Shown: positions 1 through 64,000 of the stretch, piece by piece
How positions within the stretch are numbered: the first letter of the stretch is position 1
Layout: each line of letters opens with the position of its first letter
NCBI RefSeq assembly: GCF_000147695.2
Contig: NC_015958.1
Coordinates: 598,501 to 662,500, forward strand
Source of the DNA: Thermoanaerobacter wiegelii Rt8.B1
GTDB lineage: Bacteria > Bacillota > Thermoanaerobacteria > Thermoanaerobacterales > Thermoanaerobacteraceae
Direction: 5' to 3'
DNA length: 64,000 bases
The notes under the pieces: generated by a model
What the model was told of the DNA's origin: nothing
The model's input: the letters and a program-made list of their open reading frames with translations, nothing else
Databases searched by the model: none
Made by a program: the position numbers and the translations under genes

Positions 1-2
1 TA

Positions 3-3000
3 ATAAATTATATAAGCAATAACTTAATAAATAATAAATATAGCGATGTAATTAATTATATGAAAGCTATTAGTTTTACAAAAATTAATGATTTAGATAA
101 TGCATTTAATTATATAAGTATGATAAATTCTATAAATAATGACAAATATAGATTGCTTTATGGAGATATATTACTTTTAAAAAATAATTATTCGGAAGCA
201 ATTGAGCAGTATAGAAAATTAGAAGACGATAAGTTAAAGAAAATAAGATTATCGCTATGCGAATTTGTATCAGAAGGATATCTAAAATTAAAAAATCATG
301 ATGATTTAATTAGCAAATGCATTAATATATTTAAAGAAAATAATTATAAATTAAATATTACTTACCTTCCAATTGTGAATGGTGTTACGGGTGGAATGAG
401 AATAATTTATGAACAAATAAATAGATTAATAGAAAGAGGACATAATGTAGAGGCAATAAGTTATTATGGTAATCCTGATTGGTTTGATTTGAAGTTAAAT
501 GTAAAAAAAATTAGTTTAGGTGAGAAAGTCGAGAAATATATAAGTAATACGGACGCTATTGTCTATACATTTTGGAATCAATGGTATGAGATAAATAATT
601 TGGATAATACGTTATTTTTGATTCAAGGCGATGAATTTCTCTTTGATGATAATAAATTAGATACATCATTGAGAGAAACAGTTACAAATAGTTATATTTA
701 TTCAGAGAGCAAATTTTTAGCAGTATCAAGATTTTTAAAGGAAACAATACAGGAAAAATATAATAGAAATTGTACAGTTATAAAAAACGCCATTGATACG
801 GAAAAGTTTTATTGTAATTCAGAAATTAAACAAGGGGATAAGATAAGAATAATTATTGTAGGGAATGCAATGCTTAAATTTAAAGGATTTGATGATATAT
901 TAAAAGCATTTAACATAGTGAAAGATAAAGGTTATGATTTTGAGGTAATATGGATTACACAATCACAACCAGAAATAAATCTCGAAAAATATATTAGAGT
1001 TTATGTAAATCCTCCACAAGAGAAAATTCCTGAGCTTTATAGAGTAGCTGACATATATGTAGCTGGCTCATATTACGAAGCGTGTCCATTACCACCGCTG
1101 GAAGCGATGGCTTCAGGGTGTGCTGTAGTTACGACAAATAGTGGTGGTGTAACTGAATATGCAAAAGATGGTTATAATTGTCTAATGTCAAAGCCAGGAG
1201 ATTTTTATGGTTTAGCAGAGAAGATAATACAGCTTATAAAGGATAAAGACTTAAGAAAGAAATTAGTAAAGAATGGTTTAGAGACAATTAAAGAATTTAC
1301 ATGGAATAAAGCAATAGATGTACTCGAAGATACTTTAATAGAAAATTATTTAGATGTTAAACCTATTAAATCTTCTCAATTTACACTAAATACACTCTCT
1401 CTCTGTCTTATTACAAAGGATGAAGAGAAAAACATTGCACGCTGTATAAATAGTGTTAAAGACATTGTTGACGAAATAGTTGTTGTTGATACTGGTTCAA
1501 CGGATAAAACGGTGGAGATTGCGAAGAGTTTTGGGGCAAAAGTCATACATGCAAAATGGGAGGATGACTTTAGTAAGGCTAGAAATATAGCGATAGAAAA
1601 TGCTACTGGTGATTGGATATTATTCCTTGATGCAGATGAAGAAATTAGAAAAGATGATGTATCAAGAATAAGGCTGCTTTTGAATGATGATACAGTAGAA
1701 GCATATATTTTCAAGTTTATAAATTATGGAGGAACAAATATAGCAAACGGTTTGACGGAAGTGCATTACAATTTTAGACTGTTTAGAAATAATGGAAAGC
1801 TAAAGTATATTTATCCCATTCATGAAAACTTAAGAAACGTAGAAGAAAACAGATTGCCTATTTTTAAAAAAGCAGATGTAACGATACTTCACTATGGATA
1901 TCTTTTAGAAACACGGATAGAAAAAAATAAAACGGAGAAATATATTAAGCTTATATCCAAGTACCTTGAAGAACATCCTGATGATAAATTCCAGCACGGT
2001 AATCTTGCAGTAGAGTATTATAATGCAAAAGAATACCATAAAGCATTGAAACATTTGCTAATAGCCACAAAAGGAATGAATGTTAATTCTCCTACTGCTA
2101 CGCGGTTAATAAGATATTTGATAGCAACTTACACTGCATTAAAAGACTATGATACAGCATTAAAAATTGCTAATGATGCAAAAGCCTTTTATATTGATAT
2201 ACCTGATTTTAAGTTTTTTGAAGGTATGATCTACGCAGAGCAAAAGCGTTACGAAAAAGCGATAGAAATGTTTAAAGAATGCGTTGCAATGGGAGAATAT
2301 AATGGAGATTTTATAACAATGGGAGGAACAGGAAGCTATCGGGCAAAATATATGGCTGCTCTTTGCTATGAAAAACTTAATAAGCTCAATGATGCAGTTA
2401 GAGAATACATTGAAATATTAAAAGAAAATCCTAGTTATCAAGAAGTGTTTATAAAATTTTTCGATGTGCTGATAAAAAATGAACCTCCTGAGGATGTGTA
2501 CAGATTTTTTGAAAAACATGTTGATACTAAAAATCCTGTAAATAATGCTATATTAGCAAAGTTATATATCAATTTAGGAATGTTTGAAATGGCAAAAAGA
2601 TATATTGATAACATAAATATCGATATAGAGGGATTAAACAGTTTAAAAGGAACTGTATATTTAGGGCTTAAAGATTATAAAAAAGCAATCGAGTATTTTG
2701 ATATGGAGTATGGCAAAGCAAAAGAAGAAGCAACGTATCAAAAAGTGCTGTGTTATATACTTTTAAAAGAAATAGATAAGGCAAAAAATCTATTGTGGGA
2801 GATATCAGAATCTTCTGATAAGAAATTGTATATGACAATAGTTGGGGAAATGAAAGCTAAATTTGATGATATTAAAGATAGTTATTTTGCATTACTGGAT
2901 TTACTTATTAGTTTAAAAGAATTTGATTTATACAATGATGTGCTAAATTTGTATGTAAATAAATTTTCTAAAGAAGAGTATGAAAAATATGGACAACTTA

Positions 3001-3305
3001 TGATAAAATATGGGCTTGAAGAATTAGCTGTTGAAGCTTATATAAGGGCTGCAAATTTAAACAGTCAAAATCCTGAGGTATATAGATATCTTGCTGAAAG
3101 AGCATTAGGACAGGATATGTATGATGAAGCTTTATCATTGGCAGCCAATGCATTTAATATTGACAAAATGGATGTAGATAATTATGTATTGTTATACAAG
3201 ATATACAAAACTATAGGAAAGCATGATGAAGCTGAAGAAATTAACAGGATGATAAAAGAGATATACCCAGAGATAGATCTTGAAGAAAGAGTGAGCTTAT
3301 ATTAA
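3..3305 (+). CDS. Two-domain glycosyltransferase (GT4 + GT2) with TPR tail, 5'-truncated
   Basis: Probable glycosyltransferase of surface structures, perhaps flagellin, given the flagellar genes downstream. Counting from the ATG at 60, residues about 100-420 form a GT4-type domain with the nucleotide-sugar segment YEACPLPPLEAMASG; residues about 445-680 form a GT2 domain starting LCLITKDEEKN with VVDTGSTD and the metal-binding FLDADEE; the rest is helical repeat sequence of TPR type. The reading frame stays open from base 3, the upstream codons look like the same helical repeat, and the ATG at 60 has no ribosome binding site, so the gene very probably starts before the window. The two catalytic domains plus TPRs in one chain suggest sequential sugar transfer to a protein target. 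Family assignment is firm; substrate is inference. Confidence 0.85.
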   Translation: MNYISNNLINNKYSDVINYMKAISFTKINDLDNAFNYISMINSINNDKYRLLYGDILLLKNNYSEAIEQYRKLEDDKLKKIRLSLCEFVSEGYLKLKNHDDLISKCINIFKENNYKLNITYLPIVNGVTGGMRIIYEQINRLIERGHNVEAISYYGNPDWFDLKLNVKKISLGEKVEKYISNTDAIVYTFWNQWYEINNLDNTLFLIQGDEFLFDDNKLDTSLRETVTNSYIYSESKFLAVSRFLKETIQEKYNRNCTVIKNAIDTEKFYCNSEIKQGDKIRIIIVGNAMLKFKGFDDILKAFNIVKDKGYDFEVIWITQSQPEINLEKYIRVYVNPPQEKIPELYRVADIYVAGSYYEACPLPPLEAMASGCAVVTTNSGGVTEYAKDGYNCLMSKPGDFYGLAEKIIQLIKDKDLRKKLVKNGLETIKEFTWNKAIDVLEDTLIENYLDVKPIKSSQFTLNTLSLCLITKDEEKNIARCINSVKDIVDEIVVVDTGSTDKTVEIAKSFGAKVIHAKWEDDFSKARNIAIENATGDWILFLDADEEIRKDDVSRIRLLLNDDTVEAYIFKFINYGGTNIANGLTEVHYNFRLFRNNGKLKYIYPIHENLRNVEENRLPIFKKADVTILHYGYLLETRIEKNKTEKYIKLISKYLEEHPDDKFQHGNLAVEYYNAKEYHKALKHLLIATKGMNVNSPTATRLIRYLIATYTALKDYDTALKIANDAKAFYIDIPDFKFFEGMIYAEQKRYEKAIEMFKECVAMGEYNGDFITMGGTGSYRAKYMAALCYEKLNKLNDAVREYIEILKENPSYQEVFIKFFDVLIKNEPPEDVYRFFEKHVDTKNPVNNAILAKLYINLGMFEMAKRYIDNINIDIEGLNSLKGTVYLGLKDYKKAIEYFDMEYGKAKEEATYQKVLCYILLKEIDKAKNLLWEISESSDKKLYMTIVGEMKAKFDDIKDSYFALLDLLISLKEFDLYNDVLNLYVNKFSKEEYEKYGQLMIKYGLEELAVEAYIRAANLNSQNPEVYRYLAERALGQDMYDEALSLAANAFNIDKMDVDNYVLLYKIYKTIGKHDEAEEINRMIKEIYPEIDLEERVSLY

Positions 3306-3326
3306 ATGGCGGGGATTTCCCGCCAT
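3305..3326. terminator. Hairpin between convergent genes
   Basis: ATGGCGGG and CCCGCCAT flank a short loop directly after the glycosyltransferase stop and before the end of asnB, which is on the other strand. The run of T that follows is interrupted, so this is a plausible bidirectional terminator rather than a textbook one. Confidence 0.6.
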
Positions 3327-3352
3327 TGGTGTATTTATATTTTATTATTTTA

Positions 3353-5194
3353 TTATACTAAAGAAATTTTATAATCAGTAAGCCACATGTTTATTTGTAC
3401 GAGATAGGCAAAAAGTTGGGCTGAGCCCATAAGCTGTGAAAACCAGGCAGGGTCATAGGCTTTTGCATCTGTTTCTATGAGTTCTGCAACTATTTTTTTA
3501 TCTACAAGTTGCAAAAGTGGAGATGTACTGTCATCAATTATTTGTTTTAGCCATTTTTTAACAATTATTTTAAATACCGGATTGTGAGTTTTAGGATATG
3601 GACTCTTTTTCCTATCAATCACTTCGTCTGGGATGTAACCTTTTAGAGCGTATCTAAGTATCCCTTTTTCCCTTCCGTTTAGATTTTTCATTTCCCAAGG
3701 TATATTCCAGACATATTCTACAAGCCTGTAGTCTAAAAAAGGTACTCTTGCTTCAAAACCTACTGCCATGCTCATTCTATCCATTCTGTCAAGAAGCATA
3801 GGCATAAATCTTGTTATGTTAATATAAAACATTTCCCTCATTCGGGTATTTTTGGGGTCTTCTCCGATGAGCTTTGGCACTTCATTTAAAGCTTCGTTAT
3901 ATCTATCATTTAAATACTCTATAGGCCTTATATATTTTACAACTTCTGGCAAAAGTAATTTCATGCGTTCCTTGACCATTCTTATCCATGGGAAGGTGTG
4001 ACTTTCAACTGCTTCTTTGTTTCTAAACCAGGGATAACCTCCAAAAACTTCATCAGCACCTTCTCCTGATAGAGCGACTGTGGCTCCTTTTTTTACTTCT
4101 TTTAAAAATAGATATAAAGATGAATCTATATCTGCCATACCAGGAAGGTCTCGAGCGTACAAGGCTGGCTTTAGAGCATGTGCAAGTTCTTCATTATCTA
4201 TAAATACATAGTTATGGTTTGTGTCAAGTTTCTTTGCGACAAATTTTACCCAGTCTGCGTCAGAGTTTGGTTGAAATTCGTTTGGCGTAAAATATTTATC
4301 ATTACCCACATAATCTACAGAGTATGTTATAAGTTTTTGACCTTTTTGTTTTAATTCTTCATTTGCGAAGAAAGATACAGCAGTTGAATCAAGTCCACCT
4401 GATAACAATGAACATAAAGGTACGTCTGAAACAAGCTGCCTCACTGAAGAATCTTTAAGGAGATACCTTATTTTTTCCCCTGTTTTTTCAAGGTCATCTT
4501 CATGGGGAAGACTTTGTAATGACCAGTATTTGCTTATGTTTGCTCCATTTTTAGTGAATATGAGGTAATGCCCGGCTTTTAATTCTTTAATGTCTTTAAA
4601 GACACCACATCCGGGAGTTCTTGAAGGTCCCATTACAAATATTTCCGCAAGACCTTGTGAGTCTATCTCTGGTTTTACATGAGGATGTGCTAATATTGCT
4701 TTAATCTCTGAACCGAATATCAAAGACCCGTTTTTAATGGTATAAAATAGTGGCTTTATTCCGAGATGGTCCCTGGCAATAAAAAGCCTATTTTGCACTT
4801 CATCCCATATTGCAAAAGCAAATATTCCATTAAATTTTTTAACACATAAAGGACCCCATTCTATATAAGATGTCAAAATAATTTCAGTATCTGAACGGGT
4901 TTTAAAAGTATATCCCAAGGATATGAGTTCGTTTTTTAATTCATCCATATTGTAGAGTTCTCCATTGTGGATGATGACAAAATTTTTTTCACCGTATTTT
5001 TTTATCATTGGTTGACTTCCACCTTCTGGATCGATTACAATTAATCGACGATGACCTAAAGCACAATGTTTTGACAACCATATTCCAGAACCGTCAGGTC
5101 CTCTTTTTTTAAGAGTGTCTGTCATTTTTTCGATTACTTCATTTTGAAGTGATAAGTCCATATCAAAGTTAACCCATCCCGTTATTCCACACAT
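3353..5194 (-). CDS. asnB: Asparagine synthase, glutamine-hydrolysing (class II)
   Basis: Converts aspartate, glutamine and ATP to asparagine, or amidates another carboxylate. The start is fixed by chemistry: MCGITGWVNFD puts the catalytic Cys at position 2, and AGGAGG lies at 5201-5206, six bases upstream; an in-frame Met 18 codons further up would block the N-terminal nucleophile. Length from this start is 613 aa, normal for the family. The N-terminal Ntn glutaminase half shows RGPDGSG and GHRRL; the C-terminal synthetase half shows the PP-loop SLLSGGLDS and the GEGADEVFGGY segment. It stands alone on the minus strand beside flagellar and glycosylation genes, so a role in surface-sugar or peptidoglycan amidation cannot be excluded. 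Confidence 0.93.
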   Translation of the reverse strand: MCGITGWVNFDMDLSLQNEVIEKMTDTLKKRGPDGSGIWLSKHCALGHRRLIVIDPEGGSQPMIKKYGEKNFVIIHNGELYNMDELKNELISLGYTFKTRSDTEIILTSYIEWGPLCVKKFNGIFAFAIWDEVQNRLFIARDHLGIKPLFYTIKNGSLIFGSEIKAILAHPHVKPEIDSQGLAEIFVMGPSRTPGCGVFKDIKELKAGHYLIFTKNGANISKYWSLQSLPHEDDLEKTGEKIRYLLKDSSVRQLVSDVPLCSLLSGGLDSTAVSFFANEELKQKGQKLITYSVDYVGNDKYFTPNEFQPNSDADWVKFVAKKLDTNHNYVFIDNEELAHALKPALYARDLPGMADIDSSLYLFLKEVKKGATVALSGEGADEVFGGYPWFRNKEAVESHTFPWIRMVKERMKLLLPEVVKYIRPIEYLNDRYNEALNEVPKLIGEDPKNTRMREMFYINITRFMPMLLDRMDRMSMAVGFEARVPFLDYRLVEYVWNIPWEMKNLNGREKGILRYALKGYIPDEVIDRKKSPYPKTHNPVFKIIVKKWLKQIIDDSTSPLLQLVDKKIVAELIETDAKAYDPAWFSQLMGSAQLFAYLVQINMWLTDYKISLV

Positions 5195-5333
5195 AAAAAT
5201 CCTCCTAAATTTAAATCTATAAGTAAATATATTCTCTTTTTTTGCCATTGATACATGTTATAATTTTCTAATGAACTTTTAATTTCTACATGATATAATA
5301 AAAACATAAATGTTTTAGGAGGATGCGGCTTAT

Positions 5334-5519
5334 ATGGAGAAAGTGATAAAAGAGCATTATTACGAAGAAAACGACATTGCTGAAAGAATAAAGCTTTTAA
5401 AAAAGAAATTAAATGAATGCAATATAGAGCTTCCTAAAGCTTTAGAGCTGAGCCGTGAATTAGACGAATTGATTGTCATGTACATGAAAAGAGAAAAACA
5501 AGTAAAACAGGTAAAATAA
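5334..5519 (+). CDS. Spo0E-like aspartyl-phosphate phosphatase
   Basis: Small all-helical protein of 61 aa. Known Spo0E members dephosphorylate Spo0A~P and so delay sporulation. The signature SRELDELI near residues 40-47 matches the family SxELDxLI motif, and the two-helix hairpin length fits. AGGAGG at 5317-5322 lies 11 bases before the ATG, slightly long. A good -10 box (TATAAT) lies near 5294. The gene ends inside its own terminator and is followed by the flagellar operon. A role in sporulation or motility decisions is inference. Confidence 0.75.
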   Translation: MEKVIKEHYYEENDIAERIKLLKKKLNECNIELPKALELSRELDELIVMYMKREKQVKQVK

Positions 5520-5546
5520 AGTGCTGTTTTACTTGTTTTTCTTTTT
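5495..5546 (+). terminator. Rho-independent terminator of the Spo0E-like gene
   Basis: AAAACAAGTAAAACAG (5495-5510) pairs with CTGTTTTACTTGTTTT (5524-5539), followed by a T-rich tract. The left arm overlaps the last codons of the gene. Confidence 0.85.
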
Positions 5547-5570
5547 GCGTGAAAATTACATAAAAAAATT

Positions 5571-5597
5571 TAAACTTTTTAAAATATATGTCGATAT
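5571..5597 (+). promoter_or_regulatory. Sigma-28 (SigD/FliA) type flagellar promoter
   Basis: TAAA (5571-5574), a 15-base spacer, then GTCGATAT (5590-5597). This matches the SigD consensus TAAA-N15-GCCGATAT in all but one base. It lies about 65 bases before flaG and explains late-class expression of flaG, fliD, fliS and the chaperone gene. Confidence 0.8.
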
Positions 5598-5661
5598 TTA
5601 TAATAGCAAAAAGGGAAGTTGTTACAAATGATAAATTTTTATTCCAGGAGGTAATAACGGC

Positions 5662-6003
5662 ATGTTGCAGGGGATAAGTACTGCGGGAACGGGGCAAGTA
5701 AATTCGCAGTTTAAAAGAGATAGTGCGTTAGTAGAGGAAATAAAAGCAGTAAAAGATATACTAAGTAAACCTGTGGATGAAGATAAACTTAATAGTGAGC
5801 TTAATAAAGAAAATAGAAAAATAAGCATTAACGATCATACATATTTTGAATTTTCTGTACACAAGCCTACAAACACAATAGTGGTCAAAATTGTTGATAG
5901 CGATACAAATGAAGTTATTGACGAGATTCCTCCTGAAAAAATACTTGACCTTGTGGCAGGATTATGGAAAATAGCTGGACTTTTTGTGGATAGAAAAATA
6001 TAG
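5662..6003 (+). CDS. flaG: FlaG family flagellar protein
   Basis: 113 aa, the usual FlaG size. The family C-terminal segment is visible: a beta-rich stretch around VHKPTNTIVVKIVD followed by EVIDEIPPEKILDLVAGL. FlaG proteins influence flagellar filament length and are commonly encoded just before fliD, as here (16 bases). AGGAGG at 5646-5651 sets the start. First gene behind the sigma-28-type promoter. Confidence 0.88.
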   Translation: MLQGISTAGTGQVNSQFKRDSALVEEIKAVKDILSKPVDEDKLNSELNKENRKISINDHTYFEFSVHKPTNTIVVKIVDSDTNEVIDEIPPEKILDLVAGLWKIAGLFVDRKI

Positions 6004-6018
6004 TTGGGGGTATGAAAA

Positions 6019-7548
6019 ATGGATCCAATAAGTATGAATAGCTACAATGTGAGCAATTTATTGAGAATCAGTGGTCTTGCGACAGGACTCGATACTGATT
6101 CTATGGTACAGCAGCTTATGAAGGCTGCAAGTATACCTCTTGATAAATTAGAACAACAAAAGCAATGGTATCAATGGCAGCAAGAGGATTTAAGGGATAT
6201 AAACACACAGCTTATGTCACTCCGAAATGACATTGTTTTTAAGCTCAAACTACAGGGGACTTTTATGGCAAAAACTGTTGCATCGTCAAATCCTTCAGTT
6301 GCAACGGCTACAGCAGGTGTAAATGCGGTAAATGGAACTTATACTATATCAGTAACGCAATTAGCTCAAGCTGCGACAACTGCAAGTACAGATAAAATTG
6401 GTGCTGCAACTAAAAATTCTGATGGAACATATACGTATAATACACTTAATAATACAGGAAACGATATATATCTTTATTTAAAGGGATTAGACGGTACAAA
6501 TAAACAAATAGTAATAAAAAATGGTGCAACAATAAATGATGTAGTTGCTGCTATAAATGCTCAGACTAATGCGACAGGCGTAATTGCTACATATGATCCG
6601 GGTTTAGATAGGCTGTTTTTGGTATCAAATTTTACTGGAGCAAATTCAAAGATTGATTTTAGTGGTACTACAGATTCAACTGCCCAAAATTTTTTAACAA
6701 GTATCTTAAAATTAGATCCAAATATTTTGAACGCTGGAGGTATAACAGGACAAGATGCTGAATTTACTTTTAACAATGTTCCAATGACAAGTTCGACTAA
6801 CAATGTCACAGTAGCAGGAATAAATATTACCCTTACAGGGACAAGTAATAGCACAACAACCATTACTGTTTCAACGGATGTTGACAAAATATATAACACA
6901 ATAAAAAGTTTTGTTGACACTTACAATGATATAATCACAAAAATTAATACAAAGCTTACAGAAAAAAGATATTACGATTATCCACCTTTGACTTCTGAAC
7001 AAAAACAAGCTATGAAAGACAGTGACATAACATTATGGGAACAAAAAGCCCGCTCTGGGGATTTGGCTAATGATGAAACTCTTATGCGAGTATATTACTC
7101 CATGAGAAATGATATTTCATCTACAATTTCTGGTGCAGGTTCTTTAAGTTCAATTGGTATTACTACAGGCCAATGGTATGAAGGTGGGAAGTTATATATT
7201 GACGAAACAAAGCTTAGAGATGCTATTGCAACCAATCCTCAATTGGTAATGAATATATTTACAGGTACCTCAACTTCTCAGGGTATTGCACAACAGCTTT
7301 ACGATACCTTAAACAGTGGCATTGATGCCATAACTCAAAAAGCAGGTAGTACCACACAGCTTTATGATACAAGTTTTATAGGAAACAGAATAAGAGAAAT
7401 AGATGATAGGATTGCTCAAATGCAAGATTATCTAAATAACCTTGAACAGAGATATTATGCACAATTTACACAGTTAGAGATGTATGTAAGCCAAATGAAT
7501 TCACAAAGTGCGTGGTTAAGTCAACAAATAGGGGTTATGGGGAAATAG
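6019..7548 (+). CDS. fliD: Flagellar filament cap protein FliD (HAP2)
   Basis: Caps the growing filament and helps flagellin subunits insert. The N-terminal FliD domain (about residues 15-110) contains SGLATGLDTDSMVQQLM, the family hallmark; the C-terminal domain (about 240-490) ends in a coiled coil rich in Gln that forms the cap legs. A Thr/Ser/Asn-rich central part is the variable exposed region. Length 509 aa is normal. A G-rich ribosome binding site (GGGGG, 6006-6010) precedes the ATG. Cotranscribed with flaG and fliS. Confidence 0.93.
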   Translation: MDPISMNSYNVSNLLRISGLATGLDTDSMVQQLMKAASIPLDKLEQQKQWYQWQQEDLRDINTQLMSLRNDIVFKLKLQGTFMAKTVASSNPSVATATAGVNAVNGTYTISVTQLAQAATTASTDKIGAATKNSDGTYTYNTLNNTGNDIYLYLKGLDGTNKQIVIKNGATINDVVAAINAQTNATGVIATYDPGLDRLFLVSNFTGANSKIDFSGTTDSTAQNFLTSILKLDPNILNAGGITGQDAEFTFNNVPMTSSTNNVTVAGINITLTGTSNSTTTITVSTDVDKIYNTIKSFVDTYNDIITKINTKLTEKRYYDYPPLTSEQKQAMKDSDITLWEQKARSGDLANDETLMRVYYSMRNDISSTISGAGSLSSIGITTGQWYEGGKLYIDETKLRDAIATNPQLVMNIFTGTSTSQGIAQQLYDTLNSGIDAITQKAGSTTQLYDTSFIGNRIREIDDRIAQMQDYLNNLEQRYYAQFTQLEMYVSQMNSQSAWLSQQIGVMGK

Positions 7549-7562
7549 AAAGGAGTGCGGTG

Positions 7563-7948
7563 ATGGTAAATCCATATCAGCAGTACAAAGAAAATGCCAT
7601 TTTGACGGCAAGCCCTGAAGAACTGGTACTGATGCTTTACAATGGCATAGTAAGGTTTATAGAAGAAGCAAAAGGGGCGATAGAAAAAAAGATTACATGG
7701 CAGCAAATAGTGGTATACAAAGGGCACAAGACATTATTACAGAGCTCATGCTTACTTTAGATATGAATTATGATATTTCTAAAAACTTGTACAGTTTATA
7801 TGACTATATGCTAAGAAGATTAATTGATGCCAATGTAAAAAAAGATGTGGCAATTTTAGAAGAAGTAAAAGGATTTGCCATAGAATTAAGAGATACTTGG
7901 AGTCTAGCCCTTAATAAAGTTAGAGAGAAAGTCTACGCGAAGGGTTGA
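7563..7948 (+). CDS. fliS: Flagellin export chaperone FliS, split by a -1 frameshift
   Basis: FliS binds flagellin in the cytoplasm and stops premature polymerisation. The product starts MVNPYQQYKENAILTASPEE (AGGAG at 7551-7555) and runs 43 codons to an A7G run at 7684-7691, then leaves frame and stops at 7760. The remaining FliS sequence (MAANSGIQRAQDIITELM onward) continues to 7948 in the -1 frame. The zero-frame codons at the junction read A AAA AAG, the canonical bacterial -1 slippery heptamer; slipping back one base gives EKK-DYMAANS and a 128-aa protein of exactly family length. It may be programmed slippage, a disabling deletion or a sequencing error. Confidence 0.85.
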
Positions 7949-7952
7949 TGAG

Positions 7953-8423
7953 ATGCATAATAATGTAGAAAAGCTTACTCAAATTGTACAGGATAAAATT
8001 GAGAGGCTGAAAGAACTTTATGAGGTCACTGAAAAAATAGGTGCCTCTATAGCTTCTAACAATTTAGAAGAATTGAAGAATTTACTTACTACAAAGCAAA
8101 AAATCATAGAAGAAATTGACAAATTAGATGCAGATTTTATCCCTTTGTATAATGCTTTTAAAAAAGAAAATAAAGTTGAAAGTATTTTTGCTTTAGAAGG
8201 GAAAATTACAGGAGAAATAAGTAGATTGAAGGCACTCTTTATAGAAACAAAAGCTCTTTTGGAAAAAATAAAAGAAAAAGACGATAAAAACCTTCAAAAT
8301 ATAACTGCTGTTTTCGAAAAAATAGAAAACAAATTAGAGGAATTGTCAAAGAATAAAGAAGGGTATATAGAATATCTTAAATACTATACACCTGACAGTT
8401 ATTTTTTAGATAAAAAACGTTAA
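7953..8423 (+). CDS. FlgN/FliT-like flagellar export chaperone
   Basis: 156 aa, almost entirely helical and charged, with heptad-like Leu/Ile spacing and the pattern LTTKQKIIEEIDKLD near residues 44-58 that is usual in FlgN-type chaperones, which deliver hook-associated or cap proteins to the export gate. It follows fliS by 4 bases, the place where FliT-type chaperones often lie, so FliD could be its client. Family assignment rests on size, helicity and context, not on a diagnostic motif. Confidence 0.65.
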   Translation: MHNNVEKLTQIVQDKIERLKELYEVTEKIGASIASNNLEELKNLLTTKQKIIEEIDKLDADFIPLYNAFKKENKVESIFALEGKITGEISRLKALFIETKALLEKIKEKDDKNLQNITAVFEKIENKLEELSKNKEGYIEYLKYYTPDSYFLDKKR

Positions 8424-8448
8424 AAGAAGCGGGTTTCCCACTTCTTTT
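8422..8448 (+). terminator. First of two near-identical terminator hairpins
   Basis: AAAAGAAGCGGG pairs with CCACTTCTTTT (one mismatch) directly after the chaperone gene stop. A near-identical hairpin occurs 50 bases downstream. Confidence 0.7.
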
Positions 8449-8498
8449 AGCTTGTTGACAAAGTCAAAATATCTCCTTTGCAAAAGTTTTTCATCAGT

Positions 8499-8529
8499 CT
8501 AAAAGAAGCGGGTTTCCCGCTTCTTTTAG
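8499..8529. terminator. Second terminator hairpin, overlapping the chemoreceptor stop
   Basis: CTAAAAGAAGCGGG pairs perfectly with CCCGCTTCTTTTAG. On the minus strand it overlaps the chemoreceptor stop codon at 8526-8528, so it serves as terminator for that gene and as backup for the flagellar operon. Confidence 0.75.
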
Positions 8530-10634
8530 ATTTTGAATCTGTTTATAGTAGTAAGTAAAGTATTAGCAATATTGTCCAAATCTTGTGCGGATTTTGATAT
8601 TTCTTCTATTGCAGTTTTTTGTTCCTCTGTTGCAGAAGATATTTCCTCCGTAGAGGCAGCAGCTTCTTCCGTTACTGCGGCGATATTTTGTATTGAATCT
8701 AACATTTCACTTCTGCTTTGAGAAATCATAAGCATTGAGTCATTGAGTTTATTAAGCTCCTCTACGATTCTATTTACCGCTTGCTGAATGCCGTAGAAAG
8801 TATGAACTGTTTTTGCTAAAGATTCATTTTGTTTTTCTATAGAAGCACTTGCTTCTTCTACTACTTTATGGGTATCGTCAATATTTTGTTGTATTTCTTT
8901 TATAATAGCTTCGATATTTTTAGCGGCTTCCGAAGACTGATTTGCCAATTTTCTCACTTCATCAGCTACTACAGCAAAACCGCGACCGGCTTCTCCTGCA
9001 CGGGCTGCTTCAATTGCAGCATTTAATGATAAAAGATTGGTTTGGTCGGCTATTGCGGTTATTGTTTCTACAATTTTTCCTATTTCATGAGATTTTTTCT
9101 TTAAATAGGAAGTAGATTCTTTCACTTTGCTGTGCATTTGTTCTGTGATTTTAGTCTTTTCACTTAATTCTTTTATATTTTCTAATCCAGTCTTTGCTGC
9201 TTTTGTTACTGATTCAGTTTCTTTATTTATATTCTTTGAATTTTCCATTGTCACATCTAAATTTTGACTTAAAAAATTGGTAATAGTTGCAGCTTTTTCA
9301 GCTTCTTTTGCTTGCTCCTGCGCACCTTTTGCAATTTCTTCCATAGCTGCAACTACTTCATTTGTGATTTGCTCAGCTTTATTTGATGCAAAGGATACTT
9401 TTTTAGAATATTCGTATACAGAATTTGCAGCAGATAATACGTCGGTTACTAAGCTTTTTATACCATCTATCATAAGGTTAAAGCTTAAAGCTAGTTTGCC
9501 TATTTCGTCGTTTGATTTCAGGTCTACTTCTTGTGTCATATCCCCATTTGCAGCTTTGCTCATTACTGTCATGACTTTTCCTATTTTTGAAGTGATATTT
9601 TTTGAGAAGAAATATGTTATTAATATTCCTATTAAAAGGCTTATTAAACTAAAAATTATTGTATTATCTTTTATTTGAGAAGTTTTTTCAGCAAGTTCTG
9701 AAGAATCCATGGTTATTGCAGCTTTCCAACCAAAATTATTTAAAGTTTTTACAGATGCAAATTTATTTATTCCATTATCATTGTACTCAAAACTTCCTTC
9801 TTGCATAGAGAGAATCTTTTTGCCATAATCGTATTTTGTTATGTAAGAAAATAAATTTTTCTTATCTTTATCAGCGATTATAATGCCTTCATTAGAAATT
9901 AAATACACATTTCCTGTTTTTCCTACTTTTATAGAAGAAATCATGTTAGAAAGAGAATCTAAATTTATGTCAAAAGCCAAAACTCCTACGACATCAGAAG
10001 CAGCTGAAGTTAAAGAACTTCTAACGGCTTTTGAAACAGTAACTACTCCTCCATTTGTTCCATCATTGCTGTAAGGGCCAGTCCATATTATTGCATCCGG
10101 ATTTTCAATAGCTTTTTTATACCATTCCTGGCTGGTAGGGTCATAGTTTGGGTCGAGGGGAAGGTCAGGAGATTGAATTATTTTTTTATCTGGTGTTGCA
10201 AAATAAATAAGAGATATTTTAGTACTTTTTGCTTTTAAAATGGTTGTAAATAAATCTTGTAAATTCTTTTTATCAGTCTCGAAATCACCTTGTCCTAAAT
10301 TTAGAATTTGAGGATTGGCAGAGAGAATAGTAAGCTGAGTTTCAATATCATTTTTGAAAAGGTCTACATAATTATTTATTAGTCCTAATGTATCAGCATT
10401 AGAGATGTTGATAGTATCTTGTAAAGTTTTTGTTGACTTGCTTGTAGACATATAACCAGTGAAAGCGAGAGGAACGATTATCATAAAGGCTATGAAGGTC
10501 ATTAATTTAGCAAATATGCCGCTGCCACTGTTTGAAAGCTTTAGTCTAACGTTTGCCTTAGGAATTTTAAAAAACGAAATTTTAGGGAACCTTAGTTTTG
10601 ACTCTTTCTTTTGAATTCCTTTTTGCCTTTTCAT
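8526..10634 (-). CDS. Methyl-accepting chemotaxis protein with extracytoplasmic Cache-type sensor
   Basis: 702 aa membrane chemoreceptor. A basic N-terminal tail of about 40 residues precedes the first membrane helix (about 41-62); an extracytoplasmic domain of about 260 residues of dCache type follows, then a second helix (about 325-345), a HAMP segment and a long cytoplasmic coiled coil. The conserved signalling tip is visible as [30 protein letters not shown] (cited in two pieces: [17 protein letters not shown], then [12 protein letters not shown]). The ligand cannot be told. GGAGGTG at 10643-10649 (complement) sets the start, and a sigma-A-type promoter lies just upstream. It stands alone beside the flagellar operon. 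Confidence 0.9.
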
Positions 10635-10690
10635 TAGTTAAACACCTCCAAAATGGGTGAATTAAGTTATGCAAGCGGTTGTATAAATAT

Positions 10691-10719
10691 ATTATACCAC
10701 TGTTAGATGGATTTTACAA
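10691..10719 (-). promoter_or_regulatory. Sigma-A-type promoter of the chemoreceptor gene
   Basis: Read on the minus strand: TTGTAA, 17-base spacer, TATAAT. It lies about 57 bases before the start codon. Confidence 0.75.
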
Positions 10720-10771
10720 TAAAATGTCGGAATTTGTATTTTGAGATCGTAAAAATTTTATTAAAATTTTA

Positions 10772-10800
10772 TTGCTATTTAAGGTTTAAGGTGATATAAT
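10772..10800 (+). promoter_or_regulatory. Sigma-A-type promoter of the zinc-ribbon gene
   Basis: TTGCTA (10772-10777), 17-base spacer, TATAAT (10795-10800). An inverted repeat (AATATAATC and GATTATATT around GAAA, 10809-10830) falls at the expected transcript 5' end and could be an operator or a stabilising hairpin. Confidence 0.7.
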
Positions 10801-10864
10801 ACACGTATAATATAATCGAAAGATTATATTGAACCAAAAATTCAAAGTGAGGGGATTATTAGTT

Positions 10865-11062
10865 ATGTATCAAGACAAAGTGTTAGTGTGCAAAGATTGT
10901 GGAAAAGAGTTTGTGTGGACAGCAGGAGAACAACAGTTTTATGCGGAGAAAGGCTTTCAAAATGAGCCTGTAAGATGTAAAGCCTGCAGAGAAGCGAAAA
11001 AAAGAAGAAACCATCAGTACAATGCTAGAAGAGACAAGAAAGCTTTTGGCATGAGCAGATAA
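10865..11062 (+). CDS. Small zinc-ribbon protein
   Basis: 65 aa. Two CxxC pairs (CKDCG near residue 9 and CKAC near residue 38) bracket a conserved middle, FVWTAGEQQFYAEKGF, as in the probable zinc-binding domain family found alone in many Firmicutes; the tail is strongly basic and may contact nucleic acid. The ATG at 10865 is preceded by GTGAGGGG at 10847-10854, ten bases away; a TTG further upstream at 10829 lies inside the 5' inverted repeat and is unlikely. Molecular function is not known. It has its own promoter and terminator. Confidence 0.8.
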   Translation: MYQDKVLVCKDCGKEFVWTAGEQQFYAEKGFQNEPVRCKACREAKKRRNHQYNARRDKKAFGMSR

Positions 11063-11102
11063 TCCCCTTACTTTTTCGCAAGAAAAGTAAAGAGGATTAT
11101 AC

Positions 11103-11130
11103 AAAAGACACCATTTTGGTGTCTTTTTTA
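11103..11130 (+). terminator. Rho-independent terminator
   Basis: AAAAGACACC and GGTGTCTTTT pair around a short loop and run into a T tract. It closes the zinc-ribbon gene. A weaker hairpin lies just before it. Confidence 0.9.
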
Positions 11131-11142
11131 CACTTCAGAACT

Positions 11143-11203
11143 TTTTCCACATTGTTAAAAGCGAATTTAAAAGTTATTCACAAACTTATCCACATTATCC
11201 ACA
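11143..11203 (+). promoter_or_regulatory. Cluster of four DnaA-box-like 9-mers
   Basis: TTTTCCACA (11143-11151), TTATTCACA (11174-11182), TTATCCACA (11186-11194) and TTATCCACA (11195-11203), all in one orientation. The last three match the DnaA box TTATNCACA exactly and are spaced 12 and 9 bases apart. A very AT-rich stretch follows to about 11280. No dnaA or dnaN gene is in the window, so this is more likely a DnaA-binding regulatory or titration cluster than oriC. Confidence 0.65.
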
Positions 11204-11271
11204 GATTTTTATTTCACAACATATTTTTTTCTTTCTAAAAAAATTTCCTGTCCTCTTTAAAGAAAAAAATA

Positions 11272-11300
11272 TTGAAATTTTATTCATATGATATTATAAT
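11272..11300 (+). promoter_or_regulatory. Sigma-A-type promoter of the amino acid transporter operon
   Basis: TTGAAA (11272-11277), 17-base spacer, TATAAT (11295-11300), about 100 bases before the binding-protein gene. The long untranslated leader holds no element I recognise. Confidence 0.75.
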
Positions 11301-11401
11301 TATGAAAGCAAAAGGTCAGAAAATCTATTTGTAGCAGTTATTTATAATTGACATTTTTTATGAATTTACAAAATTTTTATAAAGAGGAGAGGAGAAGAAA
11401 A

Positions 11402-12187
11402 ATGAATAAAAAAACATTATTTGTTTTCTTAACAATGACAATTATTTTGGGTTTAATTTTATCCGCTTGTGGCACCAAACCAGCTAATACTTTGGACAAA
11501 ATTAAGGAAAAAGGCGTTATCGTAATGGGTACAAGTGCAGATTTTCCACCTTATGAGTTTCATAAAGTAGAAGGAAACAAAGATACAATAGTAGGTTTTG
11601 ACGTTGATATAGCAAATGCAATTGCGAAAAAATTAGGGGTTAAGCTGGAGATAAAAGATATGGACTTTAAAGGGTTGATTCCAGCTCTTCAAGCCGGGCG
11701 CATAGATATGATCGTGGCAGGTATGACTCCAACACCAGAACGAGCTAAAAGTGTTGATTTTTCAGACCTTTATTACAACAGCCAACAAGTTGTAGTTGTA
11801 AAAAATGACAGTCCTATTTCGAAGTTTGATGACTTAAAGGGCAAAACCGTGGCTGTACAAATAGGCACCACTTCTGAAGAAGCCGCTAAAAAGATACCAG
11901 ATGTAAATTTGAAGCAACTAAACCGTGTTGGAGACGCCTTTATGGATTTAAAAAATGGCAGATGTGATGCGATAGTATTGGAAAATACTGTAGCAAATGC
12001 ATATCTCAAAGAATATAAGGACATGAAGATGGTTTTCATGAAAGAAATTAACACGGTAGATAATGGTTCTGCTGTTGCAGTAGCTAAAGGGAATAAGGAA
12101 TTAGTGAATATAATAAACGAAGTGATAAAAGAGTTAAAAGCAAGTGGCGAATATGACAAACTTATAGATAAATGGTTTAAGCAATGA
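11402..12187 (+). CDS. Polar amino acid ABC transporter, substrate-binding lipoprotein
   Basis: Captures a polar amino acid outside the membrane. 261 aa from the ATG preceded by a purine-rich GAGGAGAGGAG. An N-terminal hydrophobic helix ends in the lipobox LSAC (Cys near residue 22), so the mature protein is lipid-anchored. The solute-binding fold of family 3 is clear: GVIVMGTSADFPPYEF, GFDVDIANAIAKKLG, GLIPALQAGRIDMIVAGMT and TPERAKSVDFSD, where the Arg usually binds the alpha-carboxylate. First gene of a binding protein-permease-ATPase operon. Exact substrate (Gln, Arg, His or another) cannot be read. Confidence 0.9.
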   Translation: MNKKTLFVFLTMTIILGLILSACGTKPANTLDKIKEKGVIVMGTSADFPPYEFHKVEGNKDTIVGFDVDIANAIAKKLGVKLEIKDMDFKGLIPALQAGRIDMIVAGMTPTPERAKSVDFSDLYYNSQQVVVVKNDSPISKFDDLKGKTVAVQIGTTSEEAAKKIPDVNLKQLNRVGDAFMDLKNGRCDAIVLENTVANAYLKEYKDMKMVFMKEINTVDNGSAVAVAKGNKELVNIINEVIKELKASGEYDKLIDKWFKQ

Positions 12188-12189
12188 TT

Positions 12190-12234
12190 AAAATTTAGTG
12201 GAGAATTTTAAAAACAATTCTCCACTAAAATTTT
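12190..12234 (+). terminator. Intercistronic hairpin, partial terminator
   Basis: AAAATTTAGTGGAGAATT and AATTCTCCACTAAAATTTT pair almost perfectly (one bulge) between the binding-protein and permease genes. There is no strong T run. Such hairpins commonly keep binding-protein mRNA in excess over permease mRNA; that role is inferred. Confidence 0.65.
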
Positions 12235-12252
12235 GCTGAAAGGAAGATTATT

Positions 12253-12915
12253 ATGAGTGTAAATTTTTTGAGCATGTTAAAATACAGTCATTTATTTGTA
12301 AGTGGTCTTCTTATGACTTTAAAACTCACCTTTTTAGCAGTGACTATAGGAGTTATATTAGGCCTGATTGTTGCTCTTATTAAAATGTCTTCTATAAAAC
12401 CTATAAGCTTTATAGGAGCCAGTTATGTTGAAATTATAAGAGGTACTCCTCTTTTGGTACAACTTTTATTGATATATAACGGTCTTATGCAATTTGGAAT
12501 AGATATACCAGCTTTTACAGCAGGAGTTTCTGCTCTTGCTATTAATAGCGCTGCTTATGTTGCAGAGATTATAAGGGCAGGCATACAAGCTGTAGACCCT
12601 GGGCAAAACGAAGCAGCTCGTTCCCTTGGCATGACTCATGCTATGGCGATGAGGTATGTGATAATTCCCCAGGCAATAAAAAATATTTTGCCTGCTTTGG
12701 GAAATGAATTTATTGTGATGCTCAAAGAATCAGCTATTGTATCAGTAATAGGCTTTGCTGACCTTACAAGGCAAGCAGATATTATACAAAGCATTACTTA
12801 TAAATATTTCGAACCCTACATCATAATTGCAGCCATATATTTTGTAATGACCTTTATCTTTTCAAGACTCCTTGGAATCTTTGAAAGGAGGTTGAGGGCT
12901 GGTGATACGCGTTAA
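12253..12915 (+). CDS. Polar amino acid ABC transporter, permease
   Basis: 220 aa inner-membrane subunit of the HisM/GlnP family with about five membrane helices. The EAA loop that docks on the ATPase is visible around residues 110-140 ([22 protein letters not shown]), quoted as [16 protein letters not shown] then VIIPQA. The upstream segment [18 protein letters not shown] is typical of this family. Downstream it overlaps the ATPase gene by 14 bases, so the two are translationally coupled. With a single permease gene the transporter is likely a homodimer in the membrane. Confidence 0.92.
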
Positions 12916-13624
12916 TGAGGTGTATAAAACTTTTGGCAATTTAGAAGTGTTAAAAGGCGTAAGTCTAAACGTAAATAAGGGAGAAGTCGTTGTGATAATA
13001 GGACCAAGCGGTTCAGGAAAAAGCACCCTTTTAAGGTGTATAAACCTTTTAGAGGTGCCTACTAAAGGAGAAATCTATATTGAAGGGATTAAAATAAACG
13101 ACAAAAAAGTAAATATCAATAAGATAAGGCAAAAAGTAGGAATGGTTTTTCAGCACTTTAATTTATTTCCACACTTAACGGCTTTAGAGAATGTAACTTT
13201 AGCTCCTATTAAAGTGAAAAAGATGGACAAAAAAGCCGCTGAGAATATAGCTTTGGGCTTACTGGAAAAAGTGGGGCTTGTTGAAAAAAAGGACGAGTAC
13301 CCTATTAAGCTATCAGGCGGTCAAAAGCAGAGACTTGCAATCGCAAGGGCATTGGCTATGCAGCCAGATATTATGCTTTTTGATGAGCCCACATCAGCTC
13401 TTGACCCTGAAATGGTAAAAGAGGTTTTAAACGTCATGAAAGGATTGGCTAATGAAGGGATGACTATGGTAGTTGTCACTCATGAGATGGGGTTTGCCAG
13501 GGAAGTAGGAGATAGAGTCATTTTTATGGACGATGGAATGATAATAGAAGAAGGGACGCCAGAAGATATTTTCTACAATACAAAAAATGAAAGGACAAAG
13601 GAATTTATAAGTAAGATTTTATAA
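12902..13624 (+). CDS. Polar amino acid ABC transporter, ATP-binding protein
   Basis: 240 aa, GTG start inside the end of the permease gene. Walker [14 protein letters not shown] near residue 34, Q-loop VGMVFQHFN, signature [15 protein letters not shown], Walker [15 protein letters not shown] and the H-loop [10 protein letters not shown] are all present, so it should be an active ATPase. GlnQ/HisP-type subfamily by length and sequence. Energises uptake through the preceding permease and binding protein. Confidence 0.94.
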
Positions 13625-13647
13625 AGGCACTCAGGAGGGAGTGTCAG

Positions 13648-13927
13648 ACTGTAGACAAACTTTCGGAAATAGGATATTTTGCAATCGGTGCGACTTGTGA
13701 CAAAGCGATAACAAAACTTAATGAGACCGAGGGTGGAGGCAGGGCCGAAGCCAAGGATGGCGGAGGCGGGCACTAAGACAAGGATGTCGAATGTGCCCGA
13801 CGCTACGGAACCCGAGGGTCGAGTTTAGCTTTGTCGCTTTGGAACACTGGAGTGACGATGCAAAATATCCTATTTAAAAAATTTTTTACTTTGTCAACAA
13901 ACTGGCACTCCAGAGGGAGTGTTTTTT
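13648..13927 (+). ncRNA. Structured RNA, copy 1, probably the raiA motif, upstream of hpf
   Basis: GC-rich block in AT-rich surroundings with no credible reading frame. Nested long-range pairing: GACAAA (13654-13659) with TTTGTC (13890-13895); AGGATATTTTGCA (13671-13683) with TGCAAAATATCCT (13859-13871); GACAAAGC with GCTTTGTC inside. The core GGGCCGAAGCCAAGGA is followed by CGGGCAC and GTGCCCG enclosing a GACA/TGTC hairpin. It ends in a rho-independent terminator at 13906-13927. A second copy at 18521 keeps the core and changes both sides of the helices. Position directly before the hibernation factor gene matches the published raiA RNA motif; the Rfam match itself was not computed. Confidence 0.78.
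13904..13927 (+). terminator. Terminator ending structured RNA copy 1
   Basis: CACTCC and GGAGTG pair around a short loop, followed by six T. A related hairpin (CACTC and GAGTG, 13628-13645) sits at the 5' edge of the RNA, just after the ATPase stop codon. Confidence 0.85.
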
Positions 13928-13938
13928 GTTTCCACATA

Positions 13939-13967
13939 TTGCAGGAATATTGTTTTTTATGTAGAAT
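13939..13967 (+). promoter_or_regulatory. Sigma-A-type promoter of hpf
   Basis: TTGCAG (13939-13944), 17-base spacer, TAGAAT (13962-13967). It lies after the terminator of the structured RNA, which therefore looks like a separate transcript rather than a leader of hpf. Confidence 0.65.
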
Positions 13968-14005
13968 TATATTAAATAGAAGGATAATGAGAGGGGTTTG
14001 ATACT

Positions 14006-14551
14006 ATGAATATCACAGTAAGCGGTAAAAATGGCATGACAGTTACAGATGGACTAAGGGATGCGGTGATAAAAAATGTGAGCAAATTAAGCAAGTACTT
14101 TACTGAAGACACAGAAGTGAGGACTGTTTTAAGTGTACAGAAAAACAATCACATTGCAGAAATCACAATACCTTTTAAGGGTATTATATTTAGAGCCGAA
14201 GAAGTAAGTGACGACATGTATGTGTCAATTGATAGAGTTGTAGATAAAATAGAAAAACAAATACTCAAACACAAGGCAAAGCTTAAAAATAGATTCGGTG
14301 CTAATGAGTCAATAAGGTTTGAAATTCCACCTGTTTATCAAGAAGCTAGGGGAGAAGAGGAAGAGGCTTCCTTTGAAATAGTTAAAACAAAAAGGTTTCC
14401 AATAAAACCTATGTCACCTGAGGAAGCAATTCTTCAGATGAACCTTTTAGGACATAACTTCTTTGTGTTTACAAATGCAGAAACTGATACTATAAATGTC
14501 GTATACAAAAGAAAAGATGGGAAATATGGCTTAATAGAGCCGATAGAATAA
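14006..14551 (+). CDS. hpf: Ribosome hibernation promoting factor, long form (HPF/RaiA)
   Basis: Stabilises idle ribosomes as 100S dimers. 181 aa with two domains: an N-terminal HPF/RaiA domain (about 1-100, ending in the basic helix VDKIEKQILKHKAKLKNRF) that sits in the decoding channel, and a C-terminal dimerisation domain (about 125-181) starting KRFPIKPMSPEEAILQM. This is the long form typical of Firmicutes, which makes dimers without RMF. GAGAGGGG precedes the ATG. It has its own promoter and a strong terminator; the structured RNA upstream is its usual neighbour. Confidence 0.94.
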   Translation: MNITVSGKNGMTVTDGLRDAVIKNVSKLSKYFTEDTEVRTVLSVQKNNHIAEITIPFKGIIFRAEEVSDDMYVSIDRVVDKIEKQILKHKAKLKNRFGANESIRFEIPPVYQEARGEEEEASFEIVKTKRFPIKPMSPEEAILQMNLLGHNFFVFTNAETDTINVVYKRKDGKYGLIEPIE

Positions 14552-14566
14552 AACTACATAAGAAGC

Positions 14567-14603
14567 AAAAAAATTGGGGATAGGCTCTATCCCCAATTTT
14601 TTT
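14567..14603 (+). terminator. Strong rho-independent terminator after hpf
   Basis: Perfect 17-base stem, AAAAAAATTGGGGATAG with CTATCCCCAATTTTTTT, around GCT. Confidence 0.93.
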
Positions 14604-14680
14604 GTCTAAAAAGAAGGAATTTTAAATTTTATATAGAATATATTTTAAGTGTGGACAAATTTTAATAGGGTGTGAAGATA

Positions 14681-15322
14681 ATGGGTGAAATAACAAAAGA
14701 TACGGTAAATTCGATGGAAGGATACATAAACAAAATTCAAGGAGTATTATCAAACAGAGTTGTTGTAGAAAATGGTGAAATAACTGAAATCCATGTGTTA
14801 GCTGACAGCACAAGGAATGCGAAGCAGATTGCACGAGATGTGCAATCTGTTATAATGGCGCAATTTGGAATTGATATAAATCACAAGATTGTCAGTGTTG
14901 CGCAAATTGATACTGGAGAAAAACTCCAAGGAGAACACAGGCTTGTCTTTTCAAGCTATTCGTTTATAAATAATGGTCTTACCAGTGAAGCGAGAGTTAT
15001 CCTCACAAGAGGCGATGAGATTTTTGAAGGATATGCTGAAGGGCCTAATACTGCAAGTAATAAGTATAGAATAATTGCCAATGCTACACTGGACTCTATT
15101 TCTAAATTGATTCCCAAAAACCATTTATTTTTGTTGGAAGATGTCGATATATTTAATATAGCGAAAAGCAGGATAATAGTTGTAGGGGTTACTCATGTGA
15201 CAAATAACCAAGAGGACCTCCTTACCGGGTCTTGTCTTATAAAGAAAGATGAAGGGGAGGCTGTGGTAAAAGCCACATTGGACGCCGTCAATAGGCGCGT
15301 CATGTCGATCACATCTCTTTAG
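14681..15322 (+). CDS. Conserved hypothetical protein with two alpha/beta halves
   Basis: I do not recognise the family with confidence. 213 aa, no signal peptide or membrane helix. The N-terminal part (about 15-75) reads as beta-alpha-beta, VVVENGEITEIHVLAD then AKQIARDVQSVIMAQFGIDI; the second half (about 85-205) looks like a similar or related alpha/beta module with VGVTHV and LLTGSCLI strands. A cytoplasmic small-molecule-binding or protein-protein role is possible but unproven. Start chosen at the ATG at 14681; a GTG nine bases upstream is the alternative. Followed by the attenuator-like element and HD-GYP gene. Confidence 0.7.
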   Translation: MGEITKDTVNSMEGYINKIQGVLSNRVVVENGEITEIHVLADSTRNAKQIARDVQSVIMAQFGIDINHKIVSVAQIDTGEKLQGEHRLVFSSYSFINNGLTSEARVILTRGDEIFEGYAEGPNTASNKYRIIANATLDSISKLIPKNHLFLLEDVDIFNIAKSRIIVVGVTHVTNNQEDLLTGSCLIKKDEGEAVVKATLDAVNRRVMSITSL

Positions 15323-15328
15323 TTTTTT

Positions 15329-15520
15329 AACGCCCAAACCGCTTAAAAACCGTTTAGCGTAGCGTCGCCTGAAGCCTAAGGGCAGAAGAGCTATTACAGC
15401 AAAGGAGGGTTTCAGGATGAATAAAGCGACACTTATAAAAATATTATTGGTTTTAATGGCACTTGCATTAGCTGGAGGTGCAAATGTTGCTTGGGGTTAA
15501 GCGGTTTGAGGTGTTTTTTT
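15329..15520 (+). promoter_or_regulatory. Candidate translation-coupled attenuator before the HD-GYP gene
   Basis: AACGCCCAAACCGCTTAA (15329-15346) pairs with TTAAGCGGTTTGAGGTGTT (15497-15515) with one bulge and one G-U, followed by seven T: a terminator whose arms are 150 bases apart. The left arm can instead form a local hairpin, CGCTTAAA with TTTAGCG (15353-15359). A third helix, CCTGAAGCC (15368-15376) with GGTTTCAGG (15408-15416), encloses the ribosome binding site of a 27-codon reading frame whose stop codon lies in the right terminator arm. I could not match it to a known riboswitch. Confidence 0.5.
15417..15500 (+). CDS. 27-aa hydrophobic leader peptide or microprotein
   Basis: Preceded by AAAGGAGG at 15402-15408, nine bases before the ATG, the best ribosome binding site in this gap. 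The peptide begins MNKATLIKILLV and ends GGANVAWG: a Lys-containing N-terminus, one hydrophobic segment and a small-residue end, like a short signal peptide or single-span microprotein. It has no Cys, so it is not an AgrD-type cyclic peptide. Its stop codon is inside the right arm of the long-range terminator helix, which suggests it is a leader whose translation governs read-through. Expression is unproven. Confidence 0.5.
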   Translation: MNKATLIKILLVLMALALAGGANVAWG

Positions 15521-15543
15521 AGATTGAAAACAGGAGGTTTATT

Positions 15544-16818
15544 ATGCTTAACAAAAGAGTAAAAATATACATTTCTATAATAATAACAGTGGGATTATTT
15601 TTTATTATATATTCGATGTTACATATTTCTACAAATCAAATAATAGACATAATTTGGTTTGGCTTTTTTGCTGCTTTGGCTGAATCAATGCCATTATATG
15701 TAACAAAAGAATTAACTGTATCTGTTGCTTTTACAATTGATTTAATGGCAGTGCTTATTTTTGGACCTTATGAAGGTTCTTTAATTGCAGCTATAGGTGT
15801 GGGATTTCAGGTTGGCAAGTACATGGATGGGAAAATAAGACATATTTTTAATTTCCCATATTATAAGACTTTATTTAATATATCTCAATTAGCCCTGAGT
15901 GTTGGGATTGGTGGATTAATATATAGATATAGTGGTGGAGTAAGTACAACTTATATATATCCTAAATATATTCTTCCTGCACTGTTAGCAGCAATAACAT
16001 ATTACTTATTAAATACTATTATGGTAGCTGTATTAGTGTCTTTGCTAACTAATAGACGAATTAAATATGTCTTAACAAAAGATTTTAAATGGATGGTTCC
16101 TAATTTTTTCTTTCTTGCCTTTTTAGGCATAGTTATGTCAGAGGCTTTTATAAGAATAGGCTATGTAAGTCTTATTTTACTTTTTATACCTCTTTTAATG
16201 ATTCGCTATATGTTTAAGCTTTACATGGACTCAAAGCAGTCTTATTATGACACAATAAATGTGCTTGTAAAGGCTCTTGATGCAAAGGACAAGTATACAG
16301 CAGGTCATTCAAAAAACGTAGAAAAAATTGCAGCTTTACTCTGCAGAGAATTTGGTTTTAGTGAGTCTCACACTGAAATGGTGAGGATTGCAGCCCTTTT
16401 ACATGACATAGGAAAGATTGGAGTAAAGGAAGAGGTTTTAAATAAGCCAGGGAAGTTAACTGATGAAGAATTAAGCATAATAAAAGAACATCCTCAAAAA
16501 GGTTATGAAATATTGAAAGAAGTCCCTACGTTAAAAGAGGCTTCTCTGTGGGTAAAATACCATCACGAGTGGTATAACGGAAGTGGATATCCCGATGGGA
16601 TAAAAGGTGACGAAATACCATTGGAAGCTCAGATACTTTCTCTCGCAGACGTTTTCGATGCGTTGGTTTCAGACAGGCCCTATCGAAAGGCTTTTTCCCA
16701 AGAGGGAGCATATGAAATAATTGTAGGAAATGAAGGGACGCAGTTTAGCCCTAAAATAATAAATGCTTTCAAAAAAGCTTTTGAAAAACACAGGGAGGAA
16801 TTTAAGCATGATATTTGA
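15544..16818 (+). CDS. Membrane-bound HD-GYP domain phosphodiesterase
   Basis: 424 aa. Residues 1 to about 225 form six or more membrane helices; residues about 235-424 are an HD-GYP domain, usually a cyclic-di-GMP phosphodiesterase. Visible motifs: AGHSKNVEKIA, the HD pair in LLHDIGKIG, and HHEWYNGSGYPDG containing GYP, then SLADVFDALVSDRPYR. All metal ligands expected for activity seem present. AGGAGG nine bases before the ATG. The membrane part may sense an external or membrane signal. It overlaps the next gene by 11 bases and stands behind the attenuator-like leader. Confidence 0.9.
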   Translation: MLNKRVKIYISIIITVGLFFIIYSMLHISTNQIIDIIWFGFFAALAESMPLYVTKELTVSVAFTIDLMAVLIFGPYEGSLIAAIGVGFQVGKYMDGKIRHIFNFPYYKTLFNISQLALSVGIGGLIYRYSGGVSTTYIYPKYILPALLAAITYYLLNTIMVAVLVSLLTNRRIKYVLTKDFKWMVPNFFFLAFLGIVMSEAFIRIGYVSLILLFIPLLMIRYMFKLYMDSKQSYYDTINVLVKALDAKDKYTAGHSKNVEKIAALLCREFGFSESHTEMVRIAALLHDIGKIGVKEEVLNKPGKLTDEELSIIKEHPQKGYEILKEVPTLKEASLWVKYHHEWYNGSGYPDGIKGDEIPLEAQILSLADVFDALVSDRPYRKAFSQEGAYEIIVGNEGTQFSPKIINAFKKAFEKHREEFKHDI

Positions 16819-17383
16819 TTCATTAGGTGCTTCTCTAATTTACGGAACTTTAAGAAGAGGGAAAATCAGTGGAATCGCTGATATTGATATAAAAAAGCCC
16901 AGCCTTTTTATAGCGGCATTTGCCTTGGAGTTTAGCATGCTAAACCTTGCTAACAAATTTCATGTGATTATGGAATACCGGTCTTATATACACTTCTTTG
17001 TATATCTTTTGCTTTTCCTAGGATTGTGGTACAATAGAAATAACAAGTATTTTAGGATAATAAGTGTGGGAGTGCTTTTAAACTTTATTGTAATATTTGC
17101 CAATGGAGGAAGAATGCCTGTATCCATTGATGCTTTAAAGGCAGCGGGACTTAATAATCTCATACCAGAGCTTCAGGCAAATAAAATTGCTACCCATCAA
17201 GTTTTGACAAATTCTACACGGTTAAAATTTTTAGCAGATGTTTTAGTGTTACCGAAACCTTATCCACTGCCAAAAGCCTTCAGCATAGGAGATTTTATAA
17301 TGGCAACAGGTACATTTTTACTTGTTACAAATGCAATGCTTAAAAAGGTGAAGAGTCATGACGGCACAAGAAAGAAGGAATAA
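16808..17383 (+). CDS. DUF5317-type membrane protein
   Basis: 191 aa with about four or five hydrophobic segments. It contains the conserved run IFANGGRMPVS and a C-terminal amphipathic part with KPYPLPKAFSIGDF, which I associate with the DUF5317 family; function unknown. The ATG at 16808 overlaps the HD-GYP stop and follows GGGAGGA, so the pair is coupled. It overlaps niaR by 26 bases. Cotranscription with an HD-GYP protein suggests it works in or reports to the same membrane signalling system (inference). Confidence 0.75.
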   Translation: MIFDSLGASLIYGTLRRGKISGIADIDIKKPSLFIAAFALEFSMLNLANKFHVIMEYRSYIHFFVYLLLFLGLWYNRNNKYFRIISVGVLLNFIVIFANGGRMPVSIDALKAAGLNNLIPELQANKIATHQVLTNSTRLKFLADVLVLPKPYPLPKAFSIGDFIMATGTFLLVTNAMLKKVKSHDGTRKKE

Positions 17384-17870
17384 AATAGTTGAAATTCTAA
17401 AAAACGCTAAAGAGCCTATATCTGGCTCTGACCTTGCCAAAAGATTTGGTGTTACAAGGCAGGTTATTGTGCAAGATATAGCTATTTTAAGGGCTAAAGG
17501 GATTAAAATATTATCTACCCCTCAAGGCTATATAATAGACATTGTAAAAGAAAACACTGTAAAAAGAGTTTTTGCTGTCAAACACGGATACGACAGGACA
17601 GAGGAGGAGCTAAATTTAATTGTTGACAATGGTGGGAAGGTGTTAGATGTAATCGTAGAACATCCCTTCTATGGAGAGATAAAAGGGCTTTTAATGCTTT
17701 CTTCAAGATATGATGTAAGTAAATTCATGGAGTTTGTAAAAGAAGGGAAAGCTACCCTTTTATCCTCTCTGACGGATGGAGTGCATCTTCACACTGTTGA
17801 GGCGGAGAGTGAAGAGGTATTGGACAGAATACAAAAGGCTCTAGAAGAAAAAGGCTTTTTAATAGAATGA
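17358..17870 (+). CDS. niaR: NiaR transcriptional repressor of NAD biosynthesis/niacin uptake
   Basis: 170 aa. N-terminal winged helix (about 1-60, GSDLAKRFGVTRQVIVQDIA) followed by a 3H domain with three conserved His regions: KHG near residue 75, EHP near 98 and the HLHTVEA run near 143. Known NiaR proteins bind nicotinic acid and repress NAD synthesis and niacin transporter genes. The next gene is niaX with a palindrome overlapping its promoter, the expected target. The start overlaps the preceding gene. Confidence 0.9.
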   Translation: MTAQERRNKIVEILKNAKEPISGSDLAKRFGVTRQVIVQDIAILRAKGIKILSTPQGYIIDIVKENTVKRVFAVKHGYDRTEEELNLIVDNGGKVLDVIVEHPFYGEIKGLLMLSSRYDVSKFMEFVKEGKATLLSSLTDGVHLHTVEAESEEVLDRIQKALEEKGFLIE

Positions 17871-17880
17871 CGATTTATAG

Positions 17881-17915
17881 CCACTTTAAAAAATTTTTAA
17901 AAAGTGGTTATTTTA
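17881..17915 (+). terminator. Terminator after niaR
   Basis: CCACTTT and AAAGTGG pair around an AT-rich loop, followed by TTATTTTATT. Confidence 0.7.
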
Positions 17916-17918
17916 TTA

Positions 17919-17948
17919 TTGACAGGTGTATATACATCTGTGTATACT
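17919..17948 (+). promoter_or_regulatory. niaX promoter with overlapping candidate NiaR operator
   Basis: TTGACA (17919-17924), 18-base spacer, TATACT (17943-17948). The spacer holds the near-palindrome GGTGTATATACATC (17925-17938) followed by TGTGTATAC. A repressor bound there would block RNA polymerase. Assignment to NiaR rests on gene adjacency. Confidence 0.65.
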
Positions 17949-17982
17949 ATAATTGTGAAAATTAAAGGATGGGGGTTTTAAC

Positions 17983-18483
17983 GTGAAAACAAGAGAAATT
18001 ACTCTTGGAGGGCTTTTAGCAGCATTGGCACTTGTAATACCTTTGGCTTTTGGAGGAGTATTAGGAATAGTTATTCCGCCTTTCTCAGCAACATTAGCAT
18101 CCCACGTGCCTGTAATGCTGGCAATGCTTATAAGCCCTGTAACAGCGGTATTTGTAGGTGTTGTATCTGCGATAGGATTTTTAATAAAATTGGGACCTGT
18201 AATAGCAGCAAGAGCGGCAGTTCACGCTGTGTTTGGCTATGTAGGAGCGAAAATGATACAAAAAGGATATTCTTTTCCCGTGGCGTTAGCTGTTACACTT
18301 CCAATACATGCTGTTTTAGAAGCAATTGTGGTGATACCCTTTGGTTTTGACTTTTACAAGGCGCTCGTGGTTGTGGGAGTAGGTACGATGATTCACCACA
18401 CAATAGATTCGGTAATTGCATTGGCACTATTTTACGTATTAAATCCTATTTTGAAGTTTAAAGCTGTGGACATAAAAAATTAA
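17983..18483 (+). CDS. niaX: ECF transporter S component, probably niacin-specific (NiaX)
   Basis: 166 aa integral membrane protein with about six helices (GGLLAALALVIPLAFGG, VPVMLAMLISPVTAVFVG and others), the size and hydrophobic profile of ECF S components. It needs the shared ECF ATPase/EcfT module, which is not in this window. Niacin specificity is inferred from adjacency to niaR and the operator-like palindrome in its promoter. GTG start after a G-rich ribosome binding site. Confidence 0.78.
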   Translation: MKTREITLGGLLAALALVIPLAFGGVLGIVIPPFSATLASHVPVMLAMLISPVTAVFVGVVSAIGFLIKLGPVIAARAAVHAVFGYVGAKMIQKGYSFPVALAVTLPIHAVLEAIVVIPFGFDFYKALVVVGVGTMIHHTIDSVIALALFYVLNPILKFKAVDIKN

Positions 18484-18520
18484 CCTTTTAAAAAGGAAAC
18501 GTCTCATTTTGAGATGTTCT

Positions 18521-18812
18521 CAGTCTGTAGACAAACTCTTTATGATGTATTGGCATTTTGCATAAGTGAAGCGACTTGACAGAGCAGCAACTAAACTTAG
18601 CGAGACCGACAGACGAAGGCGGGGCCGAAGCCAAGGAGGGCGGAGGCGGGCACCTGAGACAGGGATGTCGAATGTGCCCGGAACCCCGCCTGAGTCAGAG
18701 GTCGAGCTTTAGTTTAGTCTGTGATGTCACCTGGAGCGAACGATGCAAAATGCCAATAAAAATGGAACTTTGTCTAAGACAGAGAATGCATCATTTTGAG
18801 ACGTTCTTTTTT
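18521..18812 (+). ncRNA. Structured RNA, copy 2, probably the raiA motif, upstream of secA
   Basis: Second copy of the element at 13648. Shared: CTGTAGACAAACT at the 5' end, GGGGCCGAAGCCAAGGA, GGCGGAGGCGGGCAC, GGATGTCGAATGTGCCCG and GATGCAAAAT. Pairings: GACAAA (18530-18535) with TTTGTC (18769-18774); ATTGGCATTTTGCA (18549-18562) with TGCAAAATGCCAAT (18744-18757), where both arms differ from copy 1 yet remain complementary; AGGCGGGG (18617-18624) with CCCCGCCT (18684-18691). An outer pair AACGTCTCA (18498-18506) with TGAGACGTT (18797-18805) leads into a T tract. The 83-codon frame inside is not credible as protein. Confidence 0.78.
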
Positions 18813-18865
18813 GTGAAAATTGTATGAAGGGAGTGTAAAATATTCTTGAAAAAAACTGCTTTTTA

Positions 18866-18894
18866 TTGCCATAAAGACTGCATAGTGATATAAT
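18866..18894 (+). promoter_or_regulatory. Sigma-A-type promoter of secA
   Basis: TTGCCA (18866-18871), 17-base spacer, TATAAT (18889-18894), between the structured RNA's T tract and secA. Confidence 0.75.
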
Positions 18895-18929
18895 ATATAG
18901 TTGATTAATAACCTTAGAAGGTGATAAAA

Positions 18930-21623
18930 ATGTTGGGCTTAGTTGAAAAAATATTTGGCAGCTACAGTGAAAGAGAAGTTAAGAGATTGGAACCAATTGC
19001 CGATAAGGTTTTGTCATATGAAGATCAAATGGCAAGACTTACGGATGCAGAGCTTAGGGCGAAAACAGATGAATTTAAAAATAGATTGAAAAATGGTGAA
19101 ACTCTTGATGATATACTTCCCGAGGCTTTTGCGGTGGTAAGAGAGGCCGCTTGGAGAACTCTTAAAATGAAACATTTTAGAGTGCAGGTGATAGGCGGCA
19201 TTGTCCTTCACCAAGGACGCATTGCTGAAATGAAAACTGGTGAAGGTAAAACCCTTGTCGCGACATTACCTGCATATCTTAATGCTTTAGAGGGCAAAGG
19301 AGTTCACATTGTAACTGTCAATGATTACTTGGCAAAAAGAGACCGCGATTGGATGGGCAAGATATACGAGTTTTTGGGGCTGAGCGTTGGAGTAATACTT
19401 CACGATATGGGCCCTGAAGAAAGAAAAAAAGCCTATGCTGCTGATATAACCTATGGAACCAACAACGAATTCGGTTTTGATTACTTAAGAGACAACATGG
19501 TTATATACAAAGAAGACATGGTGCAAAGAGAACTTAATTATGCTATAGTAGACGAGGTAGATAGCATACTGATAGACGAGGCAAGGACTCCTCTTATCAT
19601 ATCTGGCATAGGCGAAAAATCCACAGACATGTATAAGTTAGCCGACAGATTTGTGAGGACTTTGAGAAAAGATGAAGATTATGTAGTTGATGAAAAAGCA
19701 AAGGCTGTAAGTTTGACTGAAAAAGGTGTAGTTAAGGCAGAAAAATTTTTTGGAATTAAAAACCTTGCTGATATTGAAAATATGGAAATTTCTCACCACA
19801 TTAACCAAGCCTTAAAGGCCCATGCTATAATGAAAAGAGATATAGACTATGTGGTAAAAGATGGTCAAGTCATCATAGTGGACGAATTCACTGGAAGGCT
19901 TATGTTTGGAAGAAGATACAGTGAAGGACTTCATCAGGCTATTGAGGCTAAAGAAGGAGTTAAAGTAGAGAGGGAAAGCAAAACTTTAGCCACCATAACA
20001 TTCCAGAATTACTTTAGAATGTATAAAAAATTAGCTGGTATGACAGGTACAGCTCAAACAGAAGAGCAAGAATTTAGGGCTATTTATGGATTAGATGTTG
20101 TAGTAATACCGACTAATAAGCCGATGATAAGAATAGACCATCCTGATGTGATATACAAAACAGAAGAAGCCAAGTTTAAAGCTGTTGTTGAGGACATTGT
20201 AGAACATCATAAAAAAGGTCAGCCTGTTCTAGTTGGTACAATTTCTATTGAAAAATCTGAAAAATTAAGCGCCATGTTAAAGAAAAGAGGGATACCTCAT
20301 CAAGTATTAAATGCAAAGTACCATGAAAAAGAAGCAGAGATAATAGCACAGGCAGGAAGAAAAGGAGCAGTTACAATTGCTACAAACATGGCAGGCCGTG
20401 GTACTGATATCCTTTTAGGAGGTAATCCTGAATTTATAGCTAAGAAAAAGATGCTTGAGGAGGGCTACTCAAAAGAAATTATTAACGAGGCTGCAGGATA
20501 TGGCCCTGTTTCAGGCGAGGAAGTTAAAAAAGCCCGCGAGAGATATTTTGAGCTTCTTGAAGAGGCGAAAAAAGAGACTGAAAAAGAACACGATGAGGTT
20601 GTAAAGCTGGGTGGGCTTTACATTATAGGTACTGAAAGGCACGAAGCTAGGAGAATAGACAATCAGTTGAGAGGACGTGCAGGCCGTCAAGGTGACCCAG
20701 GAGAATCAAGATTTTATATATCTTTAGAAGACGACCTTATGAGACTTTTTGGCTCAGAAAGAGTAAAGAACATGATGGACAGTCTGGGAATTGATGATGA
20801 CCAGCCCATAGAGCATAAGATTTTGACAAAACAAATAGAGCAGGCCCAGAAAAAGGTAGAGGGTATAAACTTTGACACTAGAAAACACGTTTTGCAGTAT
20901 GACGATGTAATGAACAAACAAAGAGAGATAATATATGCCCAAAGGAGAAAGGTACTTGAAGGTGAAAACTTAAAAGAGTCTATTCTTGAGATGGTAAAAA
21001 GTATAATAGAGAGAAATGTTGAGATATATACTGCAGGAAGTAAGTATCCTGAGGAATGGGATATAAAAGGGCTTTTAGACCATCTTTACGACATGTTCCT
21101 TGAAAAAGACAGCGTGGTTATTGATGTTGATATAGATAGGCTTGACAAAGAGGTTTTGACTGACATAATATATGAAGAGGCAGTAAGACAGTATGAGAAA
21201 AAAGAGGCAGAAATTGGTCCAGAACAAATGAGGGAAATCGAAAGAATAGTTCTTTTAAGAGTTGTAGATACTAAGTGGATGGACCACATAGACGAAATGG
21301 ACCAATTGCGGCAGGGAATAGGCTTAAGAGCTTATGGACAAGTGGACCCTCTTATTGAGTACAAAAAAATAGCTTTTGATATGTTTGAAGACTTGATACA
21401 AAGCATACAAGAGGATACTGTTAAATTCTTGTATCACATTCAAATTAATAAAGACAATATGATTCAAAGAGAACAGGTGGCGAAACCTATTTCCACTAAT
21501 GTAGACGCAGAAGATAAAAAACAGCCAGTTGTTAAAGGCAAAAAAGTTGGCAGAAATGACCCATGTCCTTGTGGCAGTGGTAAAAAATATAAAAAATGTT
21601 GTGGTGCCAATATAAAATACTAA
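18930..21623 (+). CDS. secA: Preprotein translocase ATPase SecA
   Basis: 897 aa motor that pushes preproteins through SecYEG. Starts [20 protein letters not shown] after AAGGTGAT; a GTG nine bases upstream lies in the ribosome binding site and is rejected. Walker [12 protein letters not shown] near residue 103, [19 protein letters not shown], the preprotein cross-linking region, and the second RecA fold with MAGRGTDI and [13 protein letters not shown] are visible. The C-terminal zinc motif [13 protein letters not shown] binds SecB or phospholipid/ribosome in relatives. Adjacent to prfB, the usual Firmicute order hpf-secA-prfB, here interrupted by about 4 kb between hpf and secA. Confidence 0.97.
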
Positions 21624-21639
21624 AAAGGAGAGATGCGGT

Positions 21640-22747
21640 TTGTTGCAAGACTACAAAGCAGAAGTTTCAAACATGATTGAAGAAATAAAAGAAATGGGGG
21701 TTTCTCTTTGACATAGAAAGTGTCAAAAGAGAAATAGAAGAAATAGACAAAAAGATGTCTGATCCTGCTTTTTGGAGCGATATAAAAAAGTCACAGGAAT
21801 TAGCTAAAAAACAAAAAGCCTTAAAAGAACTTTTAGAAGAGTACAATTCTCTTGTGTCAAAATGGGAAGACTTAAATACACTTATTGAATTGGGTTTAGA
21901 AGAAGGGGATGAGTCGATAACTGATGAAGTAGACAAGGAATACAAAGAGCTCAAGAAAAAGTTAGAGGATTTAAAGATAAAAACCCTATTAAATGGACCC
22001 TATGATAAAAACAATGCCATACTTTCTATTCATGCAGGCTCAGGTGGTACAGAGGCTCAAGACTGGGCGGAGATGTTACTTCGCATGTATACAAGATGGG
22101 CTAATGACAAAGGCTTTGAAGTAGAAACCATTGACTATTTGCAAGGAGAAGAAGCAGGAATAAAAAGTGTCACTCTTATGATAAAAGGGCCTTTTGCCTA
22201 TGGATATCTTAAATCAGAGGCGGGTGTTCACCGCCTTGTGAGGATATCTCCTTTTGATGCGGCAGGTAGAAGGCATACTTCATTTGCACTTGTGGAAGTA
22301 CTTCCTGAATTAGAAAATGATATTGAAGTGGAAATAAGGCCTGAGGATTTAAAAATTGACACTTATAGGGCTTCGGGTGCGGGAGGACAGTATGTAAATA
22401 AGACGGAGTCTGCTGTAAGGATTACTCACCTTCCAACAGGCATAGTGGTTTCATGTCAAAGTGAAAGGTCTCAGATTCAAAACAGAGAAACTGCCATGAA
22501 AATGCTTAAAGCTAAACTTTTGGACCTCATGATGAAAGAGAAGAAAGAAAAAATCGAAGACTTAAAAGGAGAGCACAGAGAGGCGGCATGGGGCAACCAA
22601 ATAAGGTCGTATGTCTTCCAGCCTTATACCCTTGTTAAAGACCACAGGACAAATTATGAAGAAGGAAATGTCAATGCTGTAATGGATGGAGAAATAGATG
22701 GATTTATAAACGCTTATCTAAAGCAAAAATCACAAGGGATATCTTAA
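21640..22747 (+). CDS. prfB: Peptide chain release factor 2 with programmed +1 frameshift
   Basis: Terminates translation at UGA and UAA. The first 23 codons (from the TTG at 21640, after AAAGGAG) end at an in-frame UGA, 21709-21711, in the context CTT TGA C, with an internal Shine-Dalgarno-like GGGGG (21696-21700) just upstream. A +1 shift at CTT gives VSL-DIESVKREIEE and runs to 22747, total 368 aa. The codon-recognition loop SPFDAAGRRHTSFA carries SPF, the RF2 tripeptide, and GAGGQYVNKTESAV carries the GGQ hydrolysis motif. This is the known autoregulatory frameshift of prfB, not a mutation. The exact initiator (21640 or 21643) is uncertain. Confidence 0.96.
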
Positions 22748-22760
22748 AAAGGTATCCCTT
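22734..22760 (+). terminator. Weak hairpin after prfB
   Basis: AAGGGATA and TATCCCTT overlap the prfB stop; the following bases are AT-rich but not a T run. Possibly a partial terminator before tex. Confidence 0.5.
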
Positions 22761-22787
22761 TAAATTTATGTGAGAAAGGGGTAAGTT

Positions 22788-24925
22788 ATGGATAGGGTAA
22801 AAGAAACGTTAAAAAAAGAATTTAATCTTAAAGACTTTCAAGTGGAAAATACAATAAAGCTTATTGATGAAGGAAATACAATTCCTTTTATTGCAAGGTA
22901 CAGGAAAGAAGCAACAGGAAGTTTGTCAGATGAGGTTTTAAGAAATTTTTATGACCGACTTACATATTTGAGAAACCTTGAAGAGAAGAAACAGGATACT
23001 ATAAGGTTAATTGATGAACAGGGAAAACTGACAGAGGAGATAAAAGCAAAAATAGAAAATGCTACAACTTTACAAGAGGTGGAGGACATATACAGGCCTT
23101 TTAGGCCAAAAAGAAGGACAAGGGCGACCATTGCGAAAGAAAAAGGCTTGGAACCTCTTGCAAAGGTTATTTCTTCAAATGAGGTAACAGATGGGGATGT
23201 AGAGGAATACGCAAAGCCTTATCTTAATGAAAATGTTCCAACAGTTGAAGAAGCATACCAAGGAGCAATGGATATAATTGCAGAGGATATATCTGATGAC
23301 GCTGATATAAGGAAATACATAAGGAGTTTTACATGGAATAACGGAATTATAGTGACACAGGCATTAAAAGAGGAGAGGTCTCCTTATGAGATGTATTATG
23401 ACTATAAAGAAGCTGTAAAGACAATACCGCCTCATAGAATACTGGCGATAAACAGGGCAGAAAGGGAAAAATACATATCTGTAAAAATTGAGATAGATAG
23501 TGAAAGGATAATAAATAGGCTTATAGAATCAAAAGTAAATAAAGCTTCAATATTTGCAGAGTATTACAAGAAAGCAATTGAAGATTCCTACAAAAGGCTT
23601 ATTGCGCCTTCAATAGAGAGAGAGATAAGGAATGCTCTTACGGAAAAAGCAGAAGAAAAGGCAATAATAGTTTTTAAAGAAAATCTAAAAAGTCTTTTAC
23701 TCCAGCCGCCAATAAAAGGACATGTTGTCATGGGATTCGACCCTGCCTATAGGACAGGATGTAAAATTGCTGTTGTAGATGAAACGGGAAAACTTTTGGA
23801 CACTGCTACAGTATATCCTACTCCTCCTCAAAATGATTTTGAAAATTCTAAAAAGGTTTTAAAAGAGTTAATAGAAAAATACAATGTCACTTTAATCGCT
23901 TTGGGAAATGGAACTGCTTCAAGAGAGAGTGAAATGTTTATAGCAGAGCTTATAAAAGAACTTTCAAGAGAAGTAAAATATGTGATAGTGAATGAAGCAG
24001 GGGCATCAGTCTATTCTGCTTCTCCAATAGGTACAGAGGAATTTCCTGATATAAACGTAAGTTTAAGAGGAGCTATCTCACTGGCGCGAAGGCTTCAAGA
24101 CCCATTGGCAGAGCTTGTAAAAATTGATCCAAAGTCCATCGGGGTAGGACAGTATCAACACGATGTAGACCAGAAAAAACTGGGAGATGCTTTAAACGGT
24201 GTTGTAGAAGATTGTGTAAACAGCGTAGGTGTTGATTTAAACACTGCATCAGTATCTTTATTAAAATACGTTTCAGGAATAAATGCTGCTATTGCCAAGA
24301 ATATTGTAGAATATAGAAATCAAATAGGGAAATTTACAAATAGGGAGCAGCTTAAAAATGTAAAAAGGTTAGGAGAAGCCACTTTTACACAATGTGCCGG
24401 TTTTCTAAGGATTTTAGATGGAGACAATATCTTTGACTCAACAGCAGTTCACCCAGAGCGTTACGAAACCTTAGAAAAGCTTTTAAAAAATTTGGATATG
24501 AGAAAGAAAAACTAGATAGAAAAAAGTTAAAAGATTTTGCTAATTCTTTAGAAGAATACGGATTAGAGAGGATTTCAGAGGAATACGATATAGGACTTCC
24601 TACACTTTATGACATAGTTTCAGAGCTTAAAAAACCTGGAAGAGATCCCAGAGAGGATTTGCCTAAGCCCATTTTAAGGTCTGATGTAATGACTATAAAT
24701 GAGCTAAAACCAGGCATGGAACTTATGGGAACAGTTAGGAATGTCACTGATTTTGGCTGCTTTGTAGATATAGGGGTTCATACTGATGGGCTTGTTCACA
24801 TTTCTGAGATGTCTCAAGGCTACATAAAGCATCCTCTTGATGTGGTTTCAGTGGGAGACATTGTAAAAGTGAGAGTTTTAAGTGTTGACATTGAGAGAAA
24901 TAGAATTTCTCTTTCAATGAAATAA
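22788..24925 (+). CDS. tex: Tex-like S1 RNA-binding protein, interrupted by a frameshift
   Basis: Tex proteins bind RNA and ribosomes or RNA polymerase. The first 575 codons contain the helical N-terminal region, a YqgF-like nuclease fold (VMGFDPAYRTGCKIAVVDE near residue 320) and helix-hairpin-helix repeats (ISLARRLQDP, then VSLLKYVSGIN). They stop at 24515. The missing part continues in the next frame from about 24496 (GYEKEKLDRKKLKDFANSL) to the S1 domain (MELMGTVRNVTDFGCFVDIG) ending at 24925. One missing base in AAATTTGG near 24494-24496 accounts for the break. If real, the S1 RNA-binding domain is lost; an assembly error is equally possible. Confidence 0.9.
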
Positions 24926-25017
24926 AAAATTTTTAATTAGTACCCCCTAAAAATTTATTTCTTCCTCCGAAATTATATAGTGAAAATAAGGTAAATCAAC
25001 TAAAGGAGGAAGAGAGT

Positions 25018-25692
25018 ATGAAGAAAATATTAGCTTTTGTGCTTATGGGGTTACTCGTTTTTTCTTCTGCTTTAACAGTCTATGCAAAGCCAGATAAGGC
25101 GAAACATGAGCTAAAAATTAAAACAGAAACTAAATTAGAGGCAAAAGGAGAAACTAAAAATAAGGTAGAAGTCCAAACGCAGACAAAATTAGAAGCTAGC
25201 GTGAAAGCTAAGGAATTTAAAGGGAAGGTATTTGTCAACAAAAAAGAGATTAAATTTGACGACGTACCTCCAGTGATAAAAGATGAAAGAACATTAATTC
25301 CTGTGCGAGCTGTAATGAACGGCTTGGGAGCAAAAGTGGATTGGGATCGAGAGACTAAGACGGTTACTATTACAAAAGGCGATACAACAATTCAACTTGT
25401 TTTAGGTGAAACAAAAGTTTTAGTAAACGGTAAAGAATATACTTTAGACGTTCCGGCAATGGAAATAAGTAATAGAACATTTGTGCCAGTTAGATTTATA
25501 TCTGAGATTCTAGGGGGAAAAGTAAATTACGATAAAGAAACAGGAGATATAGAAATTGAAGAAGAGAATCAAACGGAAATAGACAATAATTCTGAGGAAA
25601 GTACAGTATCTCAGGATGTGTACGCAAATACAAATGAAACAGTCACAAACAGTGTATACGGCACCGATGAAGAAGTAGAGGGAAATGATTAA
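25018..25692 (+). CDS. Secreted protein with copper amine oxidase N-terminal-like domain
   Basis: 224 aa. Signal peptide of about 23 residues (MKKILAFVLMGLLVFSSALT, cleavage near VYA-KP). A Lys/Glu/Thr-rich linker precedes a stalk-like domain (about 75-185) with VFVNKKEIKFDDVPP, RTLIPVRAVMNGLG, TIQLVLGETKVLVNGK and RTFVPVRFISEILGG, the paired motifs of the copper amine oxidase N-terminal-like family common in clostridial surface proteins. An acidic Asn/Glu-rich tail follows. No catalytic domain, so a wall-associated or scaffold role is likely. Strong AAAGGAGGAAG ribosome binding site. Confidence 0.85.
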   Translation: MKKILAFVLMGLLVFSSALTVYAKPDKAKHELKIKTETKLEAKGETKNKVEVQTQTKLEASVKAKEFKGKVFVNKKEIKFDDVPPVIKDERTLIPVRAVMNGLGAKVDWDRETKTVTITKGDTTIQLVLGETKVLVNGKEYTLDVPAMEISNRTFVPVRFISEILGGKVNYDKETGDIEIEEENQTEIDNNSEESTVSQDVYANTNETVTNSVYGTDEEVEGND

Positions 25693-25718
25693 AAAATACA
25701 TAGGCAATTGGATGTTGC

Positions 25719-25746
25719 AAAACCGGCAGTAAAATGCCGGTTTTTT
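25719..25746 (+). terminator. Rho-independent terminator
   Basis: AAAACCGGCA and TGCCGGTTTT pair around GTAAAA and run into T6. Confidence 0.93.
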
Positions 25747-25896
25747 GTATAGACAGTGCTTTTATTGACATGGCTTTGAATGAATCCTAAGTAAAGTTAG
25801 ATTTTTAATGAGATTCTAATGTTTTACAGCTTGATACTGCATGCACCTCAATATATAATAAAATATAGTTTAATAAATTTACTGAGGTGTGGGTGG

Positions 25897-26754
25897 ATGA
25901 AAATTAACAAAACCAATATAGTAAATTTAATTTTAATAGTCATTTTTGCCATTGCATTAGTAATGGTTATGGTGAGTTTTGGAAAGGATTTAACTATACT
26001 AATTAACAGTCCCGATAAATTTAGGCAGTGGATAATGAGCTTTGGAAATCTTGGTATTATTGTATTTATAGGAGTTCAAATACTTCAAGTAATTGTATTT
26101 GTCATACCAGGAGAAGTAGTGCAAATTGCAGGGGGATACCTTTTTGGGACTTTTTTAGGCACTTTGTATTCTGTTATAGGTATTACCATAGGTTCTCTTA
26201 TCTGTTTTTTAATAGCGAGAGTTTTAGGTTATAATTTTGTGAGAAATATTGTGTCGGAGGAAAATTTGGAAAAATTTGATTATATTATAAATAACCCTAA
26301 AGGAGAAACTGTTCTTTTTTTATTGTTTTTTACACCTGGAATGCCTAAAGATGCTCTTTCCTACATTGCAGGAATTACACCGGTTAAGTTTTACAATTTT
26401 TTCATCATTACTCTTTTTGCGAGACTTCCAGGCATATTTTTTTCAGCCTATATAGGGGCAAATTTGGGAAATAAAAATTACTTTATGGCAGGAATCGTTG
26501 CAATTATCGCAGTATTATCGTTTTTAATAGGAGTTTATAAAAAAGATGTCATAATGGAAAAATTAAAAAACTTTAAAAAAGTAAGATTTGACGTGGTTGA
26601 ACAGAAAAGTTTAGTGAATATGTTTTGTAAAGATAATGATTTCATAAAATTGTTTCTTTGTGCTATAATGTTAATATATAATGAATTCAGGGGGGAATTA
26701 TATGTACTTATTAAAAGGTGGAAAAATCCTGACAATGACCGGCAAAATTTATGA
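25897..26754 (+). CDS. TVP38/TMEM64 (VTT domain) membrane protein, C-terminus doubtful
   Basis: 285 aa as read. Six or so membrane helices carry the VTT core: VFVIPGEVVQIAGGYLFG, FTPGMPKDALSYIAG and ARLPGIFFSAYIGANLG; relatives act in lipid or membrane homeostasis. ATG at 25897 follows GAGGTGTGGG. After residue about 228 the sequence (from KKVRFDVVEQ on) is unlike the family and runs through the promoter, ribosome binding site and first 53 bases of the next gene. One base more or less in the A6 run at 26575-26580 would stop the protein at once, at family length, so the tail is probably an indel artefact or recent mutation. Confidence 0.8.
   Translation: MKINKTNIVNLILIVIFAIALVMVMVSFGKDLTILINSPDKFRQWIMSFGNLGIIVFIGVQILQVIVFVIPGEVVQIAGGYLFGTFLGTLYSVIGITIGSLICFLIARVLGYNFVRNIVSEENLEKFDYIINNPKGETVLFLLFFTPGMPKDALSYIAGITPVKFYNFFIITLFARLPGIFFSAYIGANLGNKNYFMAGIVAIIAVLSFLIGVYKKDVIMEKLKNFKKVRFDVVEQKSLVNMFCKDNDFIKLFLCAIMLIYNEFRGELYVLIKRWKNPDNDRQNL
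26641..26669 (+). promoter_or_regulatory. Sigma-A-type promoter of the amidohydrolase gene
   Basis: TTCATA (26641-26646), 17-base spacer, TATAAT (26664-26669), followed by AGGGGGG before the ATG at 26702. It lies inside the doubtful tail of the upstream gene. Confidence 0.65.
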
Positions 26755-27853
26755 AAAAGGAGACGTGCTCATCGACGACGGGAAAATTGTAGATGTTGGA
26801 GAGGATTTGATTGCTCCTTTGGATGCAGAAGTGATTGATGTTCAAGGCTTAACTGTTATGCCGGGCTTAATTGATGCTCATTGCCATCTTGGAATGTGGG
26901 AAAACGCTATGGGATTTGAAGGAGCAGATGGAAACGAAGCGACAGACCCTATAACTCCGCAACTTAGAGCGATTGATGGAATAAATCCAATGGATAAGTA
27001 TTTTGAGGAGGCTTATCAAGCAGGGGTTACGACTGTTGCGACAGGTCCTGGCAGTGCTAATGTTATAGGAGGACAGTTTGCAGTTATAAAAACTTATGGT
27101 AAAAGAATAGATGATATGATAGTAAAAGAACCAGCAGCGATAAAAGTCGCTTTTGGCGAAAATCCTAAATCCGTTTACCATGAGCAGCATAAAATGCCTT
27201 CAACTAGAATGGCGGTTGCGGCTCTTTTAAGGCAAGAGCTTATAAAAGCTCAGGAGTACATGGAAAAGATGGAGCATGCAGAGGAAGACAAAAAACCTGA
27301 AAGGGACTTAGGTCTTGAAGCATTGGTAAAAGTATTAAAGAGAGAAATTCCACTGAAAGCTCATGCTCATAGAGCAGATGATATTTTTACAGCTTTAAGA
27401 ATTGCAAAAGAATTTAATGTAGATATAACCATTGACCATTGTACTGATGGCCATTTAATTGTTGATGAATTGGTGAAAGAAAATGCTAAGGTTATTGTGG
27501 GACCTTCATTGTCTGAAAGGTCAAAGATTGAGCTTGTAAATCTAAGCTTTAAGACAGCAGGTATTCTTTCAAAAGCAGGACTTACAGTTGCGATAATGAC
27601 AGACCACCCTGTAATACCTCTCAATTACTTGCCTCTATGTGCTGCTTTAGCTGTAAAGGATGGTATGGATGAAATGGAGGCTTTAAAAGCCATCACCATA
27701 AACCCTGCGAAAATTTTAGGAGTTGACGACAGGGTGGGAAGCATTGAAAAAGGGAAAGACGCTGATATTGTAGTCTTTGATGGAGATCCATTGGAAGTGA
27801 AGACAAGGACAAAATATGTATTTATTAATGGGAAATTAGTACATAAAGCATAA
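26702..27853 (+). CDS. Amidohydrolase superfamily metal-dependent hydrolase
   Basis: 383 aa TIM-barrel hydrolase of the imidazolonepropionase/aryldialkylphosphatase-like branch. The metal site is visible: LIDAHCHLG (two His near residues 60 and 62), KAHAHRADD near 221, the DHC segment near 244 and TDHP near 300. N- and C-terminal beta strands (VLIDDGKIVDVGE and ADIVVFDGDPL) form the usual sandwich. Substrate cannot be named; a cyclic amide or dipeptide-like compound is possible. It has its own promoter and terminator. Confidence 0.88.
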   Translation: MYLLKGGKILTMTGKIYEKGDVLIDDGKIVDVGEDLIAPLDAEVIDVQGLTVMPGLIDAHCHLGMWENAMGFEGADGNEATDPITPQLRAIDGINPMDKYFEEAYQAGVTTVATGPGSANVIGGQFAVIKTYGKRIDDMIVKEPAAIKVAFGENPKSVYHEQHKMPSTRMAVAALLRQELIKAQEYMEKMEHAEEDKKPERDLGLEALVKVLKREIPLKAHAHRADDIFTALRIAKEFNVDITIDHCTDGHLIVDELVKENAKVIVGPSLSERSKIELVNLSFKTAGILSKAGLTVAIMTDHPVIPLNYLPLCAALAVKDGMDEMEALKAITINPAKILGVDDRVGSIEKGKDADIVVFDGDPLEVKTRTKYVFINGKLVHKA

Positions 27854-27861
27854 ACTGTCAT

Positions 27862-27909
27862 GGGGCTATTTATTTAGAGGAGACTGAATAAATAGCCTCA
27901 TAATTTTTT
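27862..27909 (+). terminator. Terminator after the amidohydrolase gene
   Basis: GGCTATTTATT (27864-27874) pairs with AATAAATAGCC (27887-27897), followed by TAATTTTTTA. Confidence 0.8.
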
Positions 27910-28010
27910 ATAACTTTAAAAAATTTTTTATGCAGTCTGAAATTCTATGATTTATTTTTATTCATGCCATGTTTTATTTGGGGAATTTTTAAGGCTTTAT
28001 CTTGGGATAT

Positions 28011-28026
28011 TTGAATAATTATTTAA
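28011..28026 (+). promoter_or_regulatory. Candidate ArgR/AhrC (ARG) box
   Basis: TTGAATAATTATTTAA is close to the ARG-box palindrome (TGAATAWWTATTCA type). It lies about 80 bases before the arcA promoter -35 and would fit arginine-dependent control of the deiminase operon. AT-rich surroundings make chance matches possible. Confidence 0.4.
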
Positions 28027-28064
28027 AACTTTACAAACAAAAGATTTTTTTAAATTATTTTTAT

Positions 28065-28078
28065 ACAAAACGTTTACA
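28065..28078 (+). promoter_or_regulatory. Candidate cre (CcpA) site
   Basis: ACAAAACGTTTACA matches 12 of 14 positions of the cre consensus TGWAANCGNTNWCA and lies just upstream of the arcA -35 box. A carbon-control role is inference. Confidence 0.4.
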
Positions 28079-28096
28079 TTAATTTACTGAGTTAAA

Positions 28097-28125
28097 TTGC
28101 AAAAGTTATTTTATTGGTTTATACT
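28097..28125 (+). promoter_or_regulatory. Sigma-A-type promoter of the arc operon
   Basis: TTGCAA (28097-28102), 17-base spacer, TATACT (28120-28125), about 60 bases before the arcA start. The 27.9-28.2 kb gap otherwise holds the terminator and the two candidate operator sites listed. Confidence 0.7.
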
Positions 28126-28185
28126 ATAGGTGTATAAAGTTGATGGATAGGTAGTATAGTAAAAGGGACAGAGGGGGTTACAGAG

Positions 28186-29412
28186 TTGGAGAAAAACACA
28201 AATTGCTTGCGAGTCTATTCTGAAATTGGAAAATTAAAGTCTGTCCTCCTTCATAGGCCTGGTAAAGAATTAGAAAGGTTGACGCCTGAGTTTTTAAGTG
28301 AGCTTCTTTTTGATGATATTCCCTGGCTTAAAAGGATTCAGGAAGAACACGACAAATTTGCGCAAGCTTTAAAAGAAAACGGAGTGACAGTTTATTATTT
28401 AGAAGATTTATTGGAAGAGGTTTTACAGGATACTGGAATAAAAGAGTTTTTTATATATGATTTGGTTTCATATATGAATACTTCTTTAGAAGTTAAGAAA
28501 ACAATTACAAATTTTTTAAAGGAAAGAACCCCCAAGGAAATAGTGGACTACGCTATTGCAGGACTTTTGAAAAAAGAAGTGCATGAGGTGGAGCCTCAAT
28601 CTTTGGTGGATTATGTCTATAAGGATTCCCCATTTTTTATAAATCCTTTGCCAAACTGCTATTTTATGAGAGACCCTGCTGTGGTCATTGGCAATGGTGT
28701 GATGATAAGCAGTATGAAGACAACTGCTCGAAAGAGAGAAGCCATGTTGCTTAAGTATGTTTTTAAGCATTCTAAGACTTTAAAAGTACAGGAGAATCTA
28801 TTGTGGTATGATTATCGTTCAGAGTATCCTATTGAGGGGGGAGACGTGTTAGTTCTCAGCAAAAAAGTAATAGCTATTGGAATAAGTGAAAGAACTTCCC
28901 CACAGGCAATTGAAGAAATTTCTCTTACTCTTTTAGAGAGGGGAGAAGAGTTACAAGAGATAATCGCTTTAGAAATTCCAAAAAAACGAACTTTTATGCA
29001 TCTTGATACAGTTTTTACTATGGTGGATGTGGACAAATTTTTAATATATCCTGGTATAAAAGAAAAATTGAAGGTTTATAGGATTACAAGAGGAGAAAAG
29101 GGAACAATTAGAGTGAAGGTAGAAGAAGACTTTACAAAAGTTTTAGAGACTTCATTGGGCCTTGATAAAGTCAATTTAATTGAAAGTGGAGGAGGTGACG
29201 AGATAACAGGAGCAAGAGAACAGTGGAATGACAGCACGAATACCTTGGCCATTGCTCCAGGAGTTGTAATGGCATATAACAGAAATGAGATAACCAACAC
29301 CACCTTAGTAAATCATGGAATAAAAGTTATTGAAATTGAAGGCTCTGAATTAGTGAGGGGACGCGGTGGCCCAAGATGTATGTCGATGCCTTTAAAGAGA
29401 GAAGATATATAA
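28186..29412 (+). CDS. arcA: Arginine deiminase
   Basis: Hydrolyses arginine to citrulline and ammonia, first step of the ADI pathway that yields ATP and alkali. 408 aa. Family blocks: NCYFMRDPAVVIGNG, GGDVLVLS, HLDTVFTMVD with the catalytic His, and the C-terminal GGPRCMSMPL with the nucleophilic Cys. TTG start after GAGGGGG. First gene of arcA-arcB-arcC; no arcD antiporter is adjacent, so uptake must be supplied elsewhere, possibly by the transporter at 11.4-13.6 kb (speculative). Confidence 0.95.
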   Translation: MEKNTNCLRVYSEIGKLKSVLLHRPGKELERLTPEFLSELLFDDIPWLKRIQEEHDKFAQALKENGVTVYYLEDLLEEVLQDTGIKEFFIYDLVSYMNTSLEVKKTITNFLKERTPKEIVDYAIAGLLKKEVHEVEPQSLVDYVYKDSPFFINPLPNCYFMRDPAVVIGNGVMISSMKTTARKREAMLLKYVFKHSKTLKVQENLLWYDYRSEYPIEGGDVLVLSKKVIAIGISERTSPQAIEEISLTLLERGEELQEIIALEIPKKRTFMHLDTVFTMVDVDKFLIYPGIKEKLKVYRITRGEKGTIRVKVEEDFTKVLETSLGLDKVNLIESGGGDEITGAREQWNDSTNTLAIAPGVVMAYNRNEITNTTLVNHGIKVIEIEGSELVRGRGGPRCMSMPLKREDI

Positions 29413-29479
29413 ACCTTTTGACTAATAGGGTAAGATAATATAAAATTAATAAAGTGAAATTACTAAAAGGAGGATGACT

Positions 29480-30421
29480 ATGGCATTTAATTTAAAGGGT
29501 AGGAGCTTATTAACTTTAAAAGATTACACCCCTCAAGAAATAACATATATTTTAGACATTGCTAAACAAGTAAAAGCAGAGAGGAAGGCAGGGGTTGTAC
29601 ATCAAAGATTTTTAGGTAAGACTATTGCTCTCATTTTTGAAAAGAGGTCCACAAGAACGAGGTGCGCTTTTGAAACTGCCTTTGGTGAAGAAGGAGGACA
29701 TCCAGTATTTTTATCAACAGATGACATTCAGTTGGGAGCTAAAGAATCAATAGAGGATACTGCAAGAGTTTTAGGAAGGATGTTTGATGCAATAGAGTTC
29801 AGAGGCTTCAAACAAGAAACCGTGGAAATTTTGGCAAAATATGCAGGTGTTCCTGTGTACAATGGCTTAACTGACGAATATCATCCAACTCAAGTTTTGG
29901 CTGACCTTATGACAATAGAAGAAGAATTTGGGAGTTTAAAAGGAAGAAAGCTTGTATTTGTAGGGGACGGAAGGAATAACATGGCTAATACTTTAGCGGT
30001 AGGCTGCGCTAAGATGGGGATGCATTATGTGATTAATTCTCCAAAAGAATTGTGGCCTTCACAAGAGTTCATAGATGAAATCAGGCAAATGGCAGCTGAA
30101 AATGGAGGAACTTTTGAACTTACTAGTGTGCCAGGAGAGGGCCTTGAAGGTGCAGATGCTATTTACACCGATGTGTGGGCGTCAATGGGAGAAGAAGCAA
30201 AGGCTACAGAGAGGGAAGCTCTTTTGAGACCTTTCCAAGTGAATGAGGAAATGATGAAAAAGACAGGAAGAGAAGATACTATATTTTTGCATTGCTTGCC
30301 CGCAGTAAAAGGACAAGAAGTTACTTTTGATGTTATAGAAGGTAAACAATCTAGAGTGTGGGACCAAGCAGAAAATAGAAAACATACAATTAAAGCTGTG
30401 ATGATTGCTACTCTGCTTTAA
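29480..30421 (+). CDS. arcB: Ornithine carbamoyltransferase (catabolic)
   Basis: Splits citrulline with phosphate into ornithine and carbamoyl phosphate in the ADI pathway. 313 aa. Carbamoyl-phosphate loop STRTRCAF near residue 56, HPTQVLADL near 135, FVGDGRNN, DVWASMGEE and HCLPA with the active Cys near 272. Start placed at the ATG at 29480, seven bases after AGGAGG; an ATG six bases upstream is too close to it. Catabolic role is assigned from operon position; the same fold is used by biosynthetic ArgF. Confidence 0.93.
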   Translation: MAFNLKGRSLLTLKDYTPQEITYILDIAKQVKAERKAGVVHQRFLGKTIALIFEKRSTRTRCAFETAFGEEGGHPVFLSTDDIQLGAKESIEDTARVLGRMFDAIEFRGFKQETVEILAKYAGVPVYNGLTDEYHPTQVLADLMTIEEEFGSLKGRKLVFVGDGRNNMANTLAVGCAKMGMHYVINSPKELWPSQEFIDEIRQMAAENGGTFELTSVPGEGLEGADAIYTDVWASMGEEAKATEREALLRPFQVNEEMMKKTGREDTIFLHCLPAVKGQEVTFDVIEGKQSRVWDQAENRKHTIKAVMIATLL

Positions 30422-30444
30422 AATTGGTTACAGGGGAGGACATT

Positions 30445-31386
30445 ATGAGGGAAAAAGTTGTTATTGCCTTAGGAGGGAACGCTCTGCAGGATGTGAATAC
30501 GCCTCCTACTGCAGAGGCTCAAATGGAAGTAGTGAAGAGGACAGCGGGGTATTTAGTGGATATAATTGAAAAAGGGTATTCCGTTGTAATTACTCATGGC
30601 AATGGTCCTCAGGTGGGGAATATAGTCATACAAAATGAAGTCGCATCAAAAGTTGTCCCTGCAATGCCTTTTGATGTGTGTGGGGCAGAGAGCCAGGGTA
30701 TGATAGGATATATGATTCAACAGGCATTAGGAGAAGTTTTGAAGGAGAGAAATATCAGAAAAGAAGTAGCAACTATTATAACACAGGTTGTAGTGGATAA
30801 AAATGACCCTGCTTTTAAAAAACCTACAAAGCCAATAGGGCCTTTTTACACAAAAGAGGAAGCTGAAGTTTTAATAAAAGAAAAAGGTTATGAAATGGTA
30901 GAAGACAGTGGAAGAGGATATAGAAGAGTTGTTCCCTCCCCTGACCCAAAAGAAATTGTAGAACTTAATACAATAAAGTTACTTGAAAAAAATGGGGTAA
31001 TAGTAATAACAGTTGGGGGAGGAGGAATCCCTGTTATTAAGGAAAATGGCAATTTAAAAGGAGTAGCTGCCGTAATAGACAAGGATTTGGCTTCTGAAAA
31101 ATTGGCAGAAGATATTGGTGCAGATGTGCTGTTAATTCTTACAGCTGTTGAAAAGGTAGCAATAAATTACAACAAGCCAAATCAAAAGTTTCTTGACAAA
31201 ATGACAGTGGAAGAGGCAATAAAATACATGGAAGAAGGCCATTTTGCACCAGGCAGTATGTTTCCAAAAGTTAAAGCAGCAGTGAGGTTTGCAAAGTCAA
31301 AAGTAGGAAGGCGAGCTATAATTACTTCTTTAGGCAAAGCATTAGAAGCTTTAGAGGGAAAAGCAGGCACAGTTATAAGCTTATGA
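30445..31386 (+). CDS. arcC: Carbamate kinase
   Basis: Makes ATP from carbamoyl phosphate and ADP, the energy-yielding last step of the ADI pathway. 313 aa, starting MREKVVIALGGNALQ after GGGGAGGA. Amino-acid-kinase fold with VVITHGNGPQVGNI near residue 45, VVPSPDPKEIVEL near 160, VITVGGGGIPV near 190 and DKDLASEKLAEDIGAD near 215. Closely follows arcB. Assignment firm. Confidence 0.95.
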   Translation: MREKVVIALGGNALQDVNTPPTAEAQMEVVKRTAGYLVDIIEKGYSVVITHGNGPQVGNIVIQNEVASKVVPAMPFDVCGAESQGMIGYMIQQALGEVLKERNIRKEVATIITQVVVDKNDPAFKKPTKPIGPFYTKEEAEVLIKEKGYEMVEDSGRGYRRVVPSPDPKEIVELNTIKLLEKNGVIVITVGGGGIPVIKENGNLKGVAAVIDKDLASEKLAEDIGADVLLILTAVEKVAINYNKPNQKFLDKMTVEEAIKYMEEGHFAPGSMFPKVKAAVRFAKSKVGRRAIITSLGKALEALEGKAGTVISL

Positions 31387-31416
31387 AAATAAATTAAAAA
31401 TTTTTCACAAAAACTA

Positions 31417-31445
31417 TTGACAAAGAGAGATAAAAGTGAGAGAAT
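31417..31445 (+). promoter_or_regulatory. Promoter of the ribU transcript
   Basis: TTGACA (31417-31422), 17-base spacer, GAGAAT (31440-31445), about 30 bases before the FMN aptamer. The -10 box is weak. Confidence 0.5.
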
Positions 31446-31475
31446 AAAATTAAAATTGAATAAGATGAAGGTAAA

Positions 31476-31660
31476 TCTTCGGGGCAGGGTGAAATTCCCG
31501 ACCGGCGGTATAGCCCGCGAGCCGCGCATGCGGTCGATTTGGTGAAATTCCAAAGCCGACAGTGAAAGTCTGGAGGGGAGAAGATTTTCTTTTTGTGCCT
31601 ATTTTTGCAAAATAAATCACAAAAAATCCTGAAGATTTATCTTCAGGATTTTTTTAGTAA
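31476..31660 (+). promoter_or_regulatory. FMN riboswitch (RFN element) with terminator
   Basis: Aptamer from about 31476 to 31585: GGGGCAGGGTGAAATTCCC, GACCGGCGGTATAGCCCGC, GGTGAAATTCCAAAGCCGAC and AGTGAAAGTCTGGA, the conserved RFN blocks in order, closed by CTTC/GAAG at the base. A rho-independent terminator follows (AATCCTGAAGAT with ATCTTCAGGATT, then T7, 31627-31657). The GAAGAT in the terminator can compete with the aptamer base helix. FMN binding should stop transcription of ribU. Confidence 0.97.
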
Positions 31661-31681
31661 ATAAAATTGGAGGGATGAATT

Positions 31682-32266
31682 GTGGAAAAAACCAAAACAC
31701 AAGCCATAGTAAAAGTGGGATTTCTTTCTGCTACAGCTTTTATACTGATGTACTTGGAATTTCAGGTACCTCTATTCCCTGGCTTTTTAAAGCTGGATTT
31801 TAGTGACGTACCTGCATTAGTTGCTTCTTTTGCTATGGGACCTTTATATGGTGTAATGGTCGAGCTTATTAAAAACATAATCCATGCTACTATAACTCAA
31901 TCGGGTGGCATTGGAGAAATTGCAAATTTTTCTGTGGGTTCTATATTTGTATACACAGCAGGCATAATATATCAATTCAATAAGACGCGAAAAAATGCCC
32001 TTATATCTATGGCGATTGCTACAGTTGTGATGGCTTTTACCGCTTCACTTTTAAATTACTATGTTTTTCTCCCTTTGTACCAAAAAGTTATGGGATGGCC
32101 TATGGATGCTATCATTGGTATGAGTAAGGCTGCAAATAAAAACATAGTGGATGTTAGAACCCTTATAGCTTATGGTATTTTTCCTTTTAATGTGCTAAAA
32201 GGAATTATGCTTTCGTTAATCACTTTATTGATATATAAAAAGCTTTCACCAGTTTTGAAACATTGA
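31682..32266 (+). CDS. ribU: Riboflavin ECF transporter S component RibU
   Basis: 194 aa with about five to six membrane helices. The run QVPLFPGFLKLDFSDVPALV and the following AMGPLYGVMVELIKN are characteristic of RibU and related S components. Riboflavin specificity is strongly supported by the FMN riboswitch directly upstream. Needs the shared ECF module, which is not in the window. GTG start after GGAGGGATG. Confidence 0.93.
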   Translation: MEKTKTQAIVKVGFLSATAFILMYLEFQVPLFPGFLKLDFSDVPALVASFAMGPLYGVMVELIKNIIHATITQSGGIGEIANFSVGSIFVYTAGIIYQFNKTRKNALISMAIATVVMAFTASLLNYYVFLPLYQKVMGWPMDAIIGMSKAANKNIVDVRTLIAYGIFPFNVLKGIMLSLITLLIYKKLSPVLKH

Positions 32267-32276
32267 TTTTTTTGAG

Positions 32277-32306
32277 AATCCTCAGCGCATGCTGGGGATT
32301 ATTTTT
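32277..32306 (+). terminator. Terminator after ribU
   Basis: AATCCTCAGC and GCTGGGGATT pair around GCAT, followed by ATTTTTATTTTT. Confidence 0.85.
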
Positions 32307-32365
32307 ATTTTTAATTTGTTAAAAGATAGTATATAATAAAGTTATAACGAGTGGGGTGAGAATTG

Positions 32366-32827
32366 GTGAAGAAGACTTATATTTGCAAAAATAAAGATGA
32401 GACCATTGCTTTAGGAGAAAAATTAGGAAGGCTGTTAAGGAGTGGAGATATAATTCTTTTATATGGTGAGCTGGGAAGTGGCAAAACTGTTTTTACAAAG
32501 GGAATTGCAAAGGGGTTAGAAATAAATGAACCAATTACCAGCCCGACTTTTACTTTAGTCAATGAACATAGAGGAAGGATTTCTCTCTATCATTTTGATT
32601 TATATAGGTTAGATGATTATACGGCCCTTTATGACATAGGTTATGAGGAATATTTTTATGACGAAGGAGTTTGTGCAATTGAATGGCCTGAAAGGTTAGG
32701 ACCTTTACTTCCGAAAGAAAGGTTAGAAGTGATAATTCAAAAAGGAGAAAAAGAAGATGAAAGAGTTATTTTATTTAAAGATTTTGGAAGACGATATGAG
32801 GAGCTTTTAAAGGAGATGGGGCAATGA
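32366..32827 (+). CDS. tsaE: tRNA t6A biosynthesis ATPase TsaE
   Basis: About 153 aa P-loop protein that works with TsaB and TsaD to make N6-threonylcarbamoyl-adenosine in tRNA. Walker A GELGSGKTVFTKGIA near residue 36; SPTFTLVNEHRG and LYHFDLYRL follow as in the family, and VCAIEWPERLG marks the C-terminal half. GTG start chosen for spacing to GGGGTGAG; a TTG one codon upstream is possible. Overlaps tsaB by 4 bases. Confidence 0.95.
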   Translation: MKKTYICKNKDETIALGEKLGRLLRSGDIILLYGELGSGKTVFTKGIAKGLEINEPITSPTFTLVNEHRGRISLYHFDLYRLDDYTALYDIGYEEYFYDEGVCAIEWPERLGPLLPKERLEVIIQKGEKEDERVILFKDFGRRYEELLKEMGQ

Positions 32828-33516
32828 AAATTTTGGCAATAGATTCTTCTTCTAAAACTGCTACTGTTGCATTAGTAGATGAAAAGGGGATAATAGGAGA
32901 ATACTCTATAAATTATCTAAGGCATTCAGTAATTTTAATGCCTATGATAGATGAACTACTTAAAAAGTGTGAAGTACCGATAAATCAAATAACTCATGTG
33001 GCTGTTTCAGAGGGACCGGGCTCTTTTACAGGGCTTAGAATTGGTGCTGCCACTGCAAAAGGTTTGGCTTATGCTCTTAACATACCTATTGTAGGAGTAT
33101 CTTCTCTTTTAGCTCTTGCATATAATGTCAGTGAATTTGAAGGAATAATATGCCCTGTCATAGATGCTTTAAATGAAAATGTTTATGGAATGCTGATAAG
33201 AGGTGGTAATTTTGAAGTTTTAATAGATGCTGGGGTGTATTCTTTAGAGGAAATTACGGAGTTGGTAAGCAATTATTCTGACAAAGTGTTGTTCGTAGGA
33301 GAGGGTGTTTATTCCTATAAAGATAAATTACAAGAGATGATAAGGGATAAAGCTTTATTTGCAAAGGACAAAGATAACATGGCAAGAGCTGCCTCCATAG
33401 GAGAGCTTGCTATTCAAAAGATAAAAAAAGGAGAAGTGATTAGTTACTTTGATTTCAAGCCGATGTATATCAGGAAATCGGCTGCTGAAATTCGTTTAAG
33501 TGGCGAGGGGAGTTAA
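32824..33516 (+). CDS. tsaB: t6A biosynthesis protein TsaB
   Basis: 230 aa ASKHA-fold partner and scaffold of TsaD. Starts MKILAIDSSSKTATVALVDE; VAVSEGPGSFTGLRIGAATA and KGLAYALNIPIVGVSSL are the family blocks. It lacks the metal-binding His pair of TsaD, as expected for TsaB. Start codon overlaps the tsaE stop. Confidence 0.94.
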   Translation: MKILAIDSSSKTATVALVDEKGIIGEYSINYLRHSVILMPMIDELLKKCEVPINQITHVAVSEGPGSFTGLRIGAATAKGLAYALNIPIVGVSSLLALAYNVSEFEGIICPVIDALNENVYGMLIRGGNFEVLIDAGVYSLEEITELVSNYSDKVLFVGEGVYSYKDKLQEMIRDKALFAKDKDNMARAASIGELAIQKIKKGEVISYFDFKPMYIRKSAAEIRLSGEGS

Positions 33517-33519
33517 TTA

Positions 33520-33966
33520 ATGGATGTTATTATAAGGCCTATGAGGAAAGAAGATGTGGAGGAGGTCTTGGAAATTGAAAAGCTAAGTTTTAGCACTCCT
33601 TGGTCTAAAGAAGCTTTTATAAGTGAAGTTACAAAGAACAGCTGTGCTAAGTATATAGTGGCGGAAGTTGACAACAAAATTGTGGGTTATGGAGGATTTT
33701 GGGTGGTTGTAGATGAAGGTCATATAACCAATATAGCAGTTCATCCGGAATACAGATCTAAAGGAATTGGAAGTAAAATTATGGAAGGTTTAATTGACCT
33801 TGCTAAGAAAAATGGAATAACTGCCATGACATTAGAGGTGAGAGAATCAAATATAACAGCGCAACATTTGTATGCAAAATATGGCTTTAGACCATTAGGT
33901 AGAAGAAAAGGCTATTATCAAGATAATAATGAGGATGCAATTATAATGTGGAAATACGACTTGTGA
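33520..33966 (+). CDS. rimI: Ribosomal protein S18-alanine N-acetyltransferase RimI
   Basis: 148 aa GNAT acetyltransferase. The acetyl-CoA motif is [17 protein letters not shown] near residues 75-91; [19 protein letters not shown] and the end [17 protein letters not shown] are typical of RimI. Located between tsaB and tsaD, its usual place in Firmicutes. In some relatives it acetylates other proteins as well. Confidence 0.92.
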
Positions 33967-33979
33967 TGGTGGTGAAATA

Positions 33980-35002
33980 ATGGATAAAGATGTAATAATT
34001 TTGGGAATAGAATCTTCCTGCGATGAAACAGCCGCAGGAGTTGTTAAAAACGGCAAAGAAGTATTGTCAAATGTAATATATTCTCAAATAGAGGTTCACA
34101 AAAAATATGGTGGCGTAGTGCCAGAAATAGCTTCAAGAAAGCATATTGAAGTAATATCTTTTGTAGTGGAAGAGGCGTTAGAAAAAGCTAGACTAACTCT
34201 TGATGAAGTAGATGTAATTGCTGCTACCTATGGGCCAGGATTAGTAGGTGCTCTTTTAGTTGGTTTGTCTTATGGCAAAGCTTTAGCTTATGCAAAAAAC
34301 AAGCCTTTTATAGGAGTAAATCACCTAGAAGGTCATATAGCTGCAAATTACTTAGGAGGTGAATTTGCTCCTCCTTTTATTTGCCTTGTGGCTTCCGGGG
34401 GACATAGTCACATTGTTTTTGTAAAAGATTATGGAGAATACGAAGTAATGGGACAAACAATGGATGATGCGGCAGGAGAAGCCTTTGACAAAGTAGCAAG
34501 AGCTTTAGGGTTGGGGTATCCTGGAGGGCCTGCTATTGAAAAGGCTGCAAAGCTGGGGAATATGGAAGCTATTGAGTTTCCCAAATCTTTTATGGAGGAA
34601 GGAAATTTTGATTTTAGTTTTAGTGGGCTTAAAACGGCGGTTTTAAACTATTTAAATAGACAAAAGCAAAAAAGAGAAGAGATAAATGTTTATGATGTGG
34701 CGGCTAGTTTTCAAAGAAATGTGGTGGAGGTCTTGGTAAAAAAATTAATTGATGCAGCAAAGAGGAAAAATATTGGCAAAATTTCTATAGCAGGAGGGGT
34801 AGCTTCTAATAGTTTTTTGAGGGAAAAATTAGGAGAAGAAGCGAAGAAAATTGGAATAAGAGTCCATTATCCTGATAAAATTTATTGTACAGACAATGGG
34901 GCAATGATAGCTGCTGCCGCTTATTATGACTTTATAAAAGGGAAAACATCTGGCTTGGATTTAAATGCCATTCCTTACTTAAAGATTGGGGAAAAAATTT
35001 GA
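33980..35002 (+). CDS. tsaD: tRNA N6-threonylcarbamoyladenosine transferase TsaD
   Basis: 340 aa catalytic subunit that transfers the threonylcarbamoyl group to A37 of ANN-decoding tRNAs. Starts with [16 protein letters not shown]; the metal-binding [10 protein letters not shown] motif is near residue 111; [10 protein letters not shown] and the C-terminal [16 protein letters not shown] and DNGAMIAAA blocks follow. Last gene of tsaE-tsaB-rimI-tsaD. Confidence 0.97.
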
Positions 35003-35056
35003 CTGTTGAAAATGTGGAAATCTGTCGAAGTTTATGATGTATTGCCTTTTAAGGTC

Positions 35057-35077
35057 TGTGGATAACTTTGTGGATAT
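35057..35077 (-). promoter_or_regulatory. Two DnaA-box-like 9-mers
   Basis: TGTGGATAA (35057-35065, exact complement of TTATCCACA) and TGTGGATAT (35069-35077, one mismatch), same orientation, 12 bases apart, in the gap between tsaD and the dehydrogenase gene. Confidence 0.45.
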
Positions 35078-35171
35078 TGTGCTTAAATATATTTCATTGT
35101 ATTTACTGTAATAAAATAGAATGAAAATATATTAAAAATAAATCAAAATTTTAAAGCTTAGGGGGGTTATT

Positions 35172-36122
35172 ATGAGAAATATTTTGCTTTTCACAAAATT
35201 AAATGACAATTACATAAAAGAAATTAAAGAGCAAATGGAGGGATATGACGTTCTTTACGTTCAAAATGAGGAAGAGGCTGAAAAGTATGTAAAAGATACA
35301 GAGATTATCATAAGCTTTGACTTTGAATTTTATTCCAATATTGTGGACAAGGCTTCAAACTTAAAATGGATTCATCTTTTGAGTGCAGGTGCAGATACTC
35401 TTTCTTTTGAAAAACTGAAAGAAATGAAGGTAATAGTTACTAATTCTAGAGATGTCCACAAATATCAAATTTCACAACAAGTCATAGGCTATATGCTTAT
35501 GGTTGAGAGAGCCCTTAACGTTTTTGTAAGAAATCAAATGAAAAAAGTATGGGATAGATCTGTTAGGGTTTCAGAGCTTACAGGTAAGACTGCTTTGATA
35601 ATAGGAGTAGGAAGCATAGGAGAGGAAATTGCAAGACTTTTAAAAGAATTTGGCATGAAGGTCTATGGTATAAGAAATTCGGGCAAACCTTCTTTGTATG
35701 TGGAAAAAATGTATACCTCTATTGAAGATTGTGATATATTGCCACTTGCCGATTATGTAATATCTATACTTCCTTTGACTAAAGATACTTATCACTTGAT
35801 AGGAGAAAACGTATTTAGCAGGATGAAAAATACCAGTTACTTTATAAATGTTGGGAGAGGAAAAGTAGTGGATGAAAAAGCTTTAATAAATGCGCTTGAG
35901 AATAAGGTTATAAAAGGGGCTGCACTAGATGTTTTTGAAGAAGAGCCTTTAAAGGAAGACAGTCCTTTGTGGGATATGGAAAATGTGATAATCACACCTC
36001 ACATGGCAGGGGTTACGCCTTTATACATGCAAAGAGCGATGGAAATTTTAAGAGAAAATTTGATAGCTTATAAAGAAGGAAGACCTTTGAGAAATATTGT
36101 AAATTTAGATAAAGGATACTAA
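35172..36122 (+). CDS. D-2-hydroxyacid dehydrogenase family protein
   Basis: 316 aa NAD(P)-dependent oxidoreductase. Rossmann motif GVGSIGEEIARLLKEFG near residue 142; substrate-binding Arg in FINVGRGKVVDEKAL near 235, catalytic Glu in DVFEEEPL near 263 and catalytic His in ITPHMAGVTP near 282. It belongs to the GyaR/GhrA-like group; the substrate (glyoxylate, hydroxypyruvate or another 2-oxoacid) is not readable. GGGGGG ribosome binding site. Monocistronic, in front of a convergent ABC-F gene. Confidence 0.88.
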   Translation: MRNILLFTKLNDNYIKEIKEQMEGYDVLYVQNEEEAEKYVKDTEIIISFDFEFYSNIVDKASNLKWIHLLSAGADTLSFEKLKEMKVIVTNSRDVHKYQISQQVIGYMLMVERALNVFVRNQMKKVWDRSVRVSELTGKTALIIGVGSIGEEIARLLKEFGMKVYGIRNSGKPSLYVEKMYTSIEDCDILPLADYVISILPLTKDTYHLIGENVFSRMKNTSYFINVGRGKVVDEKALINALENKVIKGAALDVFEEEPLKEDSPLWDMENVIITPHMAGVTPLYMQRAMEILRENLIAYKEGRPLRNIVNLDKGY

Positions 36123-36143
36123 AGCGGGTTTTTACCCGCTTAA
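36121..36143. terminator. Bidirectional terminator
   Basis: AAGCGGG and CCCGCTT around a T-rich loop at the shared 3' end of the dehydrogenase and ABC-F genes. Confidence 0.75.
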
Positions 36144-38019
36144 ATTTTCCCATTCTTCATACATTTGTTCCAATTTACTTTTAAGGGCGTTGTATTCTTT
36201 TTGTATTTCTACAATTTCTCCTGTTTTATAAATTTTAGCATCACACATTTTTTCTTCCAAATATTTTATTCTTTCTTCAGCTTGATAAATTGAATTTTCA
36301 AGGTTTTTCAGATACTCTTTTTGCTGCTTTAACTTAAGTTTAGCTAATCTTTCTTTATACCTTTCGTTTTTTATCTGTGTTTTTGTTTTTTTGATTGTTT
36401 CTTCTTCTTCGTTAAGCTGGTTTTTCTTTTCTATATAATAGCTGTAATTACCTAAGTATACTTCTACACCTTGAGGTGTCAAAATCATCACTTTTGTAGC
36501 AATTTTGTCTATAAAATATCTGTCATGGGAGACAAATAATAAAGTTCCAGTATAATCTAACAAAGCTTCTTCTAATACTTCTTTTGCTTTTAAATCTAAA
36601 TGGTTAGTTGGTTCATCCATAAGTAGAAAATTCGCTTTTGAAAGGATGAGCTTTAGCAATGAAAGCCTTGCCTTTTCACCACCACTTAGTGTAGAGATAG
36701 TTTTAAAGACATCTTCTTCTCTAAAAAGAAAAGAAGCTAATAATGTCCTCACTTCTGTTTGAGTAAGATATGGATTTTCATCCCATATTTCATCAATGAC
36801 TGTTTTTTCAGCATTTAAACTTTTAAATTCTTGTTCGTAATAACCTGTTATTACGTTTGTGCCAAATTTAATTTCCCCTTCAAAATTGTCAATTTCCCCC
36901 ACTAATATTTTTAAAAGAGAGCTTTTTCCTATTCCGTTTGGCCCTAAAAGGGCAATTTTTCCCCTTTTTTATTTCAAAAGATACATTGGAGAAAATTTGT
37001 CTGTCAAAGCGTAAAGACAAATTTTTGACTGTCAATACATCATTTCCGCTTTCTAAATCGAAATCAAAACGCAAGTTGATAGATTTATTATTTATCACTG
37101 GCTTTTCTATTATTTCCATTTTTTCTAATAGTTTTTGCTTGCTTTCTGCCATTTTTACTGACTTTTCTGTTCTACGGTTTTTTTGAATCTGTATAATTGA
37201 TTTAATTCTTTTTATTTCTTTTTGCTGTTCTTCATAAGCTTTTAACTTTGCTTCCATTTCCAATTTTTTTCTTTTTAAATATTCTGTGTAATTGCCTTCG
37301 TAAACACTTAAATGAGTATTTTCAATTTCAAATATTCGAGTGACAATTTTATCCAAGAAATACCTATCATGGGATATAATTAAAATTGTACCATTATAAA
37401 ATTTTAAATATTGTTCTAGCCATTCTATTGAGTTTATGTCTAAGTGATTGGTAGGTTCGTCTAATAATAGGACATCTGGACTTAAAAGTAAAGTTTTTGC
37501 CAGCATAAGACGGGTTTTTTGACCGCCGCTTAAAGTTGATACAGGTGTATCAAATTGGGACACGTCAAATCCTAATCCATTTAAAACCCCTCTTATTTTA
37601 CTTTCTACAGAATAACCATCTAATTCATTGTACTTGTCTGTTAAAAAGGAATATTCCAAAAAAAGTTTATCAAGTAGATGTGAATCTTTTGTTTGTGAGA
37701 TTTTTTCCTCTAGAGATTTAATTTGCTTTTCTAATTGGAATATTTCATCAAAAACTGTTTTTACTTCTTCATATATACTTTTTTCAGATTCAATTACAGT
37801 ATTTTGTTGTAGATATCCAATTTTATTTGCAGAAATTGAAATTGTTCCATTGTCAACTTCAGTAAAACCGGCTAAAAGGTTAAAAAGAGTGGATTTTCCA
37901 GCACCATTTTCGCCTATTACTCCTATTTTGTCTCCTTCATTGACTATAAAAGAAATATTTTGTAGAATTATATCGATACCGTAACTTTTTGTCACGTTGC
38001 TTACTGTTATGATTGCCAT
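36132..38019 (-). CDS. ABC-F ATPase (ribosome-associated), interrupted by a frameshift
   Basis: Soluble protein with two ATPase domains and no membrane part; ABC-F relatives act on the ribosome in translation or antibiotic protection. Start ATG at 38019 after AGGAGG. Domain 1: GENGAGKSTLFNLLAG, LSGGQKTRLMLAKTLL, LLLDEPTNHLD; then a charged linker arm. Domain 2 begins LRFDRQIFSNVSFEIKKG and leaves frame there; the continuation, EKIALLGPNGIGKSSLLKIL with Walker A, then LSGGEKARLSLLKLIL and LMDEPTNHLD, is in the next frame to 36132. One missing base in the A6G4 run near 36961-36970 explains it. As read, domain 2 lacks its Walker A; intact length would be near 630 aa with a coiled-coil tail. Confidence 0.88.
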
Positions 38020-38084
38020 AAATATAACCTCCTGTTCATATTAAATATATCAAAAAAATTTATTTTGTAAAAGTGTAGTAAACT

Positions 38085-38111
38085 ATAACTTTTTTTAATA
38101 TGTGTCGATAA
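38085..38111 (+). promoter_or_regulatory. Possible sigma-28-type promoter of motAB
   Basis: GTCGATAA (38104-38111) is a good sigma-28 -10 element, like GTCGATAT before flaG. The -35 part is weak: ATAA at 38085 with a 15-base spacer. It places the transcript start inside any longer version of motA and supports the start at 38144. Confidence 0.45.
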
Positions 38112-38143
38112 AAATTAATGAGTGTATTTTTAAATGGAAGGTG

Positions 38144-38965
38144 ATGGACTTGGATATAGCTACAATAGTGGGTATAGTGCTTGGAGTAGGTTCTTTGATT
38201 TATGGATTTACATTAGAAGGCGGTACTGTTGCTTCGTTAATAGGGGTTTCTGCTGCTATAATAGTTTTTGGGGGTACTATAGGGGCTACTATAACTTCTT
38301 ATTCTATGGATGAAATTAAAAAAGTGCCGGGACTTTTAGTGAGAGCTTTTAAAAATGAAAAGGATAATTACCTTGAGATAATAAAGTATTTTACTTATTT
38401 GGCACAAAAAGCAAGAAGCGAAGGACTTTTAAGCCTCGAATCAGAGATTGAGTCTGAAGAAATAAAAAAATTTGACCCTATTTTAAAGGAAAGTTTAGAA
38501 TTAGTTGTTGATGGTTCTGATATGGAACTTATTAGAACGACAATGGAGAATAAAATATATATAGAGGATATGGAAGCAAAAAAGGAAGCAGGTATTTTTG
38601 AATCTGCGGGTGGTTATGCACCCACAATGGGTATCATAGGAACAGTTATGGGACTCGTTCACGTGTTAAGTAATTTAAGTGAACCAGACAAATTAGGTCC
38701 TTCTATAGCGGTAGCATTTATAGCTACACTGTATGGTGTCAGCTCTGCAAACTTGTTGTGGCTTCCTATTGCTCAAAAATTAAAAAATAGAGCTCATATT
38801 AAAAGGACGGAAAGAGAATTGATATTAGAAGGAAGTCTTTCACTGCAAGCTGGTGAAAATCCAAAGATTTTAGAGAGAAAGTTAATGACATTTATTACAC
38901 AAGCGCAGCGCAAAAATATACCTCAGAAAGGTAGTGTTGAATTAAATGAAGAGGTTGGAAGATGA
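38144..38965 (+). CDS. motA: Flagellar motor stator protein MotA
   Basis: 273 aa, four membrane helices: 1 and 2 near residues 5-50 (IATIVGIVLGVGSLIYGF), 3 and 4 near 150-215 with GYAPTMGIIGTVMGLVHVL and IAVAFIATLYGVSSANLLW. The cytoplasmic loop between them carries charged residues that push on FliG. ATG at 38144 after GGAAGG; a TTG two codons later is possible. Overlaps motB by 20 bases. H+ or Na+ coupling cannot be told. Confidence 0.94.
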   Translation: MDLDIATIVGIVLGVGSLIYGFTLEGGTVASLIGVSAAIIVFGGTIGATITSYSMDEIKKVPGLLVRAFKNEKDNYLEIIKYFTYLAQKARSEGLLSLESEIESEEIKKFDPILKESLELVVDGSDMELIRTTMENKIYIEDMEAKKEAGIFESAGGYAPTMGIIGTVMGLVHVLSNLSEPDKLGPSIAVAFIATLYGVSSANLLWLPIAQKLKNRAHIKRTERELILEGSLSLQAGENPKILERKLMTFITQAQRKNIPQKGSVELNEEVGR

Positions 38966-39659
38966 ATCAAAGCCAAATCACGAAAGATGGCTGCTTACTT
39001 ATTCTGATATGATTACTTTACTTTTAATATTTTTTATAGTGATGTATACTATAAGTACTATTAATGCTACCAAATTTGCTCAAATTGCCAGTTCTTTAAG
39101 CAAAACTTTTACTGGAACTGATTACGTGATAGGCCAGTATAGTGGGAGCAGTTTTGTTCAAGGTAATAGTGGAGACAAAAATAGTTTGGGAGAAATTGAA
39201 AAGCAATTGAACGGTTTTATAAAAGAAAACAATCTTCAAGGTATGGTAACAAGTTATATAGATGAAAGAGGACTTGTAATAAGTATGCAGGATTCTCTTC
39301 TTTTTGATTTAGGTTCTGCTGATGTACATCCGGAAGAGAAAGATGTTTTAATAAAAATAGGTAATATGTTAAAAACTCTTCCAAACCATATTAGAGTGGA
39401 AGGATTTACAGATGACCTCCCTATACACAACAGTAAATTCGATTCAAACTGGGAACTGTCTGTTATAAGAGCAACTAATGTGGTAAAAATATTGGTAAAT
39501 GAAGTAGGAATAGAACCCCAGAGAATTTCAGCAGTAGGATATGGGGAATACAGGCCTGTTGTTCCAAATGACTCAGAAGAACATAGAAGACTTAATAGAA
39601 GAGTAGACATTGTCATTATGAATACAGAATATAATAAATGGGAGCCTAAAAGCCAGTAA
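38946..39659 (+). CDS. motB: Flagellar motor stator protein MotB
   Basis: 237 aa. One membrane helix (about 17-40) carries the ion-binding Asp in LLTYSDMITLLLIFFIVMY; the periplasmic OmpA-like peptidoglycan-binding domain (about 115-225) shows IRVEGFTDDLPIH, NWELSVIRATNVV and RRLNRRVDIVI. Together with MotA it forms the stator. No strong ribosome binding site at the chosen ATG, so coupling to motA translation is likely. Confidence 0.94.
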   Translation: MKRLEDESKPNHERWLLTYSDMITLLLIFFIVMYTISTINATKFAQIASSLSKTFTGTDYVIGQYSGSSFVQGNSGDKNSLGEIEKQLNGFIKENNLQGMVTSYIDERGLVISMQDSLLFDLGSADVHPEEKDVLIKIGNMLKTLPNHIRVEGFTDDLPIHNSKFDSNWELSVIRATNVVKILVNEVGIEPQRISAVGYGEYRPVVPNDSEEHRRLNRRVDIVIMNTEYNKWEPKSQ

Positions 39660-39729
39660 AATTAAAAAATTTTAGTGCTATTACAGAAATTTTTTAGAAT
39701 TCCTCATATTCTACTATGTTTTTGTTACG

Positions 39730-39758
39730 TTGACAAAAAATTTACAATATTATATAAT
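39730..39758 (+). promoter_or_regulatory. Sigma-A promoter of rex
   Basis: TTGACA (39730-39735), 17-base spacer, TATAAT (39753-39758): a perfect consensus promoter. Confidence 0.85.
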
Positions 39759-39788
39759 TCAATTACATAGTAGAATGAGGTGAGGACA

Positions 39789-40463
39789 GTGAGCAAAAAG
39801 ACTATAGTATCAATGGCTGTAATAAGAAGGCTCCCAAGATATCATAGATATCTTGAAGAACTTCTTAAAAACGATGTAAAGCGTATTTCTTCTAGAGAAT
39901 TAAGCGAAAAGATGGGAGTTACTGCTTCTCAAATTAGACAAGATTTAAATAATTTTGGCGGTTTTGGACAGCAGGGATATGGCTATAATGTAGAAGAGCT
40001 TTATAATAATTTGACTAAGATTTTAGGCCTTGATAAAACTTACAATACTATCATCATAGGAGCAGGAAATCTTGGTCAAGCGATTGCCAATTATACTAGC
40101 TTTGAAAAATCTGGCTTTAATTTAAAGGGGATTTTTGATATTAATCCTCGTTTATTTGGGCTTAAAATTAGAGATGTTGAAGTGATGGACGTAGAAACAG
40201 TAGAAGATTTTATAGCCCGTAATAAAATCGACATAGGTATTTTATGTATTCCCAAAGATAATGCTCAATATACTGCTGACAGACTGGTGAGAGCGGGAAT
40301 TAAGGCGATTTGGAATTTTTCGCCAATAGATTTAAAGGTACCTGATGATGTAATTTTAGAAAATGTTCATTTAAGTGATAGTTTATTTACTGTATCATAT
40401 AGATTAAATGAAGAAGAGCTCTTTAAAAAGTTAAAAGGAGAAACTGCTAAAATAGATGGGTAG
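39789..40463 (+). CDS. rex: Redox-sensing transcriptional repressor Rex
   Basis: 224 aa sensor of the NADH/NAD+ ratio that represses fermentation genes when NADH is low. N-terminal winged helix with MGVTASQIRQDLNNFGGFGQ near residues 43-62; Rossmann motif IIGAGNLGQAIANY near 88; C-terminal domain-swapped helix after IWNFSPIDLKVP. GTG at 39789 chosen because GAGGTGAGG lies six bases upstream; a GTG at 39780 is inside that site. It lies immediately before the butyryl-CoA operon, a classic Rex target in clostridia, although I see no full Rex palindrome at crt. Confidence 0.96.
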   Translation: MSKKTIVSMAVIRRLPRYHRYLEELLKNDVKRISSRELSEKMGVTASQIRQDLNNFGGFGQQGYGYNVEELYNNLTKILGLDKTYNTIIIGAGNLGQAIANYTSFEKSGFNLKGIFDINPRLFGLKIRDVEVMDVETVEDFIARNKIDIGILCIPKDNAQYTADRLVRAGIKAIWNFSPIDLKVPDDVILENVHLSDSLFTVSYRLNEEELFKKLKGETAKIDG

Positions 40464-40488
40464 TGTAAATTTTCTATCCATCTATTTT
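40449..40488 (+). terminator. Terminator after rex
   Basis: AAAATAGATGG (40449-40459) pairs with CCATCTATTTT (40478-40488) and runs into TTTTAATTTT. It isolates rex from crt, which therefore needs its own promoter. Confidence 0.8.
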
Positions 40489-40492
40489 AATT

Positions 40493-40508
40493 TTGGCATG
40501 AATTTTGC
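40493..40508 (+). promoter_or_regulatory. Sigma-54 (-24/-12) promoter of the crt operon
   Basis: TTGGCAT, GAATT, TTGC with GG at 40495-40496 and GC at 40507-40508, exactly 12 bases apart, as the sigma-54 consensus TTGGCAC-N5-TTGC requires. The 15-mer TGGCATGAATTTTGC recurs identically before hbd. Predicted transcript start near 40520, before the crt ribosome binding site. Confidence 0.72.
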
Positions 40509-40547
40509 TTTTAAATTTTAATGATAAAACAAGAAGGAGGGTTTTTT

Positions 40548-41330
40548 ATGGAATTTAAAAATATTAAGCTAGAACTAAATGAAGGCGTTTCCCTCATTGC
40601 TATTGACAGACCTAAATCTTTGAATGCGTTGAATTTAGAAACTCTTAAAGAAATAGACCAGGCTTTAGAAGAAGTTAAGGAAAATGAGGAGGTGAAAGTA
40701 GTAATAATAACAGGAGCAGGAGAAAAAGCTTTTGTAGCGGGAGCGGACATTTCTGAAATGAAGGATATGAATCCACTTAAAGCAAAAGAATTTGCTGAGT
40801 TTGGCCAAAAAGTGTTTAGAAAGATTGAACTTATGAAAAAGCCTGTTATTGCTGCTGTTAATGGTTACGCTCTTGGAGGAGGTTGTGAACTGGCAATGGC
40901 TTGTGACATAAGGATTGCAAGTCACAATGCAAAATTTGGGCAGCCAGAGGTGGGACTTGGTATTATACCGGGATTTGGAGGCACACAAAGACTACCTCGA
41001 ATTGTAGGTATGTCAAAAGCGAAGGAGCTTATTTACACAGGGGACATGATAGATGCTGAAGAAGCTTTAAGAATAGGACTTGTTTCAAAAGTAGTAGAGC
41101 AAGAAAAACTATTGGAAGAAGCTTATAACATTGCGAAAAAGATAATGTCAAAGGGGATGATTGCTGTAAGGCTTGCAAAAGAAGCTATAAATATAGGGAT
41201 TAATGCAGATATTGAAACAGGTATGAGCTATGAAGCAAAGGCTTTTGCTGTTTGTTTTGCTACAGAGGATCAAAAAGAAGGTATGGCAGCTTTTTTAGAA
41301 AAAAGAGCTCCTAAATTTGTGGATAAGTGA
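40548..41330 (+). CDS. crt: 3-hydroxybutyryl-CoA dehydratase (crotonase)
   Basis: Interconverts (S)-3-hydroxybutyryl-CoA and crotonyl-CoA. 260 aa crotonase fold; oxyanion-hole segment AFVAGADISEMKDM near residues 62-75, AAVNGYALGGGCELAMACD near 100, and catalytic Glu residues in FGQPEVGLGIIPGFGGTQ near 135-150. ATG at 40548 after AAGGAGGG. First gene of crt-bcd-etfB-etfA-hbd-coaD-thl, behind the sigma-54-type promoter. Confidence 0.94.
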   Translation: MEFKNIKLELNEGVSLIAIDRPKSLNALNLETLKEIDQALEEVKENEEVKVVIITGAGEKAFVAGADISEMKDMNPLKAKEFAEFGQKVFRKIELMKKPVIAAVNGYALGGGCELAMACDIRIASHNAKFGQPEVGLGIIPGFGGTQRLPRIVGMSKAKELIYTGDMIDAEEALRIGLVSKVVEQEKLLEEAYNIAKKIMSKGMIAVRLAKEAINIGINADIETGMSYEAKAFAVCFATEDQKEGMAAFLEKRAPKFVDK

Positions 41331-41338
41331 TACGTGGT

Positions 41339-41362
41339 GATAAAGGGTGATAACCCTTTATC
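41339..41362 (+). other. Intercistronic hairpin between crt and bcd
   Basis: GATAAAGGG and CCCTTTATC pair around TGATAA. No T run, so a processing or stability element is more likely than a terminator. Confidence 0.5.
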
Positions 41363-41407
41363 TGTAATCTTAAGTGTTAAAAAAATATCAAAAAAGGAGG
41401 AGTTTTA

Positions 41408-42550
41408 ATGGATTTTTCATTGACGAAAGAACAACAAATGGTAAGGAAAATATTAAGAGAATTTGCTGAAAAAGAGATTGCACCTAAAGCAAAGGAAATT
41501 GATTTAACGGGTGAATTTCCTTGGGATAATGTCAAAAAAATAGCGAAAGCTGATATGATGGGAATTCCATATCCAAAGGAATATGGAGGAGCAGGAGGAG
41601 ATTATATAAGTTATATTATTGCAGTGGAAGAGATATCCCGCGCTTGTGCGGCGACAGGCGTAATATTGTCTGCTCATACATCATTGGCATGTTTTCCTAT
41701 TTTCCAGTGGGGAACAAAAGAGCAAAAAGAGAAATACTTAATACCATTGGCAAAAGGAGAAAAGTTAGGGGCTTTTGCGCTTACAGAGCCTAATGCTGGA
41801 ACTGATGCAGCAGCTCAGCAAACGACAGCAGTATTAGAAGGAGATCATTACATTTTAAACGGCTCTAAGATTTTTATAACCAACGGCGGAAAGGCAGATG
41901 TATATATAGTTTTTGCTATGACCGATAAATCTAAAGGTACTAAAGGAATAAGTGCTTTTATTGTAGAAAAAGATTTTCCCGGTTTTTATATAGGAAAAGT
42001 AGAAGAAAAAATGGGCATAAGAGGCTCGAGGGCAGCAGAATTGGTATTTGAAGACTGTGTAGTGCCTAAAGAAAACCTACTTGGCAAAGAAGGAGAGGGG
42101 TTTAAGATAGCAATGGTGACTTTGGACGGCGGAAGAATAGGTATTGGCGCTCAAGCCTTAGGAATAGCTCAGGCAGCGTTAGACGAGGTCACAAAATATG
42201 TGAAAGAGAGGCAACAATTTGGAAGGCCTATAGGGAAATTTCAGGGCTTACAGTGGTATATTGCTGAAATGGCTACAAAAGCAAGTGCAGCTAGACATCT
42301 TGTTTACTACGCTGCATGGAGAAAGCAAAACAATTTAAGTTATACGATGGAAGCTGCTATGGCAAAGCTTTTTGCTTCTGAGACAGCCATGGAAGTTACT
42401 ACAAAGGCGGTACAAATTTTTGGTGGGTATGGTTATACAAAAGACTATCCAGTTGAGAGATTAATGAGAGACGCAAAGATAACAGAAATATATGAAGGTA
42501 CTTCAGAAGTTCAAAAGATGGTCATAGCCTTGAATTTATTAAAGATGTAA
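41408..42550 (+). CDS. bcd: Butyryl-CoA dehydrogenase (acyl-CoA dehydrogenase family)
   Basis: Reduces crotonyl-CoA to butyryl-CoA with electrons from EtfAB. 380 aa FAD flavoprotein; FAD/substrate segments LGAFALTEPNAGTDAAA near residue 118-134, GSKIFITNGGKAD near 157, RQQFGRPIGKFQGLQ near 270 and the C-terminal ITEIYEGTSEVQ, where Glu is the catalytic base. Context with crt, etfBA, hbd and thl supports the short-chain assignment. AAAGGAGGAG ribosome binding site. Confidence 0.94.
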   Translation: MDFSLTKEQQMVRKILREFAEKEIAPKAKEIDLTGEFPWDNVKKIAKADMMGIPYPKEYGGAGGDYISYIIAVEEISRACAATGVILSAHTSLACFPIFQWGTKEQKEKYLIPLAKGEKLGAFALTEPNAGTDAAAQQTTAVLEGDHYILNGSKIFITNGGKADVYIVFAMTDKSKGTKGISAFIVEKDFPGFYIGKVEEKMGIRGSRAAELVFEDCVVPKENLLGKEGEGFKIAMVTLDGGRIGIGAQALGIAQAALDEVTKYVKERQQFGRPIGKFQGLQWYIAEMATKASAARHLVYYAAWRKQNNLSYTMEAAMAKLFASETAMEVTTKAVQIFGGYGYTKDYPVERLMRDAKITEIYEGTSEVQKMVIALNLLKM

Positions 42551-42562
42551 GGAGGAATTGCC

Positions 42563-43345
42563 ATGAATATACTTGTGTTTATAAAACAAGTGCCTGACAC
42601 TAACGAAGTCAAGATAGATCCAGTTACAAAAACCCTTATAAGAGAAGGGGTTCCCAGCATAATAAATCCAGATGATAAAAATGCTTTAGAAGAAGCTATA
42701 AGAATTAAAGAAGAATATGGAGCAAAAGTTATTGTCATAACAATGGGACCTCCACAGGCTGAAACTGCGTTAAGAGAGGCACTGGCTATGGGTGCCGATG
42801 AGGCATATCTTTTGACTGATAGAGTATTTGCGGGTGCTGATACTTATGCAACTGCCAAAACTTTGTCAAAGATGGCTAAAAAATTTGACTATGACATAAT
42901 ATTCTGTGGTAGACAAGCTATAGATGGGGATACTGCGCAGGTAGGCCCCCAATTGGCTGAACAGCTTAATATTCCTCAAGTGACATATGTAAAAGAAGTA
43001 AAAATTGAAGGTGATACACTTATCGTAAAAAGAGCACTTGAAGACGGATATGAAGTCATAAAAGTCAAAATGCCTGTGCTTTTAACAGCGATTAAAGAGC
43101 TTAATACTCCAAGGTATCCTTCTATAAAGGGAATATTTGAAGCGTATAGAGAAAAAGAAGTTAAAATTGTGACTGCTGCAGATTTAGGAGTAGATCCTCA
43201 AGAAGTTGGACTTAAAGGGTCTCCTACAAAAGTTATTTCCACAACTACTCCAGAGACACAAAGGGCAGGAGAAATTTTTACAGGCAATGTAAAGGAATGT
43301 GTGCAAAACCTTGTCCAAAGATTAGTTGAAAAGCATGTTATATGA
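42563..43345 (+). CDS. etfB: Electron transfer flavoprotein, beta subunit
   Basis: 260 aa. Starts MNILVFIKQVPDTNEVKIDP; ALAMGADEAYLLTD near residue 73 and FCGRQAIDGDTAQVGPQLAE near 113 are the ETF-beta signatures around the nucleotide. Pairs with EtfA and Bcd; in related anaerobes this complex bifurcates NADH electrons to ferredoxin and crotonyl-CoA, which is likely but not provable here. Thirteen bases after bcd. Confidence 0.95.
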   Translation: MNILVFIKQVPDTNEVKIDPVTKTLIREGVPSIINPDDKNALEEAIRIKEEYGAKVIVITMGPPQAETALREALAMGADEAYLLTDRVFAGADTYATAKTLSKMAKKFDYDIIFCGRQAIDGDTAQVGPQLAEQLNIPQVTYVKEVKIEGDTLIVKRALEDGYEVIKVKMPVLLTAIKELNTPRYPSIKGIFEAYREKEVKIVTAADLGVDPQEVGLKGSPTKVISTTTPETQRAGEIFTGNVKECVQNLVQRLVEKHVI

Positions 43346-43360
43346 AGGAGGCTGGAAAAA

Positions 43361-44368
43361 ATGAATGAATACAAAGATATATGGGTGTTCGCCGAGCAAA
43401 GAGAGCAAAGATTAATGAATGTATCTTTAGAGATATTAGGAGAAGCGAGAAAACTTGCTGATAAAAAAGGTGTAAAAGCTTGTGCAGTGTTAGTTGGATA
43501 TGGTGTGAAAGGGCTGGCAGATGAATTAATCAAATATGGTGCTGATGTAGTGTATGTAATAGATAATCCACTTCTTAAAAACTATACGACAGAAGGCTAT
43601 GCAAAAGTCATTGCAGACCTTGTAAATGAGTTAAAGCCAGAAGTGATTTTGTATGGAGCCACATATATAGGAAGAGACCTTGCACCAAGAATTGCTTCAC
43701 GATTGCACACTGGCCTTACAGCAGACTGTACGGGACTTGATATAGATGAAAATGGATTGCTTTTACAAATACGTCCTGCTTTTGGAGGCAATCTCATTGC
43801 CACAATAATATGTCCAGAAAGAAGGCCTCAGATGGCGACTGTGAGGCCTGGAGTTATGAAAAAAGCTCCAAAAGACGGAAAGCGCAAAGGAGAAATCATA
43901 GAAATACAGGCAAATATTAAAGAGGGTGACATAAGGACCCAAATATTTGATATAATAAAAGAAGCGAAGAGTAAAGTAAATATAGAAGAGGCAGATATTA
44001 TTGTTTCTGGAGGAAGGGGGGTAGGAGGGGCAGAAGGGTTTAAGCTAATTCAGCAATTAGCTGATGCTTTAGGAGGAGTGGTAGGAGCTTCTCGTGCTGC
44101 AGTTGATGCAGGATGGATTTCCTCTGATCATCAAGTGGGGCAGACAGGTAAAACCGTAAGGCCAAAGCTTTATATAGCTTGTGGAATTAGTGGGGCGATA
44201 CAGCATATTGCAGGCATGGGAAATGCAAAAACGATAGTTGCCATAAATAAAAATCCTGATGCACCTATTTTTAAAGTAGCTGATTATGGAATAGTTGGAG
44301 ATTTATTTAAAGTAATACCGGCATTGATAGAGGAAATAAAGAGGATTAAAAATAACGAGATGGCATGA
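43361..44368 (+). CDS. etfA: Electron transfer flavoprotein, alpha subunit
   Basis: 335 aa. N-terminal alpha/beta domain starting [14 protein letters not shown]-terminal FAD domain with [20 protein letters not shown] near residue 208, [20 protein letters not shown] near 240, [19 protein letters not shown] near 265 and [20 protein letters not shown] near 295, the full ETF-alpha signature. A sigma-54-like element overlaps its stop codon. Confidence 0.95.
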
Positions 44369-44375
44369 ATTTTGC
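44361..44375 (+). promoter_or_regulatory. Second sigma-54-like promoter, before hbd
   Basis: TGGCAT, GAATT, TTGC with GG (44362) and GC (44374) 12 bases apart; the same 15-mer as at 40494-40508. It overlaps the etfA stop codon and lies about 75 bases before hbd. A predicted start near 44387 coincides with the 5' arm of the hairpin at 44386-44421. Confidence 0.6.
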
Positions 44376-44385
44376 ATATATAAAA

Positions 44386-44421
44386 AAGAGGGCGGCTGAC
44401 CTTTTGGCAGCTGACCCTCTT
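44386..44421 (+). other. Hairpin in the etfA-hbd gap
   Basis: AAGAGGG with CCCTCTT outside and GCTG with CAGC inside. It has no T run. It would be the 5' end of a transcript from the sigma-54-like site just upstream, and might stabilise that mRNA. Confidence 0.5.
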
Positions 44422-44450
44422 ATAAATAAATTTAGAAGGGGTGTTTTAAA

Positions 44451-45296
44451 ATGCAAAAAATATTTGTAGTCGGTGCAGGTACAATGGGTTCGGGAATAGC
44501 CCAGGTATTTGCAGAAAATGGTTTCGATGTAATAATAAGAGATGTAGATATCAAGTTTGTAGAAAGATGTTTAGGAGTAATTGAAAACAATCTCAAAAGA
44601 AGTGTTGAAAAAGGCAAAATTACAGAAGAAGAAAAAAATAAAGTTTTAGGAAGAATAAAAGGCACTGTTGACATTAATGAGGCGAAAGATGTTGACTTTG
44701 TTATTGAAGCAGCTATAGAAAACATGGAGATAAAAAAACAAATTTTTAAAGAGCTTGATAACGTATGCAAAGAAGGTACAGTACTTGCAACAAACACTTC
44801 TTCTCTTTCAATAACGGAAATAGCAAGTAGCACAGCAAGGCCTGAAAAAGTTATCGGAATGCACTTTTTTAACCCTGTGCCTGTCATGAAATTAGTAGAA
44901 GTTATAAAAGGCATGAAGACTTCTGAAGAGACTTTTAATACAGTAAAAGAGCTGGCGCAAAAGCTTGGTAAGACTCCTGTTGAAGTCAATGAAGCTCCTG
45001 GCTTTGTGGTAAACAGGATTTTAATTCCCATGATAAATGAAGCTATAGGAGTTTTAGCTGATGGAGTAGCTTCTGCATCTGACATAGATGAAGCGATGAA
45101 ATTAGGAGCAAACCATCCCATAGGACCTCTTGCTCTTTCTGACCTTATAGGCAATGACGTAGTTCTTGCAATAATGGATACACTTTATTCAGAATTTAAT
45201 GATTCAAAATACAGACCCCATCCGCTTTTGAGAAAAATGGTTAGAGCAGGACTTTTGGGAAGAAAAACAGGGAAAGGATTTTTTGAATATAAATAA
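44451..45296 (+). CDS. hbd: 3-hydroxybutyryl-CoA dehydrogenase
   Basis: NAD(P)H-dependent interconversion of acetoacetyl-CoA and (S)-3-hydroxybutyryl-CoA. 281 aa; Rossmann motif [18 protein letters not shown] near residue 7; catalytic His in [16 protein letters not shown] near 140; [15 protein letters not shown] near 182 and the C-terminal [15 protein letters not shown]. Part of the butyryl-CoA set, with a sigma-54-like site of its own upstream. Confidence 0.95.
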
Positions 45297-45326
45297 CGAA
45301 TATAATCTAAAAAGGAAAGAATTGAT

Positions 45327-45806
45327 ATGAAAACAGCAATTTATCCAGGAAGTTTTGATCCAGTTACATATGGCCATATAGATATTATAAAAAGAGGAGC
45401 ACTTTTATTTGACAAATTAATTGTCGCTGTACTTTTAAATCCAATCAAAAAGCCTTTATTTTCAATAGAAGAAAGAATGGAACTTTTAAAAGCTGTAACA
45501 AAAAATATTCCTAATGTCCAAATAGATTACTTTGATGGCTTATTAGTAGATTATGCAAAAAAAGTAAGAGCTGGTGTTATAATAAGAGGTTTAAGGATGG
45601 TTTCTGACTTTGAGTATGAATTTCAAATGGCTTTAATTAATAAAAAATTAGATCCTTCAATTGAGACAGTTTTTTTAATGACAAATGAGCAATACAGTTA
45701 TTTCAGTTCTAGTGCAGTAAAAGAAATTGCTCAGTTCAGAGGGGGTTTTTCTAAATTTGTGCCTGAAATAGTAGCTCAGAAGTTAAAGGAAAAGTTAAAG
45801 CTGTAA
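45327..45806 (+). CDS. coaD: Phosphopantetheine adenylyltransferase
   Basis: Penultimate step of CoA synthesis. 159 aa nucleotidyltransferase: [20 protein letters not shown] with the TxGH-type motif near residues 15-18, [17 protein letters not shown] near 90 and the [13 protein letters not shown] segment near 125 that binds ATP phosphates. Its place between hbd and thl is unusual and suggests that CoA supply is co-expressed with the acyl-CoA pathway (inference). Confidence 0.95.
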
Positions 45807-45821
45807 GGAGGATTGATTTGT

Positions 45822-47000
45822 ATGAGAGAAGTTGTAATTGTAAGTGGTGCGAGAACTGCAATAGGAAAATTTGGAGGTAGTTTGGCCGGTATTCCTGTTG
45901 TAGACTTAGGAGCAATTGTTATAAAAGAGGCTTTGAAAAGGGCAAACATTGCTCCTGAACAAGTGGATGAAGTGCTTATGGGAAATGTAATACAAGCAGG
46001 ACTAGGACAAAATCCAGCAAGGCAGTCGGCAGTGAAAGCAGGAATTCCAGTTGAAGTAACATCTGCAACAATTAATATGGTTTGTGGATCAGGACTTAGA
46101 ACTGTAGCAATGGCGGCACAGGCTATTATGACAGGAGACGCAGAAATAGTTGTTGCTGGTGGAATGGAAAATATGTCAAGAGGACCTTATGTTCTTAATG
46201 AAGCACGATTCGGTTATAGAATGAATGACGGTAAAATAGTTGATGCTATGGTATATGATGGCTTAATAGATGTATTTAATCAATACCATATGGGGATAAC
46301 AGCTGAAAATGTTGCTGAAAGATATGGAATTACAAGGGAAGAGCAAGACGAATTTGCGCTAAGAAGCCAAAAGCTTGCAGAAGCTGCGATTACATCAGGA
46401 AGGTTTAACGATGAAATTGTACCTGTTTTAATTCCTCAGAAAAAAGGCGATCCCATAGAATTTAAAACGGATGAACATTATAGACCTGGTACAACATTAG
46501 AGGCTCTTTCTAAATTAAAACCTGCGTTTAAACCGAATGGAACAGTTACAGCAGGAAATGCATCTGGTATAAACGATGGAGCAGCTGCTGTGGTTGTTAT
46601 GTCAAAAGACAAAGCAAAAGAGTTAGGAATTACTCCCCTTGCTACAATTAAGTCTTACGCTTATGCAGGGGTTGACCCAAGCGTTATGGGATTAGGTCCT
46701 ATTTATTCTACAAGGAAGGCTCTTGATAAAGCAGGCTTAAAAATTGAAGACATTGACCTCATAGAAGCTAATGAAGCTTTTGCAGCCCAAGCGTTAGCAG
46801 TTGCAAAAGAACTCAATTTTGATATGGATAAAGTAAACGTCAACGGTGGTGCAATAGCTTTAGGCCATCCTATTGGTGCAAGCGGAGCTAGGATTTTAGT
46901 GACACTGCTTTATGAAATGAAGAAGAGAGGTTCCCATCTTGGGCTTGCGACACTTTGCATAGGTGGTGGTATGGGCATATCAATGATTATAGAAATGTAA
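45822..47000 (+). CDS. thl: Acetyl-CoA C-acetyltransferase (thiolase)
   Basis: Condenses two acetyl-CoA to acetoacetyl-CoA or cleaves it. 392 aa; nucleophile Cys in [17 protein letters not shown] near residue 88, catalytic His in [16 protein letters not shown] near 348 and the second Cys in [12 protein letters not shown] near 378. ATG at 45822, ten bases after AAGGAGG; a TTG nine bases upstream overlaps that site. Last gene of the butyryl-CoA set. Confidence 0.95.
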
Positions 47001-47017
47001 AGTAAATAGAGAAAATA

Positions 47018-47045
47018 ATGGCCCTCGGTTTATGCCGGGGGTTAT
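47018..47045 (+). terminator. Imperfect hairpin after thl
   Basis: CCCTCGG and CCGGGG pair with a wobble; it is followed by TTATTGACTTTT, so termination efficiency is doubtful. Confidence 0.4.
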
Positions 47046-47074
47046 TGACTTTTAATAACGATTACATATATAAT
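47045..47074 (+). promoter_or_regulatory. Sigma-A-type promoter of the enhancer-binding protein gene
   Basis: TTGACT (47045-47050), 18-base spacer, TATAAT (47069-47074). A hairpin (GGATGT with ACATCC, 47085-47107) lies in the leader. Confidence 0.65.
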
Positions 47075-47137
47075 AAATATCAAAGGATGTCCTAAAATGA
47101 TACATCCCTTCTTTTTAATATTAAGGGGAGAGAAAAG

Positions 47138-48544
47138 ATGGGTAAGAATGTTGGCAAGTCGTTTTTGTTTAGTGAAAAAATGGAATTTTTATTTGAAAGT
47201 GTTTTTGACAAACTGCCAATTGCTTTTGATATACTTGATGCAGAAGGTAATATAAAAATGATGAATAAAACGTTTTTAGATTTTTTAGGCTTGGAAAAAG
47301 AAAAAGTTATTAACAGATACGTATTGGACGTTGATCGAAACTCGCGATTTCCTCTTGTTTTGAAAACAGGACAGAACGAGATTGCCTATAGACATAAGTT
47401 TGCCAATGGAAAAGAAGCTATTGTGCATAGAATTGCGATAAAAGATGGCGACGAGGTTATTGGCGGTTTTGGAATGATTTTGTTTGAGGATTTAAATGAA
47501 CTTAGAAAACTCATAGAAAAAAACAGGCTTTTAGAGACTGAACTTAATCACTATAAAAAAACATTAAGAAAAATTCGTGGTGCCAGGTATTCATGGGAGA
47601 ATATTGTTGGAAAAAGTGATGCAATAATTGAGTGTAAGAAAAAAGCTATAAAAATGGCTAGTATGGATTCCAATATTCTTATATATGGAGAAAGTGGGGT
47701 AGGGAAAGAACTTTTTGCTCAGGCAATCCACAATTCAAGTAGCAGAAGAGATTATCCCTTTGTAACTGTAAATTGTGCTGCTATACCAGAGCAGTTAATG
47801 GAATCAGAGCTATTTGGTTATGAAGAAGGCGCTTTTACAGGAGCTCAAAAAGGCGGTAAAATAGGTAAGTTCGAGCTTGCAAATCATGGTACTATCTTTT
47901 TAGATGAAATAGGTGATATGCCGTATACAATGCAAGCAAAACTTTTAAGAGTGCTTCAAGAAGGAGAAATCGAAAGAGTAGGTGGCAAAGAACCTATTAG
48001 AGTTGATGTACGCGTAATATCAGCGACAAACAAAGACCTTACAAAACTTATTAAAGAAGGCAAATTTAGGAGTGATTTGTTTTACAGAATAAATGTATTA
48101 ATGCTTAATGTTCCACCATTGCGTGAAAGAAAAGGAGATATTCCACTTTTGATAGATCATTTTTTGTACCTTTTGGCTCAGAATTCTGGAATATACAAAA
48201 AAGTTTCTAAGGAAGTGTATGATATTTTGGAGAAATATGATTGGCCAGGTAACATAAGGGAACTTAGAAATGCAGTTGAGCGAATGGTTGTCAATTCGGA
48301 AGGTGATACAATTAGGAAAACAGACATTCCTCTTTATATTCTAAACAAAGAGATACCCATAAGGAAGAAAGGGTCGGGACTTCAGCAAATGCTTGAAGAA
48401 TTTGAAGAGAAGATAATCCTTGAGACTTTAAAAGAGTGTAACTATAATAAATCACAAGCAGCAGAAATATTAAAAATACCAAGGTCAAGACTTTATCGGA
48501 AGCTAAAAAAGTTTAATATTCTCGAAGATAATGAAGTAAAATGA
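47138..48544 (+). CDS. Sigma-54-dependent enhancer-binding transcriptional activator
   Basis: 468 aa. N-terminal PAS-like sensor (about 15-120, DKLPIAFDILDAEGNIKMMN), a short coiled coil, an AAA+ domain (about 155-385) with Walker A GESGVGKE (184-191), GAFTGA (231-236) that contacts sigma-54, Walker B IFLDEIGDM, and a Fis-type HTH at the C-terminus (NYNKSQAAEILKIPRSRLYR). No receiver domain, so it is probably activated by a small ligand bound to the PAS domain. Placed between the butyryl-CoA operon and the MaoC/Liv operon, both of which have -24/-12 elements; it is the natural candidate regulator of both. Confidence 0.95.
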   Translation: MGKNVGKSFLFSEKMEFLFESVFDKLPIAFDILDAEGNIKMMNKTFLDFLGLEKEKVINRYVLDVDRNSRFPLVLKTGQNEIAYRHKFANGKEAIVHRIAIKDGDEVIGGFGMILFEDLNELRKLIEKNRLLETELNHYKKTLRKIRGARYSWENIVGKSDAIIECKKKAIKMASMDSNILIYGESGVGKELFAQAIHNSSSRRDYPFVTVNCAAIPEQLMESELFGYEEGAFTGAQKGGKIGKFELANHGTIFLDEIGDMPYTMQAKLLRVLQEGEIERVGGKEPIRVDVRVISATNKDLTKLIKEGKFRSDLFYRINVLMLNVPPLRERKGDIPLLIDHFLYLLAQNSGIYKKVSKEVYDILEKYDWPGNIRELRNAVERMVVNSEGDTIRKTDIPLYILNKEIPIRKKGSGLQQMLEEFEEKIILETLKECNYNKSQAAEILKIPRSRLYRKLKKFNILEDNEVK

Positions 48545-48573
48545 TACTGTGTAGCGAAAAGCTACAAATTTTG

Positions 48574-48606
48574 AAAACGCAGGAGACATATCTCTTGCGT
48601 TTTTTT
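48574..48606 (+). terminator. Terminator after the activator gene
   Basis: AACGCAGGAGA and TCTCTTGCGTT pair with one G-U, followed by T6. A small hairpin, GTAGC with GCTAC, precedes it. Confidence 0.85.
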
Positions 48607-48687
48607 GTATTATTGTGAGACACTTATCAATAAAAAATTGTATTTTGTAATGTCTTTAAAAGCAACAAGAGAATTTTTAATTTAAAG

Positions 48688-48709
48688 GGTGGACATTTAA
48701 AAAATCCAC
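48688..48709 (+). promoter_or_regulatory. Candidate upstream activator site
   Basis: GTGGA (48689-48693) and TCCAC (48705-48709) form an inverted repeat about 45 bases before the -24 element. It could bind the HTH of the activator, though this is closer than most enhancers. Confidence 0.3.
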
Positions 48710-48753
48710 ATTTGACTGCTTATTTTCTAAAAATTTTTAAGCAAAATTAATAG

Positions 48754-48770
48754 TTGGCACTTTTTTTGCT
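48754..48770 (+). promoter_or_regulatory. Sigma-54 (-24/-12) promoter of the MaoC/Liv operon
   Basis: TTGGCAC, TTTTT, TTGCT: perfect match to the sigma-54 consensus with GG (48756) and GC (48768) 12 bases apart. Lies 40 bases before the MaoC-like gene and after the activator's terminator. Confidence 0.88.
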
Positions 48771-48809
48771 TTTACTATTTAGAGAAAAACAACTGAAAGG
48801 AGTAGCATT

Positions 48810-49226
48810 ATGGGGAAAACGATTAATAAATTAAAAATTGGTGACAAAGACTATTTTGAGAAAACAATTACAGAAACAGATGTATATTTATATGCTGGGA
48901 TTACAGGTGATTTTAATCCTGCCCATATTAATCAGGTAGCATCTGAAAAAACGATGTTTAAGGGAAGGATAGCTCACGGAATGTTGACAGCGGGGTTAAT
49001 TTCTGCTGTTTTGGGTACTAAGTTACCAGGACCGGGAACTATTTATCTTGGTCAAGAATTGAAGTTTACAAAACCTGTAAGGATTGGCGATACAATCAAA
49101 GCTGAGGTAGAAGTAGTAGAAATCATCCCTGAAAAAAATCGAGTTAAATTAAAAACAATATGTACAAATCAAAATGATGAAGTTGTGCTAGAAGGTGTAG
49201 CAACAGTACTTGCACCAAAGGAGTAA
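48810..49226 (+). CDS. MaoC-like (R)-specific enoyl-CoA hydratase
   Basis: 138 aa hot-dog fold. The catalytic motif ITGDFNPAH (Asp34, His39) is that of (R)-specific enoyl-CoA hydratases of PhaJ type, which interconvert crotonyl-CoA and (R)-3-hydroxybutyryl-CoA; a phosphate butyryl/acetyltransferase-fusion MaoC role is less likely at this length. FKGRIAHGMLTAGLISAVLG and LGQELKFTKPVRIGDTI are further family blocks. First gene behind the sigma-54 promoter. It supplies the opposite stereochemistry to Crt, which matters for the proposed pathway. Confidence 0.88.
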   Translation: MGKTINKLKIGDKDYFEKTITETDVYLYAGITGDFNPAHINQVASEKTMFKGRIAHGMLTAGLISAVLGTKLPGPGTIYLGQELKFTKPVRIGDTIKAEVEVVEIIPEKNRVKLKTICTNQNDEVVLEGVATVLAPKE

Positions 49227-49256
49227 GCAGAAATTATTGGAATGGGAGGTTAGTAC

Positions 49257-50124
49257 ATGTTATTGCAACAATTAATAAGCGGTTTTGCTACAGGTGGATT
49301 ATATGCATTAGCAGCATTAGGTCTCGTATTGACATACAAAACTTCTGATGTAGTAAATTTCGCACAGGGCGAAATGGCGATGTTTTCTACTTTTATTGCA
49401 TATACAACTATGACATCCTATGGTATGTCTTATTGGGAAGCTTTTATATTGGCACTTTTGTTTGCGTCAGTTTTAGGATTTATCGTAGAAAGATTTTTCA
49501 TAAGACCTATACAAAATGCTCCAGTTTTAAGTCTTTTAATTGTGACATTAGGTCTTATGATGATTGTAAATGGTATAGCAGGATGGGCATTTGGTTTTGA
49601 GACTCATAGTTTTCCAGCAATTGTCGGGGGGGGAATTAAAAATTTTTGGTGCAGTGATATCAAAGTCAAATCTTTTGACATTAGTTATTACAGTATTTAT
49701 AATGGGAATTTTGTTTTATATGTTGAAATATACTCTTGCTGGAATTGCTATAAGGGCTACATCAGAAAATCCAACTATTGCAAGGTTAATGGGTATTGCT
49801 GTTAATCATGTTTATTCTATTACTTGGGTTGTAAGTTCTATACTTGGTGCAATTGCAGGTATGTTCATAGCCCCAACTACATTTCTTGATGTAAATATGA
49901 TGTCTTCTGTGTTGCTAAAGGCATTTACTGCTGCAGTTTTAGGAGGATTTACAACTTTTGTGGGGCCTGTAGTAGGAGGGTTAATACTTGGAGTGTTAGA
50001 AAACATTGCAAGTGGCTATATTTCTGCGCAACTGAGTTCGACATTTGCGTTTGCTCTTATAGTTATAATGCTATGGATTAAGCCTACGGGACTTGTTGGC
50101 CAAAAAGTGGGAAAGAAGGTGTAA
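49257..50124 (+). CDS. Liv-type ABC transporter permease (LivH family), frameshifted at a G8 tract
   Basis: Integral membrane subunit. The first part (MLLQQLISGFATGGLYALAA to SFPAIVGG) and the second (ELKIFGAVISKSNLL to the end at 50124) are in different frames that meet at eight consecutive G, 49626-49633. Seven G would restore one continuous protein of about 289 aa with LivH features: VVNFAQGEMAMF near residue 36, GIAIRATSENPTIARLMGI and the C-terminal ENIASGYISAQLSS. An artefact or a phase-variable switch are both possible. Confidence 0.88.
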
Positions 50125-50126
50125 AA

Positions 50127-51122
50127 ATGAATGCAAAAAAATACATCTCATGGATAGTTCTAATTTTAATTGCTACATTAATTCCACCTATATTAAATTT
50201 ACCGGGTAGCCTTCAGTATCTTTTAGATTTGTCGCTTATATATGCAATTGTCGCAATAGGCCTTAATCTTCTAATGGGTTATGCAGGACAGATATCCTTG
50301 GGACATGGTGCTTTTTTGGCTGTTGGTGCTTATACTTCAGCATATTTAACACTTACACTTCATGTGCCATTTTTTATAGCACTTATATTATCAGGTTTAA
50401 TAACAGGTATTGTGGGGATTCTTTTAGGACTTCCTGCACTGAAGTTGGAAAGGAATTATTTAGCGATAGCTACTCTTGGATTTGGTGTAGCTGTAACACA
50501 AATTTTTGCTATATGGACAAATTTTACTGGAGGCTTTTCTGGTATAAAACCTTTGAGACCTGAGTTATTTGGTTTTAAGTTTAATTCGTATCTAAGTTAT
50601 TACTATATTATCTTAATTTTAACTATTGTTCTTGTAATATTGACTTGGAATATTATAAGGACAAAAGTGGGCAGAAGCCTAATGGCTATGAGAGACAGTG
50701 AAATTGCTGCAAAGGCAATGGGAATAAATGTTTCGTATTATAAAACATTAGCTTTTGGATTAAGCGCATTTTATACAGGAATTGCAGGAAGCCTTTATGC
50801 TCACCTGCTTGGTTTTATGACTCCTTATGATTATGCATTCAGCATAGGGATGTCTCTTAATTTTCTTGCAATGATTGTTATAGGCGGGATAGGAACAATA
50901 AGTGGGTCCATAATTGGGGCAATAATTATGACGTGGCTTCCACAGATTACCTCCAATTTACCCATAAAAAGTTTATCGCAAATTATTACAGGTGCAATTA
51001 TAATAGCCGTCGTAATCTTTTATCCAAACGGTATAGCATATGCGGGAGCTAGACTAAAAGATAAATTTGAGAGATTATTTGCGAAGCACCAAGAAAAAAT
51101 CGTAGTTAAGATAGAGAAGTGA
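50127..51122 (+). CDS. Liv-type ABC transporter permease (LivM family)
   Basis: 331 aa with about ten membrane helices. YAGQISLGHGAFLAVGAYTS near residue 53, the coupling loop VGRSLMAMRDSEIAAKAMGI near 185 and MIVIGGIGTISGSIIGAII near 250 are typical LivM blocks. Forms the translocation pore with the LivH-like subunit. Starts two bases after it. Confidence 0.92.
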   Translation: MNAKKYISWIVLILIATLIPPILNLPGSLQYLLDLSLIYAIVAIGLNLLMGYAGQISLGHGAFLAVGAYTSAYLTLTLHVPFFIALILSGLITGIVGILLGLPALKLERNYLAIATLGFGVAVTQIFAIWTNFTGGFSGIKPLRPELFGFKFNSYLSYYYIILILTIVLVILTWNIIRTKVGRSLMAMRDSEIAAKAMGINVSYYKTLAFGLSAFYTGIAGSLYAHLLGFMTPYDYAFSIGMSLNFLAMIVIGGIGTISGSIIGAIIMTWLPQITSNLPIKSLSQIITGAIIIAVVIFYPNGIAYAGARLKDKFERLFAKHQEKIVVKIEK

Positions 51123-51132
51123 GGGATAATGC

Positions 51133-51903
51133 ATGGAACATTTAATAGTTGACAATTTAACTATGGAATTTGGAGGTTTGAAAGCTGTTGATTCTCTCAG
51201 TTTTAGTGTTAAAAAGGGTGAAATCTATGGGCTTATAGGTCCTAATGGTGCTGGGAAAACAACTGTTTTTAATTGCGTATCAAGGTTTTACAATCCTACC
51301 TCCGGCAGAATTATTTTTGAGGGTAAGGAAATTACAAAGCTTAAACCTCATGAAATAATAAGAGCAGGGATATCTAGAACTTTTCAAAATGTAGAACTCT
51401 TTAAGCATATGACTGTATTAGAAAATTTGCTTGTTGGTCAAGTTGCATTTACAAGAGAGAACATATTATCCGCTGCTTTTATGCTCTCTTCTGTAAGAAA
51501 AGAAGAGAGAAGAATTAGGGAGGAAGCTATGGAAATACTTAAAATTCTCAATATAGAAGACAAAGCACATGAATATGCATCGGCACAACCTTATGGAATA
51601 CAAAAGCTAGTAGAAATAGGAAGAGCACTTGTATCTCAACCACGACTAATCATGTTAGATGAACCTGCTGCAGGTATGAATCACAGTGAAACAGATGAAT
51701 TAGCTGAATTAATATTAAAATTGCGAGATGAGCTTGGTATTACAATACTTTTAGTAGAACATGACATGTCTCTTGTCATGAATATATGTGAGAATATTTG
51801 TGTAATGAATTTTGGCAAAAAAATATGCGAAGGTACACCAGAAAAAGTAAAATCTGATCCTGCTGTCATCGAAGCATATCTGGGGGGTGAAGAGATTGCT
51901 TAG
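51133..51903 (+). CDS. Liv-type ABC transporter ATP-binding protein (LivG family)
   Basis: 256 aa. Walker A GPNGAGKTTVFNCVSRF near residue 36, Q-loop ISRTFQNVELFKHMTV, signature region ASAQPYGIQKLVEIGRALVS (a Y-G-I variant of LSGGQ usual in LivG), Walker B LIMLDEPAAGMNHSE and H-loop LLVEHDMSLVM. One of the two distinct ATPases of the transporter. Confidence 0.92.
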   Translation: MEHLIVDNLTMEFGGLKAVDSLSFSVKKGEIYGLIGPNGAGKTTVFNCVSRFYNPTSGRIIFEGKEITKLKPHEIIRAGISRTFQNVELFKHMTVLENLLVGQVAFTRENILSAAFMLSSVRKEERRIREEAMEILKILNIEDKAHEYASAQPYGIQKLVEIGRALVSQPRLIMLDEPAAGMNHSETDELAELILKLRDELGITILLVEHDMSLVMNICENICVMNFGKKICEGTPEKVKSDPAVIEAYLGGEEIA

Positions 51904-52624
51904 CCTTATTGATATAGAATCTTCCTACGGATATGTTAAAGTGCTAAAAGGCATAACAATTGAAATAAAAGAAGGGGATATTGTTGCGATTTTAGGTGCT
52001 AATGGTGCAGGAAAAACCACAATACTTAGAACTATATCAGGGCTTTTAAAACCTGACCGTGGGAAAATAGAGTTTATGGGAGAAAGAATAGATGGCAAAC
52101 CTCCCGAATTAATTGTATCTAAGGGTATTGTACAATCTCCTGAAGGAAGAGAAATTTTCCCTGGTTTATCCGTTTTAGAAAATTTAAAAATAGGCGCTTA
52201 TACCAGAAAGGACAAAAATAATATTTCAAAAGACCTTGATAGGATTTATCATTATTTTCCACGGCTTAGAGAAAGACAAAATCAAATTGCTGGTACTTTA
52301 AGTGGTGGAGAGCAACAAATGCTCGCAATAGCAAGGGCATTGATGGCAAAGCCAAAATTGTTAATGCTTGATGAACCTTCATTAGGACTTGCACCACGTG
52401 TAGTTAAGGAAATATTTGAAATTATTAAAGAAATTAATCAAGAAGGGGTAACAGTACTTTTAGTGGAGCAAAATGCCAGACAGGCATTAGCAATAGCTAA
52501 TTATGCTTATATTTTGCAAACTGGATTAGTAGTAATGGAAGGAAAAGCAGAAGATTTAAAAAATAATGAGGAGGTGAAAGCAACTTATCTTGGAGGTAAA
52601 AGACCAGGGTCGAATGTAAATTAA
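51896..52624 (+). CDS. Liv-type ABC transporter ATP-binding protein (LivF family)
   Basis: 242 aa. Walker A GANGAGKTTILRTISG near residue 34, SPEGREIFPGLSVLENL near 85, signature TLSGGEQQMLAIARALM, Walker B LLMLDEPSLGLAPRVV and H-loop LLVEQNARQAL. TTG at 51896, eight bases after GGGGGGTG; a GTG at 51887 inside that site is the alternative. Overlaps LivG by 8 bases. Confidence 0.92.
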   Translation: MLSLIDIESSYGYVKVLKGITIEIKEGDIVAILGANGAGKTTILRTISGLLKPDRGKIEFMGERIDGKPPELIVSKGIVQSPEGREIFPGLSVLENLKIGAYTRKDKNNISKDLDRIYHYFPRLRERQNQIAGTLSGGEQQMLAIARALMAKPKLLMLDEPSLGLAPRVVKEIFEIIKEINQEGVTVLLVEQNARQALAIANYAYILQTGLVVMEGKAEDLKNNEEVKATYLGGKRPGSNVN

Positions 52625-52646
52625 AAATAATAAGAGGAGGATAATT

Positions 52647-53918
52647 ATGGAGAAAAAGTTTATTAAAAAATTGTTTGTAATAGCATTTGCTTTAATATTT
52701 ACATTAGGGATTATTTTAACAGGTTGTGGAAACAAAAATAATGAACAGGCAAGTATCCCGGCTTCACAAAAAGAACAAACAAAAAAAGAATTGGCTCAAG
52801 GAGTGACAGATACAACCGTAAAAATAGGTACAACATTGGCGTTGACAGGACCAGTAGCAGTAATTGGCACACCAATGCTCCATGGTATGCAGGCGTATTT
52901 TAATTATATCAATGATCAAGGGGGAGTGAATGGAAGAAAAATAGAACTCATTTACAAAGATGATCAATTTAACCCTGCTGTAACAGTACAAAAAACTCAG
53001 GAATTAGTTGAACAAGATAAAGTATTTGCTCTTGTAGGCACGCTTGGGACTCCAGGATTGCTTGCATCAATGGATTATATCGTTCAAAAAGGAATTCCTA
53101 ATGTATACCAGGGCTCAGGGTCAAGTAAGTTTGCAATTCCCTTCAAGAAAAATTATTTTCCTGTACAGCCTAATTATACTACAGAAGGACATGTGCTAGC
53201 ACAATATGCGGTTGATAATTTAAATGCGAAAAATATTGTAGTAATTTATCAAAACGATGAACAAGGTACAGAAGGCCTAAATGCTATAAAAGAACAACTC
53301 GAAAAGCTTGGGAAATCTGACCTTTTGAAAGCTGCTGTTCCTTTTAACACAACTGATGTAGATTTTAGTACACCGGTATTAAAGGCAAAAGAGGCCAATG
53401 GAGATGTTGTAATACTCCTTGGTACAGCGAAACCTCTTGCAGGTATTGCTGTCAAGGCAAAAGAAATTGGGTATAAACCGCAATTTCTTGCCTCCTATGT
53501 GGTTTCTGACCTTACAATGTTTAAACTTGCAAAGGATGCTTGGAATGGAGCTATAGTTGCAGGTTGGGCATATCCTATATATGAGAAGACAAAAGACGAG
53601 CCTAAAGTTAAGTTGTTCTACGATACAATGGCAAAATATTTCCCGAATGAAACACCTTCAGGATATCATGTAGCGGGTTGGATTGCAGCTCAAACCTTTG
53701 TTGAGGGATTAAAAAGGGCCGGTGATAATCTTACATGGGACGGTTTTATAAAAGCCATGGAGACATTTAGAGATTGGAACGATGGACTTGCGTATAAACT
53801 TACCTATACAGAGACAGACCATAGTCCACAAAGGGCAATGTACTTTATGAAGGCTATATACAAAAACGAAAATGAATATACTTATGAGATAATTACCGAT
53901 TACATTGAACCTAAGTGA
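52647..53918 (+). CDS. Liv-type substrate-binding lipoprotein
   Basis: 423 aa. Signal peptide with lipobox ILTGCGNK (Cys near residue 27). Periplasmic-binding fold of the Leu/Ile/Val family: VKIGTTLALTGPVAVIG, MQAYFNYINDQGGVNGRKIE and LIYKDDQFNPAVTVQKTQEL. Such proteins bind branched amino acids but also amides, aromatic and other carboxylates. Context with hydrolases and a CoA-transferase rather than amino acid enzymes suggests a carboxylate or ester product as ligand (inference). Confidence 0.9.
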   Translation: MEKKFIKKLFVIAFALIFTLGIILTGCGNKNNEQASIPASQKEQTKKELAQGVTDTTVKIGTTLALTGPVAVIGTPMLHGMQAYFNYINDQGGVNGRKIELIYKDDQFNPAVTVQKTQELVEQDKVFALVGTLGTPGLLASMDYIVQKGIPNVYQGSGSSKFAIPFKKNYFPVQPNYTTEGHVLAQYAVDNLNAKNIVVIYQNDEQGTEGLNAIKEQLEKLGKSDLLKAAVPFNTTDVDFSTPVLKAKEANGDVVILLGTAKPLAGIAVKAKEIGYKPQFLASYVVSDLTMFKLAKDAWNGAIVAGWAYPIYEKTKDEPKVKLFYDTMAKYFPNETPSGYHVAGWIAAQTFVEGLKRAGDNLTWDGFIKAMETFRDWNDGLAYKLTYTETDHSPQRAMYFMKAIYKNENEYTYEIITDYIEPK

Positions 53919-53930
53919 TACTTTTTAATA

Positions 53931-53966
53931 TTTTAGAAAGGGCTTTTTAAAAAGCCCTTTCTAAAA
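53931..53966 (+). terminator. Perfect 18-bp hairpin after the binding-protein gene
   Basis: TTTTAGAAAGGGCTTTTT pairs without mismatch with AAAAAGCCCTTTCTAAAA. It may reduce transcription into the downstream enzyme genes or act as an mRNA stability element. Confidence 0.7.
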
Positions 53967-53989
53967 ACCTCATGATAGGAGGCTACCAA

Positions 53990-54829
53990 ATGGCAAAAGT
54001 CAGAGTTAATAATATTGAATTATACTATGAAATACACGGAAATGGTCAACCTATTGTACTTATAGAAGGACTTGGGTGTTCGAAATGGATGTGGTTTAAG
54101 CAGATTGACGAGTTAAAAAAGCATTTTAAAGTTATTGTTTTTGACCTAAGAGGTGTTGGTGATTCCGATAAACCTGATATGGAATATTCTATTAAGCTGT
54201 TTGCTGATGATACAGCGGCTCTGGTAACAGAACTTGGGTTTAAAAAAGTTCACATACTTGGGGTTTCTATGGGTGGTTATATAGCACAAGAACTTGCTTT
54301 GGAATACCCTGCTCTTGTTGATAGGTTGATATTATGTTCTACTCATTATGGAGGACCAAATATCGTGCCAATACCACTGTCCACTCTTAGCATTATGTTA
54401 AATGGAACAGGTGCAGGTAATGCACTGGAAAATTTGCGAATTGCTATGTCTTTAAGTTTTAGCGATGAATATCTTTCTACTCATAAAGATGAATTTGAAC
54501 AAATTGTGAAATGGAAATTTGAAAAGCCGCAACCATTTTACGCTTATAAAAGACAATTTTACGCTGGATTAGCATTTGATGAAGAATCAAGAGTTCATTT
54601 GATTAAATCTCCTACTTTAATAATGGCAGGTAAAGACGATAAAATCGTACCTTATGAAAATGCTCTTTTATTGCATTCAAAAATTGAGGACTCAGAAGTT
54701 GAATTTTTTGATAATGCAGGACACATGTTTTTTATAGAAAAAGCAGAGGAAGTGAATCAAAAAATTGTAGAGTTTTTAACAAAACCTATAGGAGGAGATG
54801 AAAAATGGAAAGAAAGGATATTAACGTAG
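53990..54829 (+). CDS. Alpha/beta-hydrolase (intracellular)
   Basis: 279 aa, no signal peptide. Nucleophile elbow GVSMGGY with Ser near residue 93, acid in MAGKDDKIVPYENA, His in DNAGHMFFIEKA: a complete triad. VLIEGLGCSKWMW marks the oxyanion strand, with EG in place of HG. Likely an ester, lactone or thioester hydrolase acting on the imported substrate. ATG at 53990 after AGGAGG. Overlaps the next gene by 25 bases, so it is coupled to the KAS III-like protein. Confidence 0.88.
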   Translation: MAKVRVNNIELYYEIHGNGQPIVLIEGLGCSKWMWFKQIDELKKHFKVIVFDLRGVGDSDKPDMEYSIKLFADDTAALVTELGFKKVHILGVSMGGYIAQELALEYPALVDRLILCSTHYGGPNIVPIPLSTLSIMLNGTGAGNALENLRIAMSLSFSDEYLSTHKDEFEQIVKWKFEKPQPFYAYKRQFYAGLAFDEESRVHLIKSPTLIMAGKDDKIVPYENALLLHSKIEDSEVEFFDNAGHMFFIEKAEEVNQKIVEFLTKPIGGDEKWKERILT

Positions 54830-55833
54830 GAATTGTTGGAACAGGACTTTACATTCCTGAGACATATATGACAGCTGAAGATATAGCAAAAGAAACAGGT
54901 ATACCTGAAGAAATTATAAAAACCAAATTTGGGATTATAAGAAAGCCTATACCGGGTCCTGAAGACCATACTTGTCATATGGGAATACAAGCGGCGAAAG
55001 ATTGTTTGAGAAGAACTGGTGTTGATCCAAAAGAAATAGACCTCATTATATATATAGGCGAAGAACACAAAGAATATCTACTTTGGACATCTGGTATCAA
55101 ATTACAATACGAAATAGGAGCAGAAAATGCGTGGGCTTTTGATATGGCGTTAAGGTGCGGTACAGCAGTTGCAGCTTTGAAGATAGCGAAAGATATGATG
55201 GTTGCAGATGATAATATTAATACCGTTATGATTGCTGGTGGATACAGAAACGTTGACTTTATTGATTATAAGAATCCGCGCGTATCCTTCATGTATGACC
55301 TTGCTGCAGGAGGAGGAGCAATTCTCCTTAAGAAAAATTATAATAGGAACATTGTACTTGAGGCATCAATTATAACAGATGGTTCCTTTTCTGAAGATGT
55401 TGCTGTTGTCGGTGGAGGGACAAAATATCCTGTAAGCCATGAAATGATTGATAAAGGACTATATAAATTAGATGTTTTGAATATGGAACATATGAAAAAA
55501 GGCCTTGAAGAAAAATCGATGCCTAATTTTTTAGGTGTGATTAAAGAATCTCTAAGGAAAAGCGGATATACACCTTCCGATATTGGCTATCTTGCGATAC
55601 TTCACATGAAAAGGTCTGCTCATGAATTTATTTTAAATGAACTAGGCTTATCTCCTGACAAATCGATTTACTTAGAAAACTATGGGCATATGGGTCAGAT
55701 CGACCAGATACTTTCAACACAACTTGCCCTAGAAGGAGGAAAAATAAAAGATGGTGATATAGTCGTGTGGGTAAGTGCAGGTATAGGTTATGTATGGGAT
55801 GCAATTACAATAAAGTGGGGACCTATAGAATAA
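54805..55833 (+). CDS. KAS III (FabH)-like protein 1, Cys-His without the Asn
   Basis: 342 aa thiolase-superfamily enzyme. Catalytic Cys in MALRCGTAVAAL (Cys118) and His in ILHMKRSAHEF (His267) are kept; the third FabH residue, Asn in YGN, is replaced in ENYGHMGQID (His295). A Cys-His dyad without Asn is also seen in PqsC-type acyltransferases. Role in this operon is unknown: acyl transfer, condensation or cleavage of a beta-keto compound are possible. A second, differently altered copy lies at 59458. Confidence 0.8.
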   Translation: MERKDINVGIVGTGLYIPETYMTAEDIAKETGIPEEIIKTKFGIIRKPIPGPEDHTCHMGIQAAKDCLRRTGVDPKEIDLIIYIGEEHKEYLLWTSGIKLQYEIGAENAWAFDMALRCGTAVAALKIAKDMMVADDNINTVMIAGGYRNVDFIDYKNPRVSFMYDLAAGGGAILLKKNYNRNIVLEASIITDGSFSEDVAVVGGGTKYPVSHEMIDKGLYKLDVLNMEHMKKGLEEKSMPNFLGVIKESLRKSGYTPSDIGYLAILHMKRSAHEFILNELGLSPDKSIYLENYGHMGQIDQILSTQLALEGGKIKDGDIVVWVSAGIGYVWDAITIKWGPIE

Positions 55834-55871
55834 ATTTTATGGCATAAATTTTATGACAGGAGGTTTTAAAC

Positions 55872-57167
55872 ATGGATTATAAAGAACTATACAAGAAGAA
55901 GTTAGTTTCTGTTGAAGAAATTTTATCAAAGATTAACAGTGGAGATGAAATTGTTTCTGCTATGGCTGCTTCAGAGCCTCAAGGCATTTTAAGTAAACTC
56001 CATACTATAAAAGATAGAGTTGAAGATGTAACGGTTGTTGTATGTCTTCCAATGAAAGATTATGAATTTTTTATGAATCCATCAATGAAAGGGCATTTTC
56101 TTACTGAATCATGGTTTTATACTGCAGGACTCCGTGAAGCACATAAATACGGGACAGTATCTTTTATACCAAATCATCTTCATTTAGCTTCAACAAAAAG
56201 ATTACACTATAGAAAACCTAGGTTTTTCCTAGGAACGGCTACTCCAATGGATAAACATGGATATCTATCATTATCTTTAGGCATTACTTATGAAAAAGAT
56301 ATTCTTGAAAACGCTGATTATGTTGTCTTAGAAATAAATGAAAATTTACCAAGGACTTATGGTGATACACAAATTCATATAAGTGAAGTTGACTTTGTTG
56401 TTGAGAATCACGCTCCTGTTCCTGAAATTCCTATTGTAGAGCCAAATGAAAAAGATAAAATAATAGGAAATTATATAGCTGAATTAGTAGAGGATGGTTC
56501 AACGATTCAATTAGGAATAGGTGGAATACCCAATGCTGTGGCAAAAGCACTTTTAAATAAAAAGGACCTTGGCATACACACAGAGATGTTTACAGAAGGA
56601 ATGGTAGATTTATTCGAAGCTGGGGTAATCACCAATAAGAAAAAGACCTTATGGAAAGGAAAATCTATAGCTACATTTGCGCTTGGTACTAAGAAACTAT
56701 ATGATTTTATAGATGATAATATGGGAGTAGAATTTCAAAGAGGTGCAGTGGTCAATGACCCGTATGTAATAGGTCAAAATTATAAAATGGTATCTATAAA
56801 TACCGCACTGCAAGTAGATTTAACAGGTCAAGTTTGTTCAGAATCTCTGGGTATAAGGCAATTCAGTGGGACAGGGGGACAAGCAGACACGGCAGTAGGG
56901 GCACAAATTTCAAAAGGAGGCAAATCAATAATAGCTTTGTACTCATCAGTAAAAAACGATACTATATCCACAATAGTTCCTGTGCTAACAGAGGGTGCTG
57001 CAGTGACTCTTTCAAGAAATGATGTAGACTATATTGTTACAGAATATGGTATTGCAGAAATGAGAGGACGCTCAATAAGGGATAGGGTCAGAAATTTAAT
57101 AAATATTGCTCATCCTAAATTTAGAGATGAACTTAAAGAAAAAGCTAAAGAGCTTATGATATGGTAA
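55872..57167 (+). CDS. Acetyl-CoA hydrolase/4-hydroxybutyrate CoA-transferase family protein
   Basis: 431 aa family I CoA-transferase. Catalytic Glu in HTEMFTEGMVDL (Glu238), the CoA-binding QLGIGGIPNAVAKAL near residue 213, and GIRQFSGTGGQADTAVGAQ near 330 plus EYGIAEMRGRSIRDRV near the end. Probably activates a short hydroxy- or fatty acid with acetyl-CoA or butyryl-CoA as donor, thereby saving ATP. Good AGGAGG ribosome binding site. In this operon it would link hydrolysed substrate to the MaoC hydratase. Confidence 0.9.
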   Translation: MDYKELYKKKLVSVEEILSKINSGDEIVSAMAASEPQGILSKLHTIKDRVEDVTVVVCLPMKDYEFFMNPSMKGHFLTESWFYTAGLREAHKYGTVSFIPNHLHLASTKRLHYRKPRFFLGTATPMDKHGYLSLSLGITYEKDILENADYVVLEINENLPRTYGDTQIHISEVDFVVENHAPVPEIPIVEPNEKDKIIGNYIAELVEDGSTIQLGIGGIPNAVAKALLNKKDLGIHTEMFTEGMVDLFEAGVITNKKKTLWKGKSIATFALGTKKLYDFIDDNMGVEFQRGAVVNDPYVIGQNYKMVSINTALQVDLTGQVCSESLGIRQFSGTGGQADTAVGAQISKGGKSIIALYSSVKNDTISTIVPVLTEGAAVTLSRNDVDYIVTEYGIAEMRGRSIRDRVRNLINIAHPKFRDELKEKAKELMIW

Positions 57168-57216
57168 TATTTGAATGTTAAAGATAAAATGTTGATGAAG
57201 AAAGGAGGAACAATTT

Positions 57217-58428
57217 ATGAGGAAGCTAAGAGTATTTCCTCTATTGGTAATAATGTCGTTGTTATTATTTCAAGGACATTATAAAGCAACATCATATTTT
57301 GACCCAACGCCAGTAAAAACGTATACTGACTCCAAATACTGGGCTAAAGTGGAACTTTTAAGAGATAGTAATCCTAACATAGGACAAGAAAAATTCATAA
57401 CAGATAATCAGCAAAAAGATCCAGAAATCATCAAAGAATTTAACAATAATCCTCAACCTAATTCGCAATATTTTTTACTTCATTATGCACCTGGCTGGGA
57501 TACAGGTACCAAACCATATCCTGTGATTCTCGTTCATGGTGCTGGTTCTGATGCAAATTTTTTCGCAGATCCTAAAAGAGATGGTTCTATTACTGGCTTA
57601 ATGCAATATCTTTCACAAAAAGGCTATAAAGTTTTTGCAGTGACTTTTGCTCATCCTCATGGAGACAATTACATTCAAAGAGAGATTCTCGCTGATGCGA
57701 TTCAGAAAGTTAAGGCTGTAACAGGAGCAAGTAAAGTTGATATTATAGCACATAGTAAAGGCAATATGTCTGCGAGAATGTACGTATCAAATGTCAAAAA
57801 ATCATGGGGAGTTGATTTTGGAAAAGATGTGAGAAGATATATCCAGCTGGGAGCTCCAAATGGTGGAATTGACTTTACTTTTAGGAATCCAAATATGGCA
57901 TGGGGTATAATAACAACTGGAGGATTTGGACCTGTTCCTTATACTTATATGTTGATTTATGGATTATGGTATAATACCACCTATCACAGTATATATACAG
58001 AAGGTGGTGCCTATCCAGGACAACTTCAGATGTTAGCAAGATGGGATAGTGTATATCCTCTAAATACAACGCAGCAAGATTGGTATACAACTTATTATGG
58101 AGGATGGGGATTTGCTAGTTATTCATATGGAATAGATTATGCAATTAAAGAAGGTGGAAATCTTATCAATACATTACAGAATTCTTCTGTAGACCCTTCT
58201 GTGGAAATAGCTGTATTGGCTGGAGATTACAATTATATAAATGGTGTTCCATGGGAGACCACAGGGCCCAGTGATGGATTAGTATTTGTAAAAAGTGCTA
58301 CTGATACATCGGCAATGACAAAATCAGGCGCAAAAGTTATAGCTAAAGATGTATATCATCTTAATCACGTTGAACTGGCATATGATAAATCAGCTATGGA
58401 TTGGATAGATGCACAATTGTCAAAATGA
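57217..58428 (+). CDS. Secreted lipase/esterase-like hydrolase
   Basis: 403 aa. Signal peptide (MRKLRVFPLLVIMSLLLF). Alpha/beta-hydrolase core from about residue 100: PYPVILVHGAG oxyanion strand, nucleophile elbow KVDIIAHSKGNMSARM with Ser180, probable acid in TTGPSDGLVF and His in HLNHVELAYDK (His383). The AHSxG elbow and the KVDIIAHS context resemble LipA-type lipases and PhaZ7-type polyhydroxybutyrate depolymerases; aromatic patches (YGGWGFASYSYG) could bind a hydrophobic polymer. The only exported enzyme of the operon, it likely releases the monomers or oligomers that the Liv-type transporter imports. Exact substrate unproven. Confidence 0.8.
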   Translation: MRKLRVFPLLVIMSLLLFQGHYKATSYFDPTPVKTYTDSKYWAKVELLRDSNPNIGQEKFITDNQQKDPEIIKEFNNNPQPNSQYFLLHYAPGWDTGTKPYPVILVHGAGSDANFFADPKRDGSITGLMQYLSQKGYKVFAVTFAHPHGDNYIQREILADAIQKVKAVTGASKVDIIAHSKGNMSARMYVSNVKKSWGVDFGKDVRRYIQLGAPNGGIDFTFRNPNMAWGIITTGGFGPVPYTYMLIYGLWYNTTYHSIYTEGGAYPGQLQMLARWDSVYPLNTTQQDWYTTYYGGWGFASYSYGIDYAIKEGGNLINTLQNSSVDPSVEIAVLAGDYNYINGVPWETTGPSDGLVFVKSATDTSAMTKSGAKVIAKDVYHLNHVELAYDKSAMDWIDAQLSK

Positions 58429-58544
58429 GAAAGGAAATTGCTTTTAGCAAAAGTAAATTATATTTCAAGCAGTTTATTTCCTCGGAAACAAATTAAAATA
58501 TTATATTACGTTGTAGATGTTAAAAATAAAGGGGGTTAAAATTT

Positions 58545-59441
58545 ATGTGTAGAGTAATATATAAAAAAATTGCTTTACCAAATGGAGAGGAAATTGGTTA
58601 CAGAGAAAGAGAAGGAGGAAAAGACGCAATAATTTTTATTCATGGTAATTTAGTTTCATCAAAATATTGGGAAAAATTTATGCAAAGATTTCCTGAAAAT
58701 TTTAAACTTTATGCAGTAGATTTAAGAGGAGCAGGAATCTCTTCATATAACAAGCCTATTGAAACAATGAGGGATTTTTCTGAAGATATATGGCTTTTTT
58801 CACAAGAAATGAATATCAAAGAGTTTATTCTTGTAGGGTGGTCGATGGGCGGAGTAATTTCTATGCAACTAGCGGCTGACCACCCTGATGCAGTAAAAAA
58901 ATTGATCCTCGTAAGTTCACCATCTTGCAAAGGTATACCATTTACAAAAAAAGATGAAGAAGGTAAAGTGATACCGGGTGAATATTGGAAAACAAAAGAA
59001 GAAGTGTTTAATGATAAAGTACAAGTTTTGCCGATAGTTTATGCATTGAGATCGGGAAACAGAGAAATAATGAAAAATATTTGGGATTCTGCTGTGTTTA
59101 ACTATAAAAAGCCTGAAGAAAACTATTACAAAGAGCTCATAGAGGATATTTTTACAGTAAGAAATTATCCTGATTGTGCATGGGCAACGCAGATTTTTAA
59201 TATATCTCACATTCATAATGGTGTGGTCATGGGTACAGGGGAAGTAGACAATCTAAAGATGCCTGTATTGTTATTATGGGGAGAACACGATGTAATTGTA
59301 AAAAAAGAGTATAGCGAAGAAACAGCAAAAGAAATCGGAGAGAATGCCCATGTTGTAATTATTGAAAATGCGGCTCATAGTGTGTTTATTGATAATGAAC
59401 AACAAACATTAAAGGTTATGCTAGACTTTATTGAGAAATAG
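58545..59441 (+). CDS. Alpha/beta-hydrolase (intracellular), second copy
   Basis: 298 aa, no signal peptide. HGNLVSSKYWEKF oxyanion loop, nucleophile in VGWSMGGVISMQLAA (Ser100), acid in LLWGEHDVIV, His in ENAAHSVFID. Family-mate of the hydrolase at 53990 but not a close duplicate. May cleave a second bond of the imported ester. Overlapped by no gene upstream; the next gene follows after 16 bases. Confidence 0.87.
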   Translation: MCRVIYKKIALPNGEEIGYREREGGKDAIIFIHGNLVSSKYWEKFMQRFPENFKLYAVDLRGAGISSYNKPIETMRDFSEDIWLFSQEMNIKEFILVGWSMGGVISMQLAADHPDAVKKLILVSSPSCKGIPFTKKDEEGKVIPGEYWKTKEEVFNDKVQVLPIVYALRSGNREIMKNIWDSAVFNYKKPEENYYKELIEDIFTVRNYPDCAWATQIFNISHIHNGVVMGTGEVDNLKMPVLLLWGEHDVIVKKEYSEETAKEIGENAHVVIIENAAHSVFIDNEQQTLKVMLDFIEK

Positions 59442-59457
59442 GGGAGGAGATAAATAT

Positions 59458-60438
59458 ATGAGAAGGGCGCGAATCATAGGAGTGGGAAGTTATCACCCAA
59501 AGAATTTGATAACAAATGAAGAACTGTCAAAAAGAATAGGTGAGCCAATAAGCATAAATTTTGAAAATAAGGTTGGAATACTTCAAAGGTATATAACTGG
59601 ACAAGATGAAAGCACTGCAGACCTTGCTTATGAAGCAGCTATAAGGGCCTTAGAAATGGCAGATATATCAGCAAAGGATATTGATTTGATAATTTTATCA
59701 ACGGACACTCCCGAGTATATTACTCCCCCAACTTCTGCTGTTGTACAAGGAAGACTTGGGGCAGTAAATGCTGGCTTTTTTGATATAAATGCTTCTTGCG
59801 CCGGATTTGCAGGCTCTCTTGCAGTTGCATCAAAAATGATTATGGCAGATGATTCATTAAATAAAGTCTTAGTTATTGGTGCATATAACATGAGCAAGTT
59901 TATTGACTATAATACACCAGGATTATCAGCCATATTTGCAGATGGTGGCGGAGCGGTTGTACTTACTTCAACAGAAGAAAATGCTGGGTTTTTAGCATCC
60001 AAATTCATAGGAGATGGTACACAATATGATTTTTTGGGTATATATGATGGTGGAGCGAAGAATCCGTTTAGAAAAGGCAATCCTAAAGACCAGCTTTTGA
60101 CTTCTCTAAAACCCCTTCCCCCAGATAGGAATCTTAAAATGTGGCCTCCTCTTGTAAAGGAAGTTGTGGAAAAAGCAGGTTATAAAGTTAAAGATATTGA
60201 CCATATTTTCTTTACTCAGATAAATAAGTCAGTGATATTGGAAGTTATGGACACATTGAGATTAGATCGATCAAAGACAACTACTATTATGGAAAAATAT
60301 GGTTACACAGGCTCGGCATGTCTTCCCATGGCTTTAGATGATGCAGTAAAAAATAATAAGATAAAGAAGGGAGACCTCATTGTATTTGTAGGTTCTGGAG
60401 TAGGTTTCTCTATGGCTGCCTCAGCTTTTATATATTAA
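59458..60438 (+). CDS. KAS III (FabH)-like protein 2, degenerate active site
   Basis: 326 aa. Cys114 in DINASCAGFAG is kept, but the His position of FabH is Thr (IFFTQINKS, Thr253) and the Asn position is Tyr (EKYGYTGSA, Tyr283). Decarboxylative condensation as in FabH is therefore unlikely. It could be a non-catalytic or acyl-carrying partner of the copy at 54805, as PqsB is to PqsC. ATG at 59458 after GGGGAGGAG; an ATG nine codons upstream overlaps the previous gene. Confidence 0.78.
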   Translation: MRRARIIGVGSYHPKNLITNEELSKRIGEPISINFENKVGILQRYITGQDESTADLAYEAAIRALEMADISAKDIDLIILSTDTPEYITPPTSAVVQGRLGAVNAGFFDINASCAGFAGSLAVASKMIMADDSLNKVLVIGAYNMSKFIDYNTPGLSAIFADGGGAVVLTSTEENAGFLASKFIGDGTQYDFLGIYDGGAKNPFRKGNPKDQLLTSLKPLPPDRNLKMWPPLVKEVVEKAGYKVKDIDHIFFTQINKSVILEVMDTLRLDRSKTTTIMEKYGYTGSACLPMALDDAVKNNKIKKGDLIVFVGSGVGFSMAASAFIY

Positions 60439-60474
60439 CTGTGCATATCTCGGTGAATAATATGGGGTGATAAA

Positions 60475-61287
60475 ATGACCCTTATTGAGGCGTTTAAAAA
60501 AATAGCACCTTTTATTAATATAATGACAACAGAGGATCTAGGTATATCAATATGTGATGTTAATGAATGCGTATTATATTTACCTGGTAAAAAAATCAAT
60601 CATAACATAAAGGTAGGAGATCCTTTAAAAGAGGGTACTGCTATATATGAAGCAATAAAAAGTGGAAAACGTATTGTTAGAAGAGTAGGAAGCGAAGTGT
60701 ATGGTTTTCCATATATTGCTATAGCGTTTCCGCTGATAGAAAACGGTGTAATAACAGGTGGAATAAGTATATTTCAATCGACAGCAAAACAGGATGAGAT
60801 AGCAAATATAACTGAAAAAGTGTTTTCTTCATTGCAGCAGATTCACTCTATGCTCCATGAAATCTTTTCGATTTCAAAAGAAGTATCTGAAATAAGCGAT
60901 GAAGCCTCAAAGTTTGCAGAATATGCAAAAAATAATGCTCAATCTACTGACGAGCTTATAGACTTTATTAAACATATCTCTTCAGAAACAAATTTATTGG
61001 GCTTAAATGCGGCAATAGAAGCTGCGAGAGTTGGTGAGAGTGGCAAAGGGTTTACAATAGTTGCAAATGAAATAAGGAAATTATCCATGTCAACCAAAGA
61101 CTCTGTAGAATCTATAAACAATGTACTTATAAAACTTAAAGAAATAAGTTACAAAATTGATAAAAATATGAAAGAAATAAAGAATACAAATATGAATCTA
61201 TATAAACTTATAGAAAATGCGAATAGTGAGCTTGAAGAAATAAACAAAATGTTTGAGGAACTTTACAATAAAACGCGACTTTATTAA
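60475..61287 (+). CDS. Soluble chemoreceptor-like (MCP signalling domain) protein
   Basis: 270 aa with no membrane helix. N-terminal sensor domain (about 1-110, PAS/GAF-like, [20 protein letters not shown] then [15 protein letters not shown]). C-terminal coiled coil with the receptor tip [20 protein letters not shown] and [13 protein letters not shown], recognised by CheA/CheW. The signalling bundle is short. As the last gene of the sigma-54 operon it may report the cytoplasmic metabolite of this pathway to the flagellar motor (inference). Confidence 0.85.
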
Positions 61288-61306
61288 ATAAGACAATAAT
61301 GAATGA

Positions 61307-61363
61307 ATACTTGGAAGCAAAAATATTGTGGCTTAAGTTCCTGCAGTTTTTGCTTCCAAGTAT
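61307..61363. terminator. 17-bp perfect inverted repeat, probable terminator
   Basis: ATACTTGGAAGCAAAAA and TTTTTGCTTCCAAGTAT pair perfectly around a 23-base loop that itself contains the palindrome CTGCAG. It separates the sigma-54 operon from butyrate kinase. There is no T run after the right arm beyond GATTTTAG. Confidence 0.55.
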
Positions 61364-61409
61364 GATTTTAGATTAAGCTTTCATCATTTAAAAGGGGAGA
61401 TTTAATATT

Positions 61410-62477
61410 ATGTATAAAATTTTAGTAATAAACCCTGGTTCAACATCAACTAAACTTGCAGTTTATGAAGATGAAAATGAGGTATTCAATGATACGATAA
61501 GACATTCAAGCAAAGAGTTAAATAAATACAATAATATTATTGAACAACTGGATTTTAGGGTAGACTGTATACTTAATACGCTTCAAGATAACAATTTTTT
61601 ATTATCTGAATTTGATGCAGTGGTAGGTAGAGGAGGCTTAATTAAACCTGTTGAAAGTGGTACTTATATTGTAAATGATATTATGATAAATGACCTAAAA
61701 AATGGTGTCCAAGGAGAACATGCCTCAAACTTAGGAGGAATAATTGCTCGTCTGATAGCAGATAAATATGGTATTCCGGCTTTTATAGTGGATCCGGTTG
61801 TGGTTGATGAACTTGAAGATGTGGCGAGAATTACTGGTATTCCAGAAATAAAAAGAAAAAGTAGATTCCATGCCTTAAATCAAAAAGCAGTAGCAAGGCG
61901 CCTTTCAAAAGATATTGGTAAGGAGTATGAAAAAGCGAATCTCATAATAGCTCATCTTGGAGGAGGCATATCGGTAGGTGCACATAAAAAGGGAAGGATT
62001 GTAGATGTTAACGATGCTATAAATGGGGATGGACCTTTTTCACCTGAGAGAGCTGGAAACCTTCCTGCCCTTGATGTTGCAGATTTGTGCTTTAGTGGCA
62101 AATACAGTTATGAAGAGATAAAAAAGATGATAAATGGAAAAGGAGGAATGACAGCTCTTCTTGGTACAAATGATGTCAGAGAAGTATTAAAAAGAATAAA
62201 TAACGGAGATAAATATGCTAAACTGGTATTTGAAGCAATGGCATACAAAGTTGCAAAAGAGATTGGTAGTATGGCGGTTGTTCTTAAAGGACACGTAGAT
62301 GCAATAGGAATTACTGGAGGTATTGCATATAGTGAGGAATTTGTAACGCTTATAAAAGAGAGAGTAAATTTTATAGCACCTATTTATGTATATCCGGGAG
62401 AAGAGGAAATGCTAGCTTTAGCTCAAGGTGCTTTGAGAGTTTTAAACGGTGAAGAAAAGGCAAAAGAATATGTATAA
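61410..62477 (+). CDS. buk: Butyrate kinase
   Basis: 355 aa acetate/butyrate kinase family member. NPGSTSTKLAVY near residue 7 (phosphate 1), VGRGGLIKPVESGTY near 70, IAHLGGGISVGAHKKGR near 180 (phosphate 2), NLPALDVADLCFSGKYS near 210 and GITGGIAYSEEF near 295. Makes ATP and butyrate from butyryl phosphate, completing the route from butyryl-CoA. No phosphotransbutyrylase gene is adjacent. Assignment to butyrate rather than a branched acid rests on family blocks and on the nearby bcd operon. Confidence 0.93.
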   Translation: MYKILVINPGSTSTKLAVYEDENEVFNDTIRHSSKELNKYNNIIEQLDFRVDCILNTLQDNNFLLSEFDAVVGRGGLIKPVESGTYIVNDIMINDLKNGVQGEHASNLGGIIARLIADKYGIPAFIVDPVVVDELEDVARITGIPEIKRKSRFHALNQKAVARRLSKDIGKEYEKANLIIAHLGGGISVGAHKKGRIVDVNDAINGDGPFSPERAGNLPALDVADLCFSGKYSYEEIKKMINGKGGMTALLGTNDVREVLKRINNGDKYAKLVFEAMAYKVAKEIGSMAVVLKGHVDAIGITGGIAYSEEFVTLIKERVNFIAPIYVYPGEEEMLALAQGALRVLNGEEKAKEYV

Positions 62478-62479
62478 AA

Positions 62480-62524
62480 TGAAAACTGATAAGAGGTTTA
62501 TGTTGGTCCTCTTGTCAGTTTTTT
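62480..62524 (+). terminator. Terminator after buk
   Basis: AAAACTGATAAGAGG and CCTCTTGTCAGTTTT pair with one wobble around an 11-base loop and end in T6. Confidence 0.88.
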
Positions 62525-62598
62525 AATTTTAATTGACATCATAATTAATAAAAATTACAATTATATTTGAGATTATGTAAAGTAGAAAGGCGAGAAAA

Positions 62599-63057
62599 AT
62601 GGATAAGTTGACGATTTGGGAAGTATTTTTGTTTTCAGTGCCAGAGGCAGCAGTTATAATAAGTATTGCTTTTGGTTTAGGGGGAGTAAAGTTTAAGCCA
62701 AAAAAGATTTTGTATATAAGCTTACTTACTGGAATCATATTGTACTTTATAAGGCCATTGGTCAGTAGTTATATTGTAAATGTTATACTTTATATCGGGG
62801 TATTAATGATTTTGTTTTTGGTATTTAAAGTTATGGACTTTTTTAAAGGTATGATGAGTGTTATTTTATCCGTCTCCATTTATTTAATAATAGAATATCT
62901 AAATGTTACGGCAATTCAATTTTTATTTGATATAGATCCTGTAATTTTATTGAAGGACTATGTTTTACGATTTGAGTGTTTTTTACCCCAATTATTAATA
63001 GCAATTTTGGTTTCTTTTGCTATACGCAAATATAAACTTTATCTATTTACAGAGTAA
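62599..63057 (+). CDS. Small integral membrane protein of a two-component cluster
   Basis: 152 aa with about five membrane helices and little else. Not recognised as a named family; it resembles the detached membrane-sensing part of AgrC/GHKL-type sensor kinases. It lies 21 bases before a LytTR response regulator and a probable kinase, so it is likely the membrane input or partner of that system. AAAGGCG ribosome binding site. Confidence 0.65.
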   Translation: MDKLTIWEVFLFSVPEAAVIISIAFGLGGVKFKPKKILYISLLTGIILYFIRPLVSSYIVNVILYIGVLMILFLVFKVMDFFKGMMSVILSVSIYLIIEYLNVTAIQFLFDIDPVILLKDYVLRFECFLPQLLIAILVSFAIRKYKLYLFTE

Positions 63058-63078
63058 TGTATTGGGAGATGAATTTAT

Positions 63079-63789
63079 ATGTTAAGAATAGTCATTGCAG
63101 AAGACGATATAAATTTTAAAAAAGAACTCATAAAAATTCTTTTAACAATGGAAGGTGTAAGTGTTGAATATTCTACGGGAGACGGAAATGACGCATTAGA
63201 AGCATTAATTAAAATTAAACCGGACGTTGCCATTTTAGATATAGGATTACCAGGAATATCGGGCATTGAGGTGGCGAAAAAGATTAGAGAATACATGCCT
63301 TTTTTGGAAATAATTTTTATTACTTCTTTTGAGGAATACATAAAAGATGCTGTAAAGCTTTATGCTTCTGATTATATTGAGAAACCCCTTGATGAGAAGA
63401 GGCTGAGAAAAACTTTAGATAGGATAAAGAAAAAACTTTTGGAAGTAGAAAATGTTATCCCTTTTAAGACGGAAGATGGAGTAAAGCTTATCAATCCAAA
63501 GGAAATTTATTGTGTTCAAGCCAGTAAAAAAAGGAGCATAGTTTATACCCAAAAAGAAAAATTTATATGTGATTACTCTTTAAAAGAAATAGAGGAATTG
63601 TTAGATGGTAGCATGTTTTTTAGAACAAATCGGTCTTTTTTAGTGAACCTCTTTAAAGTTGAGCTGTTGAAAGATAACAATAGGACTTCCTTTGAGATAC
63701 GTTTTAAAGGCTCAAATTATAAGGCTTATCTCTCTAAAGAATTGTATGAAGAATTTAGGAGGAGAGTAAAAGCTATTTACAAATCATAG
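63079..63789 (+). CDS. LytTR family response regulator
   Basis: 236 aa. Receiver domain (1-120) with the acidic pair in IAEDD, phosphorylated Asp54 in VAILDIGLPG, Thr/Ser in FITSFEEYI and Lys in YIEKPLDE. LytTR DNA-binding domain (about 130-236) with CVQASKKRSIVYT and FFRTNRSFLVNLFKVE. Such regulators control secretion, virulence, competence or membrane genes. Target here unknown. Confidence 0.93.
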   Translation: MLRIVIAEDDINFKKELIKILLTMEGVSVEYSTGDGNDALEALIKIKPDVAILDIGLPGISGIEVAKKIREYMPFLEIIFITSFEEYIKDAVKLYASDYIEKPLDEKRLRKTLDRIKKKLLEVENVIPFKTEDGVKLINPKEIYCVQASKKRSIVYTQKEKFICDYSLKEIEELLDGSMFFRTNRSFLVNLFKVELLKDNNRTSFEIRFKGSNYKAYLSKELYEEFRRRVKAIYKS

Positions 63790-63808
63790 TTAGATTGGAA
63801 GAGGTTTT

Positions 63809-64000
63809 ATGTTTAAGGATAGTTACAAAAATGCGATGATGATTTATGTAGTGCAAATGGTATTGATAGTAATACTAGTAAACAACAATTTTATGAAAAG
63901 TCTTGATGTATTTCAGCCAAAAAATCAAGAGTTGTTTAGGATTTTCATAGGAATTTTAATTTTTATATTGAATGGGTTTTCTATTTTTGTGTTAAGAGAG
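63809..64000 (+). CDS. Probable sensor kinase, N-terminal membrane part, cut by the window end
   Basis: 64 codons visible, open at the window edge. Starts MFKDSYKNAMMIYVVQMVLI after GAGG; two hydrophobic segments with a 25-residue extracytoplasmic loop between them. Position directly after a LytTR regulator suggests its cognate GHKL-type histidine kinase, but the kinase domain is outside the window. Confidence 0.55.
   Translation, partial: MFKDSYKNAMMIYVVQMVLIVILVNNNFMKSLDVFQPKNQELFRIFIGILIFILNGFSIFVLRE

Follow-up and report, generated by a model that had tools for sequence, protein, structure and literature searches.

A gene for a 27-residue peptide and the HD-GYP gene that follows it in Thermoanaerobacter wiegelii Rt8.B1 probably form a cognate pair of peptide and receptor that governs the breakdown of c-di-GMP and is wrapped in a regulatory RNA. 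This reading is drawn from comparative sequence analysis: the peptide is conserved across many Bacillota, the order of genes around it is constant, and its last residues vary together with the sensor domain of the adjacent HD-GYP protein. The locus lies in the window, by which we mean the whole 64,000-nucleotide stretch of DNA that was analysed, and its parts are listed in Table 1.

Table 1. Parts of the locus, with positions counted from the first nucleotide of the window
Feature	Position	Strand	Remarks
P2, protein of unknown function	14681..15322	+	Immediately 5' of the leader RNA; homologs upstream in nearly all peptide loci
5' arm of the long-range closing helix/putative terminator, AACGCCCAAACCGCTTAA	15329..15346	+	Partner 15497-15515; covaries across Bacillota
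Leader RNA domain, diverged member of covariance model R2	15353..15412	+	Covariance-model match
AGCGTAGCG, tandem AGCG motif of the leader	15356..15364	+	AGCGNAGC tandem in 52/65 leaders
Anti-Shine-Dalgarno strand, CCTGAAGCC	15368..15376	+	Pairs with 15408-15416
Shine-Dalgarno AGGAGG and GGTTTCAGG strand	15403..15416	+	GGTTTCAGG pairs with 15368-15376
Precursor of the 27-aa peptide, MNKATLIKILLVLMALALAGGANVAWG	15417..15500	+	Conserved family; pN/pS 0.28 over codons 2-23
Variable C-terminal codons 24-27 (VAWG)	15486..15497	+	Proposed specificity part of the putative mature NVAWG
3' arm of the closing helix (15497-15515, TTAAGCGGTTTGAGGTGTT) and T-run	15497..15520	+	Pairing, T enrichment
MASE9-HD-GYP phosphodiesterase gene (predicted)	15544..16818	+	Sensor (about aa 1-233) hypervariable between peptide types; catalytic part conserved
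DUF5317 membrane protein gene	16808..17383	+	Pfam PF17248, 1.7e-49

The peptide family and its partner genes

The peptide ORF runs from an ATG at 15417 through 27 codons to a TAA stop codon at 15498-15500, and is preceded by the Shine-Dalgarno (SD) sequence AGGAGG at 15403-15408. Members of the family are characterized by a basic start, a hydrophobic core of about 15 residues, the motif LAGGA and a W-containing tail; no Cys occurs in the aligned peptides. The Thermoanaerobacter peptide resembles a bare signal peptide, ending in ALAGGA, followed by a tail of 4-5 residues, NVAWG. Purifying selection acts on codons 2-23 (pN/pS 0.28, compared with 0.70 for codons 24-27). Pfam and NCBIfam hold no entry for the peptide, and no NCBIfam match exceeded the cut-off.

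The initial annotation had described a 27-codon frame with a strong SD inside terminator arms spaced by 150 nt and had proposed conservation in relatives as a check. The arrangement is present, and it is conserved far beyond Thermoanaerobacter. The region was found by DNA search in 18 of 60 relatives, all of the same family, and a peptide profile search reached two more families of the order. The wider sample comprised 398 Bacillota genomes, one per species; peptide matches occurred in 55 of them, and a diversified profile extended this to 102, of which 80 are strong small-ORF matches and underlie the figure of about 80/398 used here. The closing helix proposed around the ORF likewise covaries over 65 loci.

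All inspected loci, which come from dozens of families, have an HD-GYP gene with both HD and GYP motifs that starts shortly 3' of the peptide. By these motifs, the window gene belongs to the HD-GYP c-di-GMP phosphodiesterases and is a predicted enzyme. Its product matches Pfam HD_5 (1e-40) and MASE9 (2e-10), and MASE9 was found in 27 of 30 homologous sensors. A single-sequence AlphaFold model of the protein was unusable (pLDDT 41.6).

The next gene, DUF5317, lies directly 3' of HD-GYP in all 16 loci inspected. It is present in 78 of the 80 peptide genomes (Fisher p 9e-52) and stands downstream of the peptide in 70 of them; its product might take part in processing, export or signal transfer. 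In two loci of family f15 (L189 and L197), a second HD-GYP gene lies between the peptide-linked HD-GYP gene and DUF5317. Another DUF5317 copy in the window's own genome (G000:C1:839060-839305) is broken and contains an internal TGA, and two control genomes, those of Thermotoga maritima and Thermus composti, have DUF5317 as well.

P2 homologs are found in 159/398 Bacillota genomes, often near raiA/HPF and secA. The window copy matches no Pfam family, and in some members the C-terminal part shows a weak likeness to LeuA_dimer (best E 8e-6). Nine P2 loci had no strong peptide match; two of them (L148 and L149) held diverged peptides (VKWLFNFMSLFLGRGGNYKW and ...FASSANFMWL) accompanied by HD-GYP, while no leader, peptide or HD-GYP adjoins P2 in the others. 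Structured-looking intergenic sequences of about 255 nt lie in the window before raiA/HPF (13650-13905) and before secA (18510-18760). They are copies of an interspersed element that has 45 matches in the same genome, about 25 of them long, and its similarity to the TwoAYGGAY RNA of Rfam is sub-threshold only.

Linked variation of the peptide tail and the sensor

In close relatives, P2, the leader, codons 1-23, the catalytic domain and DUF5317 are near-identical, and it is the tail and the MASE9 sensor that vary. Nucleotide identity falls from 95-100% to 47-70% between codon 24 and the end of the sensor and then returns to about 90% in several independent clades; the variable block was seen in at least six clades, and DUF5317, which lies outside it, is not hypervariable. 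One close pair illustrates the pattern, with identities of 100% for P2, 100% for peptide residues 1-23, 25% for residues 24-27, 80% for the sensor and 99% for the catalytic part. Another pair (L131/L133), with the tails NARW and STRWV, is identical in P2 (100%) and nearly so in the catalytic part (97%), and the sensors share 58%.

This association was quantified in 128 close pairs from 17 clades. The sensor lagged behind the catalytic part by 3.2 points where the tails were identical, thus mostly keeping pace with it, and by 21.0 points where they differed; none of 20,000 within-clade permutations was as extreme. The relationship is also graded (Spearman 0.40, 0/5,000 permutations). A hypervariable, linked tail and sensor between conserved flanks is the pattern of pherotype systems, and it suggests that the two form a pheromone-receptor-like specificity cassette. 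A possible signalling role of the peptide towards the HD-GYP sensor had been offered initially as one option among several, and it has become the best-supported part of that proposal.

Physical linkage during recombination contributes to the association, tail and sensor being neighbours. A functional relationship is nevertheless favoured over linkage alone, because the boundary recurs at the proposed mature peptide and W is retained in the variable tails. The sole same-species genome compared has an identical tail, and a sample with one genome per species gives no view of polymorphism within species.

Co-variation of tail and sensor is compatible with any direct contact, including that of a private microprotein that stays in the membrane and binds MASE9 as a subunit or inhibitor, with neither secretion nor cell-cell signalling. 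The hydrophobic core and the constant gene neighbourhood agree with such a role. We nevertheless regard it as rather unlikely: the 23 N-terminal residues are strictly conserved and variability sets in only after LAGGA, which resembles a signal peptide with a mature tail, and entire allelic blocks of old divergence have been replaced, a pattern typical of specificity in signalling and not of contacts between subunits.

The closing helix and the leader RNA

The closing helix has its 5' arm just past the P2 stop codon, starting at 15329, and in other loci it typically begins no more than about 10 nt from that codon. In the window, the arms AACGCCCAAACCGCTTAA and TTAAGCGGTTTGAGGTGTT lie 150 nt apart, T's follow the right arm, and the peptide stop codon (15498-15500) falls inside that arm (15497-15515), as initially described. 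The single-sequence fold of the window segment (-68.6 kcal/mol, z -1.83) is only mildly better than that of shuffled sequences. The helix is real despite this mild fold, because the comparative evidence of arm pairing is decisive: across 65 non-redundant loci, cognate arms outscore both shuffled (p 6e-34) and non-cognate ones (p 1e-12). Arm sequences differ widely by group with the pairing kept (GGGCCGAC/GTCGGCCC, GGACCGAC/GTCGGTCC, GACCGGCGG/CCGCCGGTC, and further GAAGCCGG/CCGGCTTC, GGCCGGTATAAA/TTTATACCGGCC, CACCCAAACCGCTTAA/TTAAGCGGTTTGAGGTG). In L131/L133 and L132, the helix has no clear form. The ten bases 3' of the G+C core contain 57% T against a background of 35%, and at least four T's in eight bases are found in 48 of 59 loci. 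The G+C-rich covarying helix and the T-run before HD-GYP thus have the features of an attenuator with an intrinsic terminator, and we treat them as a putative terminator.

It had been supposed that a ribosome finishing the peptide would block this terminator. Such a ribosome would extend to about 11 nt beyond the stop codon. The supposition may hold in Thermoanaerobacter, where the stop lies in the arm, but a ribosome over the right arm cannot be the general case, because the arm starts more than 10 nt past the stop in 31 of 59 loci; it overlaps the stop in only 7. A fixed stalling register is also unlikely, since the conserved GGA is followed by a varying number of residues before the stop (mostly 4-6). 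The fixed arrest motif and coverable arm of ribosome-stalling leaders of the TnaC type were not found.

Genomes of family f3 are informative in this respect. P2 and the leader RNA are absent from them, and the peptide, HD-GYP and DUF5317 are still together; promoter-like sequences, read by eye, stand before the ORF and again before HD-GYP, with a terminator hairpin between them. Because f3 keeps the peptide beside HD-GYP without the leader RNA, the peptide is more than a leader acting in cis. A locus in which the ribosome, by initiation or by stalling at the stop, controls the terminator and the peptide product is functionless would be in keeping with an ORF nested in a covarying terminator, with the stop codon within the right arm in Thermoanaerobacter and with a helix that covers the SD. 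It leaves the association of the last residues with sensor type unexplained, however, and it conflicts with f3, where the peptide is retained although leader and nested terminator are missing, and with the half of the loci in which a ribosome would not reach the right arm; we consider it quite improbable. The joint loss of P2 and the leader in f3 would also fit P2 as a candidate RNA-binding regulator of the leader, but P2 without the leader RNA is common.

Between the left arm and the SD sits an AGCG-rich hairpin domain. Leaders contain 3.35 AGCG copies on average, compared with 0.97 expected, and 64 of 65 have at least two; AGCGGA was observed 102 times against 4.85 expected. CsrA and TRAP were considered as readers of these repeats and rejected, as GGA is inconstant (AGCGAA and AGCGTA occur) and NAG triplets are too few. 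MAFFT/RNAalifold over the whole leader set gave no structure, owing to misalignment. A covariance model trained on four leaders and checked on others located about 45 further leaders at the expected place. In an alignment fitted to the model, and hence somewhat favourable, each of the 13 pairs within the leader has changed on both sides, and pairing in the P3 hairpin reaches 97%. In a whole-genome search of 66 genomes, the refined model found a single copy per genome in 34 and no match in genomes taken to be without the module. The leader coordinates compared directly precede the peptide, and the copies in G053 and G263 correspond to the diverged loci L148/L149. Judged by its match to R2 (17.8 bits; E 2.7e-4 in a leader-only search and 0.18 in a 171-kb search), the Thermoanaerobacter leader is a diverged, degenerate member of the model.

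The statement that no described riboswitch has such an arrangement agrees with Rfam 15, which holds no entry for the leader: neither the window nor 17 related loci gave a gathering-score match for it, and relaxed thresholds added sub-threshold hits only. The same scan of the window detected an FMN riboswitch at 31471-31589 (118 bits). Two further helices had been proposed. The one between CCTGAAGCC and GGTTTCAGG does cover the SD in the window; over all loci, SD sequestration has a combined p of 5e-7 and is clear in only 17 of 58, and universal sequestration by the 5' strand of P3 was accordingly dropped in favour of a clade-specific one. The other, an alternative partner for the left arm (CGCTTAAA with TTTAGCG), did not survive comparison, being absent from the sister genus, where the left arm ACCCAAACC is followed by TTTATTAAGCG, and from the next families.

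With its conserved loop and motif and its compensatory helices, the AGCG hairpin domain could itself bind a small molecule, such as c-di-GMP or a product, and switch the terminator or the SD, the peptide being secondary. We hold such a riboswitch to be unlikely, as the domain occurs once per genome and at this locus only, unlike most metabolite riboswitch classes, and has no Rfam match; it can, moreover, be compatible with a peptide-receptor pair. Some type I toxins share long-range 5'-3' pairing and SD cover, and a small hydrophobic peptide with both of these and a polymorphic partner recalls a toxin-immunity or bacteriocin pair, in which the peptide would be membrane-active and the sensor domain would provide immunity. 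The fusion of the sensor to an HD-GYP enzyme with conserved HD and GYP motifs and the single conserved chromosomal copy per genome make this highly improbable.

Proposed mechanism and comparison with known systems

For the peptide-receptor pair, we propose the following course of events. The P2 transcript would run on into the leader, where the AGCG domain and, in many clades, the SD-covering helix would gate translation of the precursor. The closing helix, which encloses both leader and ORF and has a run of T's behind it, would terminate most transcripts in vivo, and read-through would yield HD-GYP and DUF5317; the trigger of the RNA switch might be a ligand, a protein or translation. The NVAWG tail would probably be freed by a cut of the signal-peptidase type and exposed outside the cell. 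There, it may bind the neighbouring HD-GYP protein at its membrane MASE9 domain and set its phosphodiesterase activity, so that the cell, or its kin, would tune c-di-GMP in response to its own peptide.

The chances are about even that the locus represents a new class of cell-cell signalling, found in roughly one-fifth of the Bacillota genomes sampled. In this reading, a linear pheromone, 4-8 residues long and derived from a signal peptide, would directly gate a membrane HD-GYP c-di-GMP phosphodiesterase in a type-specific manner, and a nested leader RNA, itself of a new class, would couple translation of the precursor to receptor transcription. In the literature outside subscription papers and bioRxiv, no description was found of HD-GYP proteins with a leader peptide, pheromone, RNA motif, MASE9 or pherotype. 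If the proposal is true, the tails would be the first candidate ligands for MASE9 sensors, and peptide signalling would be tied directly to c-di-GMP without a kinase cascade. A role would be suggested for DUF5317, as well as for a new structured RNA. Biofilm, motility or sporulation could be tested for quorum-type control in many Clostridia and thermophiles by means of synthetic five-residue peptides predicted from sequence.

Among the closest known systems are ComX/ComP and AgrD/AgrC. In these systems, as here, a small precursor adjoins a membrane receptor, a role that HD-GYP would take at this locus, and a hypervariable tail and sensor domain between conserved flanks are exchanged as allelic blocks. 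The candidate receptor described here differs in its output, which is an HD-GYP c-di-GMP phosphodiesterase instead of a histidine kinase. The precursor differs as well, being similar to a bare signal peptide with a tail of 4-5 residues and lying within a nested leader/terminator RNA. It has no Cys and no adjoining modifying enzyme of the AgrB or ComQ type; the Cys/Ser (thio)lactone residue and AgrB partner of the cyclic AgrD lactones are not found, the neighbours being P2, HD-GYP and DUF5317. Phr and PapR of the RRNPP systems are, as is proposed for NVAWG, short linear peptides from the C-terminus of a signal-peptide-like precursor, but their receptors are cytoplasmic TPR proteins, while the candidate here is a membrane phosphodiesterase.

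In Thermotoga maritima, a density-dependent peptide raises exopolysaccharide production (Johnson et al. 2005, as related in PMC4187201 and PMC3022713). Like our proposal, this is a peptide signal in a thermophile with a biofilm-type output, and T. maritima, too, has DUF5317; the portions of these two accounts that concern the peptide describe no HD-GYP receptor. It is the nearest functional precedent in a thermophile, and the comparison made here is one of function. On the RNA side, the ilvB-II and odc1 uORF/attenuator motifs likewise have a conserved small ORF, together with its SD, embedded in an RNA structure upstream of the gene under control (PMC11109978, PMC8632094). Those motifs are read as cis-regulators, whereas the peptide described here changes together with the downstream protein and, in f3, is retained although the RNA is missing.
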